From Lutibacter sp. Hel_I_33_5 (GTDB lineage Bacteria > Bacteroidota > Bacteroidia > Flavobacteriales > Flavobacteriaceae), in NCBI RefSeq assembly GCF_007827455.1, contig NZ_VISM01000001.1, positions 248,001-312,000 on the forward strand: DNA of 64,000 nucleotides, in the 5' to 3' direction. The position numbers and the translations under genes are program-made. Position 1 is the stretch's first letter, and each line of letters begins with the position of its first letter. Shown here one piece after another: positions 1 to 64,000 of this stretch. The notes beneath the pieces are model-generated. The model was not told the DNA's origin. It did not search any database and saw only the letters and a list, made by a program, of their open reading frames with translations.

Positions 1-994
1 AATAAGTACTTAATCCATAGTTAACAGTTTTAGTATTAAAATCATTTTTTTCTACTTGCTCTACTCTAACATTATTTGCATCTAAGTATTCTATATACTG
101 TCTTGTTCCTAGTTTAAAACCAAAGAAAGCTCCTAAACCAAAACGGACAGATTTATTAGTTCTATTTCTAGGTGTACCATCAGAATAACTACCGTTTTTA
201 GAAAAATCCCACTCAAAATGTACTGGAAAAATAACCTGGGCATGACGTAATCTACTCTCTGTTAAATTTTCTGGATGCACTTGTAAACCTGTAGTGTTTC
301 CATTAACAACATGATATTGATTATTCTCTGCTCTTAAATTATTCCAAAGAAATGAAACTCCATATTTCAAATAAGAAGCCGATGGTCTTCTATTAAATCT
401 TGTTTTCCAAGTCCATCCTATTTCATAAAAACGAGATTTCCAAAATTTATAGTTAGAAACGTCAAGCGACCCAAAATCATCATCAATCAATACATTATTT
501 ACCCCCATGGCAAACACAAATTGAGAAGTTGAAGCTTTACCACGTTTACCTTTCTTTTCCCACTTTTTCTTTCTATCAGATATACGTTTTTCAGCTCTTT
601 CTTTATTTAATGAGAATCTAAATGTTTTATTACCTATTGTAAAAGTATTATTATCATCATAGTCATCTTCTTTTGTACTTGCTATTTTACCATTCGTTTT
701 ATCTTGCACAAGTTGCTGTAATAGTTTTTCTTGCGCTCCTACTCTATTCTCAATGTTTTTTGCATGATATGCTGCTGCAGTTTTTTTAAGTTGAGTGGCA
801 ACTGTTTGTGTTATTTCTTTGTTTTCTAATCTTAGATTGATTTGATTCACTTTTATCTTTAACGAATCTTTTTCTTCTTTAGTGATTTCATCAATTTTCT
901 TTGATATTTTCTGAACTTCTTTTTCGAAGATTTTTTCTTGAGAAAAAGCCATAGTTGTAGTTAACAACACTAATATTAATAGTATTCTTTTCAT
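1..994 (-). CDS. Outer-membrane beta-barrel protein (3' end outside window)
   Basis: The reading frame opens at an ATG at 994 and stays open to the window edge, so the C-terminus is missing. The product begins MKRILLILV and carries a signal peptide ending near AFSQ (residue 18). A Lys/Glu-rich, probably coiled-coil stretch follows to about residue 110, then a strongly basic linker near residues 140-165. After that come alternating polar and aromatic segments typical of beta-barrel strands. It lies directly downstream of an ECF sigma factor and a membrane-anchored partner, a common Bacteroidetes arrangement in which the last gene encodes an envelope protein under that sigma factor. The outer-membrane location is inferred; the substrate or role is unknown. 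Confidence 0.65.
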   Translation of the reverse strand, partial: MKRILLILVLLTTTMAFSQEKIFEKEVQKISKKIDEITKEEKDSLKIKVNQINLRLENKEITQTVATQLKKTAAAYHAKNIENRVGAQEKLLQQLVQDKTNGKIASTKEDDYDDNNTFTIGNKTFRFSLNKERAEKRISDRKKKWEKKGKRGKASTSQFVFAMGVNNVLIDDDFGSLDVSNYKFWKSRFYEIGWTWKTRFNRRPSASYLKYGVSFLWNNLRAENNQYHVVNGNTTGLQVHPENLTESRLRHAQVIFPVHFEWDFSKNGSYSDGTPRNRTNKSVRFGLGAFFGFKLGTRQYIEYLDANNVRVEQVEKNDFNTKTVNYGLSTY

Positions 995-1031
995 TTTATT
1001 AAATTTTAATGATTCTTTATTTTTTGATAAA

Positions 1032-1054
1032 CCTTTCGACTACGCTCTAGGTGA
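1032..1054. repeat. REP-like dispersed repeat fragment, intergenic
   Basis: The core CTTTCGACTACGCTC closely resembles the copies at 1521-1548 and, on the other strand, 8091-8120. It sits between the stop codon of the membrane partner gene and the start of the barrel gene. Confidence 0.55.
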
Positions 1055-1057
1055 TAA

Positions 1058-1879
1058 TTAATTATTTCTACTAGCAATTGCAGAGGCAATTCCTGATATT
1101 TTTGATTTTAATGTCGACATAAAATTATTTTTAAATACATCTTCATCAATATCACGTTCTACTTCTGCTAAAATGGTATTAGGATCAATGCTTAAATTCG
1201 ATTTTTTGAGCTCACTTTTAATCGTTTTTAATACATCATCTCTATTAACATTATATTTAGCATAATAGGTTTTTACTTCTTCTTCGGTATGGGTAACGGC
1301 AAACAATAAATCGTCACTATTAATTTTTATACTTGATGTTGAAGTTTCTTTTTTTACAGATTGCATCTTTACACTCGCAATGACACTTTTATTAATAACT
1401 TCTGATGAATTACTATTGTCAATACTTGCAATTACTGTTTTGTCCTTCTTAGTTGCTCCTCTTTTATTTTCTTTTGAAATAGAAATATTATTTTTAGATA
1501 TTGAATTTTCATCTTTAATACCTTTTGACTGCGCTCGAGTTGATATTTCTTTTTTATTTTTAACATCTACAATTGCTTCTTCAACAGGTGTTATTTGTTT
1601 TAAAACTGAATTATCAAATTGCAAAGTATCTATTGGTGATGCTACAATTATTTCTTTTACTGGATTTATCTTATCATTTCCATTAAAAAAGTAAAACCCA
1701 ACACTAATCAATAAAGCTATACTTGCTGCATATCCTAAATACAAAAACCAATTCGGTTTCTTTTTAGTTTGCTGTGCATCTAACTGACTACTTAAACGTT
1801 CCCAAGCAGAGTCTGACGGCTGCAATGTTCTGTTTTTTAGTTTTTCAGCAATTTGTATGTCTATCTTATTTGTCTGCAT
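1058..1879 (-). CDS. Membrane-anchored sigma-factor partner (anti-sigma-like)
   Basis: A 273-residue protein with a cytoplasmic N-terminus of about 42 residues (acidic/basic helix with an SAWERL motif), one transmembrane helix around residues 43-65, and a long Ser/Lys/Asn-rich periplasmic part. Its start overlaps the end of the sigma-factor gene by 14 nt, indicating translational coupling. This topology and position match anti-sigma-like proteins encoded next to ECF sigma factors in Bacteroidetes. I see no zinc-binding HxxxCxxC motif, so it is not a ZAS-type anti-sigma. Part of its linker (STRAQSKG) is encoded by a dispersed REP-like repeat at 1521-1548. The anti-sigma role is inferred from context. 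Confidence 0.65.
   Translation of the reverse strand: MQTNKIDIQIAEKLKNRTLQPSDSAWERLSSQLDAQQTKKKPNWFLYLGYAASIALLISVGFYFFNGNDKINPVKEIIVASPIDTLQFDNSVLKQITPVEEAIVDVKNKKEISTRAQSKGIKDENSISKNNISISKENKRGATKKDKTVIASIDNSNSSEVINKSVIASVKMQSVKKETSTSSIKINSDDLLFAVTHTEEEVKTYYAKYNVNRDDVLKTIKSELKKSNLSIDPNTILAEVERDIDEDVFKNNFMSTLKSKISGIASAIASRNN
1521..1548. repeat. REP-like repeat embedded in a coding sequence
   Basis: The core CTTTTGACTGCGCTCGAGT is a variant of the dispersed element seen at 1032 and 8091. Here it lies inside the membrane partner gene and is read in frame as the STRAQSKG linker segment. Confidence 0.5.
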
Positions 1880-2426
1880 TATGTATTGAATTCATTTTAA
1901 TATAATTTGTTTGCAACCATTTACGTGCTTTAAATAATTGCGATTTAGAGGTGCTTTCAGAAATTTGTAATTTTTCTGCAATCTCTGCATGTTTAAAACC
2001 TTCAATAGCATATAAATTAAACACCAACTTATAGCCTTCTGGAAGTTTATCTATTAGTTTTTGAATATCTTCAACCGACGTATTTTCTAAACTTTCTGTA
2101 GCAGAATCGTTAAAAACATAGTCTTCATCTGATAATTGAACTGGATTCTTTTTTCGTAAATAACTTAAACATGTGTTTACCATTATTCGTCTAATCCAAC
2201 CTTCAAAACTTCCTTCACTTTTAAACTTTTGCACATTCGTAAAAACCTTTAAAAACCCTTGTAACATCAAATCTTCTGCATGATGCATATCTTTAACATA
2301 CTGTCTACATACACCCAACATTTTAGGAGAATACTGCTCAAACAATTGCTGTTGAGCTTCTCTGTTTTGCTGGCTTGCTTTTTTAATAAGCGTAGCTTGT
2401 TGGTTATGTAATCGTATAATTTTCAA
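1866..2426 (-). CDS. ECF-type RNA polymerase sigma factor
   Basis: A 186-residue sigma-70 family protein. Region 2 is recognisable in residues 25-95: LFEQYSPKMLGVCRQYV, then the HHAEDLMLQGF motif and GWIRRIMVNTCLSYLRKK. Region 4 lies in residues 120-178, with LPEGYKLVFNLYAIEGFKHAEIA followed by a helix-turn-helix (ISESTSKSQLFKARKWL). Length and domain content match Bacteroidetes ECF factors. It is first in a unit with a membrane partner and an outer-membrane protein. A perfect -7 box lies 30 nt upstream at 2456-2463. Its stimulus cannot be read from the sequence. Confidence 0.92.
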   Translation of the reverse strand: MKIIRLHNQQATLIKKASQQNREAQQQLFEQYSPKMLGVCRQYVKDMHHAEDLMLQGFLKVFTNVQKFKSEGSFEGWIRRIMVNTCLSYLRKKNPVQLSDEDYVFNDSATESLENTSVEDIQKLIDKLPEGYKLVFNLYAIEGFKHAEIAEKLQISESTSKSQLFKARKWLQTNYIKMNSIHNADK

Positions 2427-2455
2427 TCCGGATTAATTGGTTTTTACTGTCTTAC

Positions 2456-2463
2456 AAATATAT
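2456..2463 (-). promoter_or_regulatory. Promoter -7 box (TATATTTG) for the ECF sigma gene
   Basis: Read on the minus strand this is TATATTTG, an exact match to the Bacteroidetes -7 consensus TAnnTTTG, 30 nt before the sigma-factor start. I see no clear -33 TTG at the expected distance. Confidence 0.5.
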
Positions 2464-2499
2464 AGACTACAGATTTTAGAAAAAGGTTGCTTGGATTAA

Positions 2500-2520
2500 A
2501 AAAGTTTTCTAAACTTTTTT
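2500..2520 (-). terminator. AT-rich hairpin downstream of mqo
   Basis: AAAAAGTTT and AAACTTTTT form a 9-bp stem with a 3-nt loop, flanked by A/T runs, between the end of mqo and the sigma-factor promoter. It is low in GC, so termination strength is uncertain. Confidence 0.4.
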
Positions 2521-2621
2521 AGTTATTGGTTTTTAGAAGTTAGTTATTAGTTAAAAAAATGAATTATAATCAATACGTTTCTGTAAATCATATTTTCATT
2601 ATTAGGATATAATTTTATTTA

Positions 2622-4094
2622 TTATAATTTTAATGAAACCTTACTCTTCTTCAACTCTTTATAAAACAACTTTTTAGTAATTTCAGCATTATAAAAAGGA
2701 ATCATTTCTTTAAGTTTCTCTTTACCTTTTTTAGAGTTTATCAACTCAGGAAAAGCTTTTTCTATGACTTCTAACATAATTGAAGTTGCTGTAGAAGCAC
2801 CTGGAGAAGCTCCAAGCAAACAAGTAATACTTCCATCTTTACTAGATATTACTTCTGTACCAAATTGAAGTTTTCCACCCTCAAATTCATCTTTTTTAAT
2901 AATTTGAACTCGTTGACCCGCTTTTACAACTTCCCAATCTTCATCTTTAGCCTTTTTCACAAACTTGCGTAAAGAATCCATTCTATCCTCTTTACTCATC
3001 AAAACTTGCTCTATCAAGTATTTTGTGAGCGGTAAATTATGCCAAAAAGCGCCAAACATTGAAGGGATATTATCAAACTGAATGGATTTAAATAAATCGA
3101 AATTTGAACCTTCTTTTAAAAATTTAGGACTGAAACCTGCAAATGGCCCGAACATTAATTGTTTTTTACCATCTATATAACGCGTATCTAAATGTGGTGT
3201 AGACATTGGCGGATCTCCAATTCCAGCCTTACTATAAACTTTAGCGTTATATTGTTTTATAATTTCTTCATTTTTACAAACCAACCATTCTCCACTAACA
3301 GGAAAACCTCCATAACCTTCTTTTTCATCAATTTCTACTTTTTGTAATAATAACAAACTTCCACCACCAGCACCTATAAAAACGTGCTCTGCATCAATTT
3401 GACACTTCTCTTTTGTTTTTAAATTCTTTGCTTCTACTGTCCAAGCAATATCTGTATCAGGATCAATATCTAACACTTCCATATTACAATGAACTGGTGT
3501 ATTAAATTCAGTTTCTAAAATGTGAAATAGTTTTTCAGTTAATGAACCATAATTTACTTCTGTTCCTCTATCAATTCTAGAAGCGGCCATGATTTCACTT
3601 TCATTTCTATCATTCATAATTAAAGGAAACCAATCTTTCATTGTATCAATTTCTCTTGTAAATTCGATAGAATCGAACATAAAATGTTCTTGAAATGATT
3701 TAAATCTTTTTTCTAAATAATCCGCATTTTCTTTTCCTAAAACCCAACTATGATGTTTTACAGATGCTATAAACTCATCTGGATTTTCTAATAATTTTTT
3801 ATCAACTAAATATGACCAAAACTGTTTAGAAATTTCAAATTGAGTACAAATATCAATTGCTTTTTTTATAGATACTTTTCCATTTTCTTCAGGACAATAA
3901 TTCAACTCACATAAAGCAGAATGACCTGTACCGGCATTATTCCAAGCCGCAGAACTCTCTTGAGCAACTTTATCTAAGCGCTCTAAAATTAAAATATCAA
4001 CTTTTGAATCTAATAATTTGGTAATCAAAGCTAACGTTGCACTCATAATTCCACCACCAACACATATTAAATCATATTCTTTTTTTAATTTCAT
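2622..4094 (-). CDS. mqo: Malate:quinone oxidoreductase
   Basis: This FAD-dependent, membrane-associated enzyme oxidises malate to oxaloacetate and passes electrons to the quinone pool, closing the TCA cycle without NADH. The 490-residue length is typical. The N-terminal dinucleotide fold shows VGGGIMSATLA (residues 12-22). Family blocks follow: AAWNNAGTGHSALCELNY around residue 50, FIGAGGGSLLLLQK near 238, FPVSGEWLVC near 267, and MFGPFAGFSPKFL near 315. The C-terminal block LLGASPGASTATSIMLEV is also characteristic. It starts 63 nt downstream of priA on the same strand; the spacer carries TAACAAC-type repeats. I see no reason to doubt the assignment. Confidence 0.96.
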   Translation of the reverse strand: MKLKKEYDLICVGGGIMSATLALITKLLDSKVDILILERLDKVAQESSAAWNNAGTGHSALCELNYCPEENGKVSIKKAIDICTQFEISKQFWSYLVDKKLLENPDEFIASVKHHSWVLGKENADYLEKRFKSFQEHFMFDSIEFTREIDTMKDWFPLIMNDRNESEIMAASRIDRGTEVNYGSLTEKLFHILETEFNTPVHCNMEVLDIDPDTDIAWTVEAKNLKTKEKCQIDAEHVFIGAGGGSLLLLQKVEIDEKEGYGGFPVSGEWLVCKNEEIIKQYNAKVYSKAGIGDPPMSTPHLDTRYIDGKKQLMFGPFAGFSPKFLKEGSNFDLFKSIQFDNIPSMFGAFWHNLPLTKYLIEQVLMSKEDRMDSLRKFVKKAKDEDWEVVKAGQRVQIIKKDEFEGGKLQFGTEVISSKDGSITCLLGASPGASTATSIMLEVIEKAFPELINSKKGKEKLKEMIPFYNAEITKKLFYKELKKSKVSLKL

Positions 4095-4118
4095 TTTCTT
4101 TTATGATTTTATAACACA

Positions 4119-4156
4119 ATATAACTAAAAACCAATAACTAAAGACTAACAACTAC
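4119..4156. repeat. AACTAACAAC-family intergenic repeat
   Basis: The mqo-priA spacer is a degenerate run of AACTAAAAACCAATAACTA and ACTAACAACTA units. Related sequence occurs at 2521-2558, 53014-53040, 53771-53805 and 54383-54455, always between genes or at gene ends. Confidence 0.5.
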
Positions 4157-4157
4157 C

Positions 4158-6605
4158 TTAATAAGCATCCACATCAATAATAAAACGAATAGGTCTAAAA
4201 TCTTTAACAGCCTCAAAAGTATTTTTAACTTTAGTAAGTTGTTCTTTGGTTTTTGCTAAAGATTGTTTTGGTGGAATTTTAATCACTAAATTTTTAATAT
4301 ATAAATTTCTAATTCTAGAAACTGCAGGTGCTGAGGGTCCTAAAACATGTTTACCAAAAGAATTTTGCAAGGCTTTTGCTAACCAATTAATTCCGTTATC
4401 AACTTTAGTATAATCTCTATGTTTTAACGTAATTTTAATCAATCTATAGTATGGCGGATAATGAAACTGCCACCTGTCTTGCAGCTGTTCTTTATACATT
4501 TCTGTATAATTTGTTGTAGAAACTTGTTGCAATATTTGATGATACGGATTAAACGTTTGTATGGCAACATTCCCTTGTTTTTTGCTACGTCCTGCCCTAC
4601 CAGAAACCTGAACCATTAATTGATACGCACGTTCAAAAGCTCTAAAATCTGGAAAATTCAGCATAGAATCTGCGTTTAAAATTCCAACTAAAGAAACATT
4701 TCCAAAATCTAATCCTTTAGAAAGCATTTGAGTTCCTACTAAAATATCTATTTCTTGCGCTTCAAAAGCGCCAATTATTTTTTGATATCCATGTTTTCCT
4801 CGTGTGGTATCTAAATCCATTCTCCCGATGGTATGATTTGGAAACAACTCTTTTAATTCTAACTCAATTTGTTCGGTTCCAAAACCTTTGGTATCTAATG
4901 TATTACTTCCGCAAGCACCACAACTATTTGGCATGGCTCGTTGATAATTACAAAAATGACAGCGTAATTCTGTTTTATATTTATGATACGTTAAACTTAC
5001 ATCACAATTAGGACATTGTGGAGAAACTCCGCAAGTTTTACATTCTACAACAGGAGAAAATCCACGACGATTCTGAAATAAAATAACCTGTTCTTTTTCT
5101 TCTAAAGCTTCGGTAATTAAGGTGATCATTCTATCAGAAAAATGATTCGTCATTAATTTTTTACGATGTTTTTCTTTAATGTCAATAAGCTCAATTTTTG
5201 GCAATTGTACATTTCCAAAACGTCTGTTTAATTCCACAAAACCATATTTGTTTTGCTGTGCATTAAAATAACTTTCTAAAGACGGAGTTGCAGAACCTAG
5301 TAATATTTTTGCGTTATGTAATTTTGATAAAACTATAGCGGCATCCCTCGCATTATAACGTGGTGAAGGCTCAAATTGTTTATAAGACGTTTCATGCTCT
5401 TCATCTACCACAATTAACCCTAAGCTAGAAAATGGTAAAAAGATGGATGAACGCGCTCCTAAAATGATTTGTGCTTTTGGTTTACTTTCTAAAACATTAT
5501 TCCATACTTCTACTCTTTCATTCATAGAATATTTGGAATGAAACACAGAAACTTGATTTCCAAAATAGTTTTGTAAGCGTGTAATTATTTGTGTAGTCAA
5601 CGCTATTTCAGGTAATAAAAACAAAACTTGTTTTCCACTTTCAATAACTTCATGGATCAATTTTACATAGATTTCAGTTTTCCCAGAACTAGTAATTCCA
5701 TGTAATAATGTAACGTCTCTTTCTTTAAATGATTTTTTAATTTGATTGAGTGCAGCATCTTGAAAATCATTTAATTGCATCAATTCATTGGTGTCTCCCT
5801 TATATTGAATTCTATCGGTTTTAATATGATAGGTTTCAAAGATATTTTTATCAACTAAAGTTTTTAATACGGCTGAAGAAACATTTGATTTTTCAAGTAA
5901 CTCTTTTGCTTTTATTGGTTTTTTAGTACTTAATAATTGAAAAAAAGCTAATACAAGTTCGCGTTGTTTTTTTGCTCTTGTTAAAGAATTTACTATACTT
6001 TCTATCGCATTATCATCAGAATAATCAGCATGAAAACGGACATACTTAACCAGTTTTGGTTTGTAAACTTCATAAATCTTTTCTTTAATGGTTATTGCTG
6101 ATTTTTTAATCAACTCATTAATTATTGGCAATACTTTTTTTGTTCCTAAAATATCTGCAACTTGATGGATTGTTAATTGTGATTGATGTTGCAAAGCTTC
6201 AAAAACTAAAAATTCATGATCGCTTAAAACTGATTCATCAGTAAAACCTTCGTTTTTATATACAATTGTTTCACTTTCTAATAAAAAAGCGGATGGCAAT
6301 GACGCTCTAAAAACATCTCCCAAAGAACACATATAATAGTTGGAAATCCACTGCCAATGTTTTAATTGTAACTCATTTACAATCGGTTTATCATCTAAAA
6401 TTTGATGAATATCTTTTGCTTCATACAACGTTGGAGCAACTTGATGGATATTAAAAACCATTGCGGTATAAATCTTAGACTTTCCAAACGAAACAGCAAC
6501 ACGCATTCCTTTTTTCAGAAAACCAGCTTCTTCTTCCGTTACAGTATAGGTAAAGGTCTTCTGAAGCGGAATGGGTAATATAACGTCTATAAAGTGTGCT
6601 CTCAC
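4158..6605 (-). CDS. priA: Primosomal protein N', replication restart helicase
   Basis: PriA reloads the replicative helicase at stalled forks. From the N-terminus: the 3'-DNA-binding domain (FIDVILPIPLQKTFTYTV), a winged-helix region, a DExH helicase core with Walker A GITSSGKTE (about residue 330 of the longest frame) and DEEH, then eight zinc-binding cysteines (CKTC, CPNC, CHFC, CGAC; about residues 545-590), then GTQMLSKGLDF and QVSGRAGR. The longest frame starts with ATG at 6677, but its first 24 residues are translated from a REP-like palindrome. Homology begins at HFIDVILP, so I take the GTG at 6605. That GTG lies in the terminal repeat of the element. The start is uncertain; the function is not. 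Confidence 0.93.
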   Translation of the reverse strand: MRAHFIDVILPIPLQKTFTYTVTEEEAGFLKKGMRVAVSFGKSKIYTAMVFNIHQVAPTLYEAKDIHQILDDKPIVNELQLKHWQWISNYYMCSLGDVFRASLPSAFLLESETIVYKNEGFTDESVLSDHEFLVFEALQHQSQLTIHQVADILGTKKVLPIINELIKKSAITIKEKIYEVYKPKLVKYVRFHADYSDDNAIESIVNSLTRAKKQRELVLAFFQLLSTKKPIKAKELLEKSNVSSAVLKTLVDKNIFETYHIKTDRIQYKGDTNELMQLNDFQDAALNQIKKSFKERDVTLLHGITSSGKTEIYVKLIHEVIESGKQVLFLLPEIALTTQIITRLQNYFGNQVSVFHSKYSMNERVEVWNNVLESKPKAQIILGARSSIFLPFSSLGLIVVDEEHETSYKQFEPSPRYNARDAAIVLSKLHNAKILLGSATPSLESYFNAQQNKYGFVELNRRFGNVQLPKIELIDIKEKHRKKLMTNHFSDRMITLITEALEEKEQVILFQNRRGFSPVVECKTCGVSPQCPNCDVSLTYHKYKTELRCHFCNYQRAMPNSCGACGSNTLDTKGFGTEQIELELKELFPNHTIGRMDLDTTRGKHGYQKIIGAFEAQEIDILVGTQMLSKGLDFGNVSLVGILNADSMLNFPDFRAFERAYQLMVQVSGRAGRSKKQGNVAIQTFNPYHQILQQVSTTNYTEMYKEQLQDRWQFHYPPYYRLIKITLKHRDYTKVDNGINWLAKALQNSFGKHVLGPSAPAVSRIRNLYIKNLVIKIPPKQSLAKTKEQLTKVKNTFEAVKDFRPIRFIIDVDAY

Positions 6606-6706
6606 TTCGAGTGATTTTGTATATGAAATTTTCAAAATAGTATCGAGAAGTCTACTTTTAAAAAGTTCTCGATACAAAATTGCAAAAGCAATTTTACTCG
6701 AACTGA
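6602..6706. repeat. REP-like composite palindromic element
   Basis: Outer termini TCACTTCGAGT (6602-6612) and ACTCGAACTGA (6696-6706) are inverted copies with one difference. Inside them a perfect inner inverted repeat GTATCGAGAA (6640-6649) / TTCTCGATAC (6666-6675) encloses a 16-nt loop. The element occupies the start of priA and part of the divergent region towards the T9SS gene at 6784. Its structure resembles non-autonomous REP/MITE-like elements; no transposase is present in the window. Confidence 0.7.
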
Positions 6707-6750
6707 CATTAATCGATTTTTATATAATTTCAAAACTACATAAAATTCAT

Positions 6751-6758
6751 TAAATTTG
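6751..6758 (+). promoter_or_regulatory. Promoter -7 box (TAAATTTG)
   Basis: A perfect TAnnTTTG match 25 nt before the ATG at 6784. An upstream in-frame ATG at 6760 would fall at or before the expected transcription start, which supports 6784 as the true start. Confidence 0.55.
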
Positions 6759-6783
6759 TTTGTATTACACCAAACTAAAAAAC

Positions 6784-8019
6784 ATGAAAAAATTATCCCT
6801 CACACTACTTTTTCTTTTTACTATTAACTCTTTTTCTCAAACTGATTCTGGAAATTTAGAAAATTATTTGCATGCAAAAATTGCAGCAATGCCAGGTGAA
6901 ACTGGAAACAACTTTAGTATACCAACAGATAATGAAGTAACTAGTTGGACAGCAATGATTAATTCTATTTTATCGAATGATATTGCTACAGCAAGAACCA
7001 ATGCAACTTCTGTGAATTATCAAATTGTTGAATATACAGATACTGATATTGGTAATAATGATGTGTTTTATGTTGTAGAAGAAAAATCGCCACAATCTAA
7101 GTATTGGGGAACTTTTGCTTTTGCAAAGAATGCAGCAAGGCCTAATTTAATTTTACAAGCACCACATTCAGATTTCGATTTTAATACAGGTAAACAAGCA
7201 ATCTATTGTTTTGTAAGACTTAATAATAAAGCATTATTTTTAAATGGAACTCATCGTTGTAATCACAGTACATTATCAACCTGTGCAGGAACAACAACAG
7301 TTTGTACTGGCGGATCTTCTGAAGCTTTTAAAATTTCTGATATGGCGCATAATGCCGAAACCATGTGGCAAAAAACAACAGAAATTATTTATAATACCAT
7401 CACAGAATCCGTCTTTTTTCAATTACATGGTTTTGCTAAAAAAGATGATGATCCGTATGTTATTTTAAGTAACGGAACAGATCAAACTCCAACTACAGAT
7501 TATGCTGCACAATTAAAAACTGCGTTATTTGCTCAAGACAATACGTTAACTTTTAAAACAGCACATCTAGATAATTGGGATCGTTTAGTAGGTTTTACCA
7601 ATACACAGGGAAGATTAATAAATCAAAGTAATAATCCCTGTAATCAGTCTGCACAATCTACTACCGGACGGTTTATTCATGTAGAACAAGAAAAAACGAA
7701 GTTAAGAGCAGATAGTACGGGCTGGGAGAAAATGTATCAAGCTTTGGTAGGTGTTTTTGGAGTATTAATGAAAGTTGAAGATTTTGTTCAAATTAAAATG
7801 AAAAGCGAAAATCCATTTAAAAATAGCTTGACTTTTTCTGCGGAAAATATGCAAAATATTTTGATATATGATATTCTTGGAAAAACAATATATCAAAATA
7901 AGAATACTAAAGAATTAAACAGATTTACTATTGATACAAAATCGTTTTCAAACGGGATTTATTTCTTAAAAGTAACTACTAATAAAGGAACTGACATTAA
8001 AAAATTATTACGTGAATAA
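6784..8019 (+). CDS. T9SS-secreted protein, possible N-formylglutamate-amidohydrolase-like metalloenzyme
   Basis: A 411-residue secreted protein. The signal peptide MKKLSLTLLFLFTINSFSQ is followed by a globular domain of about 310 residues, then a C-terminal T9SS type A sorting domain (NPFKNSLTF, IYDILGKTIY, FSNGIYFLKV). The globular part has well-spaced His/Glu/Asp motifs: QAPHSDFDFNTG, NGTHRCNH, QLHGFAKKDDD, and RFIHVEQEKTKLR near its end. Their order is reminiscent of zinc amidohydrolases of the N-formylglutamate/poly-gamma-glutamate hydrolase type, but this is pattern-based only. Cys residues (HRCNH, STCAG, VCTGG) could form disulfides. The next gene overlaps its last 8 nt. Export is well supported; the enzymatic role is speculative. 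Confidence 0.75.
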   Translation: MKKLSLTLLFLFTINSFSQTDSGNLENYLHAKIAAMPGETGNNFSIPTDNEVTSWTAMINSILSNDIATARTNATSVNYQIVEYTDTDIGNNDVFYVVEEKSPQSKYWGTFAFAKNAARPNLILQAPHSDFDFNTGKQAIYCFVRLNNKALFLNGTHRCNHSTLSTCAGTTTVCTGGSSEAFKISDMAHNAETMWQKTTEIIYNTITESVFFQLHGFAKKDDDPYVILSNGTDQTPTTDYAAQLKTALFAQDNTLTFKTAHLDNWDRLVGFTNTQGRLINQSNNPCNQSAQSTTGRFIHVEQEKTKLRADSTGWEKMYQALVGVFGVLMKVEDFVQIKMKSENPFKNSLTFSAENMQNILIYDILGKTIYQNKNTKELNRFTIDTKSFSNGIYFLKVTTNKGTDIKKLLRE

Positions 8020-8887
8020 TACCGAGTGGAAATCTAAAGGTGAATTTATTACGGTTTTTAACAGAAAACTATTTGTAATTGATTCTAAAGATGTCATTTC
8101 GAGCGTAGTCGAGAAATCTCAAGAAACGATGGTTGTTCTCCACGGATACCCAACATCTTCTTTCGATTATTTTAAAGTGTTACCAGCACTTTCTAAACGG
8201 TATCGTGTAATTATTCATGATCATTTAGGTTTCGGTTTTTCTGATAAGCCTTTAGACTACTCCTATTCTTTAATAGAGCAAGCCGATTTTGCACTTCAAT
8301 TGTGGAAACAGTTAGGGTTGACAAAAGTAACCTTATTAGCGCACGATTACGGAACAAGCGTTGCCACAGAAATACTAGCTAGACACAATAAAAAGCAAAT
8401 CAATTTACAGATTGATAAATTTATTCTTTGCAATGGTTCTGCCCATATAGAACTTTCTAAATTACGTACCATACAGAAATTATTAAAGAGTAAAATAACT
8501 GGAAAATTCGTAGCTAGGTTAACCAATTATCCGATTTTTAGAAAGAATATGCGTAATATTTATTTTGATAAATCTAAAGCTACTAACGAAGAATTAAAAG
8601 AAATGTGGGAGCTTTTAGAGCATAATAATGGACGAAAAGTAATCCATCAATTAACTAATTATATTAACGAGCGATATTATTATTGGCATCGTTGGATTGG
8701 TGCTCTGAAAGAAACACAAATTCCTGCTAAAATTATTTGGGCAAAAAACGACCCAATTGCCATTCCAAAAATTGCTGAATTATTACATGAAGAGATTCCT
8801 AATAACGAATTAATTTGGATGGAAAACTGCGGACATTTCTTAATGCTAGAAAAACCTGATGAATGGGTTAAGTTGGTTTTGAAATAA
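8012..8887 (+). CDS. Alpha/beta hydrolase (haloalkane dehalogenase / epoxide hydrolase-like)
   Basis: A 291-residue alpha/beta-hydrolase with an oxyanion-hole motif LHGYPTSS, the strand motif DHLGFGFSDKP, a nucleophile elbow AHDYGTS with Asp112 as candidate nucleophile, and catalytic His275 in CGHFLMLEKP. An Asp nucleophile points to the haloalkane dehalogenase / epoxide hydrolase / MEST-like branch rather than Ser esterases. No in-frame ATG precedes the core domain, so the GTG at 8012, overlapping the upstream stop by 8 nt, is the likely start. About a dozen residues (VISSVVEKSQET) before the first core strand are encoded by a REP-like element. The substrate is unknown. Confidence 0.85.
   Translation: MNNTEWKSKGEFITVFNRKLFVIDSKDVISSVVEKSQETMVVLHGYPTSSFDYFKVLPALSKRYRVIIHDHLGFGFSDKPLDYSYSLIEQADFALQLWKQLGLTKVTLLAHDYGTSVATEILARHNKKQINLQIDKFILCNGSAHIELSKLRTIQKLLKSKITGKFVARLTNYPIFRKNMRNIYFDKSKATNEELKEMWELLEHNNGRKVIHQLTNYINERYYYWHRWIGALKETQIPAKIIWAKNDPIAIPKIAELLHEEIPNNELIWMENCGHFLMLEKPDEWVKLVLK
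8091..8120. repeat. REP-like repeat inserted in frame in the hydrolase gene
   Basis: TCATTTCGAGCGTAGTCGAGAAATCTC is a typical form of the flavobacterial dispersed element. It contains the short inverted motif TTCGA/TCGAG and is translated as VISSVVEKS within the hydrolase. Confidence 0.6.
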
Positions 8888-8910
8888 ATAATAGTTAATT
8901 GAAAGATGTA

Positions 8911-8940
8911 AACTAATTCGAGTACAGTTGAGAAACTTCA
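8911..8940. repeat. Degenerate REP-like repeat downstream of the hydrolase
   Basis: AATTCGAGTACAGTTGAGAAACTTC resembles the element at 8091-8120 with several substitutions. It lies in the 137-nt gap between convergent genes, where I see no other clear signal. Confidence 0.4.
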
Positions 8941-9024
8941 TCATAAATTTAAGATTTTTCCATTTCAGTAGAAAAGACATTTGTCTTAAACAACATAATT
9001 CGTAACTGATTAATAAATAGCGTT

Positions 9025-9372
9025 TTATAAAACCAACAAAGACGGAAAAAAACCTCCTATAAGTAATTCTAAAACAATATTTATGGGTACATATACAAGG
9101 GTAATATAGCCAAGAGTAGAAGCCATAAACCGAACGATAGATGTAACTTCTACTTTTTTTTTCTTGTGAAATTTAAAATTAAAATGGGCGATGAATCCAA
9201 CAATCGTTAATAGCCCAATCGTAAATAAAAAACCTACCAAAGGGAATCTATAAGTACTACTCTCTAGAAAATTATCACTGGCTACAATATGGTTTACAAT
9301 TAAAGAGAAAAGAACCAATAGCATTGCTTTTTTAAACCAAGTCCAAGCAGTATTACTGTTAATTTTCACCAT
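9025..9372 (-). CDS. Small membrane protein of unknown function
   Basis: A 115-residue protein with three probable transmembrane segments (about residues 14-31, 43-64 and 84-108) separated by a basic loop, HFNFKFHKKKKVEV. I do not recognise a family. It is flanked by a convergent hydrolase gene and a divergent pseudogene, so context gives no function. The 235 nt between its start and the pseudogene contain no feature I can support. Confidence 0.6.
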   Translation of the reverse strand: MVKINSNTAWTWFKKAMLLVLFSLIVNHIVASDNFLESSTYRFPLVGFLFTIGLLTIVGFIAHFNFKFHKKKKVEVTSIVRFMASTLGYITLVYVPINIVLELLIGGFFPSLLVL

Positions 9373-9607
9373 CGTTTTAGTCTTGTATTTTGGATTGGTT
9401 ATATTGTATTCCAGTAATGGAATCTCTTTTTTGTTAGTTTCAAAAGTAAAGAATAATTTCTAAAATTACTTCAATTTAATATCGCTAGCATACAGAAGTT
9501 TCTTGTTTTAAAAATAGTATTCCTCCTCTTCAATTTATGAGTCTTTTAGAGTGCATTAAAAAATTGATCGAGTTTGTATGTTTCTAAATTTACTGTAAAT
9601 TCATTTT

Positions 9608-11875
9608 ATGAAAAAAACTAACTATTCTTCTGGAATTCTACAATACATTCCTTTTTTTTTATGTGATTTGGTCTGATGATTTATTATCTTATTCTGAAGT
9701 TTCTGTCGTAAAAAAAGCCATAGAACAAGATACATCTCTGACCAAAGAAGAGCATCACTATCTATTACAGTGTTTGGATAAAAAGAATCCACCTGCTAAT
9801 GAAGAATTAAAGCATTGGAAAAATGTAATTTCTAATTCGAATATAAAGCTTATAGAAAGTGATACCTATCCCCTAGCCACTTTTAGTCAGAAAATGGTCG
9901 CACATCATTTTGAAGCATTTCCCTTAAACGAGCATTTAAAAGACATAGAAGTTAATTTAGGCTCAGCCCAATCATTACAATCACTTATTTGAAATAGAGG
10001 TTGTAAAAGAGCCTATTTCTAATTATTATACACCCAAAGAAATTGATAGCCTCTTAAAAGGAGCACATGCTACAACCATAGATAATTTTAGATAAGTATT
10101 AAAAGACCCTATTTTTAAATGGGAACTAAGAAGAACAAAAGAAGCGTTTTGAGCCCATGTATTAAAACAAATCGAGTTTCTGGCAGCAAAAGGATATGGA
10201 GCCATGGGCTATCCTGCAGCCTATGGAGGTACTGAAAACATGACTGGTTATGCAGCTATTTTTGAAAATATGATGTATGTAGATGGAAGTATGGCTGTAA
10301 AATTTGGCGTTCAGTTTGGTCTTTTTGGAGGAAGTATTCAAAAACTAGGAACAAAAAAACATCATGATGCGTATTTGTCAGCAACTGGAAAAGCAACTCT
10401 TTTGGGTTGTTTTGCCATGACAGAAACAGGACATGGATCTAATGTAAGAGGCGTTAAAACTACTGCTACTTATGACAAAGAAACAGACAATATTATTATT
10501 CATACCCCTGGAAAAAATGATAATAAAGAATATATAGGCAATGCGTTAGATTCAAGTATGGCCTCTGTATTTGCTCAATTAATTGTTGATGGTAAAAACC
10601 ATGGCGTTCATGCTATTTTAGTACCTATTCGTGATTCGAATCACAAATTAATGCCAGGTGTAATAATAGAAGATAATGGTTATAAATTAGGGTTAAATGG
10701 TGTAGACAATGGTAAAATTTGGTTTCATCAAGTACGCGTACCCAGAGAAAATTTATTAAATAAATATGGTGATATTCTTCCAGATGGAAGCTATCATTCT
10801 GATATAGAGAACCCAAGCAAACGTTTTTTTACTATGCTAGGTACTTTGGTTGGCGGTAGAATTTGTGTAGCACGTGCAGGACTTGGTGGTGCTAAAAAAG
10901 CATTAGCCATTGCCGTAAAACATGCATTAAAAAGAAGACAATTTAATAATAGTATAAAGGTTCAGGAAGATTTATTAATGGATTATCCTTCACATCAATT
11001 ACGTTTAACTCCAGTAATTGCAAGTTGTTACGTATATGATGTAACCCTTACACATATGATGAAACAGTATAGTGATCCTTCTATTTTAGACAAACGTAAA
11101 ATAGAAACCCAAGCTGCAGGATTAAAATCTATTATTACCTGGTTTGCAAATGATGCCATACAAGAATGTAGAGAAGCTTGTGGTGGAAAAGGATATTTAA
11201 TGGAAAATCAGATTTCGGATTTAAAAGGTGATGTTGATATTTTTACAACCTTTGAAGGTGATAACCATGTATTACTACAATTGGCTGCAAAGGGTGTTTT
11301 TATCAGATTTTAAATCGGAATTTAATAGCGCTGGTTTTACAGCGGTTCTTAAATTTTTAGGAACTCGAATAGAAGACAAATTCAATACAATTAATCCTGC
11401 CTATACAAACAATGTAGATAAAGATCATTTGTATAATTCTAAATTCCATAAACATGCTTTTAATTATCGCACAAGAAGGCTTACCTATACAGTTGCCATG
11501 CGTATTCGAGATTATGTAAAAAAAGGAATGCCATCTTACCAAGCATTTTTAAAAGTACAAACGCATTTATTGGCTGTAGGGAAAGCTTATATTATAGAAT
11601 TGGCTTATAACACCTTTACAGATTTTACGAATACAATTGAAAATAAAAAAAACAGGTTGTTATTTAAAAAAACAAGCACTTTGTATGCGTTGCATGAACT
11701 GCAAAAAGATGCTTCTTGGTACTTAGAACAAGGCTATATAAGTGGCACAAAATCGAAAGCAATACGTAAACGTGTAGAAAGGCTAACCTCAGAATTAAGA
11801 CCCTATTTAGTTGCTTTAATTGATGGATTTGGAATTCCTGAACATAGTTTGGAGGCTCCTATTGCAAAAAGTTAA
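9608..11875 (+). pseudogene. Acyl-CoA oxidase-like dehydrogenase, multiply disrupted
   Basis: Conceptually one protein of about 750 residues of the acyl-CoA oxidase/dehydrogenase family (FAD, first step of fatty-acid beta-oxidation). Family motifs survive: CFAMTETGHGSN, CGGKGYLMENQI and FTTFEGDNHVL. The frame is broken at least five times: a shift in a nine-T run (9652-9660), a shift near 9955-9972, an in-frame TAA at 10093-10095, an in-frame TGA at 10150-10152, and a shift near 11292-11305. Open pieces remain at 9663-9992, 10204-11313 and 11228-11875. Five separate lesions argue for true decay rather than sequencing error. The middle fragment could still be translated but lacks the N-terminal and C-terminal domains. 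Confidence 0.9.
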
Positions 11876-12390
11876 TGTAATTTTTTAGAGAATACAATAT
11901 TTTTATATTTTTTCCCATCAACTAAGAAGTTTAATTCCCCAACATTAATGAACTCATTTTTTTCATAGAATCTAATAGCTCTTTTATTTTTTATATACAC
12001 AGAAAGCCATAGGGTATCTAATTGCAATGCTTTTACTTGTTCCTCTACATACGTTAATAACTGGTGCCCAACCTTTAAAGGAATAAAATCATTTAGGATA
12101 AAAATTCGTTCTAACCTGCAACTATTTTGTGAAGCAACATGTTCGTTTGTAGCATGCACTATTATTTTTGCATACCCAATTGGTAAGTTTTCTTCATACA
12201 TAATATAGAAGAGTTGCTTGGGGTCGTTAATATTCTCATTGGTTTTAGAAATTGAAAAATTCTCGTCTAGGTATTTTTTTAGCTCGTTTTTATCCTCTAT
12301 ATAATGTCCGTGAGATTCTGCCCATGTTTGTCTTCCTAAAAGTGCTAATACTTCTGTATCTGCTTTTGTTGTTTTTTTTATTTTAATCAT
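11872..12390 (-). CDS. GNAT-family N-acetyltransferase
   Basis: A 172-residue GNAT. The N-terminus (IKIKKTTKADTEVLALLGR) forms the first strand and helix. LERIFILNDFIPLKVGHQLLTYVEEQV carries the acetyl-CoA-binding strand and helix, with VGHQL in the position of the usual R/QxxGxG/A pyrophosphate loop. LWLSVYIKNKRAIRFYEKNEF is the classic C-terminal motif. It overlaps the upstream membrane-protein gene by 8 nt and converges on the pseudogene with a 4-nt overlap. The acceptor substrate cannot be predicted. Confidence 0.88.
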   Translation of the reverse strand: MIKIKKTTKADTEVLALLGRQTWAESHGHYIEDKNELKKYLDENFSISKTNENINDPKQLFYIMYEENLPIGYAKIIVHATNEHVASQNSCRLERIFILNDFIPLKVGHQLLTYVEEQVKALQLDTLWLSVYIKNKRAIRFYEKNEFINVGELNFLVDGKKYKNIVFSKKLH

Positions 12391-12619
12391 TGATATTTTG
12401 TTTTATTCGTAATCTTCTTAAATGATATCCATGGAGAAATACAGCAATGGTACACCCTATTATTATGGGAAAAGCATTAATAAATACACCATAAAAAACG
12501 TAACCAATATTGGCAATGAGTGAAATTAACCGCAGCTTATATTCGCCTTTGGTAGACATGGAATAAAGATTTATCACTAATGCTGCGTAACCAATACTAT
12601 CAATTAAAACTGGACTCAT
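12383..12619 (-). CDS. Small inner-membrane protein (YgjV/PF10688-like)
   Basis: A 78-residue protein made mostly of three hydrophobic segments, with the pattern IGYAALVINLYSMSTKGEYKLR, then IGYVFYGVFINAFPIIIGCTIAV, ending in a basic tail. The layout resembles the YgjV-type inner-membrane family, whose function is unclear. It overlaps the GNAT gene by 8 nt, so the two are probably co-translated. It is divergent from an HxlR regulator across a spacer with palindromes, suggesting regulation by it. Confidence 0.55.
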   Translation of the reverse strand: MSPVLIDSIGYAALVINLYSMSTKGEYKLRLISLIANIGYVFYGVFINAFPIIIGCTIAVFLHGYHLRRLRIKQNIND

Positions 12620-12644
12620 AATGTTATTCTATCTTAAAATTATA

Positions 12645-12687
12645 AACTATACTTAATATAGTTACAATAGTAAGTATATTATCTTAC
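12645..12687. promoter_or_regulatory. Candidate HxlR operator region (two inverted repeats)
   Basis: The divergent spacer has a perfect 7-bp-arm palindrome AACTATA-CTTAA-TATAGTT (12645-12663), followed by GTAAG-N8-CTTAC (12670-12687). HxlR-family proteins bind ACTA/TAGT-type dyads between divergent genes, so these are plausible autoregulatory sites. Confidence 0.5.
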
Positions 12688-12692
12688 CTTTG
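12685..12692 (+). promoter_or_regulatory. Promoter -7 box (TACCTTTG) for the hxlR-type gene
   Basis: An exact TAnnTTTG match 40 nt before the regulator start. It overlaps the right arm of the second palindrome, so a bound regulator would block it. Confidence 0.5.
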
Positions 12693-12732
12693 CAATAACG
12701 GTCAAAAATGATAGTATAAATAAATTAGAAAT

Positions 12733-13068
12733 ATGTACGCATTTAACGAAAAAGAATATCCTTGTATCACAACATTAACGATGGGAATTATTGGTGGAAA
12801 ATGGAAGGCTGCAATTTTATACAATTTAAAGTCTAGCATACTTCGTTATAATGAACTTAGAAAAACGATGCCAACAGTAACAGAACGAACGTTGAGTTTA
12901 CAGTTAAAGACATTGGAAAAAGATGGAATTATTAAGAGGAAAGTGTATACTTCTAAACCACCACTAAAAGTAGAATACTCCTTAACCGAATTTGGAAAAA
13001 CGTTAATTCCTGTTTTAAATGCTCTTGTAGATTGGGGAAAATATGTGATTGAGCATAAATCTGACTAA
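12733..13068 (+). CDS. HxlR-family winged-helix transcriptional regulator
   Basis: A 111-residue HxlR/MarR-like protein. Family signatures are the N-terminal Cys in EYPCITTLTMGIIGGKWK, the segment LRYNELRKTMPTVTERTLSLQLKTLEKDGII (recognition helix and wing), and VEYSLTEFGKTLIPVL. Members often sense electrophiles or oxidants through the conserved Cys (here residue 11). The divergent small membrane protein plus GNAT are its probable targets. It likely represses its own promoter, since palindromes overlap the -7 box. Confidence 0.93.
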   Translation: MYAFNEKEYPCITTLTMGIIGGKWKAAILYNLKSSILRYNELRKTMPTVTERTLSLQLKTLEKDGIIKRKVYTSKPPLKVEYSLTEFGKTLIPVLNALVDWGKYVIEHKSD

Positions 13069-13200
13069 TGCGGAAAAGCTTAAACCTTTTCATCAACATT
13101 GTGTTTCCCTCCTATTATAGCTACGCATACTATTTTTTTTTAGTATAAACACGTATTTAAAGTAATTTAAATTAACTATTTTGGTAGCTTTTAAATATAA

Positions 13201-15252
13201 ATGTACAATTACAAGAAATCCCTCATGTATCATTGGATATTAAAAAATGACCAAATAAAACTTATTTGTTGTGTCATTTTGGTATTGCTATCCATACATA
13301 ATTCGTTTTCTTTTGAGCAACAAACAGAAAATACTTCTTTAAATAATCCTCAAAAATCGTCTTTTCATACAAATATTGAAATCTCTTTAGATTCTGATTG
13401 GGAGTTTTATTGGAATCAATTAATTGAGCCTGGAAATTTTGAAGCTACTACACCATTAAAAAAAGTATCACTAAATAATTGGACAACATTTAATCTTTCA
13501 GATAGTACTAAACTACCTTCTTTTGGTTTTGCTACGTATAGATTAAAAATTTCTGTTCCAAAGGAAAGATCACATATATCATTATACATACCTAAAGCTT
13601 ATTCTTCTTCTAAAACTTATATAAATGGTGTTTTAATCTCTGAAATTGGACGTGTTGGGACTTCTAAAACTGAAACAATTCATAGAAGAAGCTCGCAAAT
13701 TATTCCTTTAAGTACGTCAGAATCTAAATTCGAAATTGTTATTCAAGTTGCTAATTTTTATCATCATAAGGGCGGTTTTACAGAACCTTTAATAATTAGT
13801 AAGAGTAATTATTTGCTTAAAAAGAAGCATAAAAAAACAATAGCAGATATGTTTTATATAGGAAGTTTAGGTTTTATTGGAACCTTCTTTTTATTTTTCT
13901 TTTTGTTTTATTGGAATAAAGACAGCGCCGTTCTCTATTTTGGAATTCTTTGTTTATCAATAGCTTACATGTCTTTAAGTGATAGATACGCACCTTTGGG
14001 AGAACTTTTTGAATCTATTAGTTTTATTTTTTTAACAAAGATTGAGTATTTTTCATTGTTTATTGTGGGGGCTTCTGCGAATCTTTTTTTCCATGCTATT
14101 TTTTCGAGTTTTATGTATAAGAAGTATAAAAAAATCATCATTTATATCTTTTCTATATTCTGTTTATTATGTCTTTTCTTACCGGCTCCTTACTTTACTA
14201 AACTAGTTTCACCTTTCTTAATGTTATTAATCATTAACTTGTTATACATCTCATATATCATTATAAAAGTAATTATTTCTAAAGAACGTGAAACCTTTTT
14301 ATTAATGGCAAGCATGCTATTGGGTTTAGTGATCTTTTTTGGACATATTATTTTCTTTATTTATAAAAATGAAAGCATTTTAATTTTAGTTAATTTTGGT
14401 TATCTAGTTGCTTTTTTGCTTTTCTCTATGCTTTTAATGACAAGGTTTGCCAACTCATTTGAAGAACTAGAAGAATCTAAAGAGTTAGCAATAGAACAGC
14501 GAAAAGAGATCTCTATTAAGTCTGATGAACTTAAAAATGTAAATCTAGAATTAGAAGAAAATTTAAAACTTTTAAAAAACTACAACACAGAATTAGATAA
14601 TTTTAATCACATTGTTTCTCACGATTTAAAATCTCCATTAATAGCAATACATTCATTAGTCGCTTTTATAGAAGAAGATGTTCATACTTCTCTTGATAAA
14701 GAATCTAAATATCATTTTGAATTATTAAAAAACAGAGTATCTAAAATGAATGCCTTAATTAATGGCCTTTTAGATTATTCTAAAATAGCTAGAGGTAATA
14801 AAAAGAAAGAATTATTTAGCTTAAACAATTTGTTAAGTGAAGTTATAAACTTGTTTGATGCTACTGATAATCATATTTTTAACCTTCCAGAAGTAGATGC
14901 TGAAATTTATGCAAATAAGCTTGAATTAGAACATGTTTTTCAAAATCTTATAAGTAATTCCATAAAACATAATGATAAAAAAATAACGGAAATCAATTTT
15001 TCATTTACAAATTTAAAAAATGAATACTTATTTTCTGTTAACGATAATGGTCCTGGTATAGATGCTAAATATCATACTAAGATTTTTGACATGTTTAGTC
15101 AATTAAGTAATGAGAATGAAGTAGAAAGTACCGGAATTGGGCTTTCTATTGTTAAGAAAATAATTTCAGAAAATGATGGAACTATTACTGTAGAATCTGA
15201 GAAAGGAATGGGAACTACCATAAAATTTTCTTGGAGAATTTCAAAAAAATAA
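13201..15252 (+). CDS. 7TM-type sensor histidine kinase (orphan)
   Basis: A 683-residue kinase. After an N-terminal hydrophobic segment (about residues 20-38) an extracytoplasmic jelly-roll-like domain covers about residues 55-205. Seven or so transmembrane helices follow (about 215-425), giving a 7TMR-DISM-like layout. A coiled coil (about 425-470) leads to HisKA with HIVSHDLKSPL (His near 475). The ATPase domain has N-box NLISNSIKHN (about 583), DNGPGID (about 615) and GTGIGLSIVKK. It lacks a receiver domain, and no response regulator is adjacent. A bidirectional-looking terminator follows at 15258-15292. The ligand is unknown. Confidence 0.9.
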   Translation: MYNYKKSLMYHWILKNDQIKLICCVILVLLSIHNSFSFEQQTENTSLNNPQKSSFHTNIEISLDSDWEFYWNQLIEPGNFEATTPLKKVSLNNWTTFNLSDSTKLPSFGFATYRLKISVPKERSHISLYIPKAYSSSKTYINGVLISEIGRVGTSKTETIHRRSSQIIPLSTSESKFEIVIQVANFYHHKGGFTEPLIISKSNYLLKKKHKKTIADMFYIGSLGFIGTFFLFFFLFYWNKDSAVLYFGILCLSIAYMSLSDRYAPLGELFESISFIFLTKIEYFSLFIVGASANLFFHAIFSSFMYKKYKKIIIYIFSIFCLLCLFLPAPYFTKLVSPFLMLLIINLLYISYIIIKVIISKERETFLLMASMLLGLVIFFGHIIFFIYKNESILILVNFGYLVAFLLFSMLLMTRFANSFEELEESKELAIEQRKEISIKSDELKNVNLELEENLKLLKNYNTELDNFNHIVSHDLKSPLIAIHSLVAFIEEDVHTSLDKESKYHFELLKNRVSKMNALINGLLDYSKIARGNKKKELFSLNNLLSEVINLFDATDNHIFNLPEVDAEIYANKLELEHVFQNLISNSIKHNDKKITEINFSFTNLKNEYLFSVNDNGPGIDAKYHTKIFDMFSQLSNENEVESTGIGLSIVKKIISENDGTITVESEKGMGTTIKFSWRISKK

Positions 15253-15257
15253 AGCAA

Positions 15258-15292
15258 CAAAAAAGTCCATCAAAAACTTGATGGACTTTTTA
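15258..15292. terminator. Bidirectional terminator hairpin (CCATCAA/TTGATGG)
   Basis: AGTCCATCAA (15264-15273) pairs with TTGATGGACT (15279-15288), flanked by an A run on the left and a T run on the right. It can serve both the kinase gene (+) and the cold-shock gene (-). Nearly the same hairpin follows the other short cold-shock gene at 29378-29410. Confidence 0.85.
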
Positions 15293-15308
15293 AAACTTGA
15301 ATTTATAT

Positions 15309-15500
15309 TTAGATAACTTTTACGTTTACTGCATTTAATCCTTTTTTACCTTCTTGTAGGTCAAACTCAACAGAAACGCCTTCACGAATTTCGTCTATTA
15401 ATCCAGAAATGTGAACAAAGTGATCTTTGTCTATTCCTTCTTCTGTAATAAAACCAAATCCTTTAGACTCGTTGAAAAATTTTACTGTACCTGTACTCAT
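15309..15500 (-). CDS. Cold-shock protein (CspA family)
   Basis: A 63-residue single cold-shock domain with RNP1 KGFGFIT and RNP2 HFVHIS, which bind single-stranded RNA and act as RNA chaperones. It differs at only five positions from the paralogue at 29431-29622, and the hairpin behind it is also duplicated. It lies 66 nt downstream of a DEAD-box helicase on the same strand, so both may be induced together by cold. Confidence 0.95.
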   Translation of the reverse strand: MSTGTVKFFNESKGFGFITEEGIDKDHFVHISGLIDEIREGVSVEFDLQEGKKGLNAVNVKVI

Positions 15501-15566
15501 AATTTACTATATTTATTTTAATATTACTTATTTGATTTCAAACATCGTGCCAAAGAACCTCTACTC

Positions 15567-16913
15567 CTATTGCTTCTTTGCCTTTTTCTTTTTAGGTTTT
15601 TCTGATTTAGAATGAGTCGCATTTATTTTTTCTAAATGATTTGCTAGTACTTTTTCAATCAATTCTTCTTTTGTTAAATGATGAAAAACAGTACTCACTT
15701 TCTTTTTAAAATTTTCAGAAATTGTACGATTAGGTTTCGTTTTAAAAATTTTCTTTGCCCATAAAAGAGTGTTATTCTCTTCAATACTTTTTGCATCAGC
15801 TTTTTTATAGCGATTAAACGAAATACTAAGTTCTTTTTCAAACTCAGCAATATCAACAACCTCTTCTGGTTGAAGAACTGTTAAAGAAAGTCCCTTTGCT
15901 CCTGCCCTTGCTGTACGCCCACTCCTATGAACATAGGTGTCATAAGTGTCTGGTAGATGGTAATTTACTACATAAGAAACCTCTTTAACATCAATTCCTC
16001 TTGCTGCTAAATCTGTAGCCACTAAAATATCGATATGTCCTTCTCTAAATTGTCCCATGATTCGATCACGAATTCCCTGGGTTAAACTACCATGAATAGC
16101 ACCTGAAGAGAACTTATTAATAGCTAAGTTTTTTGCTAGTTTATTTACGGCAGCTTTTGTTTTACAAAAAATGATTCCTCTTTCTCCTTCTTTTGAGTTT
16201 AAAAAGTGAAGTAATACTTCTAACTTTTCTATGGGAGCAACCACTACATATTGATGATCGATCCCTTGGTGCCCCAAAGTAGTCATATCTGCCTCTATCT
16301 GCACAACATTTTTAGACATATAGTTTTGCACCAATTGTTTGATAGTTCCTGGCATGGTTGCCGTAAATAATAAGGTGCGCCTTTTTTTAGGAATTTCTTT
16401 GATAATAGCATCTAATCCTTCTTTTAAAGCACTCACCATTTCATCAGCTTCATCTAGAATAAAATAAGCAATATTCTTAATATTAATAGCCTCTCGTTTA
16501 ACTAAATCTGCTAAACGACCTGGTGTGGCAACCACAATATGTGTTGTGCTTTTTAAACGTTCAATTTGAGGCTTTATAGGGATTCCTCCACAAATTACTG
16601 CTATTGATGTTTCTGGACTGTGTGCCGCAAAAGAAATCAAATTATTGTAAATCTGTTGCCCTAACTCTCTTGTAGGCGCTAATATGACTGCTTGAATTTC
16701 AGAACTATCAGTATTTATCAATTGTAATAAAGGCAACCCAAAAGCAGCTGTTTTTCCTGTACCCGTTTTTGCTAAAGCAACAATATCTTCTTTTTGCTCT
16801 AACACTACAGGAATTACTTTTTCTTGAATATCTGTTGGTGTAGATATTTCTATAGTTGATAAGCTTTGTTGTAATGCTGCATTAATTCCTAAATCGGAAA
16901 AACGTTTTGACAT
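15567..16913 (-). CDS. DEAD-box ATP-dependent RNA helicase (1)
   Basis: A 448-residue helicase when started at MSKRFSDLGI. Motifs in order: Q-motif region, AKTGTGKTAAF (Walker A), PTRELGQQI, TPGRLADLV, DEADEM, TATMP, IIFCKTKA, ATDLAARGIDV and HRSGRTARAG. A basic tail (KPKKKKAKKQ) ends it. An upstream in-frame ATG at 16943 would add ten residues, but a perfect -7 box at 16929-16936 puts that ATG outside the transcript, so I use 16913. It probably unwinds RNA structure in ribosome assembly or mRNA decay. The cold-shock gene follows it. Confidence 0.93.
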   Translation of the reverse strand: MSKRFSDLGINAALQQSLSTIEISTPTDIQEKVIPVVLEQKEDIVALAKTGTGKTAAFGLPLLQLINTDSSEIQAVILAPTRELGQQIYNNLISFAAHSPETSIAVICGGIPIKPQIERLKSTTHIVVATPGRLADLVKREAINIKNIAYFILDEADEMVSALKEGLDAIIKEIPKKRRTLLFTATMPGTIKQLVQNYMSKNVVQIEADMTTLGHQGIDHQYVVVAPIEKLEVLLHFLNSKEGERGIIFCKTKAAVNKLAKNLAINKFSSGAIHGSLTQGIRDRIMGQFREGHIDILVATDLAARGIDVKEVSYVVNYHLPDTYDTYVHRSGRTARAGAKGLSLTVLQPEEVVDIAEFEKELSISFNRYKKADAKSIEENNTLLWAKKIFKTKPNRTISENFKKKVSTVFHHLTKEELIEKVLANHLEKINATHSKSEKPKKKKAKKQ

Positions 16914-16928
16914 AAAAAATATTTTTGT

Positions 16929-16936
16929 CAAAGGTA
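16929..16936 (-). promoter_or_regulatory. Promoter -7 box (TACCTTTG) for helicase 1
   Basis: An exact TAnnTTTG match on the minus strand, 15 nt upstream of the MSKRF start. It decides the start codon by excluding the more upstream ATG. Confidence 0.55.
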
Positions 16937-17019
16937 ACGACACTTTTCATGAGAATACTATCTATTTTATTTGTTATTTTTTATTTCTGATAAATATCCT
17001 AAAAAACTATATTCGCGGC

Positions 17020-17919
17020 ATGTGGATGTATTTAGGTTTATTGGCTGCTCTTTTCTTAGGATTACACAACTTATGTAAAAAACATGCAGTTCAAGGAAAT
17101 GAGGTTTTCCCTGTGCTTCTAGGCACGGTTTTTAGTGGTTTTTTATTTGTTGCTGTTTTTTATTTATTGGCTGTTTTATATCCAGATTATGCTCTAGAAA
17201 AAGGCTATAATTTTCAATCTATTTCTTGGCAAACTCATGGTTTTATTTTTATAAAATCGATGATTATGGCTGGTTCTTGGGTTTTAGCCTATCAAGCTTT
17301 AAGACATTTACCAATAACTATTGTAACTCCTATACGTTCTGCAGGTCCTTTCTTTACTTTTATTGGCGCAATGGTTATTTATAAAGAAAGTCCAAATTTA
17401 TTTCAATGGATTGGTTTTTTTCTAATTATATTTTCTGTGATATTATATTCTAGAATTGGTAAAAAAGAAGGCATTATTTTTAAAAAGAATAAATGGATAT
17501 TTGCCATTATTGGTGCTACCTTTTTAGGTGCTTCTAGTGGTTTGTATGACAAGTTTTTGATTCAGAGTATCCATTTAAACCCACAAACCTTACAGTTTTG
17601 GTTTTGCTTTTACACGATTCTAATATTGTTACTTATTTTAACGATCACTTGGTTTCCTTATCCAGAGAAGCGTAAATCATTTAAATTCCGTTGGTCTATA
17701 ATTGCTGTTGGTGTTTTATTACAAGCTGCTGATTATTTTTACTTTAAAGCTTTACAAGATCCTGACGCATTAATTATGCTACTTTCAGCAATAAAAAGAA
17801 GTCAAATTATTATTGCTGTAGTTGTTGGAGGACTTATATTTAAAGAAAAGAATAAGCGAAAGAAACTAGTACCATTAATTGGTATTATGTTAGGTGTCTT
17901 TTTGATTTTGTATTCTTAG
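17020..17919 (+). CDS. EamA/DMT-family permease
   Basis: A 299-residue inner-membrane protein with ten hydrophobic segments arranged as two five-helix halves, the EamA repeat layout. Typical motifs are a glycine-rich first helix (LAALFLGLHNLCKKHAV), PIRSAGPFFTFIGAMVIYKESP at the end of the first half, and AIKRSQIIIAVVVGGLIFKEKN at the end of the second. Such proteins export or import small metabolites; the substrate cannot be deduced. It converges on the giant adhesin gene, separated by a terminator. Confidence 0.88.
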   Translation: MWMYLGLLAALFLGLHNLCKKHAVQGNEVFPVLLGTVFSGFLFVAVFYLLAVLYPDYALEKGYNFQSISWQTHGFIFIKSMIMAGSWVLAYQALRHLPITIVTPIRSAGPFFTFIGAMVIYKESPNLFQWIGFFLIIFSVILYSRIGKKEGIIFKKNKWIFAIIGATFLGASSGLYDKFLIQSIHLNPQTLQFWFCFYTILILLLILTITWFPYPEKRKSFKFRWSIIAVGVLLQAADYFYFKALQDPDALIMLLSAIKRSQIIIAVVVGGLIFKEKNKRKKLVPLIGIMLGVFLILYS

Positions 17920-17947
17920 TTTCTACAACTATTTCATAAAGCATAAA

Positions 17948-17978
17948 AAAAGCCCATCAAATACTTGATGGGCTAAAA
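17948..17978. terminator. Bidirectional terminator hairpin (CCATCAA/TTGATGG)
   Basis: AGCCCATCAA (17951-17960) and TTGATGGGCT (17965-17974) form a 10-bp stem with a 4-nt loop and A runs on both sides, between convergent genes. Confidence 0.8.
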
Positions 17979-18001
17979 ATTATAAAATTTTAAAAACTAA
18001 T

Positions 18002-21000
18002 TTAATTTTTAATAACTTTTTTAATAGCTACCTCCCCTTTTTCAGTTGTTATTTTCATTAAATAAATTCCATTCGAAATTGAATGAATATTAATGTTTTT
18101 TGTCGTGAATTTTTTAACAATTTGACCTTGTAAATTGAACAAATCAATAGCCTTAATTTGCCCTTTTAATTCTACAGTTAACTTTCCATTTGTAGGATTT
18201 GGAAACATCTTAAAGTCAAAATTATTATGATCGTTTATACTAGCTGTACTGCTAAAGATTGCAGTAATATTTTTACTAGCATCCATAGTAATACTTAAAG
18301 GGTTTATTGTCCCAGTTGCATCCCCAGACCATCCAACAAATTGATATCCTGTATTTGGAGTTGCTGTTAATCCTACTACAGTTCCATCATCATATGTTCC
18401 ATTTGTTGGATTTGGGTTTGTTGTTACAGTACCATTAGTTGCAGTAATAGTTAATGTTCGTTGAATTTTACTAAACATTGCTGTAACAGACTTATCTGCA
18501 TCCATTGTAATATTTAAAGAATTTGTTGTTCCTGTTGCATCACCAGACCAACCATCAAATTGGTATCCTGCATTAGGAGTTGCTGTTATTCCTACTACAG
18601 TTCCATCATCATACGTTCCGTTTGTTGGATTTGGGTTTGTTGTTATAGTACCATTAGTTGCAGTAATAGTTAATGTTCGTTGAATTTTACTAAACATTGC
18701 TGTAACAGACTTATCTGCATCCATTGTAATATTTAAAGGATTTGTTGTTCCTGTTGCATCACCAGACCAACCATCAAATTGATATCCTGCATTAGGAGTT
18801 GCTGTTATTCCTACTACAGTTCCATCATCATACGTTCCGTTTGTTGGATTTGGGTTTGTTGTTACAGTACCATTAGTTGCAGTAATAGTTAATGTTCGTT
18901 GAATTTTACTAAACATTGCTGTAACAGACTTATCTGAATCCATTGTAATATTTAAAGGATTTGTTGTTCCTGTTGCATCACCAGACCAACCATCAAATTG
19001 GTATCCTGTATTAGGAGTTGCTGTTATTCCTACTACAGTTCCATCATCATACGTTCCGTTTGTTGGATTTGGGTTTGTTGTTACAGTACCATTAGTTGCA
19101 GTAATAGTTAATGTTCGTTGAATTTTACTAAACATTGCTGTAACAGACTTATCTGAATCCATTGTAATATTTAAAGGATTTGTTGTTCCTGTTGCATCAC
19201 CAGACCAACTATCAAATTGGTATCCTGCATTAGGAGTTGCTGTTATTCCTACTACAGTTCCATCATCATACGTTCCGTTTGTAGGATTTGGGTTTGTAGT
19301 TACTGTTCCGTTTGTAGCATTAATTGTTAAGGTACGTTGAATTTTACTAAACATTGCCGTAACAGACTTATCTGCATCCATTGTAATACTTAATGGATTT
19401 GTTGTATTTGTATTTCCAGTACCAGCAAAATCTCCCGTCCAATGAGAAAACTCATAATTAGAATCAGGATCTGGTGTTAACGTAACTACAGTTCCATCAT
19501 CATAAGTACCACTATTATTTGTTGTTGTATTAGGGTTTGGGCTCACCGTAATATTACCATTTGTTGCATTAATTATTAATGTACGTTGTGTAACAGGTAT
19601 TAAACTGAATATTGCAGTAACCGTTTTATCCGTATCTATTGTGATATTTTGAGGATTTGTTGTTCCTGTAACATCACCAGACCATCCATCAAACTGATAT
19701 CCAGTATTTGGTGTTGCTGTTAAAGTTACCACAGTTCCGTTTAAATAAGTACCGTTTGTTGGATATGAATTTGGAGTTACTGTTCCGTTTGTAGCATTAA
19801 TAGTTAATGTATGTTTTATTAAACTAAAGTTAGCTTTGTATGCTTTGTCTGCATCCATAGTAACACTTAAAGGGTTTGTTGACCCTGTTGCATCTCCAGA
19901 CCAACCATCAAATTGATATCCTGCATCTGGTGTTGCAGTTATAGCAACTACTGCACCATCTGTATAAGTACCATTCGTTGGATTTGGATTTGTTGTTACT
20001 GTACCATTACCAACTACTGATGTATTAAGAGTTCTTGTAACGACAATAGTTGCAGGATTTGATCCGAATTCATAGACTCCCATATCTACTGTAGTATTAA
20101 AAATACGTTGATTTCCTAATAAATCTGTACTAGTTGTTACATACGTATTATCTCCGCTATCTTTTGCTGGCGAACTCGTTGTTAATGAAAAATCTCCATT
20201 TAATAAATCTGTAAAAGACGGATCTGTATCACTTGTTGCAGTTGTTGATGTAATTAAAGAATCGTTAAAATTATTTTCATCTATAGAATTATACACATTA
20301 ACAGAAGTAACAGGTATTCCGTAAAGATCTGTAATAGATTTAGTTGCTACGTTACCAGTTGTTTTATTGTTCCAAAATATCGAATTTGAAACTACTGCAT
20401 TAAATGTACCAAAGAAACCAGGATGTCTACTAATTGCGAATACTGCATGAGTAGAAGCGTTTAAACTTTGTTCTGTACCTGTATCTGTATTGTTAACCAA
20501 TGTGTTATTTGTGAAATTTAAATCAACATCAGATGTGCTTCCTAACATTCTAAACCAACCTGCACTTCCACTAAATCCTAGTGCTGAAGCAGTTAAATTA
20601 GCTGCGGTATTACTGTTAAATAGTGTGTTTGAAATATTTATATCTACATTGGTATTACTTCTTATAATACTATAAATACCAGTACCCCAACGAGAGAAAT
20701 TATTGGTGAATTCACAGTTTTCTATAGTTAATACACCTCTAGTTCCTGTAGCATTATTCAACTCAAACTCTGCAATTAAACCAGCACTTGCATTTCTAGA
20801 AACATTGTTCTTAATAATACAATTTTTAAGTGTTAGTTTTGCAATTGCCTTATTCTTTACTATAGCACCTCCCTGTTCTGTTGTACTTAAACTATTATGA
20901 GCATCACTTATAGTTAAACCATCTAGTAATAAATCATTTCCTGTTGTTGTAATCTTAACAATATGAGTACTGTTTACATTTCTACGTGATGTCTCATTAT

Positions 21001-23836
21001 AATTAGCAAGATAACCCACAACGTTATTATCATCATTTCCTAAATCACCTGATAATATAGTTTCATTAGCTCCAAGAACTCTATCTGAAAGTTTTGTTTC
21101 TGTTCCTGCAAAACCTCCATAAATTTTCATACCACTCTTTGTTATATTAAAAGAAACACTTATATCTGACGCATTTGGTGTATAAGTACCAGCAGCTACC
21201 CAGATTTCAGAATTATTAACAGTATTTGATAAAGCGGTAGTTAAACTTGTATAGGCATCTGGCCAAGTTGTACCATCGTTATTTCCTGTAGCATTCTTGT
21301 TAACATATATTTTTGATTTCACAAAATTAGCCGTTATATTGATGGTGTTATTTACTAATACGCCTAAAGTATTTGTATTACCAACGATATCTCCTGTCCA
21401 ACCATTAAATTTATATCCTGCAGCTGGTGTTGCTACTAAATTTAATACAGTACCATAATCATGGTTTTGTGAGACAGGATGATTTACAGTTCCGTTTCCG
21501 GTTACTTGTACATTTACTTTATATGTAAATAATGCATACGGGTCAAACTCATATGCTCCCACATCTATAGTACTTGTAACAATTCTATCTTTACCTAATA
21601 AATCTTTTGTAAAAGTTGCTGGTAATTTTGAATTATCTCCTGTATTAATTGCAGGTGAACCTGATAGTAATATAAATTCATTATTAGCTGCATCTTTAAG
21701 TAATGGATCTGCATTACTAGTATTTGTTAAATTAGCAGCTGTTAATTTAGAAAAACTACCCTGATCTATAGAATTTACTGCTGTTACATTTTGCCCTAAA
21801 GTAGTGTGCATTCCTGATATAGCATTAGCTATTACTCCCCCTGTAATGGTATTATTCCAAAAAATACAATTGGCAGCCTCTAAATTTAAAGTTCCACTAG
21901 TAGTAGAAGCTCCGACAGTAGCTCTATTTAAGTTGTTCATATAACTATGTGTACCGATATCATTATTATTAACATAGGTGTTATTTACTAAACTAGTAGT
22001 TACATTAGCAGATCCATGTAGAGATCTAAACCAACCAGCACTAGCAGCAAATCCTACAGCGCCACTTAAATTTTTAGCTTCATTATTACTAAATAAAGAA
22101 TTGGTTACTTTAAATGTAAACACACCACCAGATCTTGCCCAAGCAGCAAAAGAAGTACTGTGGCGTGCAATGTTATTATCAAAAATACAGTTCTCGATAT
22201 CAAGAGTACCTCCAGAAGAGGTATATTCTGCATTTATACCTGCTGCATGACCAGCATAATTGTTTTTAAACGTAGAGTTTTTTACTGTCAATGAATTTAC
22301 AGTTACTCGTTTAAAAATACCTGCTCCTGTTGAATTATTAGCTGTACTATTTGCAACTCCATCTTGAATAATAAAACCATCTATAACAATATCATTTTGA
22401 TTTACATCAATAACATGATACGCGTTTTCACTTCTACTTCCTCCAATGTCATCTCCTGACAAATCACCAGATAAGATGGTTTCATTAGTTCTTAAATCTC
22501 TTTGATTTAAAGTAGTTTCTGTACCGTTAAACCCTCCATATAATTCAACATTTTTTTTGTTGATTGCAAAAGGAACAGTTCTGCTTGAAGCATGAGGTGT
22601 ATAAGTACCTTTTGCAACCCAAATTTCACCACCCTCTTGCAATGTACTTAATGCACCCTGTAAGTCTGTATATGCATTTGTCCAAGAAGTTCCGTCATTT
22701 GTTCCTGTTGCATTTTTATTAACGTATGTAATCCCGTTGGTTCTAACCTCTAATGGAGAGGACCAACTAGACATCGTTGAATTTGCACAAGGTCTTCTTA
22801 AATATACATTGTAAATAGTACCTGGTTGTAGACCAGTTAAATTTTGAACATCATTGGCTGTATAATTTATGTTTGATACTATTGTAGCATTTGCAAAAGG
22901 TTGTCCTTTAGCAACGTATGCTAAATCGAAAGTACCCGATTCTGACCAAGAAACATCTGCTGTGGTTTCAGTAATATTAGCTGTTGAAATAATAGATGTT
23001 AACGGTGGAAAACAAAAATTATTTATAGTAGCTAATTGTGTAACTTCTGCTTGTGTTACTCTTTTAGTATAAATATTTAAATCATCTATAGCACCATGAA
23101 ACCTATTTGAGTCGCTCAAATTATTAGTTCTGTTGTTTCCGACTGTAAAGTTTCCGTTCGTGTCATGAGATCCAAGTAATCTAAAACTAACTGAAGATGA
23201 ACCACTTTCATCTATTCCTACTTCGCCTTGATCTAAACCATCAATGAACACCCTTGTTCTAGTTCTAATAAAAATGGTTAATCCTGAAGAACTAACACTA
23301 TAAGTATTACCAATTGTCATTACAACATGATGCCAGTTACCATCACTAATAATAGGAGTCGTACTATTAGTTGAACCTCTGTATGAAGTATTTCCACTAT
23401 GCAATACTCTTGTACTTACTCCTATTTTACCATCTTGTAAAAAAACATAATACCCTGTCCAAGTAGTACTAGTTAAACTTGAGTTATTATTAGAATCGTC
23501 AATAATAATTCTTTTATTAGTATCATTTGTAGTTGTTTTGATCCAAAAACTAACTGTACCTTCATTTCCGTAGTTAGCACCTAAATTATTACTAGGATAC
23601 GCTACATCTGTTCTTGTTAAATGATCTCCATTTAAACTAATTGCATTATTTGCTACTGTAAAGCGGTCATCTATATTTGCTAATGCTGTTCCTGTTTGTG
23701 TAAATGTTACTGCATTGGCTGCGTCTGTAAAAACTCCATTGGTGAAGTCGTAATTAGCATATAAACCATTAGTGGGTATTTGTGCGTAGGTTATGCTAGC
23801 TACAAAAAGTAATAAGAAAAATAATTTTGATTTCAT
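18002..23836 (-). CDS. Giant T9SS-secreted repeat protein (LamG, FN3-like, beta-helix, InlB-type repeats)
   Basis: A 1944-residue secreted protein. The signal peptide MKSKLFFLLLFVASITYAQ begins at 23836; an ATG eight codons upstream is less likely. In order: a concanavalin/LamG-like domain (about 20-265), a fibronectin-III-like segment (about 275-365), a right-handed beta-helix (about 370-740, opening YVNKNATGTNDG), one InlB-B-like repeat, a second beta-helix (about 800-1220, opening YVNKNATGNNDG), then eight InlB-B-like repeats, five almost identical at 219 bp each. It ends in a T9SS type A sorting domain (FKMFPNPTNGKLTVEL, ISNGIYLMKI). The architecture suggests a surface adhesin or glycan-binding protein. 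An upstream direct repeat matches those before the nearby secreted-protein and LytTR genes. Confidence 0.9.
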   Translation of the reverse strand: MKSKLFFLLLFVASITYAQIPTNGLYANYDFTNGVFTDAANAVTFTQTGTALANIDDRFTVANNAISLNGDHLTRTDVAYPSNNLGANYGNEGTVSFWIKTTTNDTNKRIIIDDSNNNSSLTSTTWTGYYVFLQDGKIGVSTRVLHSGNTSYRGSTNSTTPIISDGNWHHVVMTIGNTYSVSSSGLTIFIRTRTRVFIDGLDQGEVGIDESGSSSVSFRLLGSHDTNGNFTVGNNRTNNLSDSNRFHGAIDDLNIYTKRVTQAEVTQLATINNFCFPPLTSIISTANITETTADVSWSESGTFDLAYVAKGQPFANATIVSNINYTANDVQNLTGLQPGTIYNVYLRRPCANSTMSSWSSPLEVRTNGITYVNKNATGTNDGTSWTNAYTDLQGALSTLQEGGEIWVAKGTYTPHASSRTVPFAINKKNVELYGGFNGTETTLNQRDLRTNETILSGDLSGDDIGGSRSENAYHVIDVNQNDIVIDGFIIQDGVANSTANNSTGAGIFKRVTVNSLTVKNSTFKNNYAGHAAGINAEYTSSGGTLDIENCIFDNNIARHSTSFAAWARSGGVFTFKVTNSLFSNNEAKNLSGAVGFAASAGWFRSLHGSANVTTSLVNNTYVNNNDIGTHSYMNNLNRATVGASTTSGTLNLEAANCIFWNNTITGGVIANAISGMHTTLGQNVTAVNSIDQGSFSKLTAANLTNTSNADPLLKDAANNEFILLSGSPAINTGDNSKLPATFTKDLLGKDRIVTSTIDVGAYEFDPYALFTYKVNVQVTGNGTVNHPVSQNHDYGTVLNLVATPAAGYKFNGWTGDIVGNTNTLGVLVNNTINITANFVKSKIYVNKNATGNNDGTTWPDAYTSLTTALSNTVNNSEIWVAAGTYTPNASDISVSFNITKSGMKIYGGFAGTETKLSDRVLGANETILSGDLGNDDNNVVGYLANYNETSRRNVNSTHIVKITTTGNDLLLDGLTISDAHNSLSTTEQGGAIVKNKAIAKLTLKNCIIKNNVSRNASAGLIAEFELNNATGTRGVLTIENCEFTNNFSRWGTGIYSIIRSNTNVDINISNTLFNSNTAANLTASALGFSGSAGWFRMLGSTSDVDLNFTNNTLVNNTDTGTEQSLNASTHAVFAISRHPGFFGTFNAVVSNSIFWNNKTTGNVATKSITDLYGIPVTSVNVYNSIDENNFNDSLITSTTATSDTDPSFTDLLNGDFSLTTSSPAKDSGDNTYVTTSTDLLGNQRIFNTTVDMGVYEFGSNPATIVVTRTLNTSVVGNGTVTTNPNPTNGTYTDGAVVAITATPDAGYQFDGWSGDATGSTNPLSVTMDADKAYKANFSLIKHTLTINATNGTVTPNSYPTNGTYLNGTVVTLTATPNTGYQFDGWSGDVTGTTNPQNITIDTDKTVTAIFSLIPVTQRTLIINATNGNITVSPNPNTTTNNSGTYDDGTVVTLTPDPDSNYEFSHWTGDFAGTGNTNTTNPLSITMDADKSVTAMFSKIQRTLTINATNGTVTTNPNPTNGTYDDGTVVGITATPNAGYQFDSWSGDATGTTNPLNITMDSDKSVTAMFSKIQRTLTITATNGTVTTNPNPTNGTYDDGTVVGITATPNTGYQFDGWSGDATGTTNPLNITMDSDKSVTAMFSKIQRTLTITATNGTVTTNPNPTNGTYDDGTVVGITATPNAGYQFDGWSGDATGTTNPLNITMDADKSVTAMFSKIQRTLTITATNGTITTNPNPTNGTYDDGTVVGITATPNAGYQFDGWSGDATGTTNSLNITMDADKSVTAMFSKIQRTLTITATNGTVTTNPNPTNGTYDDGTVVGLTATPNTGYQFVGWSGDATGTINPLSITMDASKNITAIFSSTASINDHNNFDFKMFPNPTNGKLTVELKGQIKAIDLFNLQGQIVKKFTTKNINIHSISNGIYLMKITTEKGEVAIKKVIKN
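18242..20035 (-). repeat. Tandem InlB-type repeats (five near-identical 219-bp units)
   Basis: Between 18242 and 19336 five 73-residue units follow each other with a period of exactly 219 bp; landmark ACCATTAGTT recurs at 18431, 18650, 18869 and 19088. Three more divergent units extend the array to 20035. Near-identity at the DNA level indicates recent expansion by recombination or slippage. Confidence 0.9.
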
Positions 23837-23857
23837 TTTATTGATTTTATGTTTTGG

Positions 23858-23924
23858 CAAAAAAACGGCGAGATTTTATATTGTAAACAATTCACTTTAT
23901 GAATAGTGATTTTAGTTTGTGAAT
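23858..23924 (-). promoter_or_regulatory. Direct-repeat operator and promoter of the giant adhesin gene (site A)
   Basis: In gene orientation: ATTCACAAA (23916-23924), 11 nt, ATTCATAAA (23896-23904), 30 nt, then TTTTTTTG (23858-23865), which matches the -7 consensus TAnnTTTG at all but one position. The same arrangement occurs at 25518-25584 and 29295-29360. Confidence 0.65.
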
Positions 23925-23941
23925 GAAAATTTTAAACAAAA

Positions 23942-23972
23942 AAAAACTCAGTTATGAAAACTGAGTTTATTG
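23942..23972 (-). terminator. Rho-independent terminator after the 152-residue secreted protein gene
   Basis: On the minus strand AAACTCAGTT and AACTGAGTTT form a 10-bp stem with a short loop, followed by a long T run. It lies about 25 nt past the stop codon at 23996. Confidence 0.85.
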
Positions 23973-23995
23973 TATTTATTAATTTATAGTATATC

Positions 23996-24454
23996 TTATT
24001 CAGAAATCTTTATAATAAATTCTTTGATTTTTTGCTTTGTCATAGCATTAGCTTTAATTTTACTTTTACTATAAAAATTACTGAATGAAAAATCTGTCCA
24101 ATCTGGCGATTTTTTATTTGCTGGCATTATCATTACAAAGCTTTCTTTGTCGTAAGTAATCATATATAATCCAATAGCATTAAAGAAAACGGGGAACCCT
24201 AAAGCTTGGCTATCTTCTTTTTGATATTTATACATTGCAGGAGAGCATCGTTGACAAGCTGCAACAACCAATACTTTGTCATTTCCCCATTTAGTAAATT
24301 GAAATAGTTTTTCTTTGGTCATCTTTCTTCCTATTCCTCTCTCTGCATCCATTAAAAGATAAGTTCCATCAATAGTTTTAGTAGGCTCTTTACTTTGAGA
24401 AAAAAGCATACAAGGCATTAGTATTAAAATTAAGAGTGTTAAAAGTGTTTTCAT
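23996..24454 (-). CDS. Secreted protein of unknown function (152 aa)
   Basis: The signal peptide MKTLLTLLILILMPCMLFSQ is followed by about 130 residues with one CxxC motif (ACQRCSP) and aromatic-rich strands (FPVFFNAIGLYMITYDKESF). I recognise no family. It starts 55 nt after the stop of the 326-residue secreted protein and is followed by a strong terminator, so the two probably form a bicistronic unit under the direct-repeat promoter at 25518-25584. The CxxC might bind metal or form a disulfide. Confidence 0.7.
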   Translation of the reverse strand: MKTLLTLLILILMPCMLFSQSKEPTKTIDGTYLLMDAERGIGRKMTKEKLFQFTKWGNDKVLVVAACQRCSPAMYKYQKEDSQALGFPVFFNAIGLYMITYDKESFVMIMPANKKSPDWTDFSFSNFYSKSKIKANAMTKQKIKEFIIKISE

Positions 24455-24509
24455 AATTAGTTAAATTTAGTTTAGTAGTATTTTTACGTTTTACACAACT
24501 CTCTATATA

Positions 24510-25490
24510 TTAGTTTATATTTATAGTTTTACCACAACCTGTATTCTTACCATAAACCTTCCTTCCCTCTACAATATATGCATCACTATCGCAATTCCAA
24601 GCTCTTGTTCCTCCTGCTACTACCTCCGTACCTAAGCTACAACCAGTACTAGAGTGACATATATAAATAGATTGACTGCTGTTATTTCTAAGTGTTACAT
24701 TATCTCTTTTTTTCACATCCTCTACAAATTTTTGATAAGCTTTCATCCTTTTATACTTTGGCGTTGCTTTAATAGAGTCATTATACCTTTTTATTTCATC
24801 AGCACCTTTATTTTTTGCTGCAATGATATTTTTATCATGCTGTTTTTCTTTTATTGTTCTATTTTTCTGCTTAGCCTTCATTGCTACTAAATAATCTTTA
24901 ATTAACTTATCTAGATTTTTATTTTGTAAGGCTTTGTGAGCTTCTCCGTAATTAGGATTCTTTTTAGATTTGTTTTTTGCTTCTTTTAGTTTTTGAAAGA
25001 AAGACATCTTTTTCTTTTTAGTTTTTTTCTTATTTCCAGTAGCTTTTTCTCCTTTTATTTTAATATAAACATCATCTATATTTTTAAAAGACGTTCCGTC
25101 AGTAGAAATACCTCTTACAACAAATACATAGTCCTCGATAGCTATAATTCCGTCCTTTTGATATTTATGTTTCATATAGCTTTCATAAGGATATCCGCTA
25201 CATTCATAGTAACCTTCTATCACATTATATCCTCCTCCTTTTTCACCTTTTTTCTTTCCTTCATCTATAATAGCACTTATTTCATAACCTTCACCTGAAG
25301 AAAGACGTTTTAAATCAAACTTAACTACATATCGTTTGTCGTTAATTTCATAAGTACCATCACCTTCAGCATCCCAGACTCTTGTATACTCTTGGTATTG
25401 ATCATTCATTGAAATATTATCAAATAAGTTGTTTTGTGCAAATGATATTGTTGTTATCAAAAGTGCAATTGCTGTAATTAAATTTCTCAT
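24510..25490 (-). CDS. Secreted protein of unknown function (326 aa)
   Basis: The signal peptide MRNLITAIALLITTISFAQ is followed by a beta-rich domain (about 25-150), a very Lys-rich central region (about 150-265, probably helical/coiled), and a small Cys-containing C-terminal domain (YICHSSTGCSLG, RAWNCDSDAYIVEG, NTGCGKTININ) with four cysteines that could form two disulfides. No family recognised. It is preceded by the direct-repeat promoter also seen before the adhesin and the LytTR gene, so it is probably a target of that two-component system. Confidence 0.72.
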   Translation of the reverse strand: MRNLITAIALLITTISFAQNNLFDNISMNDQYQEYTRVWDAEGDGTYEINDKRYVVKFDLKRLSSGEGYEISAIIDEGKKKGEKGGGYNVIEGYYECSGYPYESYMKHKYQKDGIIAIEDYVFVVRGISTDGTSFKNIDDVYIKIKGEKATGNKKKTKKKKMSFFQKLKEAKNKSKKNPNYGEAHKALQNKNLDKLIKDYLVAMKAKQKNRTIKEKQHDKNIIAAKNKGADEIKRYNDSIKATPKYKRMKAYQKFVEDVKKRDNVTLRNNSSQSIYICHSSTGCSLGTEVVAGGTRAWNCDSDAYIVEGRKVYGKNTGCGKTININ

Positions 25491-25517
25491 TGTTTTTTAT
25501 ATTAAATATTTTGAATA

Positions 25518-25584
25518 CAAGATTACAATCAGAATAAAAAAAAAGAACAAAACGTTTTATGAATGGTAGTTTTGGTTTGTGAAT
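25518..25584 (-). promoter_or_regulatory. Direct-repeat operator and promoter of the secreted-protein pair (site B)
   Basis: In gene orientation: ATTCACAAA (25576-25584), 11 nt, ATTCATAAA (25556-25564), 30 nt, then TAATCTTG (25518-25525), one mismatch from the -7 consensus. The half-sites are identical to those of site A. Confidence 0.7.
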
Positions 25585-25617
25585 GAAATAATGGGGCTCT
25601 TAAAGCTAAGAAATGTT

Positions 25618-28527
25618 TTAAATAAATGGTAAGTTTACAATAACTTTTGTTCCTTTTGCTACTTCACCTTCATATAAATCTTCTATTGTATAACCAATTT
25701 CTTGAGCGTATTGTTTTCTGAAGATATCTAAACGTTTTTCTATAGCTCCTAAAGCAAAAGATTCATGATGATGACCTTGACGACTTGTTATTTCTTTTGC
25801 TTTCTCTCTACCAACACCATTATCTGTAATGATACATTGTAAGCTGTTATTCGAAAAAACAAATTCAATATCAAGTTCTTTTTTTCCTGATTTATGTAAT
25901 AAACCATGAACTAAAGCATTTTCAATAAAAGGTTGAATTAATAATGATGGTATTTCTAAATTTTCTTCTGAGTTATAAGAAATCGTATATATAAAATCTT
26001 CACCAAAACGTAAGTTTTCTAACTTTAAATACACTTTTAAAAAATTTAGTTCTTCTTGTATAGAAATAAAATCTTGATTAGAATAGCTTAATGCATTACG
26101 TATCAAAACCGAAAATAAAACAATAGAATCATACGTTGCATCTGTATCATGTTTTAAAACTAAATCTTGTATAGAATTTAAGGCATTAAATATAAAATGA
26201 GGGTTCATTTGAGAACGCAAAGCCGTTAAATTTGTGGTAATCAATTCTTTTTCAAGCGATACTTTTTCTAGCTGAGCTATTCTTTCTTTTTCTTTTCCTT
26301 TTATTTTTCTTCTAAAATAATAATTCATACTTCCAAAAAACAATAATGAAACTCCTAAAATAAACCACCAAGTTTTCCAATATGGTCTTTGTATTGAAAA
26401 GGTAAGTTCTTTTATATTTTTAGGTGAAGAATTTTCTAAGTTTGGTTGTACCTGAAAAGTGTATTTCCCCGCAGGTAAACTATTATATTTAACCGAGTTA
26501 ATGTTCTTATCTGTAAATAACCAAGTATCACTTAATCCCTTTAATCTATACTTATAATTACTTTTTTGGTTGTATAAAAAACCATTAACATTAAAACCAA
26601 TTTTTATTGCGTTTTGATTATAATTCAACCTATAATTAGAACCAACAACTGTATCTTTTTCATTAATTTCTAACTCATTAAAATATATTTCAGGATACTG
26701 TTCTTTAAATAGATTTTCTTTATTTAATGAGAATAAACCTTCATTTGAAGATAAAAACACTTTGTTATTAAGGATTTCAATTCCTGTGATATCATAAGAT
26801 AAAATACCTTCACGTTTTGTTAGTGTTTTAATTTTTTTTGAAACAACATCAAGTAATTGAAAACTATTTTCTGAAGAAATCCAGAGATTATTTTGATCTC
26901 CTTTTATAATACCTGTATTATTTGAAGTTAGTCCGTTACTCGTATTATAATGATGTATAACAGAATCATTTTTAATACCATAAATACCATTATTAATTGA
27001 AGATACCCATATAACACCGTCTTTGGTTTTAGTTAATGATCTACCATAAATTGGCTTATTATTATATTTAATAATTTTTGATTCCCATGTATGATTATAC
27101 TTAACTAAATTATCTACAAAGGCAACGTATACTTCTTTTTTGCTTTCATCTTTTAAAGAAGCATATGTTCTCTTATTATTAGAAATGACGATTTCGTTTT
27201 TAAAACTTCCGTTTTTTAATATTTTAACCGTATTGTAACTTGTAAAAAAAACATCCTTTTTATTTAAAATTAATAAGCTTTTAGCAGTGCTAATTTTACT
27301 AACTTGTTTTATTTCTTTTAATTGAAACGTTTTATAATTATAAGTGAATGATTGTATGTCTTTACTAATATAAACTGTACTTTTTTCTGGATGATTTTTA
27401 AGTACAGAAACTCTATCTTTAGTAGGTATATCTATAAAATGTTCTTTATCTTTTTGAATATTATAAAATCCAATATCACCCGCTTTACTTCCAAATACCA
27501 GCGTGTTCTTATTTATAATATCTAAACTACTTATATTTTTGTTTTTTTCTGAAACGGTAGCAACTTCTATAGCTATATTGGGTGCAACATAAATACCATC
27601 ATTTAGTGTTGTAAACCAATAATTATCATCTTTATCTTTTATAATCTTTGTAACACTTTTATCTTTTAAAAACCTTTTTTTAAATCTAAATCTATTCTCT
27701 TTAAATTCAAAAATCCAAACGCCAGAATTTGTCCCAAACCAAATATCATTTTCGTTTTCAAATTCTGTATGAATTCTTTCTTTAGCTATAGGTTTTGAGC
27801 CTTTTACTGGAATAATATTTTTATCTAAAGAATTAATTTTATAGAACTTATTGATACCTAGTCTATTTTGATAAAGGAAAAGAGAAGATACTATTTTAAA
27901 TATTTTTGATGGCCCTTGAGTTATTGTTTTCCCTTTATGATCTTTAGTTGGTAAATTATTTGCAGCAATTGCTTTAAAGTAATTTTTATTTGTGAGGCTA
28001 ATGATAGAATCTACATTACCAAAATATATAGTTTTATCTAGTTTTAAAGGGTTTCCGAAATTTTTATTGTTCGTATGAATATTTTCTATCAGTTTAGTTT
28101 CAATATTTATTTTATAAATATTTCTAGCAGAAAACACCCAAAGAAATTTCTTTACAACCATAAACTCAGAAAGTTCTCCTTTTAGAAGTTTACTTAAATC
28201 TGTAAATAAATGGAGTTCATTATTTTTTGTGAAGAAAAATTGCCCAGAGATGTTATTACACCAAATTCGTCCTAAATCGTCTTGTTTAACTCCAAAAACA
28301 GATCTACTTCGTTGTTTTTTATTACTAAAGCTTTTATACGATTTACCATCGTATCGGTAAAGTCCATTATCTGCAGCTAACCAAATAAAACCTTTGTCAT
28401 CTTCTATTAAATTGTAAAACTCTTTATCTGGTAAACCATTTTTTTCTGAAAGATGAATAAATACAGGTTCTTGTCCATTCATTAAAAATGAAAACATAAA
28501 GAACAATAGAAAAAAAATATTTTTCAT
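25618..28527 (-). CDS. Reg_prop beta-propeller sensor histidine kinase (LytS-type catalytic core)
   Basis: A 969-residue sensor when started at MKNIFFLLFF, 16 nt after the response-regulator stop; a longer frame from 28575 would overlap that gene. After the signal peptide come Reg_prop repeats forming a periplasmic beta-propeller (about 20-630), then a Y_Y_Y domain (about 640-715), one transmembrane helix (about 722-745) and a short coiled coil. The HisKA_5-type phosphoacceptor motif is MNPHFIFNALNSIQDLV, and the ATPase has QPFIENALVHGLLHK and ITDNGVGREKA. In Bacteroidetes such sensors often respond to glycans or other periplasmic ligands. Its cognate regulator is the LytTR gene directly upstream. 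Confidence 0.93.
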   Translation of the reverse strand: MKNIFFLLFFMFSFLMNGQEPVFIHLSEKNGLPDKEFYNLIEDDKGFIWLAADNGLYRYDGKSYKSFSNKKQRSRSVFGVKQDDLGRIWCNNISGQFFFTKNNELHLFTDLSKLLKGELSEFMVVKKFLWVFSARNIYKINIETKLIENIHTNNKNFGNPLKLDKTIYFGNVDSIISLTNKNYFKAIAANNLPTKDHKGKTITQGPSKIFKIVSSLFLYQNRLGINKFYKINSLDKNIIPVKGSKPIAKERIHTEFENENDIWFGTNSGVWIFEFKENRFRFKKRFLKDKSVTKIIKDKDDNYWFTTLNDGIYVAPNIAIEVATVSEKNKNISSLDIINKNTLVFGSKAGDIGFYNIQKDKEHFIDIPTKDRVSVLKNHPEKSTVYISKDIQSFTYNYKTFQLKEIKQVSKISTAKSLLILNKKDVFFTSYNTVKILKNGSFKNEIVISNNKRTYASLKDESKKEVYVAFVDNLVKYNHTWESKIIKYNNKPIYGRSLTKTKDGVIWVSSINNGIYGIKNDSVIHHYNTSNGLTSNNTGIIKGDQNNLWISSENSFQLLDVVSKKIKTLTKREGILSYDITGIEILNNKVFLSSNEGLFSLNKENLFKEQYPEIYFNELEINEKDTVVGSNYRLNYNQNAIKIGFNVNGFLYNQKSNYKYRLKGLSDTWLFTDKNINSVKYNSLPAGKYTFQVQPNLENSSPKNIKELTFSIQRPYWKTWWFILGVSLLFFGSMNYYFRRKIKGKEKERIAQLEKVSLEKELITTNLTALRSQMNPHFIFNALNSIQDLVLKHDTDATYDSIVLFSVLIRNALSYSNQDFISIQEELNFLKVYLKLENLRFGEDFIYTISYNSEENLEIPSLLIQPFIENALVHGLLHKSGKKELDIEFVFSNNSLQCIITDNGVGREKAKEITSRQGHHHESFALGAIEKRLDIFRKQYAQEIGYTIEDLYEGEVAKGTKVIVNLPFI

Positions 28528-28543
28528 CAATATATATAATGCT

Positions 28544-29290
28544 TTATTGCAAAAATACTTCTTCAAAATCATCAACTCTTGCTCTAGAAATTCTTGCTTT
28601 TAGTATTCCGTCAGCTAATGTAATGCTTAAGTCTGTTTTATTTAGAAATTTGATATATGAAATATTAATAATCCAAGCTCTATGAGTACGGAAGAATGAA
28701 GAATCTTTTGGTAAAACATTTTCAAAATATTTTAAGTTCTTACTTGTAGTAATAACCTTTGTATCTTTTAAATGAATTTTACTGTAAGCACCATCAGCTT
28801 CTACTGCAATGATATTGTCTAAATCAACAATTCTTCTATTTCCTATTTCTGGAAGTACAATTTTCTTGTAGTTTTTATCTTTTATTGTTGCTAATAAGTT
28901 CTGATAATCAACCAGTTTATTTTGTTTCCCTAATTTTTCTTCTAATTTAGAAATTGCGTCTGTTAATTTTTGTCTATCTATTGGTTTTACAAGGTAGTCG
29001 ATGGCATTTAATTCAAATGCTTTTATAGCATATTGATCATAAGCCGTTACAAATATAATTTCGAAGTTTATCTTTTTAAAGAACTTTACAATCTCATAGC
29101 CAGCATAATTAGGCATTTGTACATCTAAAAAAACAACTTGTGGTTTTAGTTCTTTAATCTTTTCTACTCCTTCTTCTAAATCACAACAAATAGCCACTAC
29201 CTCTATAGAAGATGTTCTTTCTAATAAATTGTTTAGAACATTTCTTGCACTTTGTTCATCATCAATAAGTATCGCTTTTATTTTGGTCAT
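28544..29290 (-). CDS. LytTR-family response regulator
   Basis: A 248-residue regulator. The receiver domain has the acidic pair Asp10-Asp11 (ILIDDEQ), phosphoacceptor Asp56 in VVFLDVQMP, Thr82 and Lys102 in DYLVKPID. The LytTR DNA-binding domain (about residues 145-248) carries IIAVEADGAYSKIHLKD and FFRTHRAWIINISYI. It is the first gene of an operon with the Reg_prop kinase. A direct repeat of the type LytTR proteins bind lies at 29332-29360. The -7 box is only 4 nt from the ATG, so the mRNA may be leaderless. Confidence 0.95.
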   Translation of the reverse strand: MTKIKAILIDDEQSARNVLNNLLERTSSIEVVAICCDLEEGVEKIKELKPQVVFLDVQMPNYAGYEIVKFFKKINFEIIFVTAYDQYAIKAFELNAIDYLVKPIDRQKLTDAISKLEEKLGKQNKLVDYQNLLATIKDKNYKKIVLPEIGNRRIVDLDNIIAVEADGAYSKIHLKDTKVITTSKNLKYFENVLPKDSSFFRTHRAWIINISYIKFLNKTDLSITLADGILKARISRARVDDFEEVFLQ

Positions 29291-29294
29291 ACTA

Positions 29295-29360
29295 CAAATA
29301 TAAAAATTTGATTATAGTACCCTTCATTTGTTTTATGAATAGTATAATTGGTTTGTAAAG
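29295..29360 (-). promoter_or_regulatory. Direct-repeat operator and promoter of the LytTR/kinase operon (site C)
   Basis: In gene orientation: CTTTACAAA (29352-29360), 11 nt, ATTCATAAA (29332-29340), 29 nt, then a perfect TATATTTG -7 box (29295-29302). One half-site is identical to sites A and B; the other is degenerate. This suggests autoregulation. Confidence 0.7.
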
Positions 29361-29377
29361 TAGAAAAATAAAGCATA

Positions 29378-29410
29378 AAAAAAGTCCATCAAATACTTGA
29401 TGGACTTTTT
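29378..29410 (-). terminator. Terminator hairpin after the second short cold-shock gene
   Basis: AGTCCATCAA (29383-29392) and TTGATGGACT (29397-29406), with A and T runs at the ends. It is nearly identical to the hairpin at 15258-15292 and separates the cold-shock gene from the LytTR operon. Confidence 0.85.
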
Positions 29411-29430
29411 GAAAACTTGAAGTATATGTT

Positions 29431-29622
29431 TTAAATAACTTTTACGTTTACAGCGTTTAATCCTTTTTTACCTTCCTGTAAGTCAAACTCAACAGAATCG
29501 CCTTCACGAACTTCGTCAATTAACCCAGAAATGTGTACAAAATGATCTTTTTCAACTCCTTCTTCAGTGATAAATCCAAATCCTTTAGATTCATTGAAAA
29601 ATTTTACGGTTCCTTTACTCAT
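29431..29622 (-). CDS. Cold-shock protein (CspA family), paralogue
   Basis: A 63-residue cold-shock domain ([25 protein letters not shown]) starting at 29622. An upstream in-frame ATG at 29670 would add 16 unrelated residues ([16 protein letters not shown]) and is unlikely, since all family members start just before GTVKFF. It differs from the product at 15309-15500 at five of 63 positions, and the trailing hairpin is duplicated too. The long AT-rich region upstream could contain a cold-responsive 5' UTR. Confidence 0.95.
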
Positions 29623-29902
29623 GGTATTGTAATTAAATTTATAATATATTAACCGCAAAGATGAAACCATTTTTTTGATTTATAAGCTTTTATCTGTTTT
29701 ATTAATTCGTTGTAACTGCCTATTTGACTTGATTTTAGCCAAATTACACCTATTTAAAGCAATCTTCTGATATATTACTGTAGTTAAAATTATACACGTA
29801 TACTAGGCTAAAATCTCAATATCTATAGTAATTCTTTACAATAATCGGAACTTGAATCCTTAAAAAACATCAATTACTATTTTTGGTTATTGATAAAAAA
29901 TG

Positions 29903-29932
29903 GCACTTCATTAAAAGAAAACTACAGTTCAT
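29903..29932 (+). promoter_or_regulatory. LytTR-consensus direct-repeat operator
   Basis: GCACTTCAT (29903-29911) and ACAGTTCAT (29924-29932) are separated by exactly 12 bp. The second matches the described LytTR-box consensus [TA][AC][CA]GTTN[AG][TG] at all nine positions, the first at seven. It lies upstream of the ABC/CPBP operon that encodes its own LytTR regulator. The rest of the 29623-30015 gap shows no gene. Confidence 0.65.
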
Positions 29933-29944
29933 TGATATTAATTT

Positions 29945-29972
29945 TTGCTACCAGTATTCTTCTATATAATTG
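29945..29972 (+). promoter_or_regulatory. Promoter of the ABC/LytTR operon
   Basis: TTG (29945-29947), a 17-nt spacer, then TATAATTG (29965-29972), one mismatch from TAnnTTTG. The operator ends 32 nt upstream of the -7 box, similar to the spacing at sites A-C. Confidence 0.5.
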
Positions 29973-30015
29973 CATCATAATTATTATTGCATAAAAACTA
30001 AAACAAAAAATTGCT

Positions 30016-30849
30016 ATGATAAAGACTATAAACTTGGGATATCAATATTCAAAAAAAGTACAAATTTTCAATAACCTAAACTTAACTTTTTCTCCTGGAA
30101 AAATATATGGATTATTAGGGAAAAATGGCGCTGGAAAATCTACCTTGATTAAAAACATCACTGGAATGCTTTTTCCTACAAAAGGAATTTCTGAGGTATT
30201 TGGCTTAGTACCTAAAAATCGTGAAGTAAGTTTTTTAAAAGAATTGTTTTTTGTTCCAGAAGAATACTACTTACCGAACCTAACTATAAATGAACTAGTA
30301 ACTATTTATAAAGATTTTTATCCAAATTTTGATACAAATCAATTTAACAACTATACCAAAGAGTTTAAAATAGAAAAGAGTAAAAAAACAACTGAACTAT
30401 CATTAGGGCAGAAAAAGAAAATATTAATTGGTTTTGCATTGTCTGCAAATACCAAAGTATTAATAATGGATGAACCTACGAACGGTTTAGATATTCCTTC
30501 TAAAATTCTGTTTAGAAATATGATAAACGATTCATTTAAAAAAGACAGAATTGTAATTATCACCTCACATCAAGTAAGAGATTTGGATGAATTAATTCAT
30601 TCAATTATTATAATGAATGATGGGGAAATATTATTAAATAATGATAAAGATTTTATAGCTAAAAATCTACATTTTCAATTAACAGATACACTTCAAGATA
30701 CTATCGATTTAATTTATCAAGAAAAAGTTAGCAATGGTTTTGCTTCAATTAAAAAGAATAATACTAACAATGCTGGCTACATAGATATTGAACTGCTTTT
30801 TAATGCTGTATTAACAGATGAAAGTAAAATTAATGCTTTATTAAACTAA
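30016..30849 (+). CDS. ABC transporter ATP-binding protein
   Basis: A 277-residue ATPase with Walker A GKNGAGKST (residues 35-43), signature ELSLGQKKK, Walker B VLIMDEPTNGLD and a switch His in VIITSHQV. It resembles the CcmA/YtrB-type ATPases of drug and bacteriocin exporters. First gene of a compact six-gene unit, 6 nt before the permease. YtrB-type operons usually start with a GntR regulator; here a LytS/LytTR pair at the distal end seems to replace it. Confidence 0.93.
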   Translation: MIKTINLGYQYSKKVQIFNNLNLTFSPGKIYGLLGKNGAGKSTLIKNITGMLFPTKGISEVFGLVPKNREVSFLKELFFVPEEYYLPNLTINELVTIYKDFYPNFDTNQFNNYTKEFKIEKSKKTTELSLGQKKKILIGFALSANTKVLIMDEPTNGLDIPSKILFRNMINDSFKKDRIVIITSHQVRDLDELIHSIIIMNDGEILLNNDKDFIAKNLHFQLTDTLQDTIDLIYQEKVSNGFASIKKNNTNNAGYIDIELLFNAVLTDESKINALLN

Positions 30850-30855
30850 CATACT

Positions 30856-31614
30856 ATGAATATTTCAACAATCTCCTTATTAATAAAAAGACAATTTAAA
30901 GAGAATTATAGAATTTATGGAATTGGACTTTTAGTATTAATTGCCTTACTCCTATTTATGTTTTTATTAGTCCATCAATGGCAAGATAGTTTTGCTGGTG
31001 CTGTACAAAATGGTGTCTTTATTATTGGATTATTTATAGCTGGTGGTATATTTTCTAATTCAATGTTTCATGAATTTTCAAATCCACAAAGTGGCATGTG
31101 GTTATTAAGTATTCCTGCAACACATTCAGAAAAAGTACTCACAAGTATCATTATATCTGTGGTATTTTTTTTATTAATCTACTTCCCTACTTTTTATTTA
31201 GCAGATATTTTATATTTATTAGTTACTGGTAAAATTGGTATGGAAGCTATTTTAAACCCTTTTAAAGATGGCTTTTATCAGTTTATTTTCTTCTATTTTT
31301 TATTTAACGGAATCATTTTATTAGGAAGCGTAATTTTTGGCAAACATAGTTTTATAAAAACTTTATTAGCAGCAATAGTACTAATGGTGACTTTAAATTA
31401 CATAAACACACTAATTCTTCAATCTCTTATTCCAGAAGCTTCAATTGTTTCTAGTACAGCTTTTGATAGCTTCTTGTTTAGACATGAAGGAGAAAATATT
31501 AAAGTTTCATTATTTGGAAGTTCTGATGTAATAAGTTCAGTATTTGTACGATTTGTAATTCCAATATCTATCTGGTTTACGGTTTGGTTAAAGTTAAAAG
31601 AAAAACAAATTTAA
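30856..31614 (+). CDS. ABC transporter permease (ABC-2 type)
   Basis: A 252-residue membrane protein with six hydrophobic segments (about residues 20-42, 52-72, 100-125, 150-170, 175-200 and 225-245). Motifs such as FSNPQSGMWLLSIPATHSEKV after the second helix are common in ABC-2-type permeases next to YtrB-like ATPases. It should form the exporter with the upstream ATPase; the substrate is unknown, perhaps a peptide or lipid. Confidence 0.85.
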   Translation: MNISTISLLIKRQFKENYRIYGIGLLVLIALLLFMFLLVHQWQDSFAGAVQNGVFIIGLFIAGGIFSNSMFHEFSNPQSGMWLLSIPATHSEKVLTSIIISVVFFLLIYFPTFYLADILYLLVTGKIGMEAILNPFKDGFYQFIFFYFLFNGIILLGSVIFGKHSFIKTLLAAIVLMVTLNYINTLILQSLIPEASIVSSTAFDSFLFRHEGENIKVSLFGSSDVISSVFVRFVIPISIWFTVWLKLKEKQI

Positions 31615-31618
31615 AAAG

Positions 31619-32296
31619 ATGAAAAAGAGTAATTTATTTATAACAATTCTAAGTACAGTTATCATTGTAGGAATGTTTGCAACAAACATTACATTAAAAA
31701 ACGAGTATCAAAAAATTGATGTTTCAGATCCTTTTAAAAATTATATTTCAATAGATCATAAACCATATTCAGTTCTTGATATTTCTGGTAGTAATGGATA
31801 TCCAATTCAAATTATAAGCAAAAAAACAAATGATATAAAAGTATTACGCTCTAGAGTGAAACACTTTAAAAGTGAATTAAGAAATGATACATTATATATT
31901 AAGTTTACAGGTTCAAACATTCCTTCAAATCAACGTTATAATTCAAATACACCTTATGGAATAATTATTGAAAATGATAAATTAGCAAGTATTATCAGTA
32001 AGAATACTCATAACAGGATTTTTAATCTGGAAAATAAAAATTTACATTTAACTATAAAAGGAAACTCTTTTATTGAAATGAGTCATTGTAACTTAGATAC
32101 TTTACAAGTTGATGTGCAAAATAGCGGTTATATTGATTTTACAATGAAAAATAAAGCAGAATACTTAGATTTAAAAATGTCTGATAAATCGATAGTTTCT
32201 TTACAAAACTTAGATTTTAAAAGTATAAAGCATTCACTAAAAGATAGTGTCTCAATTGTATTATCTAAAGATGCTTTTAATAAAATTTTAAAATAA
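31619..32296 (+). CDS. Membrane-anchored beta-rich protein (DUF2807-like)
   Basis: A 225-residue protein with an N-terminal signal/anchor (about residues 6-25), then strand-rich sequence with regular repeats (LHLTIKGNSFIEMSHCNLDTLQVDVQNSG), reminiscent of the DUF2807/GIN-type beta-helix. It sits 4 nt after the permease and 5 nt before a CPBP protein. Co-occurrence with ABC and LytTR genes suggests a periplasmic accessory or sensor of the exporter; this is inference. Confidence 0.6.
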   Translation: MKKSNLFITILSTVIIVGMFATNITLKNEYQKIDVSDPFKNYISIDHKPYSVLDISGSNGYPIQIISKKTNDIKVLRSRVKHFKSELRNDTLYIKFTGSNIPSNQRYNSNTPYGIIIENDKLASIISKNTHNRIFNLENKNLHLTIKGNSFIEMSHCNLDTLQVDVQNSGYIDFTMKNKAEYLDLKMSDKSIVSLQNLDFKSIKHSLKDSVSIVLSKDAFNKILK

Positions 32297-32301
32297 TAAC
32301 A

Positions 32302-32964
32302 ATGCAAACTAATACATTAACAACAACCTTTTTCACTTTATTTACTATCATATTTATTGCTGTTTTTCCACATCTAGGATTGATTACTTTTTTTCCGATG
32401 ATATATACAGTTCCAGTAATATTATTAGTTTGGCTGAACTTAAAAATCAATAAGGAAAGCTTTTCTGACATAAACTTTCGTTTTAAAGACATCAATTTTA
32501 AATCATTTATTATAGGAATTCTTACAGCTATTTTAATTTATTTATTCATGAGGCATATTTTCTTCCCTTTTTTAGAACTGTTTATTACTTTTAAAGAAGC
32601 TGATGTAGATTTATACAATGACCTTAGAGAAAAAGGTACTACTTACTATTTAATTATACTTGTTTTAGGTTGGATTGTTGGTGGTTTTTATGAATCTATT
32701 GTTTTTCATGCATTTACCTTTTCTCAATTAGAAAAAATTATTGATGGAAAATATAAAACGGTAATAAGCTTCATGATTACTAGTTTAATTTTTGGAGTAT
32801 ATCATTATCAATTAGGTACTGCAGACATGATAAATGCTTTTGTTATTGGAATAATATATTTAGGTATGTTTTTGTTTTACAAGAGAAATTTGTGGAATAC
32901 AATATTTTGTCATGGAGCATATAACACAATTGCAATAACTTTATTACATTTAGGCTACATATAA
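32302..32964 (+). CDS. CPBP-family intramembrane protein (Abi-like, atypical motif 1)
   Basis: A 220-residue protein with about six transmembrane segments. CPBP motif positions are recognisable: FYESIVFHAF where active members have EExxxR, FGVYHY for the second motif, and CHGAYNT for the third. The second Glu and the Arg of motif 1 are replaced by Ser and His, so intramembrane protease activity is uncertain although both downstream His residues are kept. CPBP proteins often accompany bacteriocin production or immunity systems, which fits the ABC exporter here. Confidence 0.75.
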   Translation: MQTNTLTTTFFTLFTIIFIAVFPHLGLITFFPMIYTVPVILLVWLNLKINKESFSDINFRFKDINFKSFIIGILTAILIYLFMRHIFFPFLELFITFKEADVDLYNDLREKGTTYYLIILVLGWIVGGFYESIVFHAFTFSQLEKIIDGKYKTVISFMITSLIFGVYHYQLGTADMINAFVIGIIYLGMFLFYKRNLWNTIFCHGAYNTIAITLLHLGYI

Positions 32965-32965
32965 A

Positions 32966-34075
32966 ATGATGAGTTTAGATACTATAATTAATAAAAGAAA
33001 TACTTCTAAAACTATTAGAATATTATCGCATGTTTTCTTTTGGATATTATTGTTTACTAGTTCTTATTTCTTAATTCAATCATCATTAAATTACTATAAA
33101 ACAACACCTTTAAGCTATTTAACGCCATTAAGAAACACTATAGGCTTAATTGTTGTTTTTTATCCATTAATGTATATTGTTATTCCAAATTTTTTAGAAA
33201 AAAGGAGGATTTTCACTCTAATAGTTTCTTTTGTAATTCTCATCTTTATCTATGTTTTTTTAGAAGCACTTGGAGGGAAAATGGTTTTTAGTTATTGCTA
33301 TAGCTGTGCTGCAATGGCTCAAATAAAGAATCCAGACTATTTAAGTGTGATACAAAAAAGCTTTATAGATAATATTTTATTTAAAGGCTCTAATTTTGGT
33401 TTATATTTTAACTTACTTTCTGGACTTGTTTTACCAATTGCAATAAAAAGTAGTTTAGGATATTATCAATTTTATATAAAATCTCTAGAATTAGAAAAAG
33501 AAAATGTACAGTTAGAGCTTAACTTTTTAAAAGCGCAAGTAAACCCACATTTTTTATTTAATACATTAAATAATTTATATGCATTAATTATTCAAAAGCG
33601 AACAGAAAAATCTTCAGAAACAGTAACACGTTTATCAAGTTACATGCGGTATTCTTTAGATAACGCTCATAAAACTTCAATTTTATTATCCGAAGAAATT
33701 ACCTTGATAAAAGATTATTTAGAATTAGAAAAATTACGATTAAATCATACAAAAGTATTTTTTATAACAAACGCGGATTCAACCAATCTAAGCATTCCTC
33801 CTCTTCTATTTATTCCATTAATAGAAAATGCTTTTAAGTATAATGTTGATCAAAAAGAAAGTGAAATTCGATTAGAACTTAGTATTAAAGAAAATAAACT
33901 TGAATTTACAATCCAGAATTATTTTGATGAAAGTAGGCTTAAAAATACGTTAAGCGGATTAGGATTAAAAAATTTAAAAAAACGATTGAATTTATATTTT
34001 TCTGATAACTATATTTATCAAGTAGATGTAAAAAACTCAGTATATATTGCCTATTTAAAGCTAAATTTAAAATGA
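32966..34075 (+). CDS. LytS-type sensor histidine kinase
   Basis: A 369-residue kinase with four transmembrane helices (about residues 20-40, 50-72, 78-100 and 130-165), a coiled coil (LELEKENVQLELNFLK), the phosphoacceptor motif QVNPHFLFNTLNNLY, and ATPase motifs FIPLIENAFKYNV and SGLGLKNLKKRL. There is no large sensory domain, so it probably senses a membrane cue or the state of the ABC exporter. Its end overlaps the response regulator by 4 nt. Confidence 0.93.
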   Translation: MMSLDTIINKRNTSKTIRILSHVFFWILLFTSSYFLIQSSLNYYKTTPLSYLTPLRNTIGLIVVFYPLMYIVIPNFLEKRRIFTLIVSFVILIFIYVFLEALGGKMVFSYCYSCAAMAQIKNPDYLSVIQKSFIDNILFKGSNFGLYFNLLSGLVLPIAIKSSLGYYQFYIKSLELEKENVQLELNFLKAQVNPHFLFNTLNNLYALIIQKRTEKSSETVTRLSSYMRYSLDNAHKTSILLSEEITLIKDYLELEKLRLNHTKVFFITNADSTNLSIPPLLFIPLIENAFKYNVDQKESEIRLELSIKENKLEFTIQNYFDESRLKNTLSGLGLKNLKKRLNLYFSDNYIYQVDVKNSVYIAYLKLNLK

Positions 34076-34782
34076 AAACAGTACAAGTTTTAATTGTTGA
34101 TGATGAGCCTCTAGCAAGAGAAGTTATAAAAACTCATTTGCAAAAAATTTCTAATTGGAATGTTGTAAAAACCTGTATTAACGCCGAAGAAGCTTATGAA
34201 GCTTTGTTAAATAATACTATTGATGTTTTATTTTTAGACATTCAAATGCCAGTAATTACAGGAGTTGAATTTCTACAATCATTACAAAATCCACCATTAG
34301 TTATATTTACAACTGCCTATAGTAAATACGCTTTAAAAGGGTTTGAATTAAATGCAATAGATTATCTTTTAAAGCCAATTTCTTTTGGTCGCTTTTCACA
34401 AGCAATAGATAAAGCTAATAAAAAACTTACAACAATATCAGGTGATCCAAAAACTGAAAACGCATCCAATTATTTCTTTGTTAAACAAGATGGAAAACTG
34501 ATTAAAATTAAGTTTTCTGAAATCGTTTATATAAAAGCAGAACAAGAATATAGCTTTATATTTACTAAAAAAGAAAAACTATTGGTAAGTATGCATCTTA
34601 AAATGTTAGAAAAAATAATACCTAAAAACCAATTTACAAGAATACATAGATCCTATATTGTACCTCAAGAATCTATTAGTACTATTTATGGTAATACAAT
34701 TCAAATTGGTGAAAATATTCAATTACCAATTGGTAGCACGTATAAGGAAAATTTATTACAGAAATTAAATATAAAAAAGTAG
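34072..34782 (+). CDS. LytTR-family response regulator
   Basis: A 236-residue regulator. The receiver has Asp10-Asp11, phosphoacceptor Asp56 in VLFLDIQMP, and Lys101 in DYLLKPIS. The LytTR domain (about residues 135-236) carries IVYIKAEQEYSFIFTK and FTRIHRSYIVPQESI. It is translationally coupled (4-nt overlap) to its kinase and is the last gene of the exporter operon. The operator at 29903-29932 is its likely target. It converges with the phosphoesterase gene across 15 nt, where I see no good terminator. Confidence 0.95.
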   Translation: MKTVQVLIVDDEPLAREVIKTHLQKISNWNVVKTCINAEEAYEALLNNTIDVLFLDIQMPVITGVEFLQSLQNPPLVIFTTAYSKYALKGFELNAIDYLLKPISFGRFSQAIDKANKKLTTISGDPKTENASNYFFVKQDGKLIKIKFSEIVYIKAEQEYSFIFTKKEKLLVSMHLKMLEKIIPKNQFTRIHRSYIVPQESISTIYGNTIQIGENIQLPIGSTYKENLLQKLNIKK

Positions 34783-34797
34783 GGTTACTTTATATAT

Positions 34798-37700
34798 TTA
34801 AAACCCAAAACCAAATTGAAATCCAATACGCATACCATCTTCACTATTAAAAGCAGAAAGATTTGCGGTCATCATATCAGCTAGATTTATAAAGAACCCA
34901 CCACCTACAGAAGTATTCCATTTATTCTGATTTAACGACGGATTAGTCACAAATTTGTTATCAATCCATACACTTCCATAATCAAAACCACCATAAAAAC
35001 CTAAACTAATGGGAAGTATATTTGTTTTTAATCGGGTAAAATTCCAACGGATATCTGTAGATTGAACAAAAGCACTTTTACCTGTAAATCGCTGATTTCT
35101 ATATCCTCTCAAACCATTACTAGCTCCTAAATTTGCAGCTTGATAAAATTCGAACCCTTCTCCTAAATTTACTTGAGTACTTAAATTGGTGGCTAACACT
35201 AAAAGTCCACTCGAAACTAATTTATAGTCAAAACCTAAATCTGCATTTAAATATCCAAAACCTTTACTTGTACTTACATTGTTTTTATATCCTAATAACA
35301 AACCAAATTGCATTCCTAGCGTTGGAAATGCCTCATTATCTTTATGCCTAAAACCATAGAAAGTTTCTCCTCCATAAAAATCTTGTTGATCGAAAACTAC
35401 ATGATTAATAGGCAACGTTTTTGCTAAAAAGCGATTGTTGGTACGATCTACTTCATTAGATTCATAAAAAACACTCGCTATAAAACTTGCTCCATAATTT
35501 CCGTTCCAAATTAATGAAGGCTTTAGTTTAAAAGTTCTAATTTTAATACGATTATAATCTCTATCTACATCAATGCCATCACTTGTATCTGCATGATGAT
35601 TTTCAGTACTATTCCCAAATCCAAAGAAGTTCATAGCATAATTTGGGCTATTAAAAGTAGCTTCAATACCAAGATTATAATTTCCAAAAACATTAGTAAA
35701 CTCTCCTTTGTATCCTAATTCATAACCACTTGTTGCAAAATAATAAGCGCTAGAAATAATATGTTGTGTTGTAAACGGGTTGCGCTCAAATCCAGAACTT
35801 GTATATGTGTAATTAACTCCAACTTTTAACCCATCATCAGGATTAGAACCGATGGTTGGTGAAAATTGCCCTAAACTATTTTTTAGTTTTTTATAATCAT
35901 ACACATTTGTTTCGTAATCGTCAGTGAGTTTAATTCTTGCTTTTTTAGCTTCAGTTATGGTATTCTTTTTAGATGTATAATCATAAATAAAAACCTTTCC
36001 GCCTTCAAGAACTTTATAAGTATCGTTATGTTGCCCACCTATTAAACGAATTTTAATCTTAGTACTTTTTCCTAAAACTTCAAATACATCTTCATCATCT
36101 AAGCCATAAATCCAAATTTCTTTAGTTTCATTTGGATCATAGGTTCGTTGATGAAATATTTTCCCTTTTTCACCTTTCTTTATAGTGTTTACAAGAATTT
36201 CTAAGCTTCCATCATCGTTACAAGTAATTGTAAAGTAATCATCTTTATTAGTTCCTTTAAGTACTGAAAACGAATTAACTAATTTATAATAACGATCTGA
36301 TATTTTTTGAAGGTTCCCTCTCCTAGCCTTTAATGTTCTTTTTATTTCATCAATATTTTGGTCTCTAACTTCTTTTGGGAAATTTAAAAATGCTTTTTCA
36401 ATTACGGCATCAGTAACACCATCTTGTATTTTTTTAACTTGCGCATCCCAAACGGTTTTATCAGCTTGTTGAATAAACTCCATATCTAACGGATACGGTT
36501 CTACATTTACGCCTTTTACATCCACTAAATCATCATCATATTTACGAAGTAACCCAGCTACTGGTAATAATTTTACAGCAGCATTCAATAAAAAACCATC
36601 AGACATAATAGAAAACGCCTGATCTCTATCTCTTGGCATTGGTCTATATACTTTTTTTCCATTCTCTTTAAACTCTATCCAACGCCATTGATCTTGATGT
36701 CTGTCCCAATCGCCAATCAACATATCAAACAAACGAGCTCGAATGTAAGAAGCCTCATCAATCGTAAAATCAACATCCTTATGGAGTTTTTTCATCACAT
36801 CATCAGTACTCAATAACTTATTTTGATGTCCAAAACTAGCCAATTCACTATGTCCTTCAGATGTATGCTCCTCAATCATGTATAATTCATCTCCAAACTC
36901 ATTATTATAGCTCCCTAAGGCATTTTGCTTCGGAATGTAGTATAACTTAGGATTTGTATGATAAACGCCAGCAGCGTCTGATAAATCGCCAATAGTAAAT
37001 GGTGCATACGGATGTGAGCCAGCAAAAACATCTAATAAAAAATCTTCGGTTTCTGTATTATTGAATTGTCCTTCGATATATTGATCTTTAAACATAACCG
37101 CTTGTAAATACTGTACCGCATTTTTACGCAAAGCACGCATCACATATTGTGCACCCGTTTTGGTTTTTAATCGTAAAGATCTAGACTGATTTCCACCGCC
37201 TTTTCTAACAATACTAACGCCACCATACAACGTATCTAAATTAACTGTTGGCGCTTTAACTGGTGTGCTATATACATTTCGATACCGATTTCCCCATAAA
37301 AATTTGTAAATACTAGATTTTGTAGTTTCTTCTTTTGAATAAATTGACGCTGCTTTTTCTTTTGGAAAATTAATTGGATATGTTGTAAAATCTTTCTTCT
37401 GATTCGGTTTTAACACTTCCGTCTGATAGACAATTTTATCATCATCCGCAGAAAAAAAACTCACAAATGAAGATCCATCTTTAAATACATCTAACCTAGC
37501 ATAACCAGAGGTTCCGTAAGAAAACTGACCACCACCAATATTTCTAGTTGGAGAAACTTTAGAGCCAGAACCGCTAATAATTTGATGTAAATTGTCTTCA
37601 ATAATATACTGTAAGCTATGTTCATGTCCAGAAACAAAAACTACTTTCTTATTTTCTTGTGAGATCGTAATTATTCGTTTTTTTAACTGACCGTAGATTT

Positions 37701-38505
37701 TATTTTGTAGGTCAGTATTCACAACACCGCCAGTTTTTCTAATCATGTTTTTTAATGATCCTAATAACGGTAAAGGTTTCATGTAATCTTTACATGAATA
37801 TTGACCACCATGAGGTCCATTGGTGTACATTGGGTGATGTAACGCTACAATAGTAGTTTTTCCTCTCGATTTTTTTATCAAGCTTTTATATTCATCAAAA
37901 AAACGTGCGCGGGTTTTAATATCACATTTAGCGTTAATCGTTGGGTGTTTATCCCAATTTTCTATATACCACTGGGTATCTATTAGAATTAATTCAATAT
38001 CCTTAGAAATATGAATGTTTTCAATGGGGCAACCATTTTCTGGAAGAAAAGATTTTTTACCCAAGATAGCTTCTACATATTTTTCTTGTCTTTTCACTCC
38101 TTTTATTCCACCACTATACCAATCGTGATTCCCTGGAATAAAAATAGCGTTCCCTTTAAAGTTTTCTGCTGTACCTGCTTGAGTATTTAATTGATGTTCT
38201 GCAAATTCTCTATTCTCTGCCCCTTTTTTTGGCATTCCATCTTCATAAATGTTATCGCCTAAAAAGATAGCAGTACTATTCTTAGGTGCTTTGTTTAAAG
38301 CTAATCTAAAGGCTTTTAAAGTTTTAGTAGTTGTTCCTAATGGCGAATTTCCTCCATCACCAATTAAATAAAATGAATGCTCTAATTCTTTATCTGGAAA
38401 GGAAGTTGCTATATTAGATTTAGAATATTGAGGTTTAAAAGTAGCACACCCACTAAACAAAAGCAAGGTTATAACTTTTAAAAAAATAGTAGAGTTTATT
38501 TTCAT
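34798..38505 (-). CDS. Lipoprotein fusing metallophosphoesterase, kinase-like domain and Omp85-type beta-barrel
   Basis: A 1235-residue fusion. A lipobox (LLFSGC, Cys20) targets it to the envelope. Residues 45-350 are a calcineurin-type phosphoesterase with the full metal set: GDGGN (49-53), GDN (83-85), GNHD (125-128), HH (223-224) and GHEH (293-296). Residues 425-720 look like an atypical kinase fold: Gly-rich segment with KGGGNQS (435-441), hinge-like LYMIEEH (541-547), catalytic-loop-like IGDWDRHQDQW (597-607) and metal-loop-like RDRDQAF (625-631), similar in order to Fam20/HipA/CotH kinases. Residues from about 895 on form a barrel ending in an aromatic residue (FQFGFGF). The phosphoesterase and barrel are well supported; the kinase-like reading is inference. 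Confidence 0.85.
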   Translation of the reverse strand: MKINSTIFLKVITLLLFSGCATFKPQYSKSNIATSFPDKELEHSFYLIGDGGNSPLGTTTKTLKAFRLALNKAPKNSTAIFLGDNIYEDGMPKKGAENREFAEHQLNTQAGTAENFKGNAIFIPGNHDWYSGGIKGVKRQEKYVEAILGKKSFLPENGCPIENIHISKDIELILIDTQWYIENWDKHPTINAKCDIKTRARFFDEYKSLIKKSRGKTTIVALHHPMYTNGPHGGQYSCKDYMKPLPLLGSLKNMIRKTGGVVNTDLQNKIYGQLKKRIITISQENKKVVFVSGHEHSLQYIIEDNLHQIISGSGSKVSPTRNIGGGQFSYGTSGYARLDVFKDGSSFVSFFSADDDKIVYQTEVLKPNQKKDFTTYPINFPKEKAASIYSKEETTKSSIYKFLWGNRYRNVYSTPVKAPTVNLDTLYGGVSIVRKGGGNQSRSLRLKTKTGAQYVMRALRKNAVQYLQAVMFKDQYIEGQFNNTETEDFLLDVFAGSHPYAPFTIGDLSDAAGVYHTNPKLYYIPKQNALGSYNNEFGDELYMIEEHTSEGHSELASFGHQNKLLSTDDVMKKLHKDVDFTIDEASYIRARLFDMLIGDWDRHQDQWRWIEFKENGKKVYRPMPRDRDQAFSIMSDGFLLNAAVKLLPVAGLLRKYDDDLVDVKGVNVEPYPLDMEFIQQADKTVWDAQVKKIQDGVTDAVIEKAFLNFPKEVRDQNIDEIKRTLKARRGNLQKISDRYYKLVNSFSVLKGTNKDDYFTITCNDDGSLEILVNTIKKGEKGKIFHQRTYDPNETKEIWIYGLDDEDVFEVLGKSTKIKIRLIGGQHNDTYKVLEGGKVFIYDYTSKKNTITEAKKARIKLTDDYETNVYDYKKLKNSLGQFSPTIGSNPDDGLKVGVNYTYTSSGFERNPFTTQHIISSAYYFATSGYELGYKGEFTNVFGNYNLGIEATFNSPNYAMNFFGFGNSTENHHADTSDGIDVDRDYNRIKIRTFKLKPSLIWNGNYGASFIASVFYESNEVDRTNNRFLAKTLPINHVVFDQQDFYGGETFYGFRHKDNEAFPTLGMQFGLLLGYKNNVSTSKGFGYLNADLGFDYKLVSSGLLVLATNLSTQVNLGEGFEFYQAANLGASNGLRGYRNQRFTGKSAFVQSTDIRWNFTRLKTNILPISLGFYGGFDYGSVWIDNKFVTNPSLNQNKWNTSVGGGFFINLADMMTANLSAFNSEDGMRIGFQFGFGF

Positions 38506-38574
38506 ATTTAAAATACAAAAGCTTAGTTGTATTTAATGCTCTAAAATTACATTTATTTAGAAAAATATACGTTT

Positions 38575-39885
38575 TTAAATTGATGTAATTCTTACTTTTT
38601 TCTTTTTTAATCTTGAGTTATTTAAGTTCTCTATCAAATTATCAGCAACCGTAATAGGAACAGCTACAAATGCGCAATCTTGTTTTAACTCTATAATACC
38701 AAGCTGATCTTTAGTTAAATTTCCTTTCTTTAAAAACAAACCTGCAATATCTCCTTTAGAAATTTTATCTTTTCTACCACCAGAAATAAATAAGGTTGTC
38801 CAAAAATTTGGTTTTCTTTCTGATTGCTTGCTAATATCTTGAATTGCTGTTTTTACTATAAAATCAGGTAAACGTTCCTCTTTCCATTTTAAAACATAAG
38901 CGGTTCCTTTTGCAGAAACTCTTGCGGTTCGTCCGTTTCTATGAGTAAACTCTTCTTTATACAACGGTAATTCGAAATGAATAATGAATTTCATTTCAGG
39001 GACATCAATACCACGAGCAGCAAGATCTGTTGCTATTAATAATTGATTGGTTCCGTTTCTAAATTTAATTAAAGAACGTTCTCTATCTTTTTGCTCCATC
39101 CCGCCATTAAAACAACCATGACTTATATTTTTACTCTCCAAGAAACTACTTACAGTTTGTATACTATCTTTTAAATTACAAAAAATAATTCCTTGTTGAT
39201 TTCCAACATGATTTAATAAATGCAATAGTGTATTTAGTTTATTTTTTGAAGGAGAAATCACCGTTTTAATTGTTAATTTCGATTGCTTAGTCCCTAAGTA
39301 ATTAATGATTTTTCGTTGATTAACATTAACAAAGACTGGGATTTCAACTCCCTGTGTTGCAGATGTTAATATTCGTTTACTTAAAGTAGATAATTGATTT
39401 ATAACCCCTCTCATTTCATACTCAAATCCAACTTCTAAAGATTTATCAAATTCATCTAAAATTAAGGTTTTAATAAATTCTTTTGAAAAACGATCATTGG
39501 CAAAATGATCTGAAATTCTACCTGGTGTACCAATTAAAATTGCTGGTAAATGCTTTAATTCAATTTTATCTTTAGACATGGGTCTACCACCATACACAGC
39601 ATTTACTTTATATCCAGAGCCCATAGAACGAATTACTTGTTCTATTTGTATAGCTAATTCTCTAGAAGGCACCAAAATTAAAGCTTGTATTTCATTAGAT
39701 TCTTTATCTAGCGATGCTAATAACGGTAAAGCAAAAGCTACTGTTTTACCGGTACCTGTAGGTGATAAAAGAATGGTGTTTTCATTTTCATTAATCGCAG
39801 CAATAGCTTCCTCTTGCATAGGATTTAGCTCATAAATATTTAACTTTCTTAATATTTCTTCTTGCCCTTTAATTTGATTTGCCAT
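38575..39885 (-). CDS. DEAD-box RNA helicase (2) with DEFD motif and DbpA-like C-terminus
   Basis: A 436-residue helicase: SPTGTGKTVAF, PSRELAIQI, TPGRISDHF, LDEFDKSLE (Asp-Glu-Phe-Asp instead of DEAD), SATQG, IIFCNLKDS, ATDLAARGIDV and HRNGRTARV. The C-terminal 75 residues (TLFISGGRKDKISKGDIAGLF...) resemble the DbpA RNA-binding domain that recognises 23S rRNA hairpin 92, suggesting a role in 50S assembly. DEFD retains the catalytic D-E-x-D spacing. It lies downstream of a cold-shock-domain gene, separated by a hairpin at 39909-39934. Confidence 0.9.
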   Translation of the reverse strand: MANQIKGQEEILRKLNIYELNPMQEEAIAAINENENTILLSPTGTGKTVAFALPLLASLDKESNEIQALILVPSRELAIQIEQVIRSMGSGYKVNAVYGGRPMSKDKIELKHLPAILIGTPGRISDHFANDRFSKEFIKTLILDEFDKSLEVGFEYEMRGVINQLSTLSKRILTSATQGVEIPVFVNVNQRKIINYLGTKQSKLTIKTVISPSKNKLNTLLHLLNHVGNQQGIIFCNLKDSIQTVSSFLESKNISHGCFNGGMEQKDRERSLIKFRNGTNQLLIATDLAARGIDVPEMKFIIHFELPLYKEEFTHRNGRTARVSAKGTAYVLKWKEERLPDFIVKTAIQDISKQSERKPNFWTTLFISGGRKDKISKGDIAGLFLKKGNLTKDQLGIIELKQDCAFVAVPITVADNLIENLNNSRLKKKKVRITSI

Positions 39886-39908
39886 TACTTGTTTAGTTAT
39901 TTAAAACA

Positions 39909-39934
39909 AAAAGCTCTCAAAAATGAGAGCTTTT
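39909..39934 (-). terminator. Hairpin between the cold-shock-domain gene and helicase 2
   Basis: AAAAGCTCTCA and TGAGAGCTTTT form an 11-bp stem with a 4-nt A loop. On the minus strand it follows the cold-shock-domain gene. It may terminate fully or let some transcription pass into the helicase. Confidence 0.8.
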
Positions 39935-39959
39935 AATTTATTATATGCTTTTTATAAAC

Positions 39960-40412
39960 TTATATTTTCTTTACTCTTACAGCATTCATACCTCTTTGCC
40001 CCTTTTCTAATTCAAAAGAAACTTTATCATTTTCTGTAATTTCATCAATAATACCACTTACGTGTGTAAAATACTTTTCGTTATTTTCTGTATCAATAAT
40101 AAAACCAAAACCTTTAGAAGAATCAAAGAAAGAAACTTTTCCTTTTCTAATAGGATCTTCTTCTGGTAAATCTTCTTTTTTAGTAACAGAAATCTGAATA
40201 TCTTCTAACTCGTATTCAACCTTTAATTCTGGATCTGGTGGCGTATCTGTTAAATTACCATTATGATCTACATATGCAAACTGAATACCTTTACTTCCTC
40301 CTTCTTCTTTCTCCAATTTCCGAGCCTCCATTTTCTTCTTCTTGTCCTCACGTTTTTTTAAACGTTTCTTCTCTTTTTCACTTTTATTATAGGTCTGCTG
40401 CGATTTTGCCAT
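39960..40412 (-). CDS. Cold-shock-domain protein with long basic N-terminal extension
   Basis: A 150-residue protein. The first 45 residues are extremely rich in Lys/Arg/Glu and probably form a charged helix that contacts RNA or ribosomes. A linker of about 40 residues follows. Residues 85-150 form a cold-shock domain with RNP1-like KGFGFII and RNP2-like YFTHVS. It is more than twice the length of the two CspA paralogues in the window. It precedes a DbpA-like helicase, suggesting joint action on structured RNA. Confidence 0.9.
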   Translation of the reverse strand: MAKSQQTYNKSEKEKKRLKKREDKKKKMEARKLEKEEGGSKGIQFAYVDHNGNLTDTPPDPELKVEYELEDIQISVTKKEDLPEEDPIRKGKVSFFDSSKGFGFIIDTENNEKYFTHVSGIIDEITENDKVSFELEKGQRGMNAVRVKKI

Positions 40413-40446
40413 ATTTATAGTAAGATATTTTGTAAATAATATTTTA

Positions 40447-40454
40447 CAAAGATA
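40447..40454 (-). promoter_or_regulatory. Promoter -7 box (TATCTTTG) for the cold-shock-domain gene
   Basis: An exact TAnnTTTG match, 34 nt upstream of the start codon. The same TATCTTTG form recurs before helicase 3, the methyltransferase and the proline dehydrogenase genes. Confidence 0.55.
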
Positions 40455-40538
40455 TGATTTTACTTTGGACTAATAAAGGTTTCATATGAATTTTGGTAGT
40501 TGAAAACCCCAGAAAACCTAATTATAGGTTCTAAATTT

Positions 40539-40568
40539 TTGTTTCTAATTTTAAGAACTCTAAATTTG
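40539..40568 (+). promoter_or_regulatory. Complete promoter of the PL8-type lyase gene
   Basis: -33 TTG (40539-40541), a 19-nt spacer and a perfect -7 TAAATTTG (40561-40568), 17 nt before the ATG. Confidence 0.6.
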
Positions 40569-40585
40569 TTTAATAAATTATTCCT

Positions 40586-43078
40586 ATGAAAGTTCCTCCA
40601 ATAAAAATTTACCTTGTTTTATTTGCTATCTCTTTTTTTTACGGATGTAAGAGTAATTCTGTAAAATTTAACTCAACAAAAGATGATACGATTAATGAGT
40701 TTAGAAAAAACTTGTCCATAAAAAAGCATCGAGTAAAATCGTTACGCACTAAAAAAAGTGCAGATGAATGTATTTCTTTATTAAATAATGATGGTCTTTT
40801 TATCGATTTAAAAGATAAAAGTGATTTAATTCTTACAGATGATTGGATACAAAATATCTCAGAAAAAAAACAGCGTGATGGAGGAAAATTTCTTACTGAA
40901 GCTTTTAATAGACTGTGGAGAATAGCTGAAAAGTATCGCTCTAAAAACATAGATGTCAATAATTTAACTGAAACTCAGAAAAAACTATTTAAAGGAATTG
41001 CTTTTTATGCCAACTTAGAACAAAGAAGACCAGATACGTTTGGAAGGTTTCATTCATCATGCTTCGCTATTCCAAATGCAGCTGTAAATATCTATTTCGC
41101 TCTTGTTGATGCTATGGATACAATTGAAAATGATAAAAACGTACATGCTGATTTAACACTATTAAATAAAAGCATTAAAGAAATTGCCATGCAATCTTGG
41201 ACAAAGCCAAAAAGAGATGATGAAACCGATGATAATATTGTAAGTGTTTCACGTTTTAGAAATCACGTTTGGTGGGTTGGCGGAAATGCATTAGCCTACA
41301 GATCATTATTGCCTGCAGCAGTTATGATGAAATCTACTAAAATGATTGATGTACTTCAAGAGGTTGCCATAAAATCACTTTCAAGTGTTTCACATAATAC
41401 TTATGATACTGCTTTTTGGAATGAAGGTTTTACCGCAGATGGTGCAGGTTGGGGTCACGGAAAACAATCTTTAGTTTGGGGATATCCTATTGACGGAACA
41501 TATAATGCTTTAAAATTATTATCAAAATTTAAGGACACACCTTGGGATGCAAATCTTTCACAAGAAAACTTAGCACCCATTTTCAACTATCTTCAAGGCT
41601 CTTCTTGGTATTATTATAAAGGTTTTGAGCTACCTTGTTTAGGAAGAAAAAGCATGGTTTACAGAAAGAAAAAGCAAATTATTAAAAGTTTTTTATTGGT
41701 GAAATCTTTACTCAATAATTTTAAAGACGATTTAACGAAGGAACAAATTAACGAATTAGAAGATTTTCAAAGTGATACTAAAAAGTTTCATATAACAATG
41801 AACAACCACCCTGAAAAACAGTATTCAGGAAGTCGATGGTTTTTTAATAATGATGATTTAGTACAGAAAACCGAGAATCATTCTACTATTTTAAATATGG
41901 CTTCTATTCGATGTGATGGTAGTGAAAGTGCCTTATTTCATGATCGTTATAATTATTTCACAAATGACGGTTTAACGTTGTTTTTTAGAAATGGAAACGA
42001 ATATCAAGAAGCGATGGGTGGTTGGAATTTAACAGCTATTCCTGGGGTAACCAGTAGACAAGGAGAAGAAAACTTAGTGCCTATAACCAATTGGAGAGGT
42101 TTTATTAGTAAGCATAATTTTGCAACTGCCGCAACTAGTGGAAGTAAAAATGCAGCAGCAGGGTTTATTTTTGAAAAAATGAATGCTTCAGCTAAAGAAG
42201 GTGTAAATGATAGAGTTGGTTTAAAATTTGACACTGATTTTATTTACAATGTAAAAGCACATAAGTCTTATTTCTTTTTAGGTGATTATATGTTGGCATT
42301 AGGCTCCGGAATTACAAATAATACTCCAGAAGTAAAAGGTAATATTTGGACAACCATAGATCAAACTTTATGGAATAACACTGTTTCTTCTAATTCAATA
42401 GCTACAGGTGAGATTACTTTAGATGATAAAAGCTTTTCTCAAGAGCTTTCAAACACATCTGAAAACATTATTTGGACTTCACAAAAAGGTGGATTCTCTT
42501 ATGGTATTTTACAAAATCACACCACAGGAAACGTAGTATTACAAACTGAACATAGAGCCACAAAGTGGCAAGAACTAAACGGTTTAAATAAAAAAAGAAA
42601 AGACCTTCCAAAAAACATTGATATCTTTCAATTAGCGATAAATCACGGTCAAAATATCACCAATGGAACTTATGGTTATTTGGTTTATTTTGGTGATGAA
42701 AAACCTCAACAAGCTTTTAATAATCAAACAATTAAAGTTTTATCAAATACCACTAAATTACAAGCTGCCGCAACAAAGAATAAAGAAATAATCGGCGCCG
42801 TTTTTTATGATAAAAGTGAAGAATTAGTGATAGACGCAAATTGGAAAATCACTACTTCTGCTCCATCATCATTATTACTAGAAAAAGAAAGAAATGGTTA
42901 TAAAATTACTGTTACGGATGCAGAGATGAATAAAAACCTGACTTCTATTAAACTAAAATCTACAGTAGAATTTAAAGGAAATAACGTTTTAAAAGAAGGA
43001 AATTGGTTTACAATAACAATCGATTTACCTAAAGGTGAATTATTAGGAAAGCCAGCGACTGTATTTTTAAAACTTTAA
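40586..43078 (+). CDS. Polysaccharide lyase family 8-like lipoprotein
   Basis: An 830-residue enzyme. A lipobox (FFYGC, Cys near residue 21) implies lipid anchoring in the envelope. An alpha/alpha-toroid domain (about 60-400) holds the candidate catalytic pair His291 and Tyr300 in WGHGKQSLVWGY, nine residues apart as in chondroitin AC and hyaluronate lyases, and Arg417 in YSGSRWFF. The beta-sandwich part shows the family block FFRNGNEYQEAMGGWNLTAIPGVT. PL8 enzymes cleave uronic-acid polysaccharides (chondroitin, hyaluronan, xanthan) by beta-elimination; the substrate here is not deducible. It is a single gene with its own promoter and without SusC/SusD neighbours. Confidence 0.87.
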   Translation: MKVPPIKIYLVLFAISFFYGCKSNSVKFNSTKDDTINEFRKNLSIKKHRVKSLRTKKSADECISLLNNDGLFIDLKDKSDLILTDDWIQNISEKKQRDGGKFLTEAFNRLWRIAEKYRSKNIDVNNLTETQKKLFKGIAFYANLEQRRPDTFGRFHSSCFAIPNAAVNIYFALVDAMDTIENDKNVHADLTLLNKSIKEIAMQSWTKPKRDDETDDNIVSVSRFRNHVWWVGGNALAYRSLLPAAVMMKSTKMIDVLQEVAIKSLSSVSHNTYDTAFWNEGFTADGAGWGHGKQSLVWGYPIDGTYNALKLLSKFKDTPWDANLSQENLAPIFNYLQGSSWYYYKGFELPCLGRKSMVYRKKKQIIKSFLLVKSLLNNFKDDLTKEQINELEDFQSDTKKFHITMNNHPEKQYSGSRWFFNNDDLVQKTENHSTILNMASIRCDGSESALFHDRYNYFTNDGLTLFFRNGNEYQEAMGGWNLTAIPGVTSRQGEENLVPITNWRGFISKHNFATAATSGSKNAAAGFIFEKMNASAKEGVNDRVGLKFDTDFIYNVKAHKSYFFLGDYMLALGSGITNNTPEVKGNIWTTIDQTLWNNTVSSNSIATGEITLDDKSFSQELSNTSENIIWTSQKGGFSYGILQNHTTGNVVLQTEHRATKWQELNGLNKKRKDLPKNIDIFQLAINHGQNITNGTYGYLVYFGDEKPQQAFNNQTIKVLSNTTKLQAAATKNKEIIGAVFYDKSEELVIDANWKITTSAPSSLLLEKERNGYKITVTDAEMNKNLTSIKLKSTVEFKGNNVLKEGNWFTITIDLPKGELLGKPATVFLKL

Positions 43079-43085
43079 AAATTTA

Positions 43086-43286
43086 TTAATCATTTTCTTC
43101 TAAGCTAAAAAATTCATTTACAGAAACATTGAATACTTTAGATAGTTTTAGCGCCAAAACTGTTGAGGGTACATACCTGTTTTTCTCAATAGAATTAATT
43201 GTTTGACGAGAAACACCTATTTTTTTCGCTAAATCTTCTTGTGTTAAATCTAACATTGCACGTTGTACTTTTAAAGTATTTTTCAT
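43086..43286 (-). CDS. Small XRE-family DNA-binding protein
   Basis: A 66-residue helix-turn-helix protein: RAMLDLTQEDLAKKIGVSRQTINSIEKNRYVPSTVLALKLSKVF. This is the short YozG-like type that usually accompanies a small membrane protein, here the gene ending 1 nt upstream. Probably an autoregulator of this pair; targets unknown. Confidence 0.93.
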   Translation of the reverse strand: MKNTLKVQRAMLDLTQEDLAKKIGVSRQTINSIEKNRYVPSTVLALKLSKVFNVSVNEFFSLEEND

Positions 43287-43287
43287 C

Positions 43288-43731
43288 TTATTTATTATAT
43301 CTTTTTAACTGCCAAAAAAACATTAGCTGAACAATTAGCATAAAAAACAACACTTGAAAATAATTAAAAGACTTTAACTCATCATTTTCATTAAGTAAAA
43401 ACGCGACTCCAAAGTTTATTAATGGTTGTACAAGAGAATATACAATAGCCATTAAAAAAGCTAATCTATAAGATTGAGAGCGTAAACTATCTACAAACTC
43501 ATCTTCTATTTTTTCTTTTGATAAAGAGATGATTAATAATCCTACTAATAAAATTGCTTGTAGTATTGGTCGAATCCATTCAGAATTTTCTATATATTTT
43601 CTTCCAATCATTAATACAAACGCACCAATTGCAATAAATAAACCTACTTTTTTAAATTGATTTCCTAGTTGAAATTTATTCATTTTTTCTAAATGACTTC
43701 TTTCTCTTTCACAAATTGTTTGTTTTGACAT
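43288..43731 (-). CDS. Membrane protein paired with the XRE regulator (DUF2178-like)
   Basis: A 147-residue protein with four hydrophobic helices (about residues 28-44, 52-70, 90-112 and 122-142). The motif KEKIEDEFVDSLRSQSYRLAF between helices 2 and 3 is typical of membrane proteins found next to short XRE regulators. Co-transcribed with that regulator (1-nt gap). Function unknown; it may sequester or modulate the regulator. A TATATTTG -7 box lies at 43775-43782 on the same strand. Confidence 0.65.
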   Translation of the reverse strand: MSKQTICERERSHLEKMNKFQLGNQFKKVGLFIAIGAFVLMIGRKYIENSEWIRPILQAILLVGLLIISLSKEKIEDEFVDSLRSQSYRLAFLMAIVYSLVQPLINFGVAFLLNENDELKSFNYFQVLFFMLIVQLMFFWQLKRYNK

Positions 43732-43774
43732 GGCATTTAATTTTACAATTAGACAAATTAACTTTCTATAATGA

Positions 43775-43782
43775 CAAATATA
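43775..43782 (-). promoter_or_regulatory. Promoter -7 box (TATATTTG) for the membrane protein/XRE pair
   Basis: An exact consensus match on the minus strand, 43 nt upstream of the membrane-protein start. Confidence 0.5.
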
Positions 43783-43852
43783 CTTTACATTTTATAAATA
43801 AAAAAATCTTTTTTACTATATTTAAATTATCAATCAACTAAACAAATATATT

Positions 43853-44290
43853 ATGACAACAAAAACTGACAATTCAAAAAAATGGCTATTAGGGATATCA
43901 ATATTTGCAATTATATGGAATGCCATGGGTGTAAATATGTATTTACAGCAAGCTTATAAAACTGATAGTTTTAAAGCTATGTATCAAGATCCTAAAATTT
44001 TAGAAATGGTAGAAAACACACCTTCTTGGGTTATGGGAGCATTTGCAATAGCTGTTTTTGCAGGAGTTATTGGAAGTCTTTTACTTTTATTAAAAAAGAA
44101 ATTAGCTAAATCTGTTTTATTAATTTCATTAATTGCAGTGCTAGCACAAATGACTTACAATGTTTTTATTAGCGGAGCAATGGAAGTTTATGGTCCTGGA
44201 GCTGTAATTATGCCAATAGTAACACTTGTATTTAGTTTCTTTCTCTATTGGTATAGTAAAAAAGTAGATGCAAAAGGCATCTTAACTTAA
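43853..44290 (+). CDS. Small four-helix membrane protein of unknown function
   Basis: A 145-residue protein with four transmembrane helices (about residues 11-30, 57-80, 85-105 and 115-132). The loop after helix 1 reads MYLQQAYKTDSFKAMYQDPKI. I recognise no named family beyond uncharacterised flavobacterial membrane proteins. Monocistronic: a divergent gene lies upstream and a terminator directly downstream. Confidence 0.7.
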   Translation: MTTKTDNSKKWLLGISIFAIIWNAMGVNMYLQQAYKTDSFKAMYQDPKILEMVENTPSWVMGAFAIAVFAGVIGSLLLLLKKKLAKSVLLISLIAVLAQMTYNVFISGAMEVYGPGAVIMPIVTLVFSFFLYWYSKKVDAKGILT

Positions 44291-44315
44291 AAAATAAATA
44301 TCTTGTTAAATATAT

Positions 44316-44340
44316 AAAGCTGCCTATGGTAGCTTTTTTT
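44316..44340 (+). terminator. Rho-independent terminator
   Basis: AAAGCTGCC-TAT-GGTAGCTTT hairpin (one G-T pair) followed by a T run, 25 nt after the stop of the small membrane-protein gene. The T run touches the stop codon of the convergent MaoC gene. Confidence 0.85.
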
Positions 44341-44803
44341 ATTCAAATAATGCAGCTAAAAATTCTGCAACACATGCTGGTTTTTTTTGACCTTTTATTT
44401 CTATGACACAAGAAAATGTCACTTTAATCCCGTTATTATCTAATTCTTCAATTTCTTTAATAGTTGAAAGCATTCTTAGCTCACTATTTACAGGTACAGG
44501 ATTAGGGAAACGAACTTTATTCATTCCATAATTAAGTCCCATTTTTACACTTTTAATTGAAAAAACTTCTTCTAACAACCTAGAAATCATAGCAACAGAC
44601 ATAAATCCATGAGCAACAGTACTTTTAAACGGACTCTCCTTCTCTGCTCTTTCTTCATCAACATGAATCCATTGCTTATCTAATGTTGCATTAGCAAAAT
44701 CATTAATCATTTGCTGAGTTATTGTATACCAGTTCCCTGTTGGTAACTCCTTACCTAACATTGTCTTAAACTCTTTGATATCTGCAAACTCTACTGGTTT
44801 CAT
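44339..44803 (-). CDS. MaoC-family dehydratase (R-specific enoyl-CoA hydratase-like)
   Basis: A 154-residue hot-dog-fold protein. MaoC catalytic residues appear in FANATLDKQWIHVDEERA (Asp and His) and FKSTVAHGFMSVAMIS, matching the D...H...G(F/Y)xS pattern of R-hydratases. It probably hydrates trans-2-enoyl-CoA in fatty-acid or acyl metabolism. Last gene of a tight five-gene operon, 3 nt after the TRIC channel gene. Confidence 0.9.
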   Translation of the reverse strand: MKPVEFADIKEFKTMLGKELPTGNWYTITQQMINDFANATLDKQWIHVDEERAEKESPFKSTVAHGFMSVAMISRLLEEVFSIKSVKMGLNYGMNKVRFPNPVPVNSELRMLSTIKEIEELDNNGIKVTFSCVIEIKGQKKPACVAEFLAALFE

Positions 44804-44806
44804 ATG

Positions 44807-45430
44807 CTAGTTTTTAGTAAATAAATCGTCTTTAATTTTAGGTAATTTTAATTGATATTTTACGGCAATCAGTCTAATAATTACAATGACTAAACCAGAA
44901 ACTATAAATTGAATATTTTCTTGTAAATCAAAATAATCTGTTAATAAATAGGTGATTCCGCCTAATAAACAAGCTGAAGCATAAATTTCTTTTTCAAAAA
45001 TCAATGGCACTCTTGCGGTTAAAACATCGCGTAAAACACCTCCAAAAACTGCAGAAATCATTCCCATAATTAAAGCAATAAACGGATGTAAATTAAATGC
45101 CAGTCCTTTTTGCAACCCTAATAAAGTAAAAACACTAATTCCAATTGTATCAAATAAAAACAACGTTTTACTTAACGGTGCAATTTTACTTTTCAGTAAA
45201 AATGTAAAAACCACAGCGATTAGAATCGTCCAAACATAATTAAGATCACCAATCCAATTAATTGGATGTCCGTTTATAAGAACATCTCTTATCATTCCAC
45301 CTCCTACTGCTGTTACAAAAGCAATAATGATAACACCAAATAAATCGAATTTTTTATCAGAAGCAAACAAAGCGCCACTAATTGCAAATGCAAACGTTCC
45401 AAGGATATCTAAAACGTAAATAAATTCCAT
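44807..45430 (-). CDS. Trimeric intracellular cation channel (TRIC/UPF0126) family protein
   Basis: A 207-residue membrane protein with seven transmembrane helices in two pseudo-repeats. Each repeat carries the glycine-rich signature: AFVTAVGGGMIRDVL with GHPINWI, and MGMISAVFGGVLRDVL with RVPLIF. Prokaryotic TRIC proteins form K+/cation-permeable trimers, though some homologues may transport amino acids. It sits 1 nt after helicase 3, presumably co-transcribed without a functional link. Confidence 0.93.
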   Translation of the reverse strand: MEFIYVLDILGTFAFAISGALFASDKKFDLFGVIIIAFVTAVGGGMIRDVLINGHPINWIGDLNYVWTILIAVVFTFLLKSKIAPLSKTLFLFDTIGISVFTLLGLQKGLAFNLHPFIALIMGMISAVFGGVLRDVLTARVPLIFEKEIYASACLLGGITYLLTDYFDLQENIQFIVSGLVIVIIRLIAVKYQLKLPKIKDDLFTKN

Positions 45431-45431
45431 C

Positions 45432-46553
45432 TTAATTTTTAACTTCGGTAAATTTGATATTTAGTTCTTTCTGTATTTCATGGATTCGCTCAATTTCACT
45501 TGGTAAAACAAATGCAATTGAAATTCCAGTTTTTCCTGCTCTAGCAGTTCTTCCGCTTCTATGTGTATAATATTCTAATTGTTCTGGTAATTGGTGATGA
45601 ATCACAAAATTTAAATCTCTAACATCAATTCCTCTTGCAGAAACATCAGTAGAAATTAAATATTGAATACTTTCATTTTTAAAAGCACGCATTACTTTCT
45701 CTCTATCTCTTTGTTGCATATCGCCTTCTAACGCTCCTGTAGAAAACCCTTCTTCTAATAATTGTGCATTCAAACTTTGAGCACCTGCTTTTGTTCTACA
45801 AAAAATAATACCTCTTTGTGTTTGTCTTGTTTCTAAAAACGTAATGATCGCTGCTGTTTTTCCTTTAATAGTTGTTCTTGTAAACTGATGTCTAATATTT
45901 TCATTTACCAGAGAATTTCTATTAATTTCTACCCTAGAAGCATTAGGATCCATATATGTTTTTATAATCTTCTGAATTTCTTCTGGCATCGTTGCAGAAA
46001 ACAACCAGGTATTTCTTTCTTCTGAAGTCGTATACTTTAAAATTCTATTTAGATCTTGCTTAAAGCCCATGCTTAGCATTTCGTCAGCTTCGTCTAGTAC
46101 AAGGTTCTTAATATTTTTTATATCAATTTCTCCACGTTCTATTAAATCGATTAATCTACCTGGAGTTGCCACTACAACATGTGTGGTTCTTTTTAAATTA
46201 TTGATTTGACGATCAATTTTCTCTCCACCATACACCGCTTCAACAAATATCTTTGTGTCTACATATTTTGTAAACTTGAATAATTGCTTCTTAATTTGTT
46301 GAACCAATTCTCTTGTTGGCGATAATATTAACGCCTGAATTTCGTCTTTTTTATCATCAATATGATGTAGAATTGGCAATCCGAAAGCTGCTGTTTTACC
46401 AGTACCTGTTTGAGCTAAACCAATAAAATCAGTTTTGGTGTTTAATAAAACAGGAATTGCTTTTTCTTGAATTTCTGAAGGTGTAGAAATCCCTAATTCT
46501 TTAATAGATTTTATATAATCTTTATTAATACCTAATGCAGAAAATGTTGACAT
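45432..46553 (-). CDS. DEAD-box RNA helicase (3), minimal core
   Basis: A 373-residue helicase without a C-terminal extension: FSALGINKDYIKSI Q-motif region, AQTGTGKTAAF, SPTRELVQQI, TPGRLIDLI, DEADEML, SATMP, IIFCRTKAG, STDVSARGIDV and HRSGRTARAG. The minimal core suggests general RNA unwinding or dependence on partner proteins. A -7 box (TATCTTTG) lies 17 nt upstream, so it can be transcribed independently of the thioesterase gene. Confidence 0.93.
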   Translation of the reverse strand: MSTFSALGINKDYIKSIKELGISTPSEIQEKAIPVLLNTKTDFIGLAQTGTGKTAAFGLPILHHIDDKKDEIQALILSPTRELVQQIKKQLFKFTKYVDTKIFVEAVYGGEKIDRQINNLKRTTHVVVATPGRLIDLIERGEIDIKNIKNLVLDEADEMLSMGFKQDLNRILKYTTSEERNTWLFSATMPEEIQKIIKTYMDPNASRVEINRNSLVNENIRHQFTRTTIKGKTAAIITFLETRQTQRGIIFCRTKAGAQSLNAQLLEEGFSTGALEGDMQQRDREKVMRAFKNESIQYLISTDVSARGIDVRDLNFVIHHQLPEQLEYYTHRSGRTARAGKTGISIAFVLPSEIERIHEIQKELNIKFTEVKN

Positions 46554-46570
46554 TTATCTCTAATTTTCTG

Positions 46571-46578
46571 CAAAGATA
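46571..46578 (-). promoter_or_regulatory. Internal promoter -7 box (TATCTTTG) for helicase 3
   Basis: An exact consensus match in the 28-nt gap between the thioesterase stop and the helicase start, pointing to an internal operon promoter. Confidence 0.5.
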
Positions 46579-46581
46579 CCT

Positions 46582-46977
46582 TTATTTGTTAGGTTGTAAC
46601 ACATTTAAAACTTTTTCAGTAATTCTAACAGGCTTATAGTTAGAAGCATCAAGCATTCCCCAAATTGTTAGTGTCTTAACAATCAATACTTCATTTAAAT
46701 AAAACTCCATATGCCTTTCAGATTTAAATCCTTTAGACTCACCTACCCATGTTTTTATAGTAATTTCGTGATCTAAAAGTGCTTGTTTTAAATAATCTAC
46801 TTCATGCCGTATTACTACCCAAACATATTCTGGAAACGGGCTATCTTTTGTTAAGAATGACCAATGTTGAAAAGCAACTTCATCCATCCATTTAATGTAT
46901 ACAACATTATTTACATGATTTAGGTCATCAATTTCTTTGGAAGTAACTTTTCGTGTAGTGGTAAAAACTGAATTCAT
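46582..46977 (-). CDS. Acyl-CoA thioesterase (4HBT hot-dog fold)
   Basis: A 131-residue protein. DDLNHVNNVVYIKWMDE is the 4-hydroxybenzoyl-CoA-thioesterase signature, with the catalytic Asp/Asn-His region; RHEVDYLKQALLDHEITIKTWV follows. It hydrolyses acyl-CoA thioesters, chain length unknown. It overlaps the DUF2461 gene by 1 nt. Confidence 0.9.
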   Translation of the reverse strand: MNSVFTTTRKVTSKEIDDLNHVNNVVYIKWMDEVAFQHWSFLTKDSPFPEYVWVVIRHEVDYLKQALLDHEITIKTWVGESKGFKSERHMEFYLNEVLIVKTLTIWGMLDASNYKPVRITEKVLNVLQPNK

Positions 46978-47651
46978 TAATCTATAATAGATTCGCCATT
47001 TAAATTTGTGGTTAACACATCACTAAAAAAGTTAAAAAAAGGACGTAGTGCTTTATAACTTTTATCTATTTCAGATAAAAAATTAGGTGATAAAACTTCT
47101 TTATCGGTGAAATTTCTTACAGCAATAAATCCTTTTTTACGTAATAAGTCAATATCCGAATGCTCTTTATCAAATCCTCTTGGAGCAGATTTCAATTCAT
47201 GTCCTTCAAATTTTCCTCCAAAATACTTTATATAGTTTTCGGCTTTTAGGATTTTTCTAAATTCTGATGCATCTAACTCAATTTCTTTTCTAATTCTAAA
47301 CAAATCTTCTTTGTTTGGTTCCCAAAACCCACCTGCTAAAAAGGACTCTCCTGGTCTTATTCTTAAATAATAACCTCCACGTAATTCTTTTCCTAATCTA
47401 GAAAATGATCCAGCAAAATGGGGTTGATACGGCGTTTTATCTTTAGAAAAACGTACATCTCTATAAATTCTAAATAACTTGAATTTATCTATCTCATCAT
47501 GTTGTTCAAGACTTTCTCTTATTGAGGCATAAAGTTCCTTTGCATTATCTTGAGCTTCTTTAAAAACAGGTTTAGTGTCTGCAAACCAATCACGATTATT
47601 ATTTTTCTTTAAATCTTTTAAGTATTGAAAGCTTGATTTGTTGAAATGCAT
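46977..47651 (-). CDS. DUF2461 domain protein
   Basis: A 224-residue cytosolic protein with DUF2461 (TIGR02453) signatures: FLKDLKKNNNRDWF-like start (residues 9-23), LFRIYRDVRFSKDKTPY near residue 60, and GGYYLRIRPGESFLAGGFW near residue 93. The family is widespread and of unknown biochemical function. First gene of the five-gene operon running to the MaoC gene. Confidence 0.92.
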   Translation of the reverse strand: MHFNKSSFQYLKDLKKNNNRDWFADTKPVFKEAQDNAKELYASIRESLEQHDEIDKFKLFRIYRDVRFSKDKTPYQPHFAGSFSRLGKELRGGYYLRIRPGESFLAGGFWEPNKEDLFRIRKEIELDASEFRKILKAENYIKYFGGKFEGHELKSAPRGFDKEHSDIDLLRKKGFIAVRNFTDKEVLSPNFLSEIDKSYKALRPFFNFFSDVLTTNLNGESIID

Positions 47652-47683
47652 TTTGATTAAATTTAGACCAACAATTTACAAAA

Positions 47684-47691
47684 TAGATTTG
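47684..47691 (+). promoter_or_regulatory. Promoter -7 box (TAGATTTG) for the DUF1853 gene
   Basis: An exact TAnnTTTG match, 16 nt before the ATG at 47708, in the divergent spacer. Confidence 0.5.
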
Positions 47692-47707
47692 TAACTTCGA
47701 ATTTGAT

Positions 47708-48520
47708 ATGCATCAAAAATCAAAACTTCTACAAAAAAGATACGAAGGGTATTTACAAACAAATTGTTTATGGAAAGGCAATGCAATTTATGAATTAAAT
47801 CAATTTGAATTAAATTCTAAATCAATACAAATTAATTTAAAAATTGATGAAAAACTTCGGCTTGGAAAATATATTGAGCGTTTGGTTTCTTTTGAACTTC
47901 AGCAAAAAAATAATATTTCGATTGTATGTGAAAATATTCAAATTCAACAAGAAAAAATAACATTAGGAGAATTGGATAGTATCATTTTAAAAGACAAAAA
48001 ACCAATTCACTTAGAAATCATTTATAAGTTTTATTTATATGATGATTCTATTGATAAAGATCAAATTGAATGTTTTATTGGACCTAATAAAAAAGATTCC
48101 TTAGTAGAAAAATTAAATAAACTTAAAGAAAAACAGCTACCATTGCTCTATTCTAAAGAATGTAAAAAGTATTTGAAAGAATACAATTTAAAACCTAAAG
48201 AAGTTGAACAACAAGTATATTTTAAAGCACAATTATTTGTTCCATATTCTAATCAAAATATTCAGCTAAAAAAAATCAACCCTGATTGTATTATTGGTTT
48301 CTATATCAATCTAGAACAAATTCAGCATTTTAAAAATTATAAGTTCTATATTCCTAATAAAAAAGACTGGTTAATAATTCCATTTACAAATATTGATTGG
48401 TTAGGTTTTTCTGAATTTAAAGAAATAACGAAATCAATTTTAGAAAGACAATTTTCTCCTCTTTGTTGGCTAAAAGAACCAAATGGAGAAATTAAAAAGA
48501 TCTTTTTAGTTTGGTGGTAA
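47708..48520 (+). CDS. DUF1853 family protein
   Basis: A 270-residue cytosolic protein. The layout matches DUF1853: RLGKYIERLVSFELQQ near residue 55, a LGELDSIILKDKKPIHLEIIYKFYLY segment near residue 92 with PD-(D/E)xK-like spacing (D...LEIxxK), FIGPNKKDSLVEKLNKL, and a W-rich C-terminus ending WW. A nuclease-like fold is inferred from the D/ExK pattern only. Monocistronic, between divergent and convergent genes. Confidence 0.8.
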   Translation: MHQKSKLLQKRYEGYLQTNCLWKGNAIYELNQFELNSKSIQINLKIDEKLRLGKYIERLVSFELQQKNNISIVCENIQIQQEKITLGELDSIILKDKKPIHLEIIYKFYLYDDSIDKDQIECFIGPNKKDSLVEKLNKLKEKQLPLLYSKECKKYLKEYNLKPKEVEQQVYFKAQLFVPYSNQNIQLKKINPDCIIGFYINLEQIQHFKNYKFYIPNKKDWLIIPFTNIDWLGFSEFKEITKSILERQFSPLCWLKEPNGEIKKIFLVWW

Positions 48521-48534
48521 AGGATAAACTCAAT

Positions 48535-50415
48535 TTAATTTTTAATTATTTTAATAGTTTCTATAGACTTGTCTTGAATGATTTTTAATAAATAAATCCC
48601 TTTAGAGATAGCTTTATTTTCTAAATCTATTGTAACTTTTGTACTGTTCTTTTTTATAGATTGTAATAAGATGTTTCTACCATTAATATCTGAAACTATT
48701 ATTTTCTGAACTGAATGGTTTAATGGTAAACTAATATTTAACTCTCTATTAGTAGGGTTAGGATACACCTTAAAATCTTTTATGCTATTATTTTCAACTG
48801 ATAATCTTATATACCAATCTTTTTTTAATAAATTAAATTTAGCAATTGCTTTATCAAACCAAGATGGTCTAGATCCTAAACGATGGGTTACCTGGGCTTC
48901 ATACAAAGATTCTGGAAATGCTTTTGCACCATTACTTTCTTCATATTTTATATTTGATTGCTTAAAAGTTGTAGAACTTCCATGATACCCTACTATAATT
49001 GGATTTGCTACAGCAGCACCACAATAATTACTACCACAATCACTCCAAAAATCATAATTACTCACACTTGGTCCTGTTCTATTATAATTCCATAAAGTAA
49101 GCCCTCCTAAATGGTTAGGTAAATTTGTATAGTTACCACCATTACCAGTTACATTATAGCCTGCATATAAATCGTACAAATTAGATCTTGGATAATTTCC
49201 ATGAATATCCATCCCTCTTCCGTTAGTTGCATCAATTCTCCAAGCAACAGAACCTGTAGTTCTTCCAGAAACATCTATACCATGCCATTGTCCTTTATTA
49301 GTGTCATCCCAAATTAAGCCCATTAAAATTCTTGAAGAACCTCCAGCTCCAACTAGAGAATGTCCTCTATTTCCATCAACTAATAATTGTATGATTGATA
49401 CAGCGTAACTATGGCCTGTAGAAACTACGTTTGTTACATTAGAAAAACGTGAACGTCTAACCCAACAATGTGCAGCGTCACTAAAACCTATCGCAGCCCA
49501 TCCAGAATCATGAATATAATCTTTATGATGTACAAAATCATCTGTGAAATTTCCTTTAAAGTGAATATCCTCAAAACCAGAATTTCCCATCATCTTATAC
49601 CCTCTAATTGTCCAATTATGAGCAGCTTTTAAATCATTTATTATTTGATCTTTAAAATATATTTTATTTCCATCTATTCTATCAATTTCATGAAACTCTT
49701 TCCCCTCAACTCCTTTGGTGTTTATATTACTCCAAATACTTCGAGTATTGGTTTTACCATCTAAGTACAAACTATTTGCGGCTGTATTTGCTGCCATTTC
49801 CATTCGCACATATTTATAATTAACTAAACTACTGGCATTTGCAACCACGACAAAGTTTGAATTCTTATACGAATTAGCAGTTAGAGCTAATTTTGCTGAA
49901 GCGCCATAATCTCCATCAAAAACAAACATTTTAGGAGTATTCCACAACGTAGTAATCCCAGGTTTTTGAGACATTACAGTTTTCATGTTTATTACTGTAC
50001 CTCCAAGCTCAGATCCACTACCTTTTATTATAATATTCGATTTTGTTATTTTTATTGATGTATAGTTTCCTGCTACAGAATTTACAGTAAACTCTCCTTT
50101 AGGAAAAAAAACAATACCTCCACCTGCGCTTTCCGCTGCATTAATTGCTGCCTGAATCGCATCTACATCAGAAACATCATCATTGGGAATTGCGCCGTAG
50201 GTTGTTACATTAAAAATAGTTCCTGTACTCTCAGGAATTTCCATTTTACCTAATTTATAACCTGCAAATCCATAATTTGGTAAATCTGGAATATTTGCTG
50301 CTGCTGCACCTGAAATTGCTCCTGTATATTTTTGCCAAATTTTAGCATCTTGTGCAACTGTACTCAAAGAAGTTATTATACTTAAAATGACTATTAGAAA
50401 GTAATTTTTATTCAT
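48535..50415 (-). CDS. T9SS-secreted right-handed beta-helix protein (DUF4955-like)
   Basis: A 626-residue secreted protein. After the signal peptide (ends near residue 21) there is a pectate-lyase-type N-terminal block (IFNVTTYGAIPNDDVSDVDAIQAAINAA, GGGIVFFPKGEF) and beta-helix repeats to about residue 500. These include GFEDIHFKGNF, AAHCWVRRSRFSNV and WHGIDVSGRTTG, consistent with DUF4955-type proteins in polysaccharide loci. A T9SS type A sorting domain closes it (FKVYPNPTNRELNISL, ISKGIYLLKI). Carbohydrate-active function is likely; the chemistry is unproven. It lies 6 nt after the PL14/PL20-like gene, so both probably act on the same glycan. Confidence 0.82.
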   Translation of the reverse strand: MNKNYFLIVILSIITSLSTVAQDAKIWQKYTGAISGAAAANIPDLPNYGFAGYKLGKMEIPESTGTIFNVTTYGAIPNDDVSDVDAIQAAINAAESAGGGIVFFPKGEFTVNSVAGNYTSIKITKSNIIIKGSGSELGGTVINMKTVMSQKPGITTLWNTPKMFVFDGDYGASAKLALTANSYKNSNFVVVANASSLVNYKYVRMEMAANTAANSLYLDGKTNTRSIWSNINTKGVEGKEFHEIDRIDGNKIYFKDQIINDLKAAHNWTIRGYKMMGNSGFEDIHFKGNFTDDFVHHKDYIHDSGWAAIGFSDAAHCWVRRSRFSNVTNVVSTGHSYAVSIIQLLVDGNRGHSLVGAGGSSRILMGLIWDDTNKGQWHGIDVSGRTTGSVAWRIDATNGRGMDIHGNYPRSNLYDLYAGYNVTGNGGNYTNLPNHLGGLTLWNYNRTGPSVSNYDFWSDCGSNYCGAAVANPIIVGYHGSSTTFKQSNIKYEESNGAKAFPESLYEAQVTHRLGSRPSWFDKAIAKFNLLKKDWYIRLSVENNSIKDFKVYPNPTNRELNISLPLNHSVQKIIVSDINGRNILLQSIKKNSTKVTIDLENKAISKGIYLLKIIQDKSIETIKIIKN

Positions 50416-50421
50416 AACAAA

Positions 50422-51456
50422 TTAATTTTTAATAAGCTTTTGTAATTTAATACTATTCTCTTTTCTTAGCTTAAGAAAATACACTCCTTTGCTTAAAGCG
50501 CTTATATCTATTTTTTTGAAATCTCCTTTTTTTGAAATTACTATTTTACCATTTAAATCAATAATTTCAATAGAATTTAAATCTTTTGCTCCTTCTATTG
50601 AAATATAATTTTTAGCTGGGTTTGGAAAAATAGTTACTGTATTTATGCCATTATTTGCAACTGACAATATTGCATTGGTAGATAATTTAAAATCATCTAT
50701 TCTTATATAAGCGTCTTTTGGAGATACTGCAGATCCACCATGATAATAATTAAACCAATATGCATAAACTTTATCAAAATTATTATTCGATGTCGTAGTA
50801 AACCTAATATTTATCTTTTCAAAAACTTTAACTCCATCTATCCAGGCTTTAAGAACTCCGTTGCTACTACTAACATCATTAACTTTAATATATTGCTCTA
50901 CTGTATACCACGTATTGTGTTGCATAGTAGAATTACCACCAGACCAATACCAACTATCTCCCCAGGTTTTACCATTCGCTCTACTCATATCTTTATGATA
51001 AACATAGTACCTATTCCTTGTTTTGGTAGCTCCACTTGGTGAAATTGATCCTCTAGCCGACCAACCATTTGTTCCGTCGGATGATTTATTTCCCCAACCG
51101 GCAACACCTCTTGTACCATCAAAACCAGGAGATTTACCTGAATATGAATCCATTGTTGATTCATAATACACTTTATATTGTGCATATATTTCTTGAGGAT
51201 CTTGCAAATTATTATTAGCAAAGATAAATTTCATCTCCCCTCCATAATGCTCTCCTTTTGAAACTTTTACTTGTATATAGCCCGAATTATTATATCCACC
51301 ATTGGTGTGATGAGTAAAATTAGTTCTACGGTTAAAGTTATATGCGCTATCCCAATTGGATTCAGTATTAAAATCATTTTGATGAATTAATTGTGCATTA
51401 AGCAGACAATTCATTAAAATAAATAGGAAGAAAATAGTTTGTTTTTGTTTTATCAT
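50422..51456 (-). CDS. T9SS-secreted polysaccharide lyase, PL14/PL20-like jelly roll
   Basis: A 344-residue secreted protein: signal peptide to about residue 21, a beta-jelly-roll lyase domain (about 22-260), and a T9SS type A sorting domain (TIFPNPAKNYISIEG, LSKGVYFLKL). Lyase-type features are YAQYKVYYESTMD followed by GKSPGFDG (compare GGKLPGL in PL14/PL20), SARGSISPSG, RYYVYHKDMS, TWYTVEQYIKVND, KAWIDGVKVF, and the closing strand AYIRIDDFKLS. PL14 and PL20 enzymes cleave alginate or glucuronan. Substrate not deducible. Upstream partner of the beta-helix protein. Confidence 0.8.
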   Translation of the reverse strand: MIKQKQTIFFLFILMNCLLNAQLIHQNDFNTESNWDSAYNFNRRTNFTHHTNGGYNNSGYIQVKVSKGEHYGGEMKFIFANNNLQDPQEIYAQYKVYYESTMDSYSGKSPGFDGTRGVAGWGNKSSDGTNGWSARGSISPSGATKTRNRYYVYHKDMSRANGKTWGDSWYWSGGNSTMQHNTWYTVEQYIKVNDVSSSNGVLKAWIDGVKVFEKINIRFTTTSNNNFDKVYAYWFNYYHGGSAVSPKDAYIRIDDFKLSTNAILSVANNGINTVTIFPNPAKNYISIEGAKDLNSIEIIDLNGKIVISKKGDFKKIDISALSKGVYFLKLRKENSIKLQKLIKN

Positions 51457-51579
51457 AAGTTTAGATAAAAGTAAACAATGTATACTAAATCATAAGGGGG
51501 AACTTGTTCATTTTTAGGGTACTTTAATTTTTTAAAATCTTTACCACTTTATTTACTATTAGAGTAATTAATTTCATTG

Positions 51580-51611
51580 AATATTATATTACAAAAATGG
51601 AATATAATATT
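51580..51611 (-). terminator. AT-only inverted repeat at the end of the his operon
   Basis: AATATTATATT (51580-51590) and AATATAATATT (51601-51611) form a perfect 11-bp palindrome with a 10-nt loop, directly after the hisIE stop codon. It may terminate or stabilise the his mRNA; no strong T run follows. Confidence 0.4.
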
Positions 51612-51612
51612 T

Positions 51613-52212
51613 TTATTTCTCTCTAGATTTTAAAACTTCAACAACATCATTCAATTTAAAACCTTTTGCTTGCAACAACATAAGATAATGAAAAAGTAAA
51701 TCGGCACTTTCATCTAAGAATAAATCATCGTTATTATCTTTTGCTTCAATAACAACTTCTACTGCTTCCTCTCCTACTTTTTGAGCAACTTTGTTAATCC
51801 CTTTTGCAAAAAGTGATGCAACATAAGATTTTTCTGAATCAGCATTTTTAATTCGATTCTCTATTGTATTTTCTAATTTTGTTATAAAACCAAAATTTTG
51901 ATTGTTTTTTTCATCCCAACAAGTATCTGTTCCTTTATGACATGTTGGGCCTACTGGATTTACAGTAATTAATAATGTATCGTTATCACAATCATTTTTA
52001 ATATCCACTAGATTCAAAAAATTACCACTTTCTTCACCTTTAGTCCATAATCTTTTTTTAGTCCTAGAAAAGAAGGTTACTTTCTTCGTTTCTTTAGTTT
52101 TAACAAAGGCTTCTTCATTCATGTAACCCAACATTAAAACATTTTTTGTTGCGGCATCCTGAATAATTACTGGTACTAATCCGTCGTTATTTTTATTAAA
52201 ATCTATTTCCAT
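51613..52212 (-). CDS. hisIE: Bifunctional phosphoribosyl-AMP cyclohydrolase / phosphoribosyl-ATP pyrophosphatase
   Basis: A 199-residue fusion catalysing steps 2 and 3 of histidine synthesis. The N-terminal HisI domain (about 1-105) has MLGYMNEEA, TFFSRTKKRLWTKGE and the metal-binding GPTCHKGTDTCW. The C-terminal HisE domain (about 110-199) has SYVASLFAKGINKVAQKVGEEAVEVVIEA and ESADLLFHYLMLL. Last gene of the operon, 44 nt after hisF. Confidence 0.96.
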   Translation of the reverse strand: MEIDFNKNNDGLVPVIIQDAATKNVLMLGYMNEEAFVKTKETKKVTFFSRTKKRLWTKGEESGNFLNLVDIKNDCDNDTLLITVNPVGPTCHKGTDTCWDEKNNQNFGFITKLENTIENRIKNADSEKSYVASLFAKGINKVAQKVGEEAVEVVIEAKDNNDDLFLDESADLLFHYLMLLQAKGFKLNDVVEVLKSREK

Positions 52213-52256
52213 TTTTCTATATATAAAACACTTAAATAATTCTGTGCTCTTTTATT

Positions 52257-53012
52257 TTAAAGACGCACAGGTATATTATTATTCTTTAATTCTGTTTTTA
52301 AATCTATAATATCTATTTCTCCAAAATGAAAAACACTTGCTGCTAACGCAGCATCAGATTTTCCTTCTTCAAACGTGTCTATAAAATGCTGTACAGAACC
52401 TGCTCCACCAGAAGCGATAATTGGAATATTTAATTCTGTAGACAAACGTCTTAAAGCTTCATTAGCAAAACCTGATTTGGTACCGTCGTTATTCATTGAT
52501 GTGAACAATATTTCACCAGCACCGCGTGTTTCCACTTCTTTTGCCCAATCGAATAAATTTAATTCTGTTGGTATGGTTCCTCCAGCTAAATGTACAATCC
52601 ATTCTCCGTCAATTTGTTTAGCATCAATAGCGACTACCACACATTGACTTCCAAATTTTTGTGATAACTCGTTTACTAATTCTGGTCGTTTTACTGCCGA
52701 TGAGTTTACAGACACTTTATCTGCACCCGATTTTAAAAGCACAGCTACATCTTCAATAGAAGATATACCGCCGCCAACAGTAAACGGAATATTAACTTGC
52801 TCTGCAACTTTTAAAACCATTTCTATCATGGTTTTTCTGCCTTCTAAAGTTGCCGAAATATCTAAAAACACCAACTCATCTGCGCCAACTTGCGCATATT
52901 GTTTTGCTAATTCAACGGGATCTCCAGCATCACGTAAATCAACAAAATTAACACCTTTCACGGTTCTTCCGTTTTTAATGTCTAAGCATGGTATTATTCT
53001 TTTCGTTAGCAT
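52257..53012 (-). CDS. hisF: Imidazole glycerol phosphate synthase, cyclase subunit
   Basis: A 251-residue TIM barrel. [17 protein letters not shown] carries the first catalytic Asp; [44 protein letters not shown] (second catalytic Asp) and [13 protein letters not shown] are family blocks. It joins with HisH to convert PRFAR and ammonia into IGP and AICAR. It starts 10 nt after hisA. Confidence 0.97.
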
Positions 53013-53022
53013 AAAACAGTTG

Positions 53023-53766
53023 TTATTTGTTAGTTGTTAGGATAAAATTCTCTAGTTGTTTTAAGCTTATTTTATTCTCGTAAATTGCTTTTCCAATAAT
53101 GACACCTTCACAGCCTAACTCAGCAAGTTTAGGTAGTTCATTAAATGCTGAAATTCCTCCAGATGCAATTAATTTTAAAGTATCAGATTTCTCTAAAACT
53201 TCTTTATAAACATCAAAACTAGGGCCTTGTAGCATACCGTCTTTAGAAATGTCGGTACAAATCACATAGGATATTCCTTCTTTTTGATAATTATTAATAA
53301 ACGGAATTAACTCTAAACTACTTTCTTCTTGCCAGCCATTTGTGGCTATTTTTCCACCAGAATTATCCGGATAAAAATCAGCTCCTAAAATTATTTTTTC
53401 AGCTCCAAACTTATCAATCCAACTTTTAAATACATCTTGATTTTTTACTGCTATACTTCCTCCAGTAATTTGATGTGCACCAGAATTAAAAGCAATTTCT
53501 AAATCTTTATCAGACTTTAAACCACCGCCAAAATCAATTTTTAAATTTGTCTTGGAAGCAATAGCTTCTAACGTTTTATAATTAATTATTTTACTCGCTT
53601 TCGCGCCATCTAAATCAACAACATGTAAGTATTGAATTCCTGCATCTTCAAACTCTTTAGCAACCTCTATAGGGTTTTCATTATATATTTTTTTCGTGTT
53701 ATAATCGCCTTTCGTTAAGCGAACACACTTTCCTTCTATGATATCTATGGCTGGAATTATTCTCAA
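53023..53766 (-). CDS. hisA: ProFAR isomerase
   Basis: A 247-residue TIM barrel that opens the ribose ring of ProFAR to PRFAR. Visible blocks: [19 protein letters not shown] (first catalytic Asp near residue 7), [33 protein letters not shown] (second catalytic Asp) and [13 protein letters not shown]. Its last codons and those of hisH run into TAACAAC-type repeats. Confidence 0.97.
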
Positions 53767-53770
53767 AATA

Positions 53771-53805
53771 GTTGTTAGTTGTTAGTTGTTAGTTGTTAGT
53801 TGTTA
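53771..53805. repeat. Heptanucleotide tandem repeat at the 3' end of hisH
   Basis: Five perfect copies of GTTGTTA (minus strand TAACAAC). The hisH stop codon lies inside the array, which also fills most of the 22-nt hisH-hisA spacer. Confidence 0.9.
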
Positions 53806-54382
53806 GTTCAAGGAAATTTTTTAAAATTTGTTCTCCTGCTTTTGATGATTTTTCTGGATGAAATTGAACCCCATAAAAATTATCTTTTTTTAAAGCTGAT
53901 GCATATTCAATGCCATACTTTGAAGAAGCAATCGTTTCTTTACAATTTTCAGCATAAAAACTATGCACTAAATACATGAATTCTTGATCTTTAATATCAT
54001 TAAATAAGTCAGACTTTAAATTGGTAATGGTATTCCATCCCATTTGCGGCACCTTAACCGCGTTAGAAAAACGTTTTACATGTACATTAAAAATACCCAA
54101 ACCTTTTGTGTTTCCTTCTTCAGAAAAATCACACATTAATTGCATTCCTAAACAAATACCTAAAACAGGCTGATTTAAGGTTGGAATAACCTTGTCCAAC
54201 CCACTTTCTTCTAACATTTTCATTGCTGAACTCGCTTCTCCTACTCCAGGAAAAATCACCTTATCAGCAGCTTTAATTTCATCAATATTATTGGACAAAA
54301 CAGCATCAACACCCAAACGCTTAAAGGCAAATTGGATGCTTTTTATATTTCCTGCACCGTAATCAATTATTACTAGTTTCAT
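53789..54382 (-). CDS. hisH: Imidazole glycerol phosphate synthase, glutamine amidotransferase subunit
   Basis: A 197-residue class-I amidotransferase. The nucleophile Cys is in LGICLGMQLM (near residue 77), and the His/Glu pair in GVQFHPEKSS near the C-terminus. IIDYGAGNIKSI forms the N-terminal strand. It feeds ammonia to HisF. The C-terminal ELTTNN is encoded by the heptamer repeat. Confidence 0.97.
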   Translation of the reverse strand: MKLVIIDYGAGNIKSIQFAFKRLGVDAVLSNNIDEIKAADKVIFPGVGEASSAMKMLEESGLDKVIPTLNQPVLGICLGMQLMCDFSEEGNTKGLGIFNVHVKRFSNAVKVPQMGWNTITNLKSDLFNDIKDQEFMYLVHSFYAENCKETIASSKYGIEYASALKKDNFYGVQFHPEKSSKAGEQILKNFLELTTNN

Positions 54383-54396
54383 TTTAATCGTTGTTG

Positions 54397-54452
54397 GTTG
54401 CTAGTGCTTTGTTGTTGGGAAATTTATAATCCAATAACTAAATACTAGCAAC
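54397..54452. repeat. Inverted repeat between hisB and hisH
   Basis: GTTGCTAGT (54397-54405) and ACTAGCAAC (54444-54452) are perfect inverted arms around a 38-nt interior that belongs to the same AACTAACAAC/CCAATAACTA repeat family. It occupies the 75-nt intra-operon spacer and could form a hairpin in the mRNA. Confidence 0.55.
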
Positions 54453-54457
54453 AAATT

Positions 54458-55594
54458 TTATAGCATTCCTTTTGTTGATGGTAAAAACATTTTATTTGCA
54501 TCTCGTTTTACAGCCATTTTCATAGCTTTTGCGAACGCTTTAAAAATACCTTCAATTTTATGATGTTCATTATCTCCTTCAGCTTTAATATTCAAGTTGC
54601 ATTTTGCACCATCTGTAAAGGATTTAAATAAGTGAAAAAACATTTCTGTAGGCATATCTCCTACTTTTTCTCTCTTAAATTCTGCATCCCATTCTAACCA
54701 ATTTCTACCACCAAAATCGACAGCTACTTGCGCTAAACAATCGTCCATTGGTAAACAAAAACCGTATCGTTCTATTCCTAATTTGTTACCTAAAGCTTTA
54801 TTAAATAATTCACCAAAGGCAATCATAGTATCTTCAATCGTGTGATGCTCATCAACCTCTAAATCGCCATCTACTTTTATGGTTAAATCCATCGAACCAT
54901 GACGTCCGATTTGATCTAGCATGTGATCAAAAAACTTCAGCCCAGTATCGATATCATTTTTACCAGAACCATCTAAATTTAACTTGATGTAAATCTTCGT
55001 TTCATTCGTATTTCTAGTAATTTCTGTTACGCGATCTTCTAACTTTAAAAATTCATATATAGCTTTCCAATCGGTACTTGTTAAAGCGATTGCATTTACA
55101 ATGTCTTCCTTAGGTGTTTCAATTTCATTAACTCCTAATTCAGGATCTTCAGACAAATAAATTCCTTTGGCTCCTAAATTTTTTGCTAACTCCATGTCGG
55201 TAATTCGATCACCTAAAACAAAGGAATTTTCTAAATCATACGCTTCAGAAAAATATTTTGTTAATAAGCCAGTTCTTGGCTTTCTTGTTGGTGCATTGTC
55301 TTCTGGAAAAGACTTGTCTATTAAAACCTCTGCAAACTCTACACCTTCATTTTTAAAAGCTTGAATTACTTTATTTTGTGCTGGCCAAAACGTGTCTTCT
55401 GGAAAAGAATCGGTTCCTAAACCATCCTGATTGGTAACCATCACTAATTCATAATCCAACTCATCTGCAATTTTACCTAACCATCTAAAAACACCTGGAT
55501 AAAACTCTAATTTTTCTAAACTATCTAATTGGTAATCGATTGGTGGTTCTATAGCCAACGTACCGTCTCTATCTATAAATAATACTTTTTTCAT
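54458..55594 (-). CDS. hisB: Bifunctional histidinol-phosphatase / imidazoleglycerol-phosphate dehydratase
   Basis: A 378-residue two-domain enzyme. The N-terminal HAD phosphatase (about 1-165) has [13 protein letters not shown] (nucleophile Asp8, Asp10), [12 protein letters not shown] and [15 protein letters not shown]. The C-terminal IGPD domain (about 190-378) has [27 protein letters not shown] and [17 protein letters not shown] with its Mn-binding histidines. It covers two non-consecutive steps. Overlaps hisC by 4 nt. Confidence 0.97.
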
Positions 55595-56628
55595 TTTATT
55601 ATTTTTAACGCTCTAATTAACCTTGAATTTTCTTCTAAAATACCTACACTAATTCGCAAACAATTATCACATAAAGGTTGATTAGTTCTATTTCTTATAA
55701 CGAGTCCTAAATCAATTAATTGATTATATCTTTTAGTTGCGTCATCAACTTTTATTAGAATAAAATTAGCATCCGACGGATATACTTTTTCTACAAAACT
55801 AATTTTTTCAATTTGTTGATAAAGTCTTTTTCTTTCGCTTTTAAGTTGATTAATTTCGTTATTAACTTCCTCCATTTTATTCAATCTAACTAAGGCTTTA
55901 GCTTGTGTTAGATTATTTACGTTATAAGGTGGTTTAATTTTATTTAAAACCGAAATTATTTCTTTTGATGCATAACTTATACCTAATCGTATTCCTGCCA
56001 TACCAAAGGCTTTAGACAAGGTTTGTATCACGATTAAATTAGGGTATTTATGTAATACTTTTAACCAACTTTCATTTTCAGAAAAATCAATATAAGCTTC
56101 GTCAATTACTACAATTCCATTAAATTTAGTAAGCAATATTTCAATTGATTCTTGTGTAAAACTATTTCCTGTCGGATTATTTGGTGTACATAAAAATATC
56201 AATTTGGAATTAGCATCTACTTGCTCCAAAATTTCATCAACATTTAGCTGAAAATTGTCATTTAGCAACACTTTTCTATTTTCAACAGCATTGATGTTTG
56301 CTAAAACACTGTACATTCCATAAGTTGGTGGTAACGTAATGATGTTATCTTCATTGGGTTCACAAAAAACCCTAAAAATCAGGTCTAATACTTCATCACT
56401 TCCATTTCCTAACAAAATATTTTCAATAGGAATATTATTTAATTCCGACAACCGTATTTTAACATCGGTTTGTTGTGGATCTGGATATCGATTACTTCCG
56501 TTTTCAAAAGGATTTTCGTTTGCATCTAAAAAAATCATATTGCTTGTAGCATCCTTATATTCGTCTCTTGCAGATGAATATGGTTGTAAAGACAAAACGT
56601 TTTTTCTAACTAGTTTGGATATGTTCAT
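55591..56628 (-). CDS. hisC: Histidinol-phosphate aminotransferase
   Basis: A 345-residue fold-type I PLP enzyme: [19 protein letters not shown] near the N-terminus, [33 protein letters not shown] and the PLP-lysine region [14 protein letters not shown], ending NCLRISVG. Converts imidazole-acetol phosphate to histidinol phosphate. Overlaps hisD by 4 nt and hisB by 4 nt. Confidence 0.97.
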
Positions 56629-57911
56629 GACTCTAAACTTTTTAAACGTAAACTAACCGCATTTTTATGGGCTTGTAACCCTTCTGCTTCTGCCATTAAT
56701 TCTATTGATTTTCCAATATTCTGAATTCCTTTTTTTGATATTTTTTGGAACGTAATACTTTTGGTAAAACTATCTAAATTTACACCAGAATACGCTTTAC
56801 TAAATCCGTTAGTTGGCAATGTATGATTGGTTCCAGACGCATAATCTCCTGCACTTTCTGGTGTATAGTTTCCAATAAACACAGAACCTACATTAATAAT
56901 ATTATCGATGTAATAATCGTTATTATTTGTACAAATAATAAAATGTTCTGGCCCATATTCATTAATTAATTCTAAGGCTACTTCATCATTTGCAACATAA
57001 ATCAATTTAGAATTTGAAATTGCTTTTTCTGCAATCGCCTTTCTGGGCAATACAGAAAGTTGTTTTTCTATCTCTTTAGAAACTAAATCAATAAAAGTAT
57101 TCGACGTAGATACTAAAATAACTTGACTATCAACTCCATGTTCTGCTTGACTTAACAAATCTGAAGCTACAAAACTAGCATCCGCAGAATCGTCTGCAAC
57201 AACTAATAATTCACTTGGTCCAGCTGGCATATCAATGGCAACACCATATTTTGTTGCTAATTGCTTTGCAACGGTAACAAACTGATTTCCTGGCCCAAAT
57301 ATTTTATACACCTGAGGAATCGTTTCTGTACCAAAAGTTAGTCCTGCAATTGCCTGAATTCCACCAACCTTATATATTTTAGTTACCCCACAAAGTTGTG
57401 CAGTATATATTATTGCTGGGTGAATTTTCCCTTCTTTATTTGGCGGAGAACACAAAATCAATTCTTTACAACCTGCAATTTGTGCAGGAACTGCCAACAT
57501 TAGTACTGTTGAAAATAAGGGTGCTGTACCTCCAGGAATGTATAAACCTACTTTCTGAATCGCTCTTTTTTCTTGCCAACATTCTACGCCATTAACAGTT
57601 TCTACATACACTTTTTCTGTTTTCTGAGCAGTATGGAACTTTTCAATATTTGCTTTTGCAGCCGCTATAGCTTCTTTTAATGCTGGTGAAACTTGATTTG
57701 AAGCTTCATTAATTTCATCATTAGAAACTAACTTATTCTCAATAACAACATTATCAAAAATCGATGTATATTTTGATATTGCAAAATCTCCATTTTGCTG
57801 AACATCACTAAAAATTTGGTCTACAGTGTTTTCTACTTCTTCCAAAGACTGTGTAGGTCTTTCTAAAATAGAATTCCATGTGTTTTTCGGTGGATTCTGA
57901 AGTACTTTCAT
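56625..57911 (-). CDS. hisD: Histidinol dehydrogenase
   Basis: A 428-residue zinc enzyme oxidising histidinol to histidine with two NAD+. Blocks: VGLYIPGGTAPLFSTVLML, KVGGIQAIAGLTFGTE, KIFGPGNQFVTVAKQ, DMPAGPSELLVVADD, DLLSQAEHGVDSQ (zinc ligands Gln/His), EYGPEHFI and GDYASGTNHTLPT. Overlaps hisG by 1 nt. Confidence 0.97.
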   Translation of the reverse strand: MKVLQNPPKNTWNSILERPTQSLEEVENTVDQIFSDVQQNGDFAISKYTSIFDNVVIENKLVSNDEINEASNQVSPALKEAIAAAKANIEKFHTAQKTEKVYVETVNGVECWQEKRAIQKVGLYIPGGTAPLFSTVLMLAVPAQIAGCKELILCSPPNKEGKIHPAIIYTAQLCGVTKIYKVGGIQAIAGLTFGTETIPQVYKIFGPGNQFVTVAKQLATKYGVAIDMPAGPSELLVVADDSADASFVASDLLSQAEHGVDSQVILVSTSNTFIDLVSKEIEKQLSVLPRKAIAEKAISNSKLIYVANDEVALELINEYGPEHFIICTNNNDYYIDNIINVGSVFIGNYTPESAGDYASGTNHTLPTNGFSKAYSGVNLDSFTKSITFQKISKKGIQNIGKSIELMAEAEGLQAHKNAVSLRLKSLES

Positions 57912-58768
57912 TACAATACCATTTTTTCAATTGGACATACTAAAATTCCTTCTGCTCCTTTGTCTTTTAACTCGTCAATAATTTCCCAAAATTGATTTTT
58001 ATCAATTACAGTGTGTACAGAACTCCAACCTTTTTCTGCTAAAGGAAGCACAGTTGGACTTTTCATACCTGGCAATAATGTAATAATTTCTTCTAATCGA
58101 TCATTAGGTGCATTTAACAATACATATTTCGAGTTTTTTCCTTTTAAAACCGACTGCATTCTAAACTCTATTTTGTTTAATAAGGCTTGATTTTCATCAG
58201 AAATTAAAGGTGAAACTGCTAAAACTGCTTCTGATTTTAATAAAACCTCTACTTCTTTTAACCCGTTCTTAAACAACGTACTACCACTAGAAACAATATC
58301 TACAATTGCATCCGCTAATCCAATATTTGGAGCTATTTCTACAGATCCATTAATAATATGAAGTTTTGCATCAACATTATTTTTATCTAAAAATTGTTGC
58401 ACCGTATTTGGATACGATGTTGCAATTCTTTTCCCTTCTAAATCTTTTAAATTGGTATATTCTGTTGATTTAGTCACGGCTACTGATACTTTACATTTAG
58501 AAAACCCTAAACGTTGTGTAAAGTTTAAATCTTGCCCTTTTTCTACCAATACATTCTCTCCAATTATAGCACAATCTACTACTCCATCCCTTAAATACTG
58601 TGGAATATCGCCGTTTCTTAGGTAAAAAACTTCTAATGGAAAATTACTTGCACTTGCTTTTAATTGATCTTTTCCATTATCAATAGAAATACCACAATCT
58701 TTTAAGATTTGTAATGAATCTTGATTTAATCTTCCTGATTTTTGAATAGCTATCTTTAACTTACTCAT
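57911..58768 (-). CDS. hisG: ATP phosphoribosyltransferase, long form
   Basis: A 285-residue enzyme starting at MSKLKIAIQKSGRL; an in-frame ATG nine codons upstream lies beside the attenuator hairpins and is not conserved-looking. It condenses ATP and PRPP, the committed step. LRNGDIPQYLRDGVVDCAIIGEN and DAIVDIVSSGSTLFKNG (PRPP-binding) mark the catalytic domain. The C-terminal ~75 residues are the ACT-like regulatory domain of the long form, so HisZ is not needed and feedback by histidine is expected. Transcription is also controlled by the leader at 58817-58936. Confidence 0.96.
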   Translation of the reverse strand: MSKLKIAIQKSGRLNQDSLQILKDCGISIDNGKDQLKASASNFPLEVFYLRNGDIPQYLRDGVVDCAIIGENVLVEKGQDLNFTQRLGFSKCKVSVAVTKSTEYTNLKDLEGKRIATSYPNTVQQFLDKNNVDAKLHIINGSVEIAPNIGLADAIVDIVSSGSTLFKNGLKEVEVLLKSEAVLAVSPLISDENQALLNKIEFRMQSVLKGKNSKYVLLNAPNDRLEEIITLLPGMKSPTVLPLAEKGWSSVHTVIDKNQFWEIIDELKDKGAEGILVCPIEKMVL

Positions 58769-58816
58769 TTTGTTGTTTTTAGATTGTTGAAACAATCAAG
58801 TTTGGTTTTGTTCATT

Positions 58817-58849
58817 AAAAAACCCGCTTGATTGTCTCAAACGGGTTTA
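58817..58849 (-). terminator. his operon attenuator (intrinsic terminator)
   Basis: On the minus strand CCCGTTTGA (58845-58837) pairs with TCAAGCGGG (58831-58823; one G-T pair), extended by A-T pairs and followed by a T run. It lies between the leader peptide and hisG. Its 5' arm can instead pair with the leader segment at 58886-58894, which would prevent termination. Confidence 0.9.
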
Positions 58850-58879
58850 AAATATGTTTTGATTTTATTCAATACATTT

Positions 58880-58936
58880 TCAGTTCGCTTGAGAGCAAAT
58901 ATGAAAATGGTGATGATGATTTTGAATAAAAGTCAT
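58880..58936 (-). CDS. hisL: his operon leader peptide (18 aa, MTFIQNHHHHFHICSQAN)
   Basis: A short open reading frame with four consecutive His codons and a fifth two codons later, ending at TGA 58880-58882. It is the sensor of a transcription attenuator: with little charged tRNA-His the ribosome stalls at 58901-58918, leaving TCTCAAGCG (codons Ser-Gln-Ala, 58894-58886) free to pair with CGTTTGAGA of the terminator 5' arm. With enough His-tRNA the ribosome reaches the stop codon, covers that segment and lets the terminator form. No other leader-like frame is present. Too short for routine gene finding. Confidence 0.92.
   Translation of the reverse strand: MTFIQNHHHHFHICSQAN
58886..58894 (-). 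promoter_or_regulatory. Antiterminator segment of the his attenuator
   Basis: TCTCAAGCG (minus strand) is complementary over 9 bp (one G-U) to CGTTTGAGA at 58843-58835 in the terminator 5' arm. It lies within the last leader codons, just behind the His run. Confidence 0.75.
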
Positions 58937-58954
58937 GTCTTTTTGTTTACATGA

Positions 58955-58962
58955 CAAATATT
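58955..58962 (-). promoter_or_regulatory. Weak candidate -7 box (AATATTTG) for the his operon
   Basis: One mismatch from TAnnTTTG, 18 nt upstream of the leader-peptide start. I see no matching -33 TTG, so this is tentative. Confidence 0.35.
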
Positions 58963-59059
58963 TGTAATTATTTTTAATAAAACCTAATGGAGTCTCTTTT
59001 TTTTGATGAATTTAACGAAGATTTGTCAATTTAATAATTTTTACTACTTAAAATTACTA

Positions 59060-60211
59060 TTAAAGCAACGTTTCTAAGTAATGACTTTCAATAGCATAGC
59101 TTTCTTTTAAACTCAAAATTTTTGAATTGATAGCTTCATCATCACTCTTTTTTGTTGATTTAGAAGCTACTAACATTACATTTTTTCTTGTATGTTCATT
59201 GCTTATGAATTCAAATACTTTGGTGTTATAATCGTGTTTTTCTAGAATTAAGGCTCTAATTGTATCCGTAACCATTTCAAACTGACGTTCTTTAAAAATA
59301 CCGTATTTTAATAATGGGCTTTCTTGCTCCTTCCCTTTTACTTGCTGACGGATTTGTTTATGACAACAGGGCGCACAAATAATTAAGGATGCTTTTGATG
59401 CTAATCCTTTGTAAATTGCATCATCTGTGGCAGTATCACACGCATGTAACGCAATTAGGATATCTATTTTTTCTTCTTGATATTCTTGAATCGGTTTGGC
59501 AACAAAGTTTAGGTTTTTAAAACTAGATTTTTCAGCGATATCATTACAATAATTCACCAATTCTTTGCGCAACTCTATACCGGTAATCCTTGCGTTGTAT
59601 TTTTTTTGATTGACTAAATAATCATACAAAGCAAAGGTTAAATAACCTTTACCCGAACCCATATCTACAATATGGATGTTTTTAGCCAATTTAGAGCTAG
59701 CCAATAATCCTTCTATTATTTCTAAATACTTATTGATTTGACGGTACTTATCTGCCATTTTATGGATTACCTTCCCTTCTTTATCCGTTATCCCCAAATG
59801 AAATAAATACTCGCTCTTTTCTATTCTTTTAACTTTAGGTTTATCGTGCGTATCGGGTAATTTATTTTTAAAACTTGGTGCTACCGTCTTGTAAGAGATT
59901 TTCTTCTTCTTAGAAATAAAAACTTGTAAATCATTTTCTAAAGTAAATAATGTAGCTGCTCTAAAATTAATAGTTAACAAACCTTCTAATTCAACAATAA
60001 CTTCTTGTAACGAATAGTTTTTAACATAATCATTGGTTTTGTTTCTATATAAAAACTGAAAAGATTGCTCGCCTTTTAAAACAATTTGACGTACATATAC
60101 GTTTTGTAATTCTTCACTTTTTCGAATAGGTTTACTCAATGTCAGTTTAACAAAATTATCCTTTGTTATACTTTCTCTTAAAGTGTCATACAAATTTGAA
60201 AAGTCGTTCAT
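59060..60211 (-). CDS. Class I SAM-dependent methyltransferase (PF13679-like)
   Basis: A 383-residue protein. The C-terminal Rossmann domain (about 165-330) has the SAM motif VDMGSGKGYLTFALYDYL, GIELRKELVNYCNDIA, and LIALHACDTATDDAIYKGL, then a Cys pair in ICAPCCHKQIR. The first 150 residues form a separate beta-rich domain. This matches the methyltransferase-domain proteins of PF13679, implicated in RNA or small-molecule methylation; the target is not known. A perfect -7 box lies only 4 nt upstream, implying a very short or absent 5' UTR. Confidence 0.87.
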   Translation of the reverse strand: MNDFSNLYDTLRESITKDNFVKLTLSKPIRKSEELQNVYVRQIVLKGEQSFQFLYRNKTNDYVKNYSLQEVIVELEGLLTINFRAATLFTLENDLQVFISKKKKISYKTVAPSFKNKLPDTHDKPKVKRIEKSEYLFHLGITDKEGKVIHKMADKYRQINKYLEIIEGLLASSKLAKNIHIVDMGSGKGYLTFALYDYLVNQKKYNARITGIELRKELVNYCNDIAEKSSFKNLNFVAKPIQEYQEEKIDILIALHACDTATDDAIYKGLASKASLIICAPCCHKQIRQQVKGKEQESPLLKYGIFKERQFEMVTDTIRALILEKHDYNTKVFEFISNEHTRKNVMLVASKSTKKSDDEAINSKILSLKESYAIESHYLETLL

Positions 60212-60215
60212 GGTG

Positions 60216-60223
60216 CAAAGATA
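60216..60223 (-). promoter_or_regulatory. Promoter -7 box (TATCTTTG) abutting the methyltransferase start
   Basis: An exact consensus match, 4 nt upstream of the ATG at 60211; predicts a leaderless or near-leaderless transcript. Confidence 0.5.
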
Positions 60224-60229
60224 TTAAAA

Positions 60230-60258
60230 ACAAAACCCATCAAAATTGATGGGTTAAA
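60230..60258 (-). terminator. typA terminator hairpin (CCATCAA/TTGATGG)
   Basis: AACCCATCAA (60234-60243) and TTGATGGGTT (60246-60255) form a 10-bp stem, followed by T-rich sequence on the minus strand, about 25 nt past the typA stop. Confidence 0.85.
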
Positions 60259-60281
60259 TTAATTGTTATTTCAAGTAAAGA

Positions 60282-62051
60282 CTATGGTCTAAAATTAATT
60301 TTACGCATACGTAAGCTTTCTGGAGTAACTTCTAAATACTCATCAACTTTAATGTATTCCATATTTTCTTCTAAAGAAAAATCTACTTTTGGAGCAATTT
60401 TCATAGCATCATCTGTACCAGATTTACGCATGTTTGTTAACTGCTTTCCTTTAATTAAGTTTACAGCTAAATCAGTATCCTTACTATTTTCTCCAATTAC
60501 TTGACCAATATAAATTTCTTGGTTAATGTCTATAAAGAAACGTCCTCTATCTTGTAAACGATTTAACGCATACGCTGTTGCTTTACCAGCTGCAGAAGAA
60601 ATTATAGCTCCTTTTACATCTTCTGTAAAATCTCCTTTATAAAGACCGTATTCAGAAAAACGGTGATTTATAATTGCTGTACCAGCTGTAGCTGTTAAAA
60701 TTCTATTTCTTAAACCAATTAATCCTCTTGAAGGAATAGAAAATTCTAAATGTTGTAAATCTCCTTTTGGTTCCATAATTAATAAATCTCCTTTTCTCAA
60801 AGAAACTAAATTAATTGCTTTAGAAGCCATATCTTCAGGAACATCAATAGACAATGTTTCCATTGGCTCGTGTTTCTTACCATCTATTTCTTTAATGATT
60901 ACTTGTGGTCTTCCCACTTGTAACTCATATCCTTCTCTACGCATTGTTTCGATTAATACAGATAAATGTAAAACTCCACGTCCGAAAACGTTAAATTTAT
61001 CTTCAGAATCTGTAGTTTCTACTTTTAATGCTAAGTTCTTTTCTAATTCTTTAAACAGTCTGTCTCTAATGTGACGAGATGTTACATATTTACCTTCTTT
61101 ACCAAAGAAAGGTGAGTTGTTAATTGTAAACAACATACTCATGGTAGGTTGGTCAATTTCAGTTCTTGGTAATGCTTCTGGGTTTTCTAAATCTGCAATT
61201 GTATCACCAATTTCAAATCCTTCAATACCAGTAATAGCACAAATATCTCCACAAGGAACTTTTTGTACTTGCGCTTTACCCATTCCTTCAAAAACGTGTA
61301 ATTCTTTAATTCTTACTTTCTTGGTAGAACCATCAGCCTTACAAAGCTTATAATCTTTACCTACTTCTAAATCTCCTCTAAATACACGTCCAATAGCGAT
61401 TCTACCTGTAAAAGAAGAAAAATCTAAAGAAGTAATTTGCATTTGAGGTGTTCCTTCATTGTAAGTTGTAGCTGGAATAGATTCTAATACAGCATCTAAT
61501 AATGGAACAATATTATCTGTTTCATTTTGCCAATCTGTACTCATCCAATTATTCTTTGCAGAACCATAAATAGTTGCAAAATCTAATTGTTCTTCTGTAG
61601 CTTCTAAAGCGAACATTAAATCAAAAACTTTTTCATGAACTAAATCAGGAGTACAGTTTTCTTTATCTACTTTATTTACAACTACAATTGGCGTTAAACC
61701 TAATTCTAAAGCTTTTCCTAAAACAAAACGGGTTTGTGGCATAGGGCCTTCAAAAGCATCAACCAATAACAAAACACCATCTGCCATTTTTAATACACGC
61801 TCTACTTCTCCACCAAAATCGGCGTGACCAGGAGTATCAATTACATTGATTTTAGTGTTCTTATAGTTTACAGATACGTTTTTAGAAAGAATAGTAATTC
61901 CTCTTTCACGTTCTAAATCATTATTATCTAACAATAAATCTGTACGTTCTTTACGATCGTCCAAAATCTTAGCTTGATCTATAATTTTATCTACTAATGT
62001 TGTTTTCCCGTGATCAACGTGCGCTATAATAGCGATGTTTCTGATTTGCAT
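60282..62051 (-). CDS. typA: Ribosome-associated translational GTPase TypA/BipA
   Basis: A 589-residue GTPase from [16 protein letters not shown]; an upstream in-frame ATG at 62096 lies before the promoter and is rejected. Motifs: [10 protein letters not shown] (G1), RGITI (G2), [12 protein letters not shown] (G3), VVNKVD (G4) and GSAKN (G5). Domain II, the EF-G-like domains III and V, and the TypA-specific C-terminus ([16 protein letters not shown]) follow. It helps 50S subunit assembly, especially at low temperature, in keeping with the helicase and cold-shock genes in this window. Confidence 0.97.
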
Positions 62052-62073
62052 GCTTAATTTCTTAAATTTCGTG

Positions 62074-62101
62074 CAAAAGTAGTGTATTCTTCTCAATACA
62101 A
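62074..62101 (-). promoter_or_regulatory. Complete promoter of typA
   Basis: On the minus strand: TTG (62101-62099), a 17-nt spacer, then TACTTTTG (62081-62074), an exact -7 match, 22 nt before the start at 62051. Confidence 0.6.
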
Positions 62102-62171
62102 AGTTGAAAAGCTGAAAAGTTTTAAAGTAACAAGGCCTAAAATTGTAAAAAGAAATTAAAAAAGTAGATAC

Positions 62172-62453
62172 TTATGCATCTTCTCTAAAGGCAGAAGGCA
62201 AAATATCTGGAATTAATTTTATCAATAAAGGCAATAATAATGCACCACCAGGAAGCAAAAACACAGCAAAAGCTGGTATTGCTTTACATATATCTAAGAG
62301 TTGTTCTTTTATTTTTTCTTTTTCATCATCATCTAAAGAAGTATGTGTTGCTTTTTTTATCAACCCAACAGCTTCTTTACTCTGTGCTAACTCTTTAGCT
62401 AAGCGTTTTTTATTCTTTTCAAGAATTTCTTTAAACTCTTCTTTTGTAGTCAT
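62172..62453 (-). CDS. LETM1-like small membrane-associated protein
   Basis: A 93-residue protein: a charged helical N-terminus (residues 1-52), then the conserved segment KAIPAFAVFLLPGGALLLPLLIK with LIPDILPSAF, which resembles the membrane segment of LETM1 (mitochondrial ion exchanger) proteins. Short bacterial homologues are uncharacterised. It overlaps the proline dehydrogenase gene by 1 nt, so the two are co-transcribed. Confidence 0.75.
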   Translation of the reverse strand: MTTKEEFKEILEKNKKRLAKELAQSKEAVGLIKKATHTSLDDDEKEKIKEQLLDICKAIPAFAVFLLPGGALLLPLLIKLIPDILPSAFREDA

Positions 62454-63616
62454 TAAATTTTTCTTCGCTTACGCTCAGTTTTTAATAAATTAAGCTCTCT
62501 ACTTGTTTGACCAGCAACAGAAGTATTTTCTTCTGCCCTTCTGATTAAGTACGGCATAACGTCTCTTACAGGTCCAAAAGGCAAGTATTTAGCAACATTG
62601 TAGCCTTTATTTGCTAAATTATAACTGATATGATCGCTCATTCCAAATAATTGACCAAACCATAGCCGATTATCGTTCTCTTCAATTCCATATTTTTTTG
62701 CAAGCTCCATTACTAAATAAGAACTTTCTTCATTATGAGTACCCGCAAATAAAGCCATTTTTGGATGTTCCATCATATATTTTATAGCGGTATCATAATT
62801 TTCATCAGTCGCTTTTTTATTTTCACAAATTGGTGATGGATAGCCGTTTTCTTCAGCTCTTTCTCTTTCTTTTTCCATATAAGCGCCACGAACCACTTTC
62901 ATACCAATATGAAAACCCTTTTCTTTCGCTTTTTGATGAAGCTTTGTTAAATACTCCATTCTATCATGACGATACATTTGTAATGTATTAAAAACAATGG
63001 CTTTTTCTTTGTTGTAAGTTTCCATTAATTCCTCAATCAACTCATCTGCTGCATCTTGCATCCAACTTTCTTCAGCGTCAATTAGTAACGGAACATCTTT
63101 TTTAACTGCGTCTTTACAAACAGTATGAAAACGCTCTAATACTCTATCCCACTCTTTTGTCTCTTTATCCGACAACGATTTTCCTTCTGATATTTTTTGA
63201 TACAAACCAAAACGCCCAAAACCTGATGGTTTAAATACCGCATACGGAATCGATTGTTTTTCTTCACAAAAATTAATGATTCGTAATATCTTTTTTAAAG
63301 CGCCGTCAAAACTAATTTCTTCATCCTTCCCTTCTACAGAATAGTCTAAAACACTATGAACTTTACCATTAGTATACATATTGGCTATTATTGGCAAACA
63401 ATCATCTTCTGTTACGCCTCCACAAAAATGATCGAAAACTGTAGAACGAATCAATCCCTCAATAGGCAAATGCGCTTTTAATGCAAAGTTGGTTACAGCA
63501 CTACCTATTCTAACCATAGGTTGATTTTGAATCATTTTAAAAAGAAAATAAGCGCGTTCTAACTGAGAATCAGATTTTAAAGAAAAGGCAACTTCTGTAT
63601 TATCAAAGAGTTTCAT
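62453..63616 (-). CDS. Proline dehydrogenase (monofunctional, PutA-N-like)
   Basis: A 387-residue FAD enzyme oxidising proline to pyrroline-5-carboxylate. Blocks: YAVFKPSGFGRFGLY, DVPLLIDAEESWMQ, VFNTLQMYRHDRMEYL, GMKVVRGAYMEKER (Arg and Tyr at the active site), FAGTHNEESS, FGQLFGMSDHISYNLA and the closing YLIRRAEENTS with proline-carboxylate-binding arginines. A -7 box TATCTTTG lies at 63639-63646. The last codons (KTERKRRKI) coincide with a CTTCGCTTACGCTCAG sequence resembling the dispersed REP core. Confidence 0.93.
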   Translation of the reverse strand: MKLFDNTEVAFSLKSDSQLERAYFLFKMIQNQPMVRIGSAVTNFALKAHLPIEGLIRSTVFDHFCGGVTEDDCLPIIANMYTNGKVHSVLDYSVEGKDEEISFDGALKKILRIINFCEEKQSIPYAVFKPSGFGRFGLYQKISEGKSLSDKETKEWDRVLERFHTVCKDAVKKDVPLLIDAEESWMQDAADELIEELMETYNKEKAIVFNTLQMYRHDRMEYLTKLHQKAKEKGFHIGMKVVRGAYMEKERERAEENGYPSPICENKKATDENYDTAIKYMMEHPKMALFAGTHNEESSYLVMELAKKYGIEENDNRLWFGQLFGMSDHISYNLANKGYNVAKYLPFGPVRDVMPYLIRRAEENTSVAGQTSRELNLLKTERKRRKI

Positions 63617-63638
63617 TCACTAATAATTTATATCCAAA

Positions 63639-63646
63639 CAAAGATA
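63639..63646 (-). promoter_or_regulatory. Promoter -7 box (TATCTTTG) for the proline dehydrogenase gene
   Basis: An exact TAnnTTTG match, 22 nt upstream of the start codon, in the divergent spacer to aroB. Confidence 0.5.
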
Positions 63647-63706
63647 CTTATAAAAAGAAAAAATTAAATATTTTCTACTTAATTTGCGGCTTCAAATTTT
63701 TTGTGC

Positions 63707-64000
63707 ATGAAATCCATTAAAGCAGTATCATATTTTGTTCATTTTCAGGATAAAGGCTATCAAGAACTATCAAAATTAGTTGAAGAAAAAAGCTATTCTT
63801 CTATATTTATTTTGGTAGATGAAAACACTTTAGAGCATTGTTACCCTACTTTTATGTCAAATTTTAGCACACATACTAGAATTGAAGTCATAGAAATTGA
63901 ATCTGGTGAAATCAATAAAACCATTGATACTTGTACTGGAGTTTGGGAGGCTATGACTGAATTGGATGCAGATAGAAAAAGTTTACTAATTACCTTAGGT
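63707..64000 (+). CDS. aroB: 3-Dehydroquinate synthase (5' part, runs off the window)
   Basis: The frame opens at ATG 63707 and continues to the window end (98 codons). The N-terminal strand-helix pattern fits AroB: IFILVDENTLEHCYP (NAD-binding fold), IEIESGEINKTIDTCTGVWEAMTELDADRKSLLITLG, leading to where the GGGVxxDxxGF motif should begin just past the edge. AroB makes 3-dehydroquinate in the shikimate pathway. Divergent from the proline dehydrogenase gene. Confidence 0.9.
   Translation, partial: MKSIKAVSYFVHFQDKGYQELSKLVEEKSYSSIFILVDENTLEHCYPTFMSNFSTHTRIEVIEIESGEINKTIDTCTGVWEAMTELDADRKSLLITLG

Follow-up and report, generated by a model that had tools for sequence, protein, structure and literature searches.

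The question raised by this locus is what switches on an individual giant surface protein. In the window, the 64,000-nucleotide stretch of Lutibacter sp. Hel_I_33_5 DNA analysed here, the gene for such a protein lies beside a gene pair and a regulator/kinase operon. An earlier note on this DNA had identified a LytTR regulator, a Reg_prop kinase and a giant T9SS protein, identities that domain matches uphold. The genes concerned are:

28544..29290, minus strand: LytTR response regulator, 248 aa (Response_reg + LytTR; domain matches)
25618..28527, minus strand: sensor histidine kinase (Reg_prop propeller, Y_Y_Y, His_kinase; domain matches)
24510..25490, minus strand: putative exported 326-aa protein (aligned with 8 homologues from relatives)
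23996..24454, minus strand: putative exported 152-aa protein (aligned with 5 homologues from relatives, one only 24% identical)
18002..23836, minus strand: giant T9SS cargo protein, 1944 aa from its ATG (domain matches)

A short frame containing MSKGTVKFF, a sequence typical of cold-shock proteins, lies close upstream of the module at 29431-29670, also on the minus strand.

The regulator combines a receiver (PF00072, 1.7e-23) with a LytTR domain (PF04397, 4.8e-16). Its D56, T82 and K102 are invariant across 12 aligned regulators, as is H783 of the kinase across 10 aligned kinases (D56 and H783 are numbered by the translated frames), giving a conserved phospho-acceptor Asp and a partner kinase His. 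The kinase likely starts at the ATG at 28527, though the open frame runs to 28575. Kinase and DNA-binding domain sit on separate proteins, which sets the pair apart from a hybrid two-component system (HTCS). A search of the genome gave 20 LytTR matches, one of which is probably counted twice, at the contig ends, and any of these LytTR proteins might bind the window sites described below. The contig ends (G000:C1:1-10430 and ~3090994-3101400, our loci L294 and L292) repeat one another over 10,435 bases (99.7% identity, small gaps), in what looks like an untrimmed circular overlap; because of it, one LytTR/kinase pair is counted twice.

Turning to the outputs, the giant protein carries LamG, fn3 and choice-of-anchor Q domains, 9 InlB-like repeats and a type A sorting tail, and its matches to PF18962 and TIGR04183 identify a T9SS C-terminal sorting domain. 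It differs from SprB-like proteins, defined by a CHU_C type B tail and an adjacent PorP/SprF, in that its tail is of type A and no CHU_C match was found in the 1944 aa. The 326-aa and 152-aa proteins are presumably exported, judging from their signal-peptide-like starts. Neither matched a Pfam or NCBIfam family at E<=0.001. AlphaFold models of the two (pLDDT 79 from 9 sequences and 82 from 6 sequences, respectively) gave no match at E<=0.001 in fold searches against the PDB, the weak best matches being lipocalin-like (best E 0.065 and 0.058), and a sequence profile of the 326-aa family gave no match to solved structures at E<=0.1.

Each of these transcription units is preceded by a copy of a 9-N11-9 direct repeat, which we describe by the class-A pattern ATTCAYAAA-N11-ATTCATAAA, and by a -7 box:

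23896..23924, minus strand: class-A direct repeat before the giant T9SS protein gene (ATTCACAAACTAAAATCACTATTCATAAA, 0 mismatches)
25556..25584, minus strand: class-A direct repeat before the 326-aa/152-aa gene pair (ATTCACAAACCAAAACTACCATTCATAAA, 0 mismatches)
29332..29360, minus strand: class-A LytTR direct repeat before the regulator/kinase operon (CTTTACAAACCAATTATACTATTCATAAA, 2 mismatches)
23858..23865, minus strand: -7-like box of the giant-protein gene (TTTTTTTG, 30 nt after the repeat)
25518..25525, minus strand: -7 box of the 326-aa/152-aa pair (TAATCTTG, 30 nt after the repeat)
29295..29302, minus strand: -7 box of the regulator operon (TATATTTG, 29 nt after the repeat)

The repeats end 59 nt before the giant-protein ATG at 23836, 65 nt before the ATG of the 326-aa gene and 41 nt before that of the regulator. 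The earlier note had reported three copies in one orientation, 29 or 30 nt from a -7 box; all three were found where it placed them, on the minus strand with 0, 0 and 2 mismatches, and the spacing measured 30, 30 and 29 nt. It had also seen in them the geometry of a LytTR site pair, in agreement with the sites published in the available text of two reports (PMC4847170, PMC6193735). At all three window promoters, 9-N11-9 repeats stand upstream of the promoter, as in the operators described in the accessible part of PMC4847170.

How unusual is this pattern? Allowing up to 3 mismatches, the 64-kb window holds 4 matches against 2.08 expected, which is not exceptional. Across the whole genome (3.10 Mb, single contig), the perfect pattern occurs twice, both times as a window copy; no match has 1 mismatch and 12 have 2. 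The earlier note had asked whether the motif is frequent before unrelated genes, and the perfect motif is absent elsewhere in the genome. At up to 2 mismatches, there are 14 genomic matches compared to 12 for a reversed control, so the third copy (29332..29360) is not exceptional by the class-A pattern alone. With a longer consensus, the window copies score 0, 0 and 1 mismatch and the next genomic matches have 3 (n=6), while the reversed control gives 7 matches in the genome at up to 3 mismatches; this consensus was built from class-A sites including the three window copies and hence is partly circular. Independent evidence for the third copy comes from orthologues, where the site keeps its position.

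Of 146 genus genomes, 10 encode a regulator with at least 62% identity to that of the window; the next best regulator reaches 47%. We compared the loci of all ten, together with L083 from the Flavobacteriaceae MAG DT_35 (regulator 64% identical), and scanned upstream regions for the best 29-mer using a PWM for which the half-sites of the three window copies were the only training set. The window aside, nine intact orthologues were examined (L065, L083, L281, L283, L284 and L301-L304, from 8 genus genomes and the MAG DT_35), and in all nine the best 29-mer lies 42-43 nt before the regulator start. Seven of the nine operon sites score at least 12, a threshold of our choosing; the near relatives L302 and L303 reach 8.1, less than the highest control score (11.4), and the evidence there is position. 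As in LRS-type systems, then, a direct repeat is found at the regulator's own operon promoter, both at 29332-29360 and in these nine orthologues. Two loci were left out of the nine: L282, where the regulator is broken and the site lies 187 nt before the remaining frame, and L285, whose regulator (33% identical) is not class A. The broken regulator (L282:16906-17514, genome G102) is interrupted by stop codons, with sites and target genes still present. A class-A target in G004 (L285) that seemed unlinked was dropped as a candidate, the gene order of L282 suggesting one locus split between contigs.

The same PWM picks out further genes at these loci. Over the 11 loci, a score of 12 is reached by 24 of the 131 remaining genes, and in 18 of these the distance from site to start is 50-71 nt; the antisense control gives 3 of 131, and control promoters from 14 loci without a class-A regulator, including the genome's own second module, give 0 of 189. 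The genes preceded by a site in relatives include homologues of the 326-aa protein, lipoprotein-like small genes, other T9SS proteins and homologues of the giant protein itself (73% identical in L282, 64% in L285). The motif is therefore present before orthologous regulator and target genes in relatives, which is where the earlier note had proposed to look for it. The class-A target of L284 is a CHU_C protein of 2180 aa with PorP/SprF next downstream; that of L281, up to 2280 aa long, is again followed by PorP/SprF and gave no Pfam match in the 2243 aa scanned. Two class-A modules (L284:11174-18627 and L281:11539-19252) thus place a giant protein of ~2200 aa next to a PorP/SprF gene, a pairing known from SprB.

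At the level of whole genomes, the perfect motif occurs in 6 of 146, 5 of which are among the 10 with a class-A regulator (Fisher 2.8e-6); the sixth, in G008, is by eye a low-complexity match. At up to 1 mismatch the association is weak, with matches in 6 of 10 genomes with the regulator versus 32 of 136 without (Fisher 0.02), and 4 of the 10 have no match at this level.

The design is not confined to class A. Elsewhere in the genus and in further Flavobacteriaceae, kinase and regulator homologues again adjoin large T9SS proteins, and both the operon and the T9SS gene next to it are preceded by paired repeats, first seen by eye, with a period of 20-21 and varied spelling. We measured this with a sharing score S, blind to spelling and position, within 150 nt of start codons in 144 non-redundant modules, detecting T9SS tails with a profile built from the window protein. 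Operon and T9SS-target promoters share a repeat at S>=32 in 27 of 125 pairs versus 0.1 expected from dinucleotide shuffles; for genes lacking a detected tail the figure is 25 of 1027. In 23 of the 27 and 21 of the 25, respectively, the distance from shared site to start codon is 55-74 nt, although position was not used in scoring. Operon promoters paired with the targets of wrong modules reach S>=32 in 6.8% of 2006 pairs, compared to 21.6% of cognate pairs, and these wrong-pair matches arise because many modules share a spelling class.

When position is required and S is at least 30, 58 of the 144 Reg_prop-kinase/LytTR modules (128 testable) pass versus 4.25 in shuffles, and 29 versus 0 also have a -7 box near the expected offset in both promoters. 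No shared repeat emerges from this test in the remaining 86, which include the 16 outside the testable set. Named genomes with a passing module include Kordia, Flavobacterium amniphilum, Winogradskyella, Nonlabens and Pustulibacterium. Five of the 58 (L119, L291, L300, L322 and L324) look like AT-rich chance pairs; L119, the only named locus outside Flavobacteriaceae to pass, is among them. L108 (Flavobacteriales) has S=32 with a T9SS gene, yet is not among the 58. The best target carries a detected T9SS tail in 27 of the 58 passing modules, and a T9SS C-terminal sorting domain was found in 24 of 39 selected module targets. The 39 came from 50 listed, minus 11 (two kinases, small proteins, near duplicates and others); for two modules the larger T9SS gene was taken instead. 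A few of the 39 look like false targets, e.g., one Hsp70 match and one S41 peptidase match. Some loci also contain tandem kinases of 404-418 aa that resemble the C-terminal part of the Reg_prop kinase, in arrays just upstream of the LytTR gene: four in L067:10002-14902, five in L069:8785-14920 and two in L082:4111-6583. In L067 and L069 the array comes after a full-length kinase, with a repeat at the first array gene.

The repeats of these modules fall into four broad spellings: class A (ATTCAYAAA), class B (ATTCGGAAA), class C (TTTYAGAAR) and class D (TTCACTAA). Class A has a period of 20 bp in the window, and classes B, C and D mostly 21 bp; over the passing modules the period is 21 in 48 of 58 and 20 in 10. 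The window's genome itself holds a second complete module (L290:4128-10532, G000:C1 ~2462127-2468531), of class C and with a 1229-aa T9SS protein, whose repeat is spelled differently from the window's (TTTAGAAGT / TTTCAGAAA). Genus-wide scans for classes B and C at 2 mismatches were discarded as too loose, matching at least 81 and at least 138 of 146 genomes, respectively; for class C, the reversed control was by eye of similar size among the matches listed.

A rule assigned class labels to 45 of the 58 modules. When nearest neighbours were restricted to less than 75% regulator identity, class agreed with that of the neighbour in 44 of 45 cases for the LytTR domain, 41 of 45 for the receiver, 40 of 45 for the whole regulator and 35 of 39 for the kinase. 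Spelling goes with the local LytTR domain by this measure, which does not separate shared descent from recognition, since relatedness of receiver and kinase predicts class almost as well. The most informative case for spelling versus regulator is L304, where a regulator 62% identical occurs with class-A sites and a kinase only 35% identical, in a swap-like arrangement. L066 is partly the reverse: its kinase is ~48% identical to class-A kinases and its regulator only 40%, and a class-C-like site stands before the T9SS gene, with S=29, under the cut-off. In AgrA, N201 and S202, within the HRS motif of LytTR, contact DNA according to the available text of PMC4227749. All 6 class-A rows have HRA or HRG in its place, and HRS is kept in 48 of 52 other rows, the other four being unclear. 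Residue columns that track repeat class were not adopted as a recognition code, relatedness being uncontrolled.

The 58 modules supply 116 sites. For each we took the best TAnnTTTG box (up to 1 mismatch) at offsets of 10-44 after the downstream half-site; it begins at 29 or 30 nt in 69 of them, and the column frequencies of the 116 sites show no TTTG-like -33 element. In Flavobacterium psychrophilum the TAnnTTTG consensus lies at -12 to -5, as given in the accessible part of PMC9723704; taking the box at that position, the module repeats centre near -57. This is comparable with the proximal repeats of AgrA, centred near -60 (PMC4227749), and with LRS repeats, which sit just upstream of -35 (PMC6193735), both as described in the text available. 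With the repeats upstream of the core promoter, a constant 29-30 nt from the -7 box, and no -33 element in view, the arrangement suggests the geometry of an activator.

The DNA itself shows the sites, where they lie and how they are phased, that they are conserved at orthologous and module genes, and that spelling is tied to the LytTR domain. Taken together, they make it very likely that the locus encodes a self-contained LytTR two-component circuit that would activate itself, the exported pair and the surface protein, in a design that recurs in Flavobacteriaceae. In such a circuit, the propeller kinase would respond to a signal by phosphotransfer to the LytTR regulator. The regulator would then bind the paired 9-bp repeat, with the downstream half-site ending ~29-30 nt short of the -7 box and no evident -33 element, and so activate three promoters, those of its own operon (positive autoregulation), of the 326-aa/152-aa pair and of the giant T9SS-secreted protein, which may have a role in surface attachment. 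Modules of this build, each with a repeat spelling matched to its own LytTR domain, recur separately across the family. The earlier note's single LytTR-controlled surface module is thus supported as a candidate circuit, one that belongs to a wider family with differing spellings.

Could the sites be operators of this regulator that repress, closing a negative loop? The sequence does not directly tell activation from repression, but the repeats precede the core promoter, their distance to the -7 box is fixed at 29-30 nt and no -33 element is seen, and the activator sites of AgrA and LRS are placed similarly in the available text of the reports (PMC4227749, PMC6193735); we consider repression unlikely. 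That the sites instead belong to another LytTR regulator, or to some other DNA-binding protein, and lie near this one incidentally is a reading that the genome's 20 LytTR matches, of which one is probably a duplicate, would allow. However, the perfect motif co-occurs with this regulator among the 146 genomes, it stands at one position before the regulator's orthologues, and the sites remain class A in L304 despite a kinase only 35% identical, all of which makes the neighbouring regulator a far better candidate and a different one very improbable.

The repeats are also AT-rich and about two helical turns apart, as phased A/T tracts or UP-like elements of strongly expressed surface genes might be, in which case they would be part of promoter structure rather than operators. 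Yet other modules use G/C-bearing spellings, e.g., TTCGGAAA, in a comparable place, spelling is tied to the module's own LytTR domain, and dinucleotide shuffles fail to reproduce the sharing. It would be surprising indeed if promoter structure accounted for them, and we favour an activating operator of the adjacent regulator.

It also seems reasonably likely, with less assurance, that flavobacteria hold, in each genome, several paralogous, mutually insulated sensor-LytTR-surface-protein modules, every one with an operator spelling of its own that diversifies with the LytTR domain. If true, a cell could turn on individual giant surface proteins by separate external cues, and the modules would be a natural data set for reading the LytTR DNA-recognition code. 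The switching-on of individual T9SS surface proteins in Bacteroidota is little described in the literature searched, as far as its available text goes, and for many such proteins the regulator, operator and outputs are here predicted from sequence alone, which also yields dozens of differently spelled regulator/operator pairs with which LytTR specificity could be worked out.

LytTR direct repeats and LytTR autoregulation are already known from the accessible text of PMC4847170 and PMC6193735. For the coupling to T9SS and the parallel, differently spelled LytTR modules, we found no description in the open-licence literature, among the matches listed and in the text available. The operators of Escherichia coli YpdB and Staphylococcus aureus AgrA consist of two 9-11 nt repeats with an 11-13 nt spacer and no common consensus (PMC4847170, available text). 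The window sites resemble them in having two 9-nt repeats and an 11-nt spacer, and differ in the ATTCAYAAA half-site, the Bacteroidota -7 promoter, the T9SS surface outputs and the many differently spelled modules. In Streptococcus mutans and other LRS, autoregulatory direct repeats are mostly 12 bp apart, with a minority at 11 or 13, and, as here, the repeat lies just upstream of the regulator operon promoter (PMC6193735, available text). Unlike LRS, in which the regulator is paired with a membrane inhibitor protein, the regulator here has a receiver domain and an adjacent histidine kinase. In Flavobacterium psychrophilum, control of remFG-sprCDBF, which includes the SprB adhesin, has been traced to sigma-factor motifs (PMC9723704); the available main text mentions neither LytTR nor a direct repeat, and what the two cases share is regulation of T9SS surface-protein genes and the TAnnTTTG -7 consensus. 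Finally, the PorY-PorX-SigP system of Porphyromonas gingivalis links a two-component system to T9SS (PMC4800418, available text). It acts on secretion components via an ECF sigma factor, whereas the LytTR regulator described here would control cargo genes directly.
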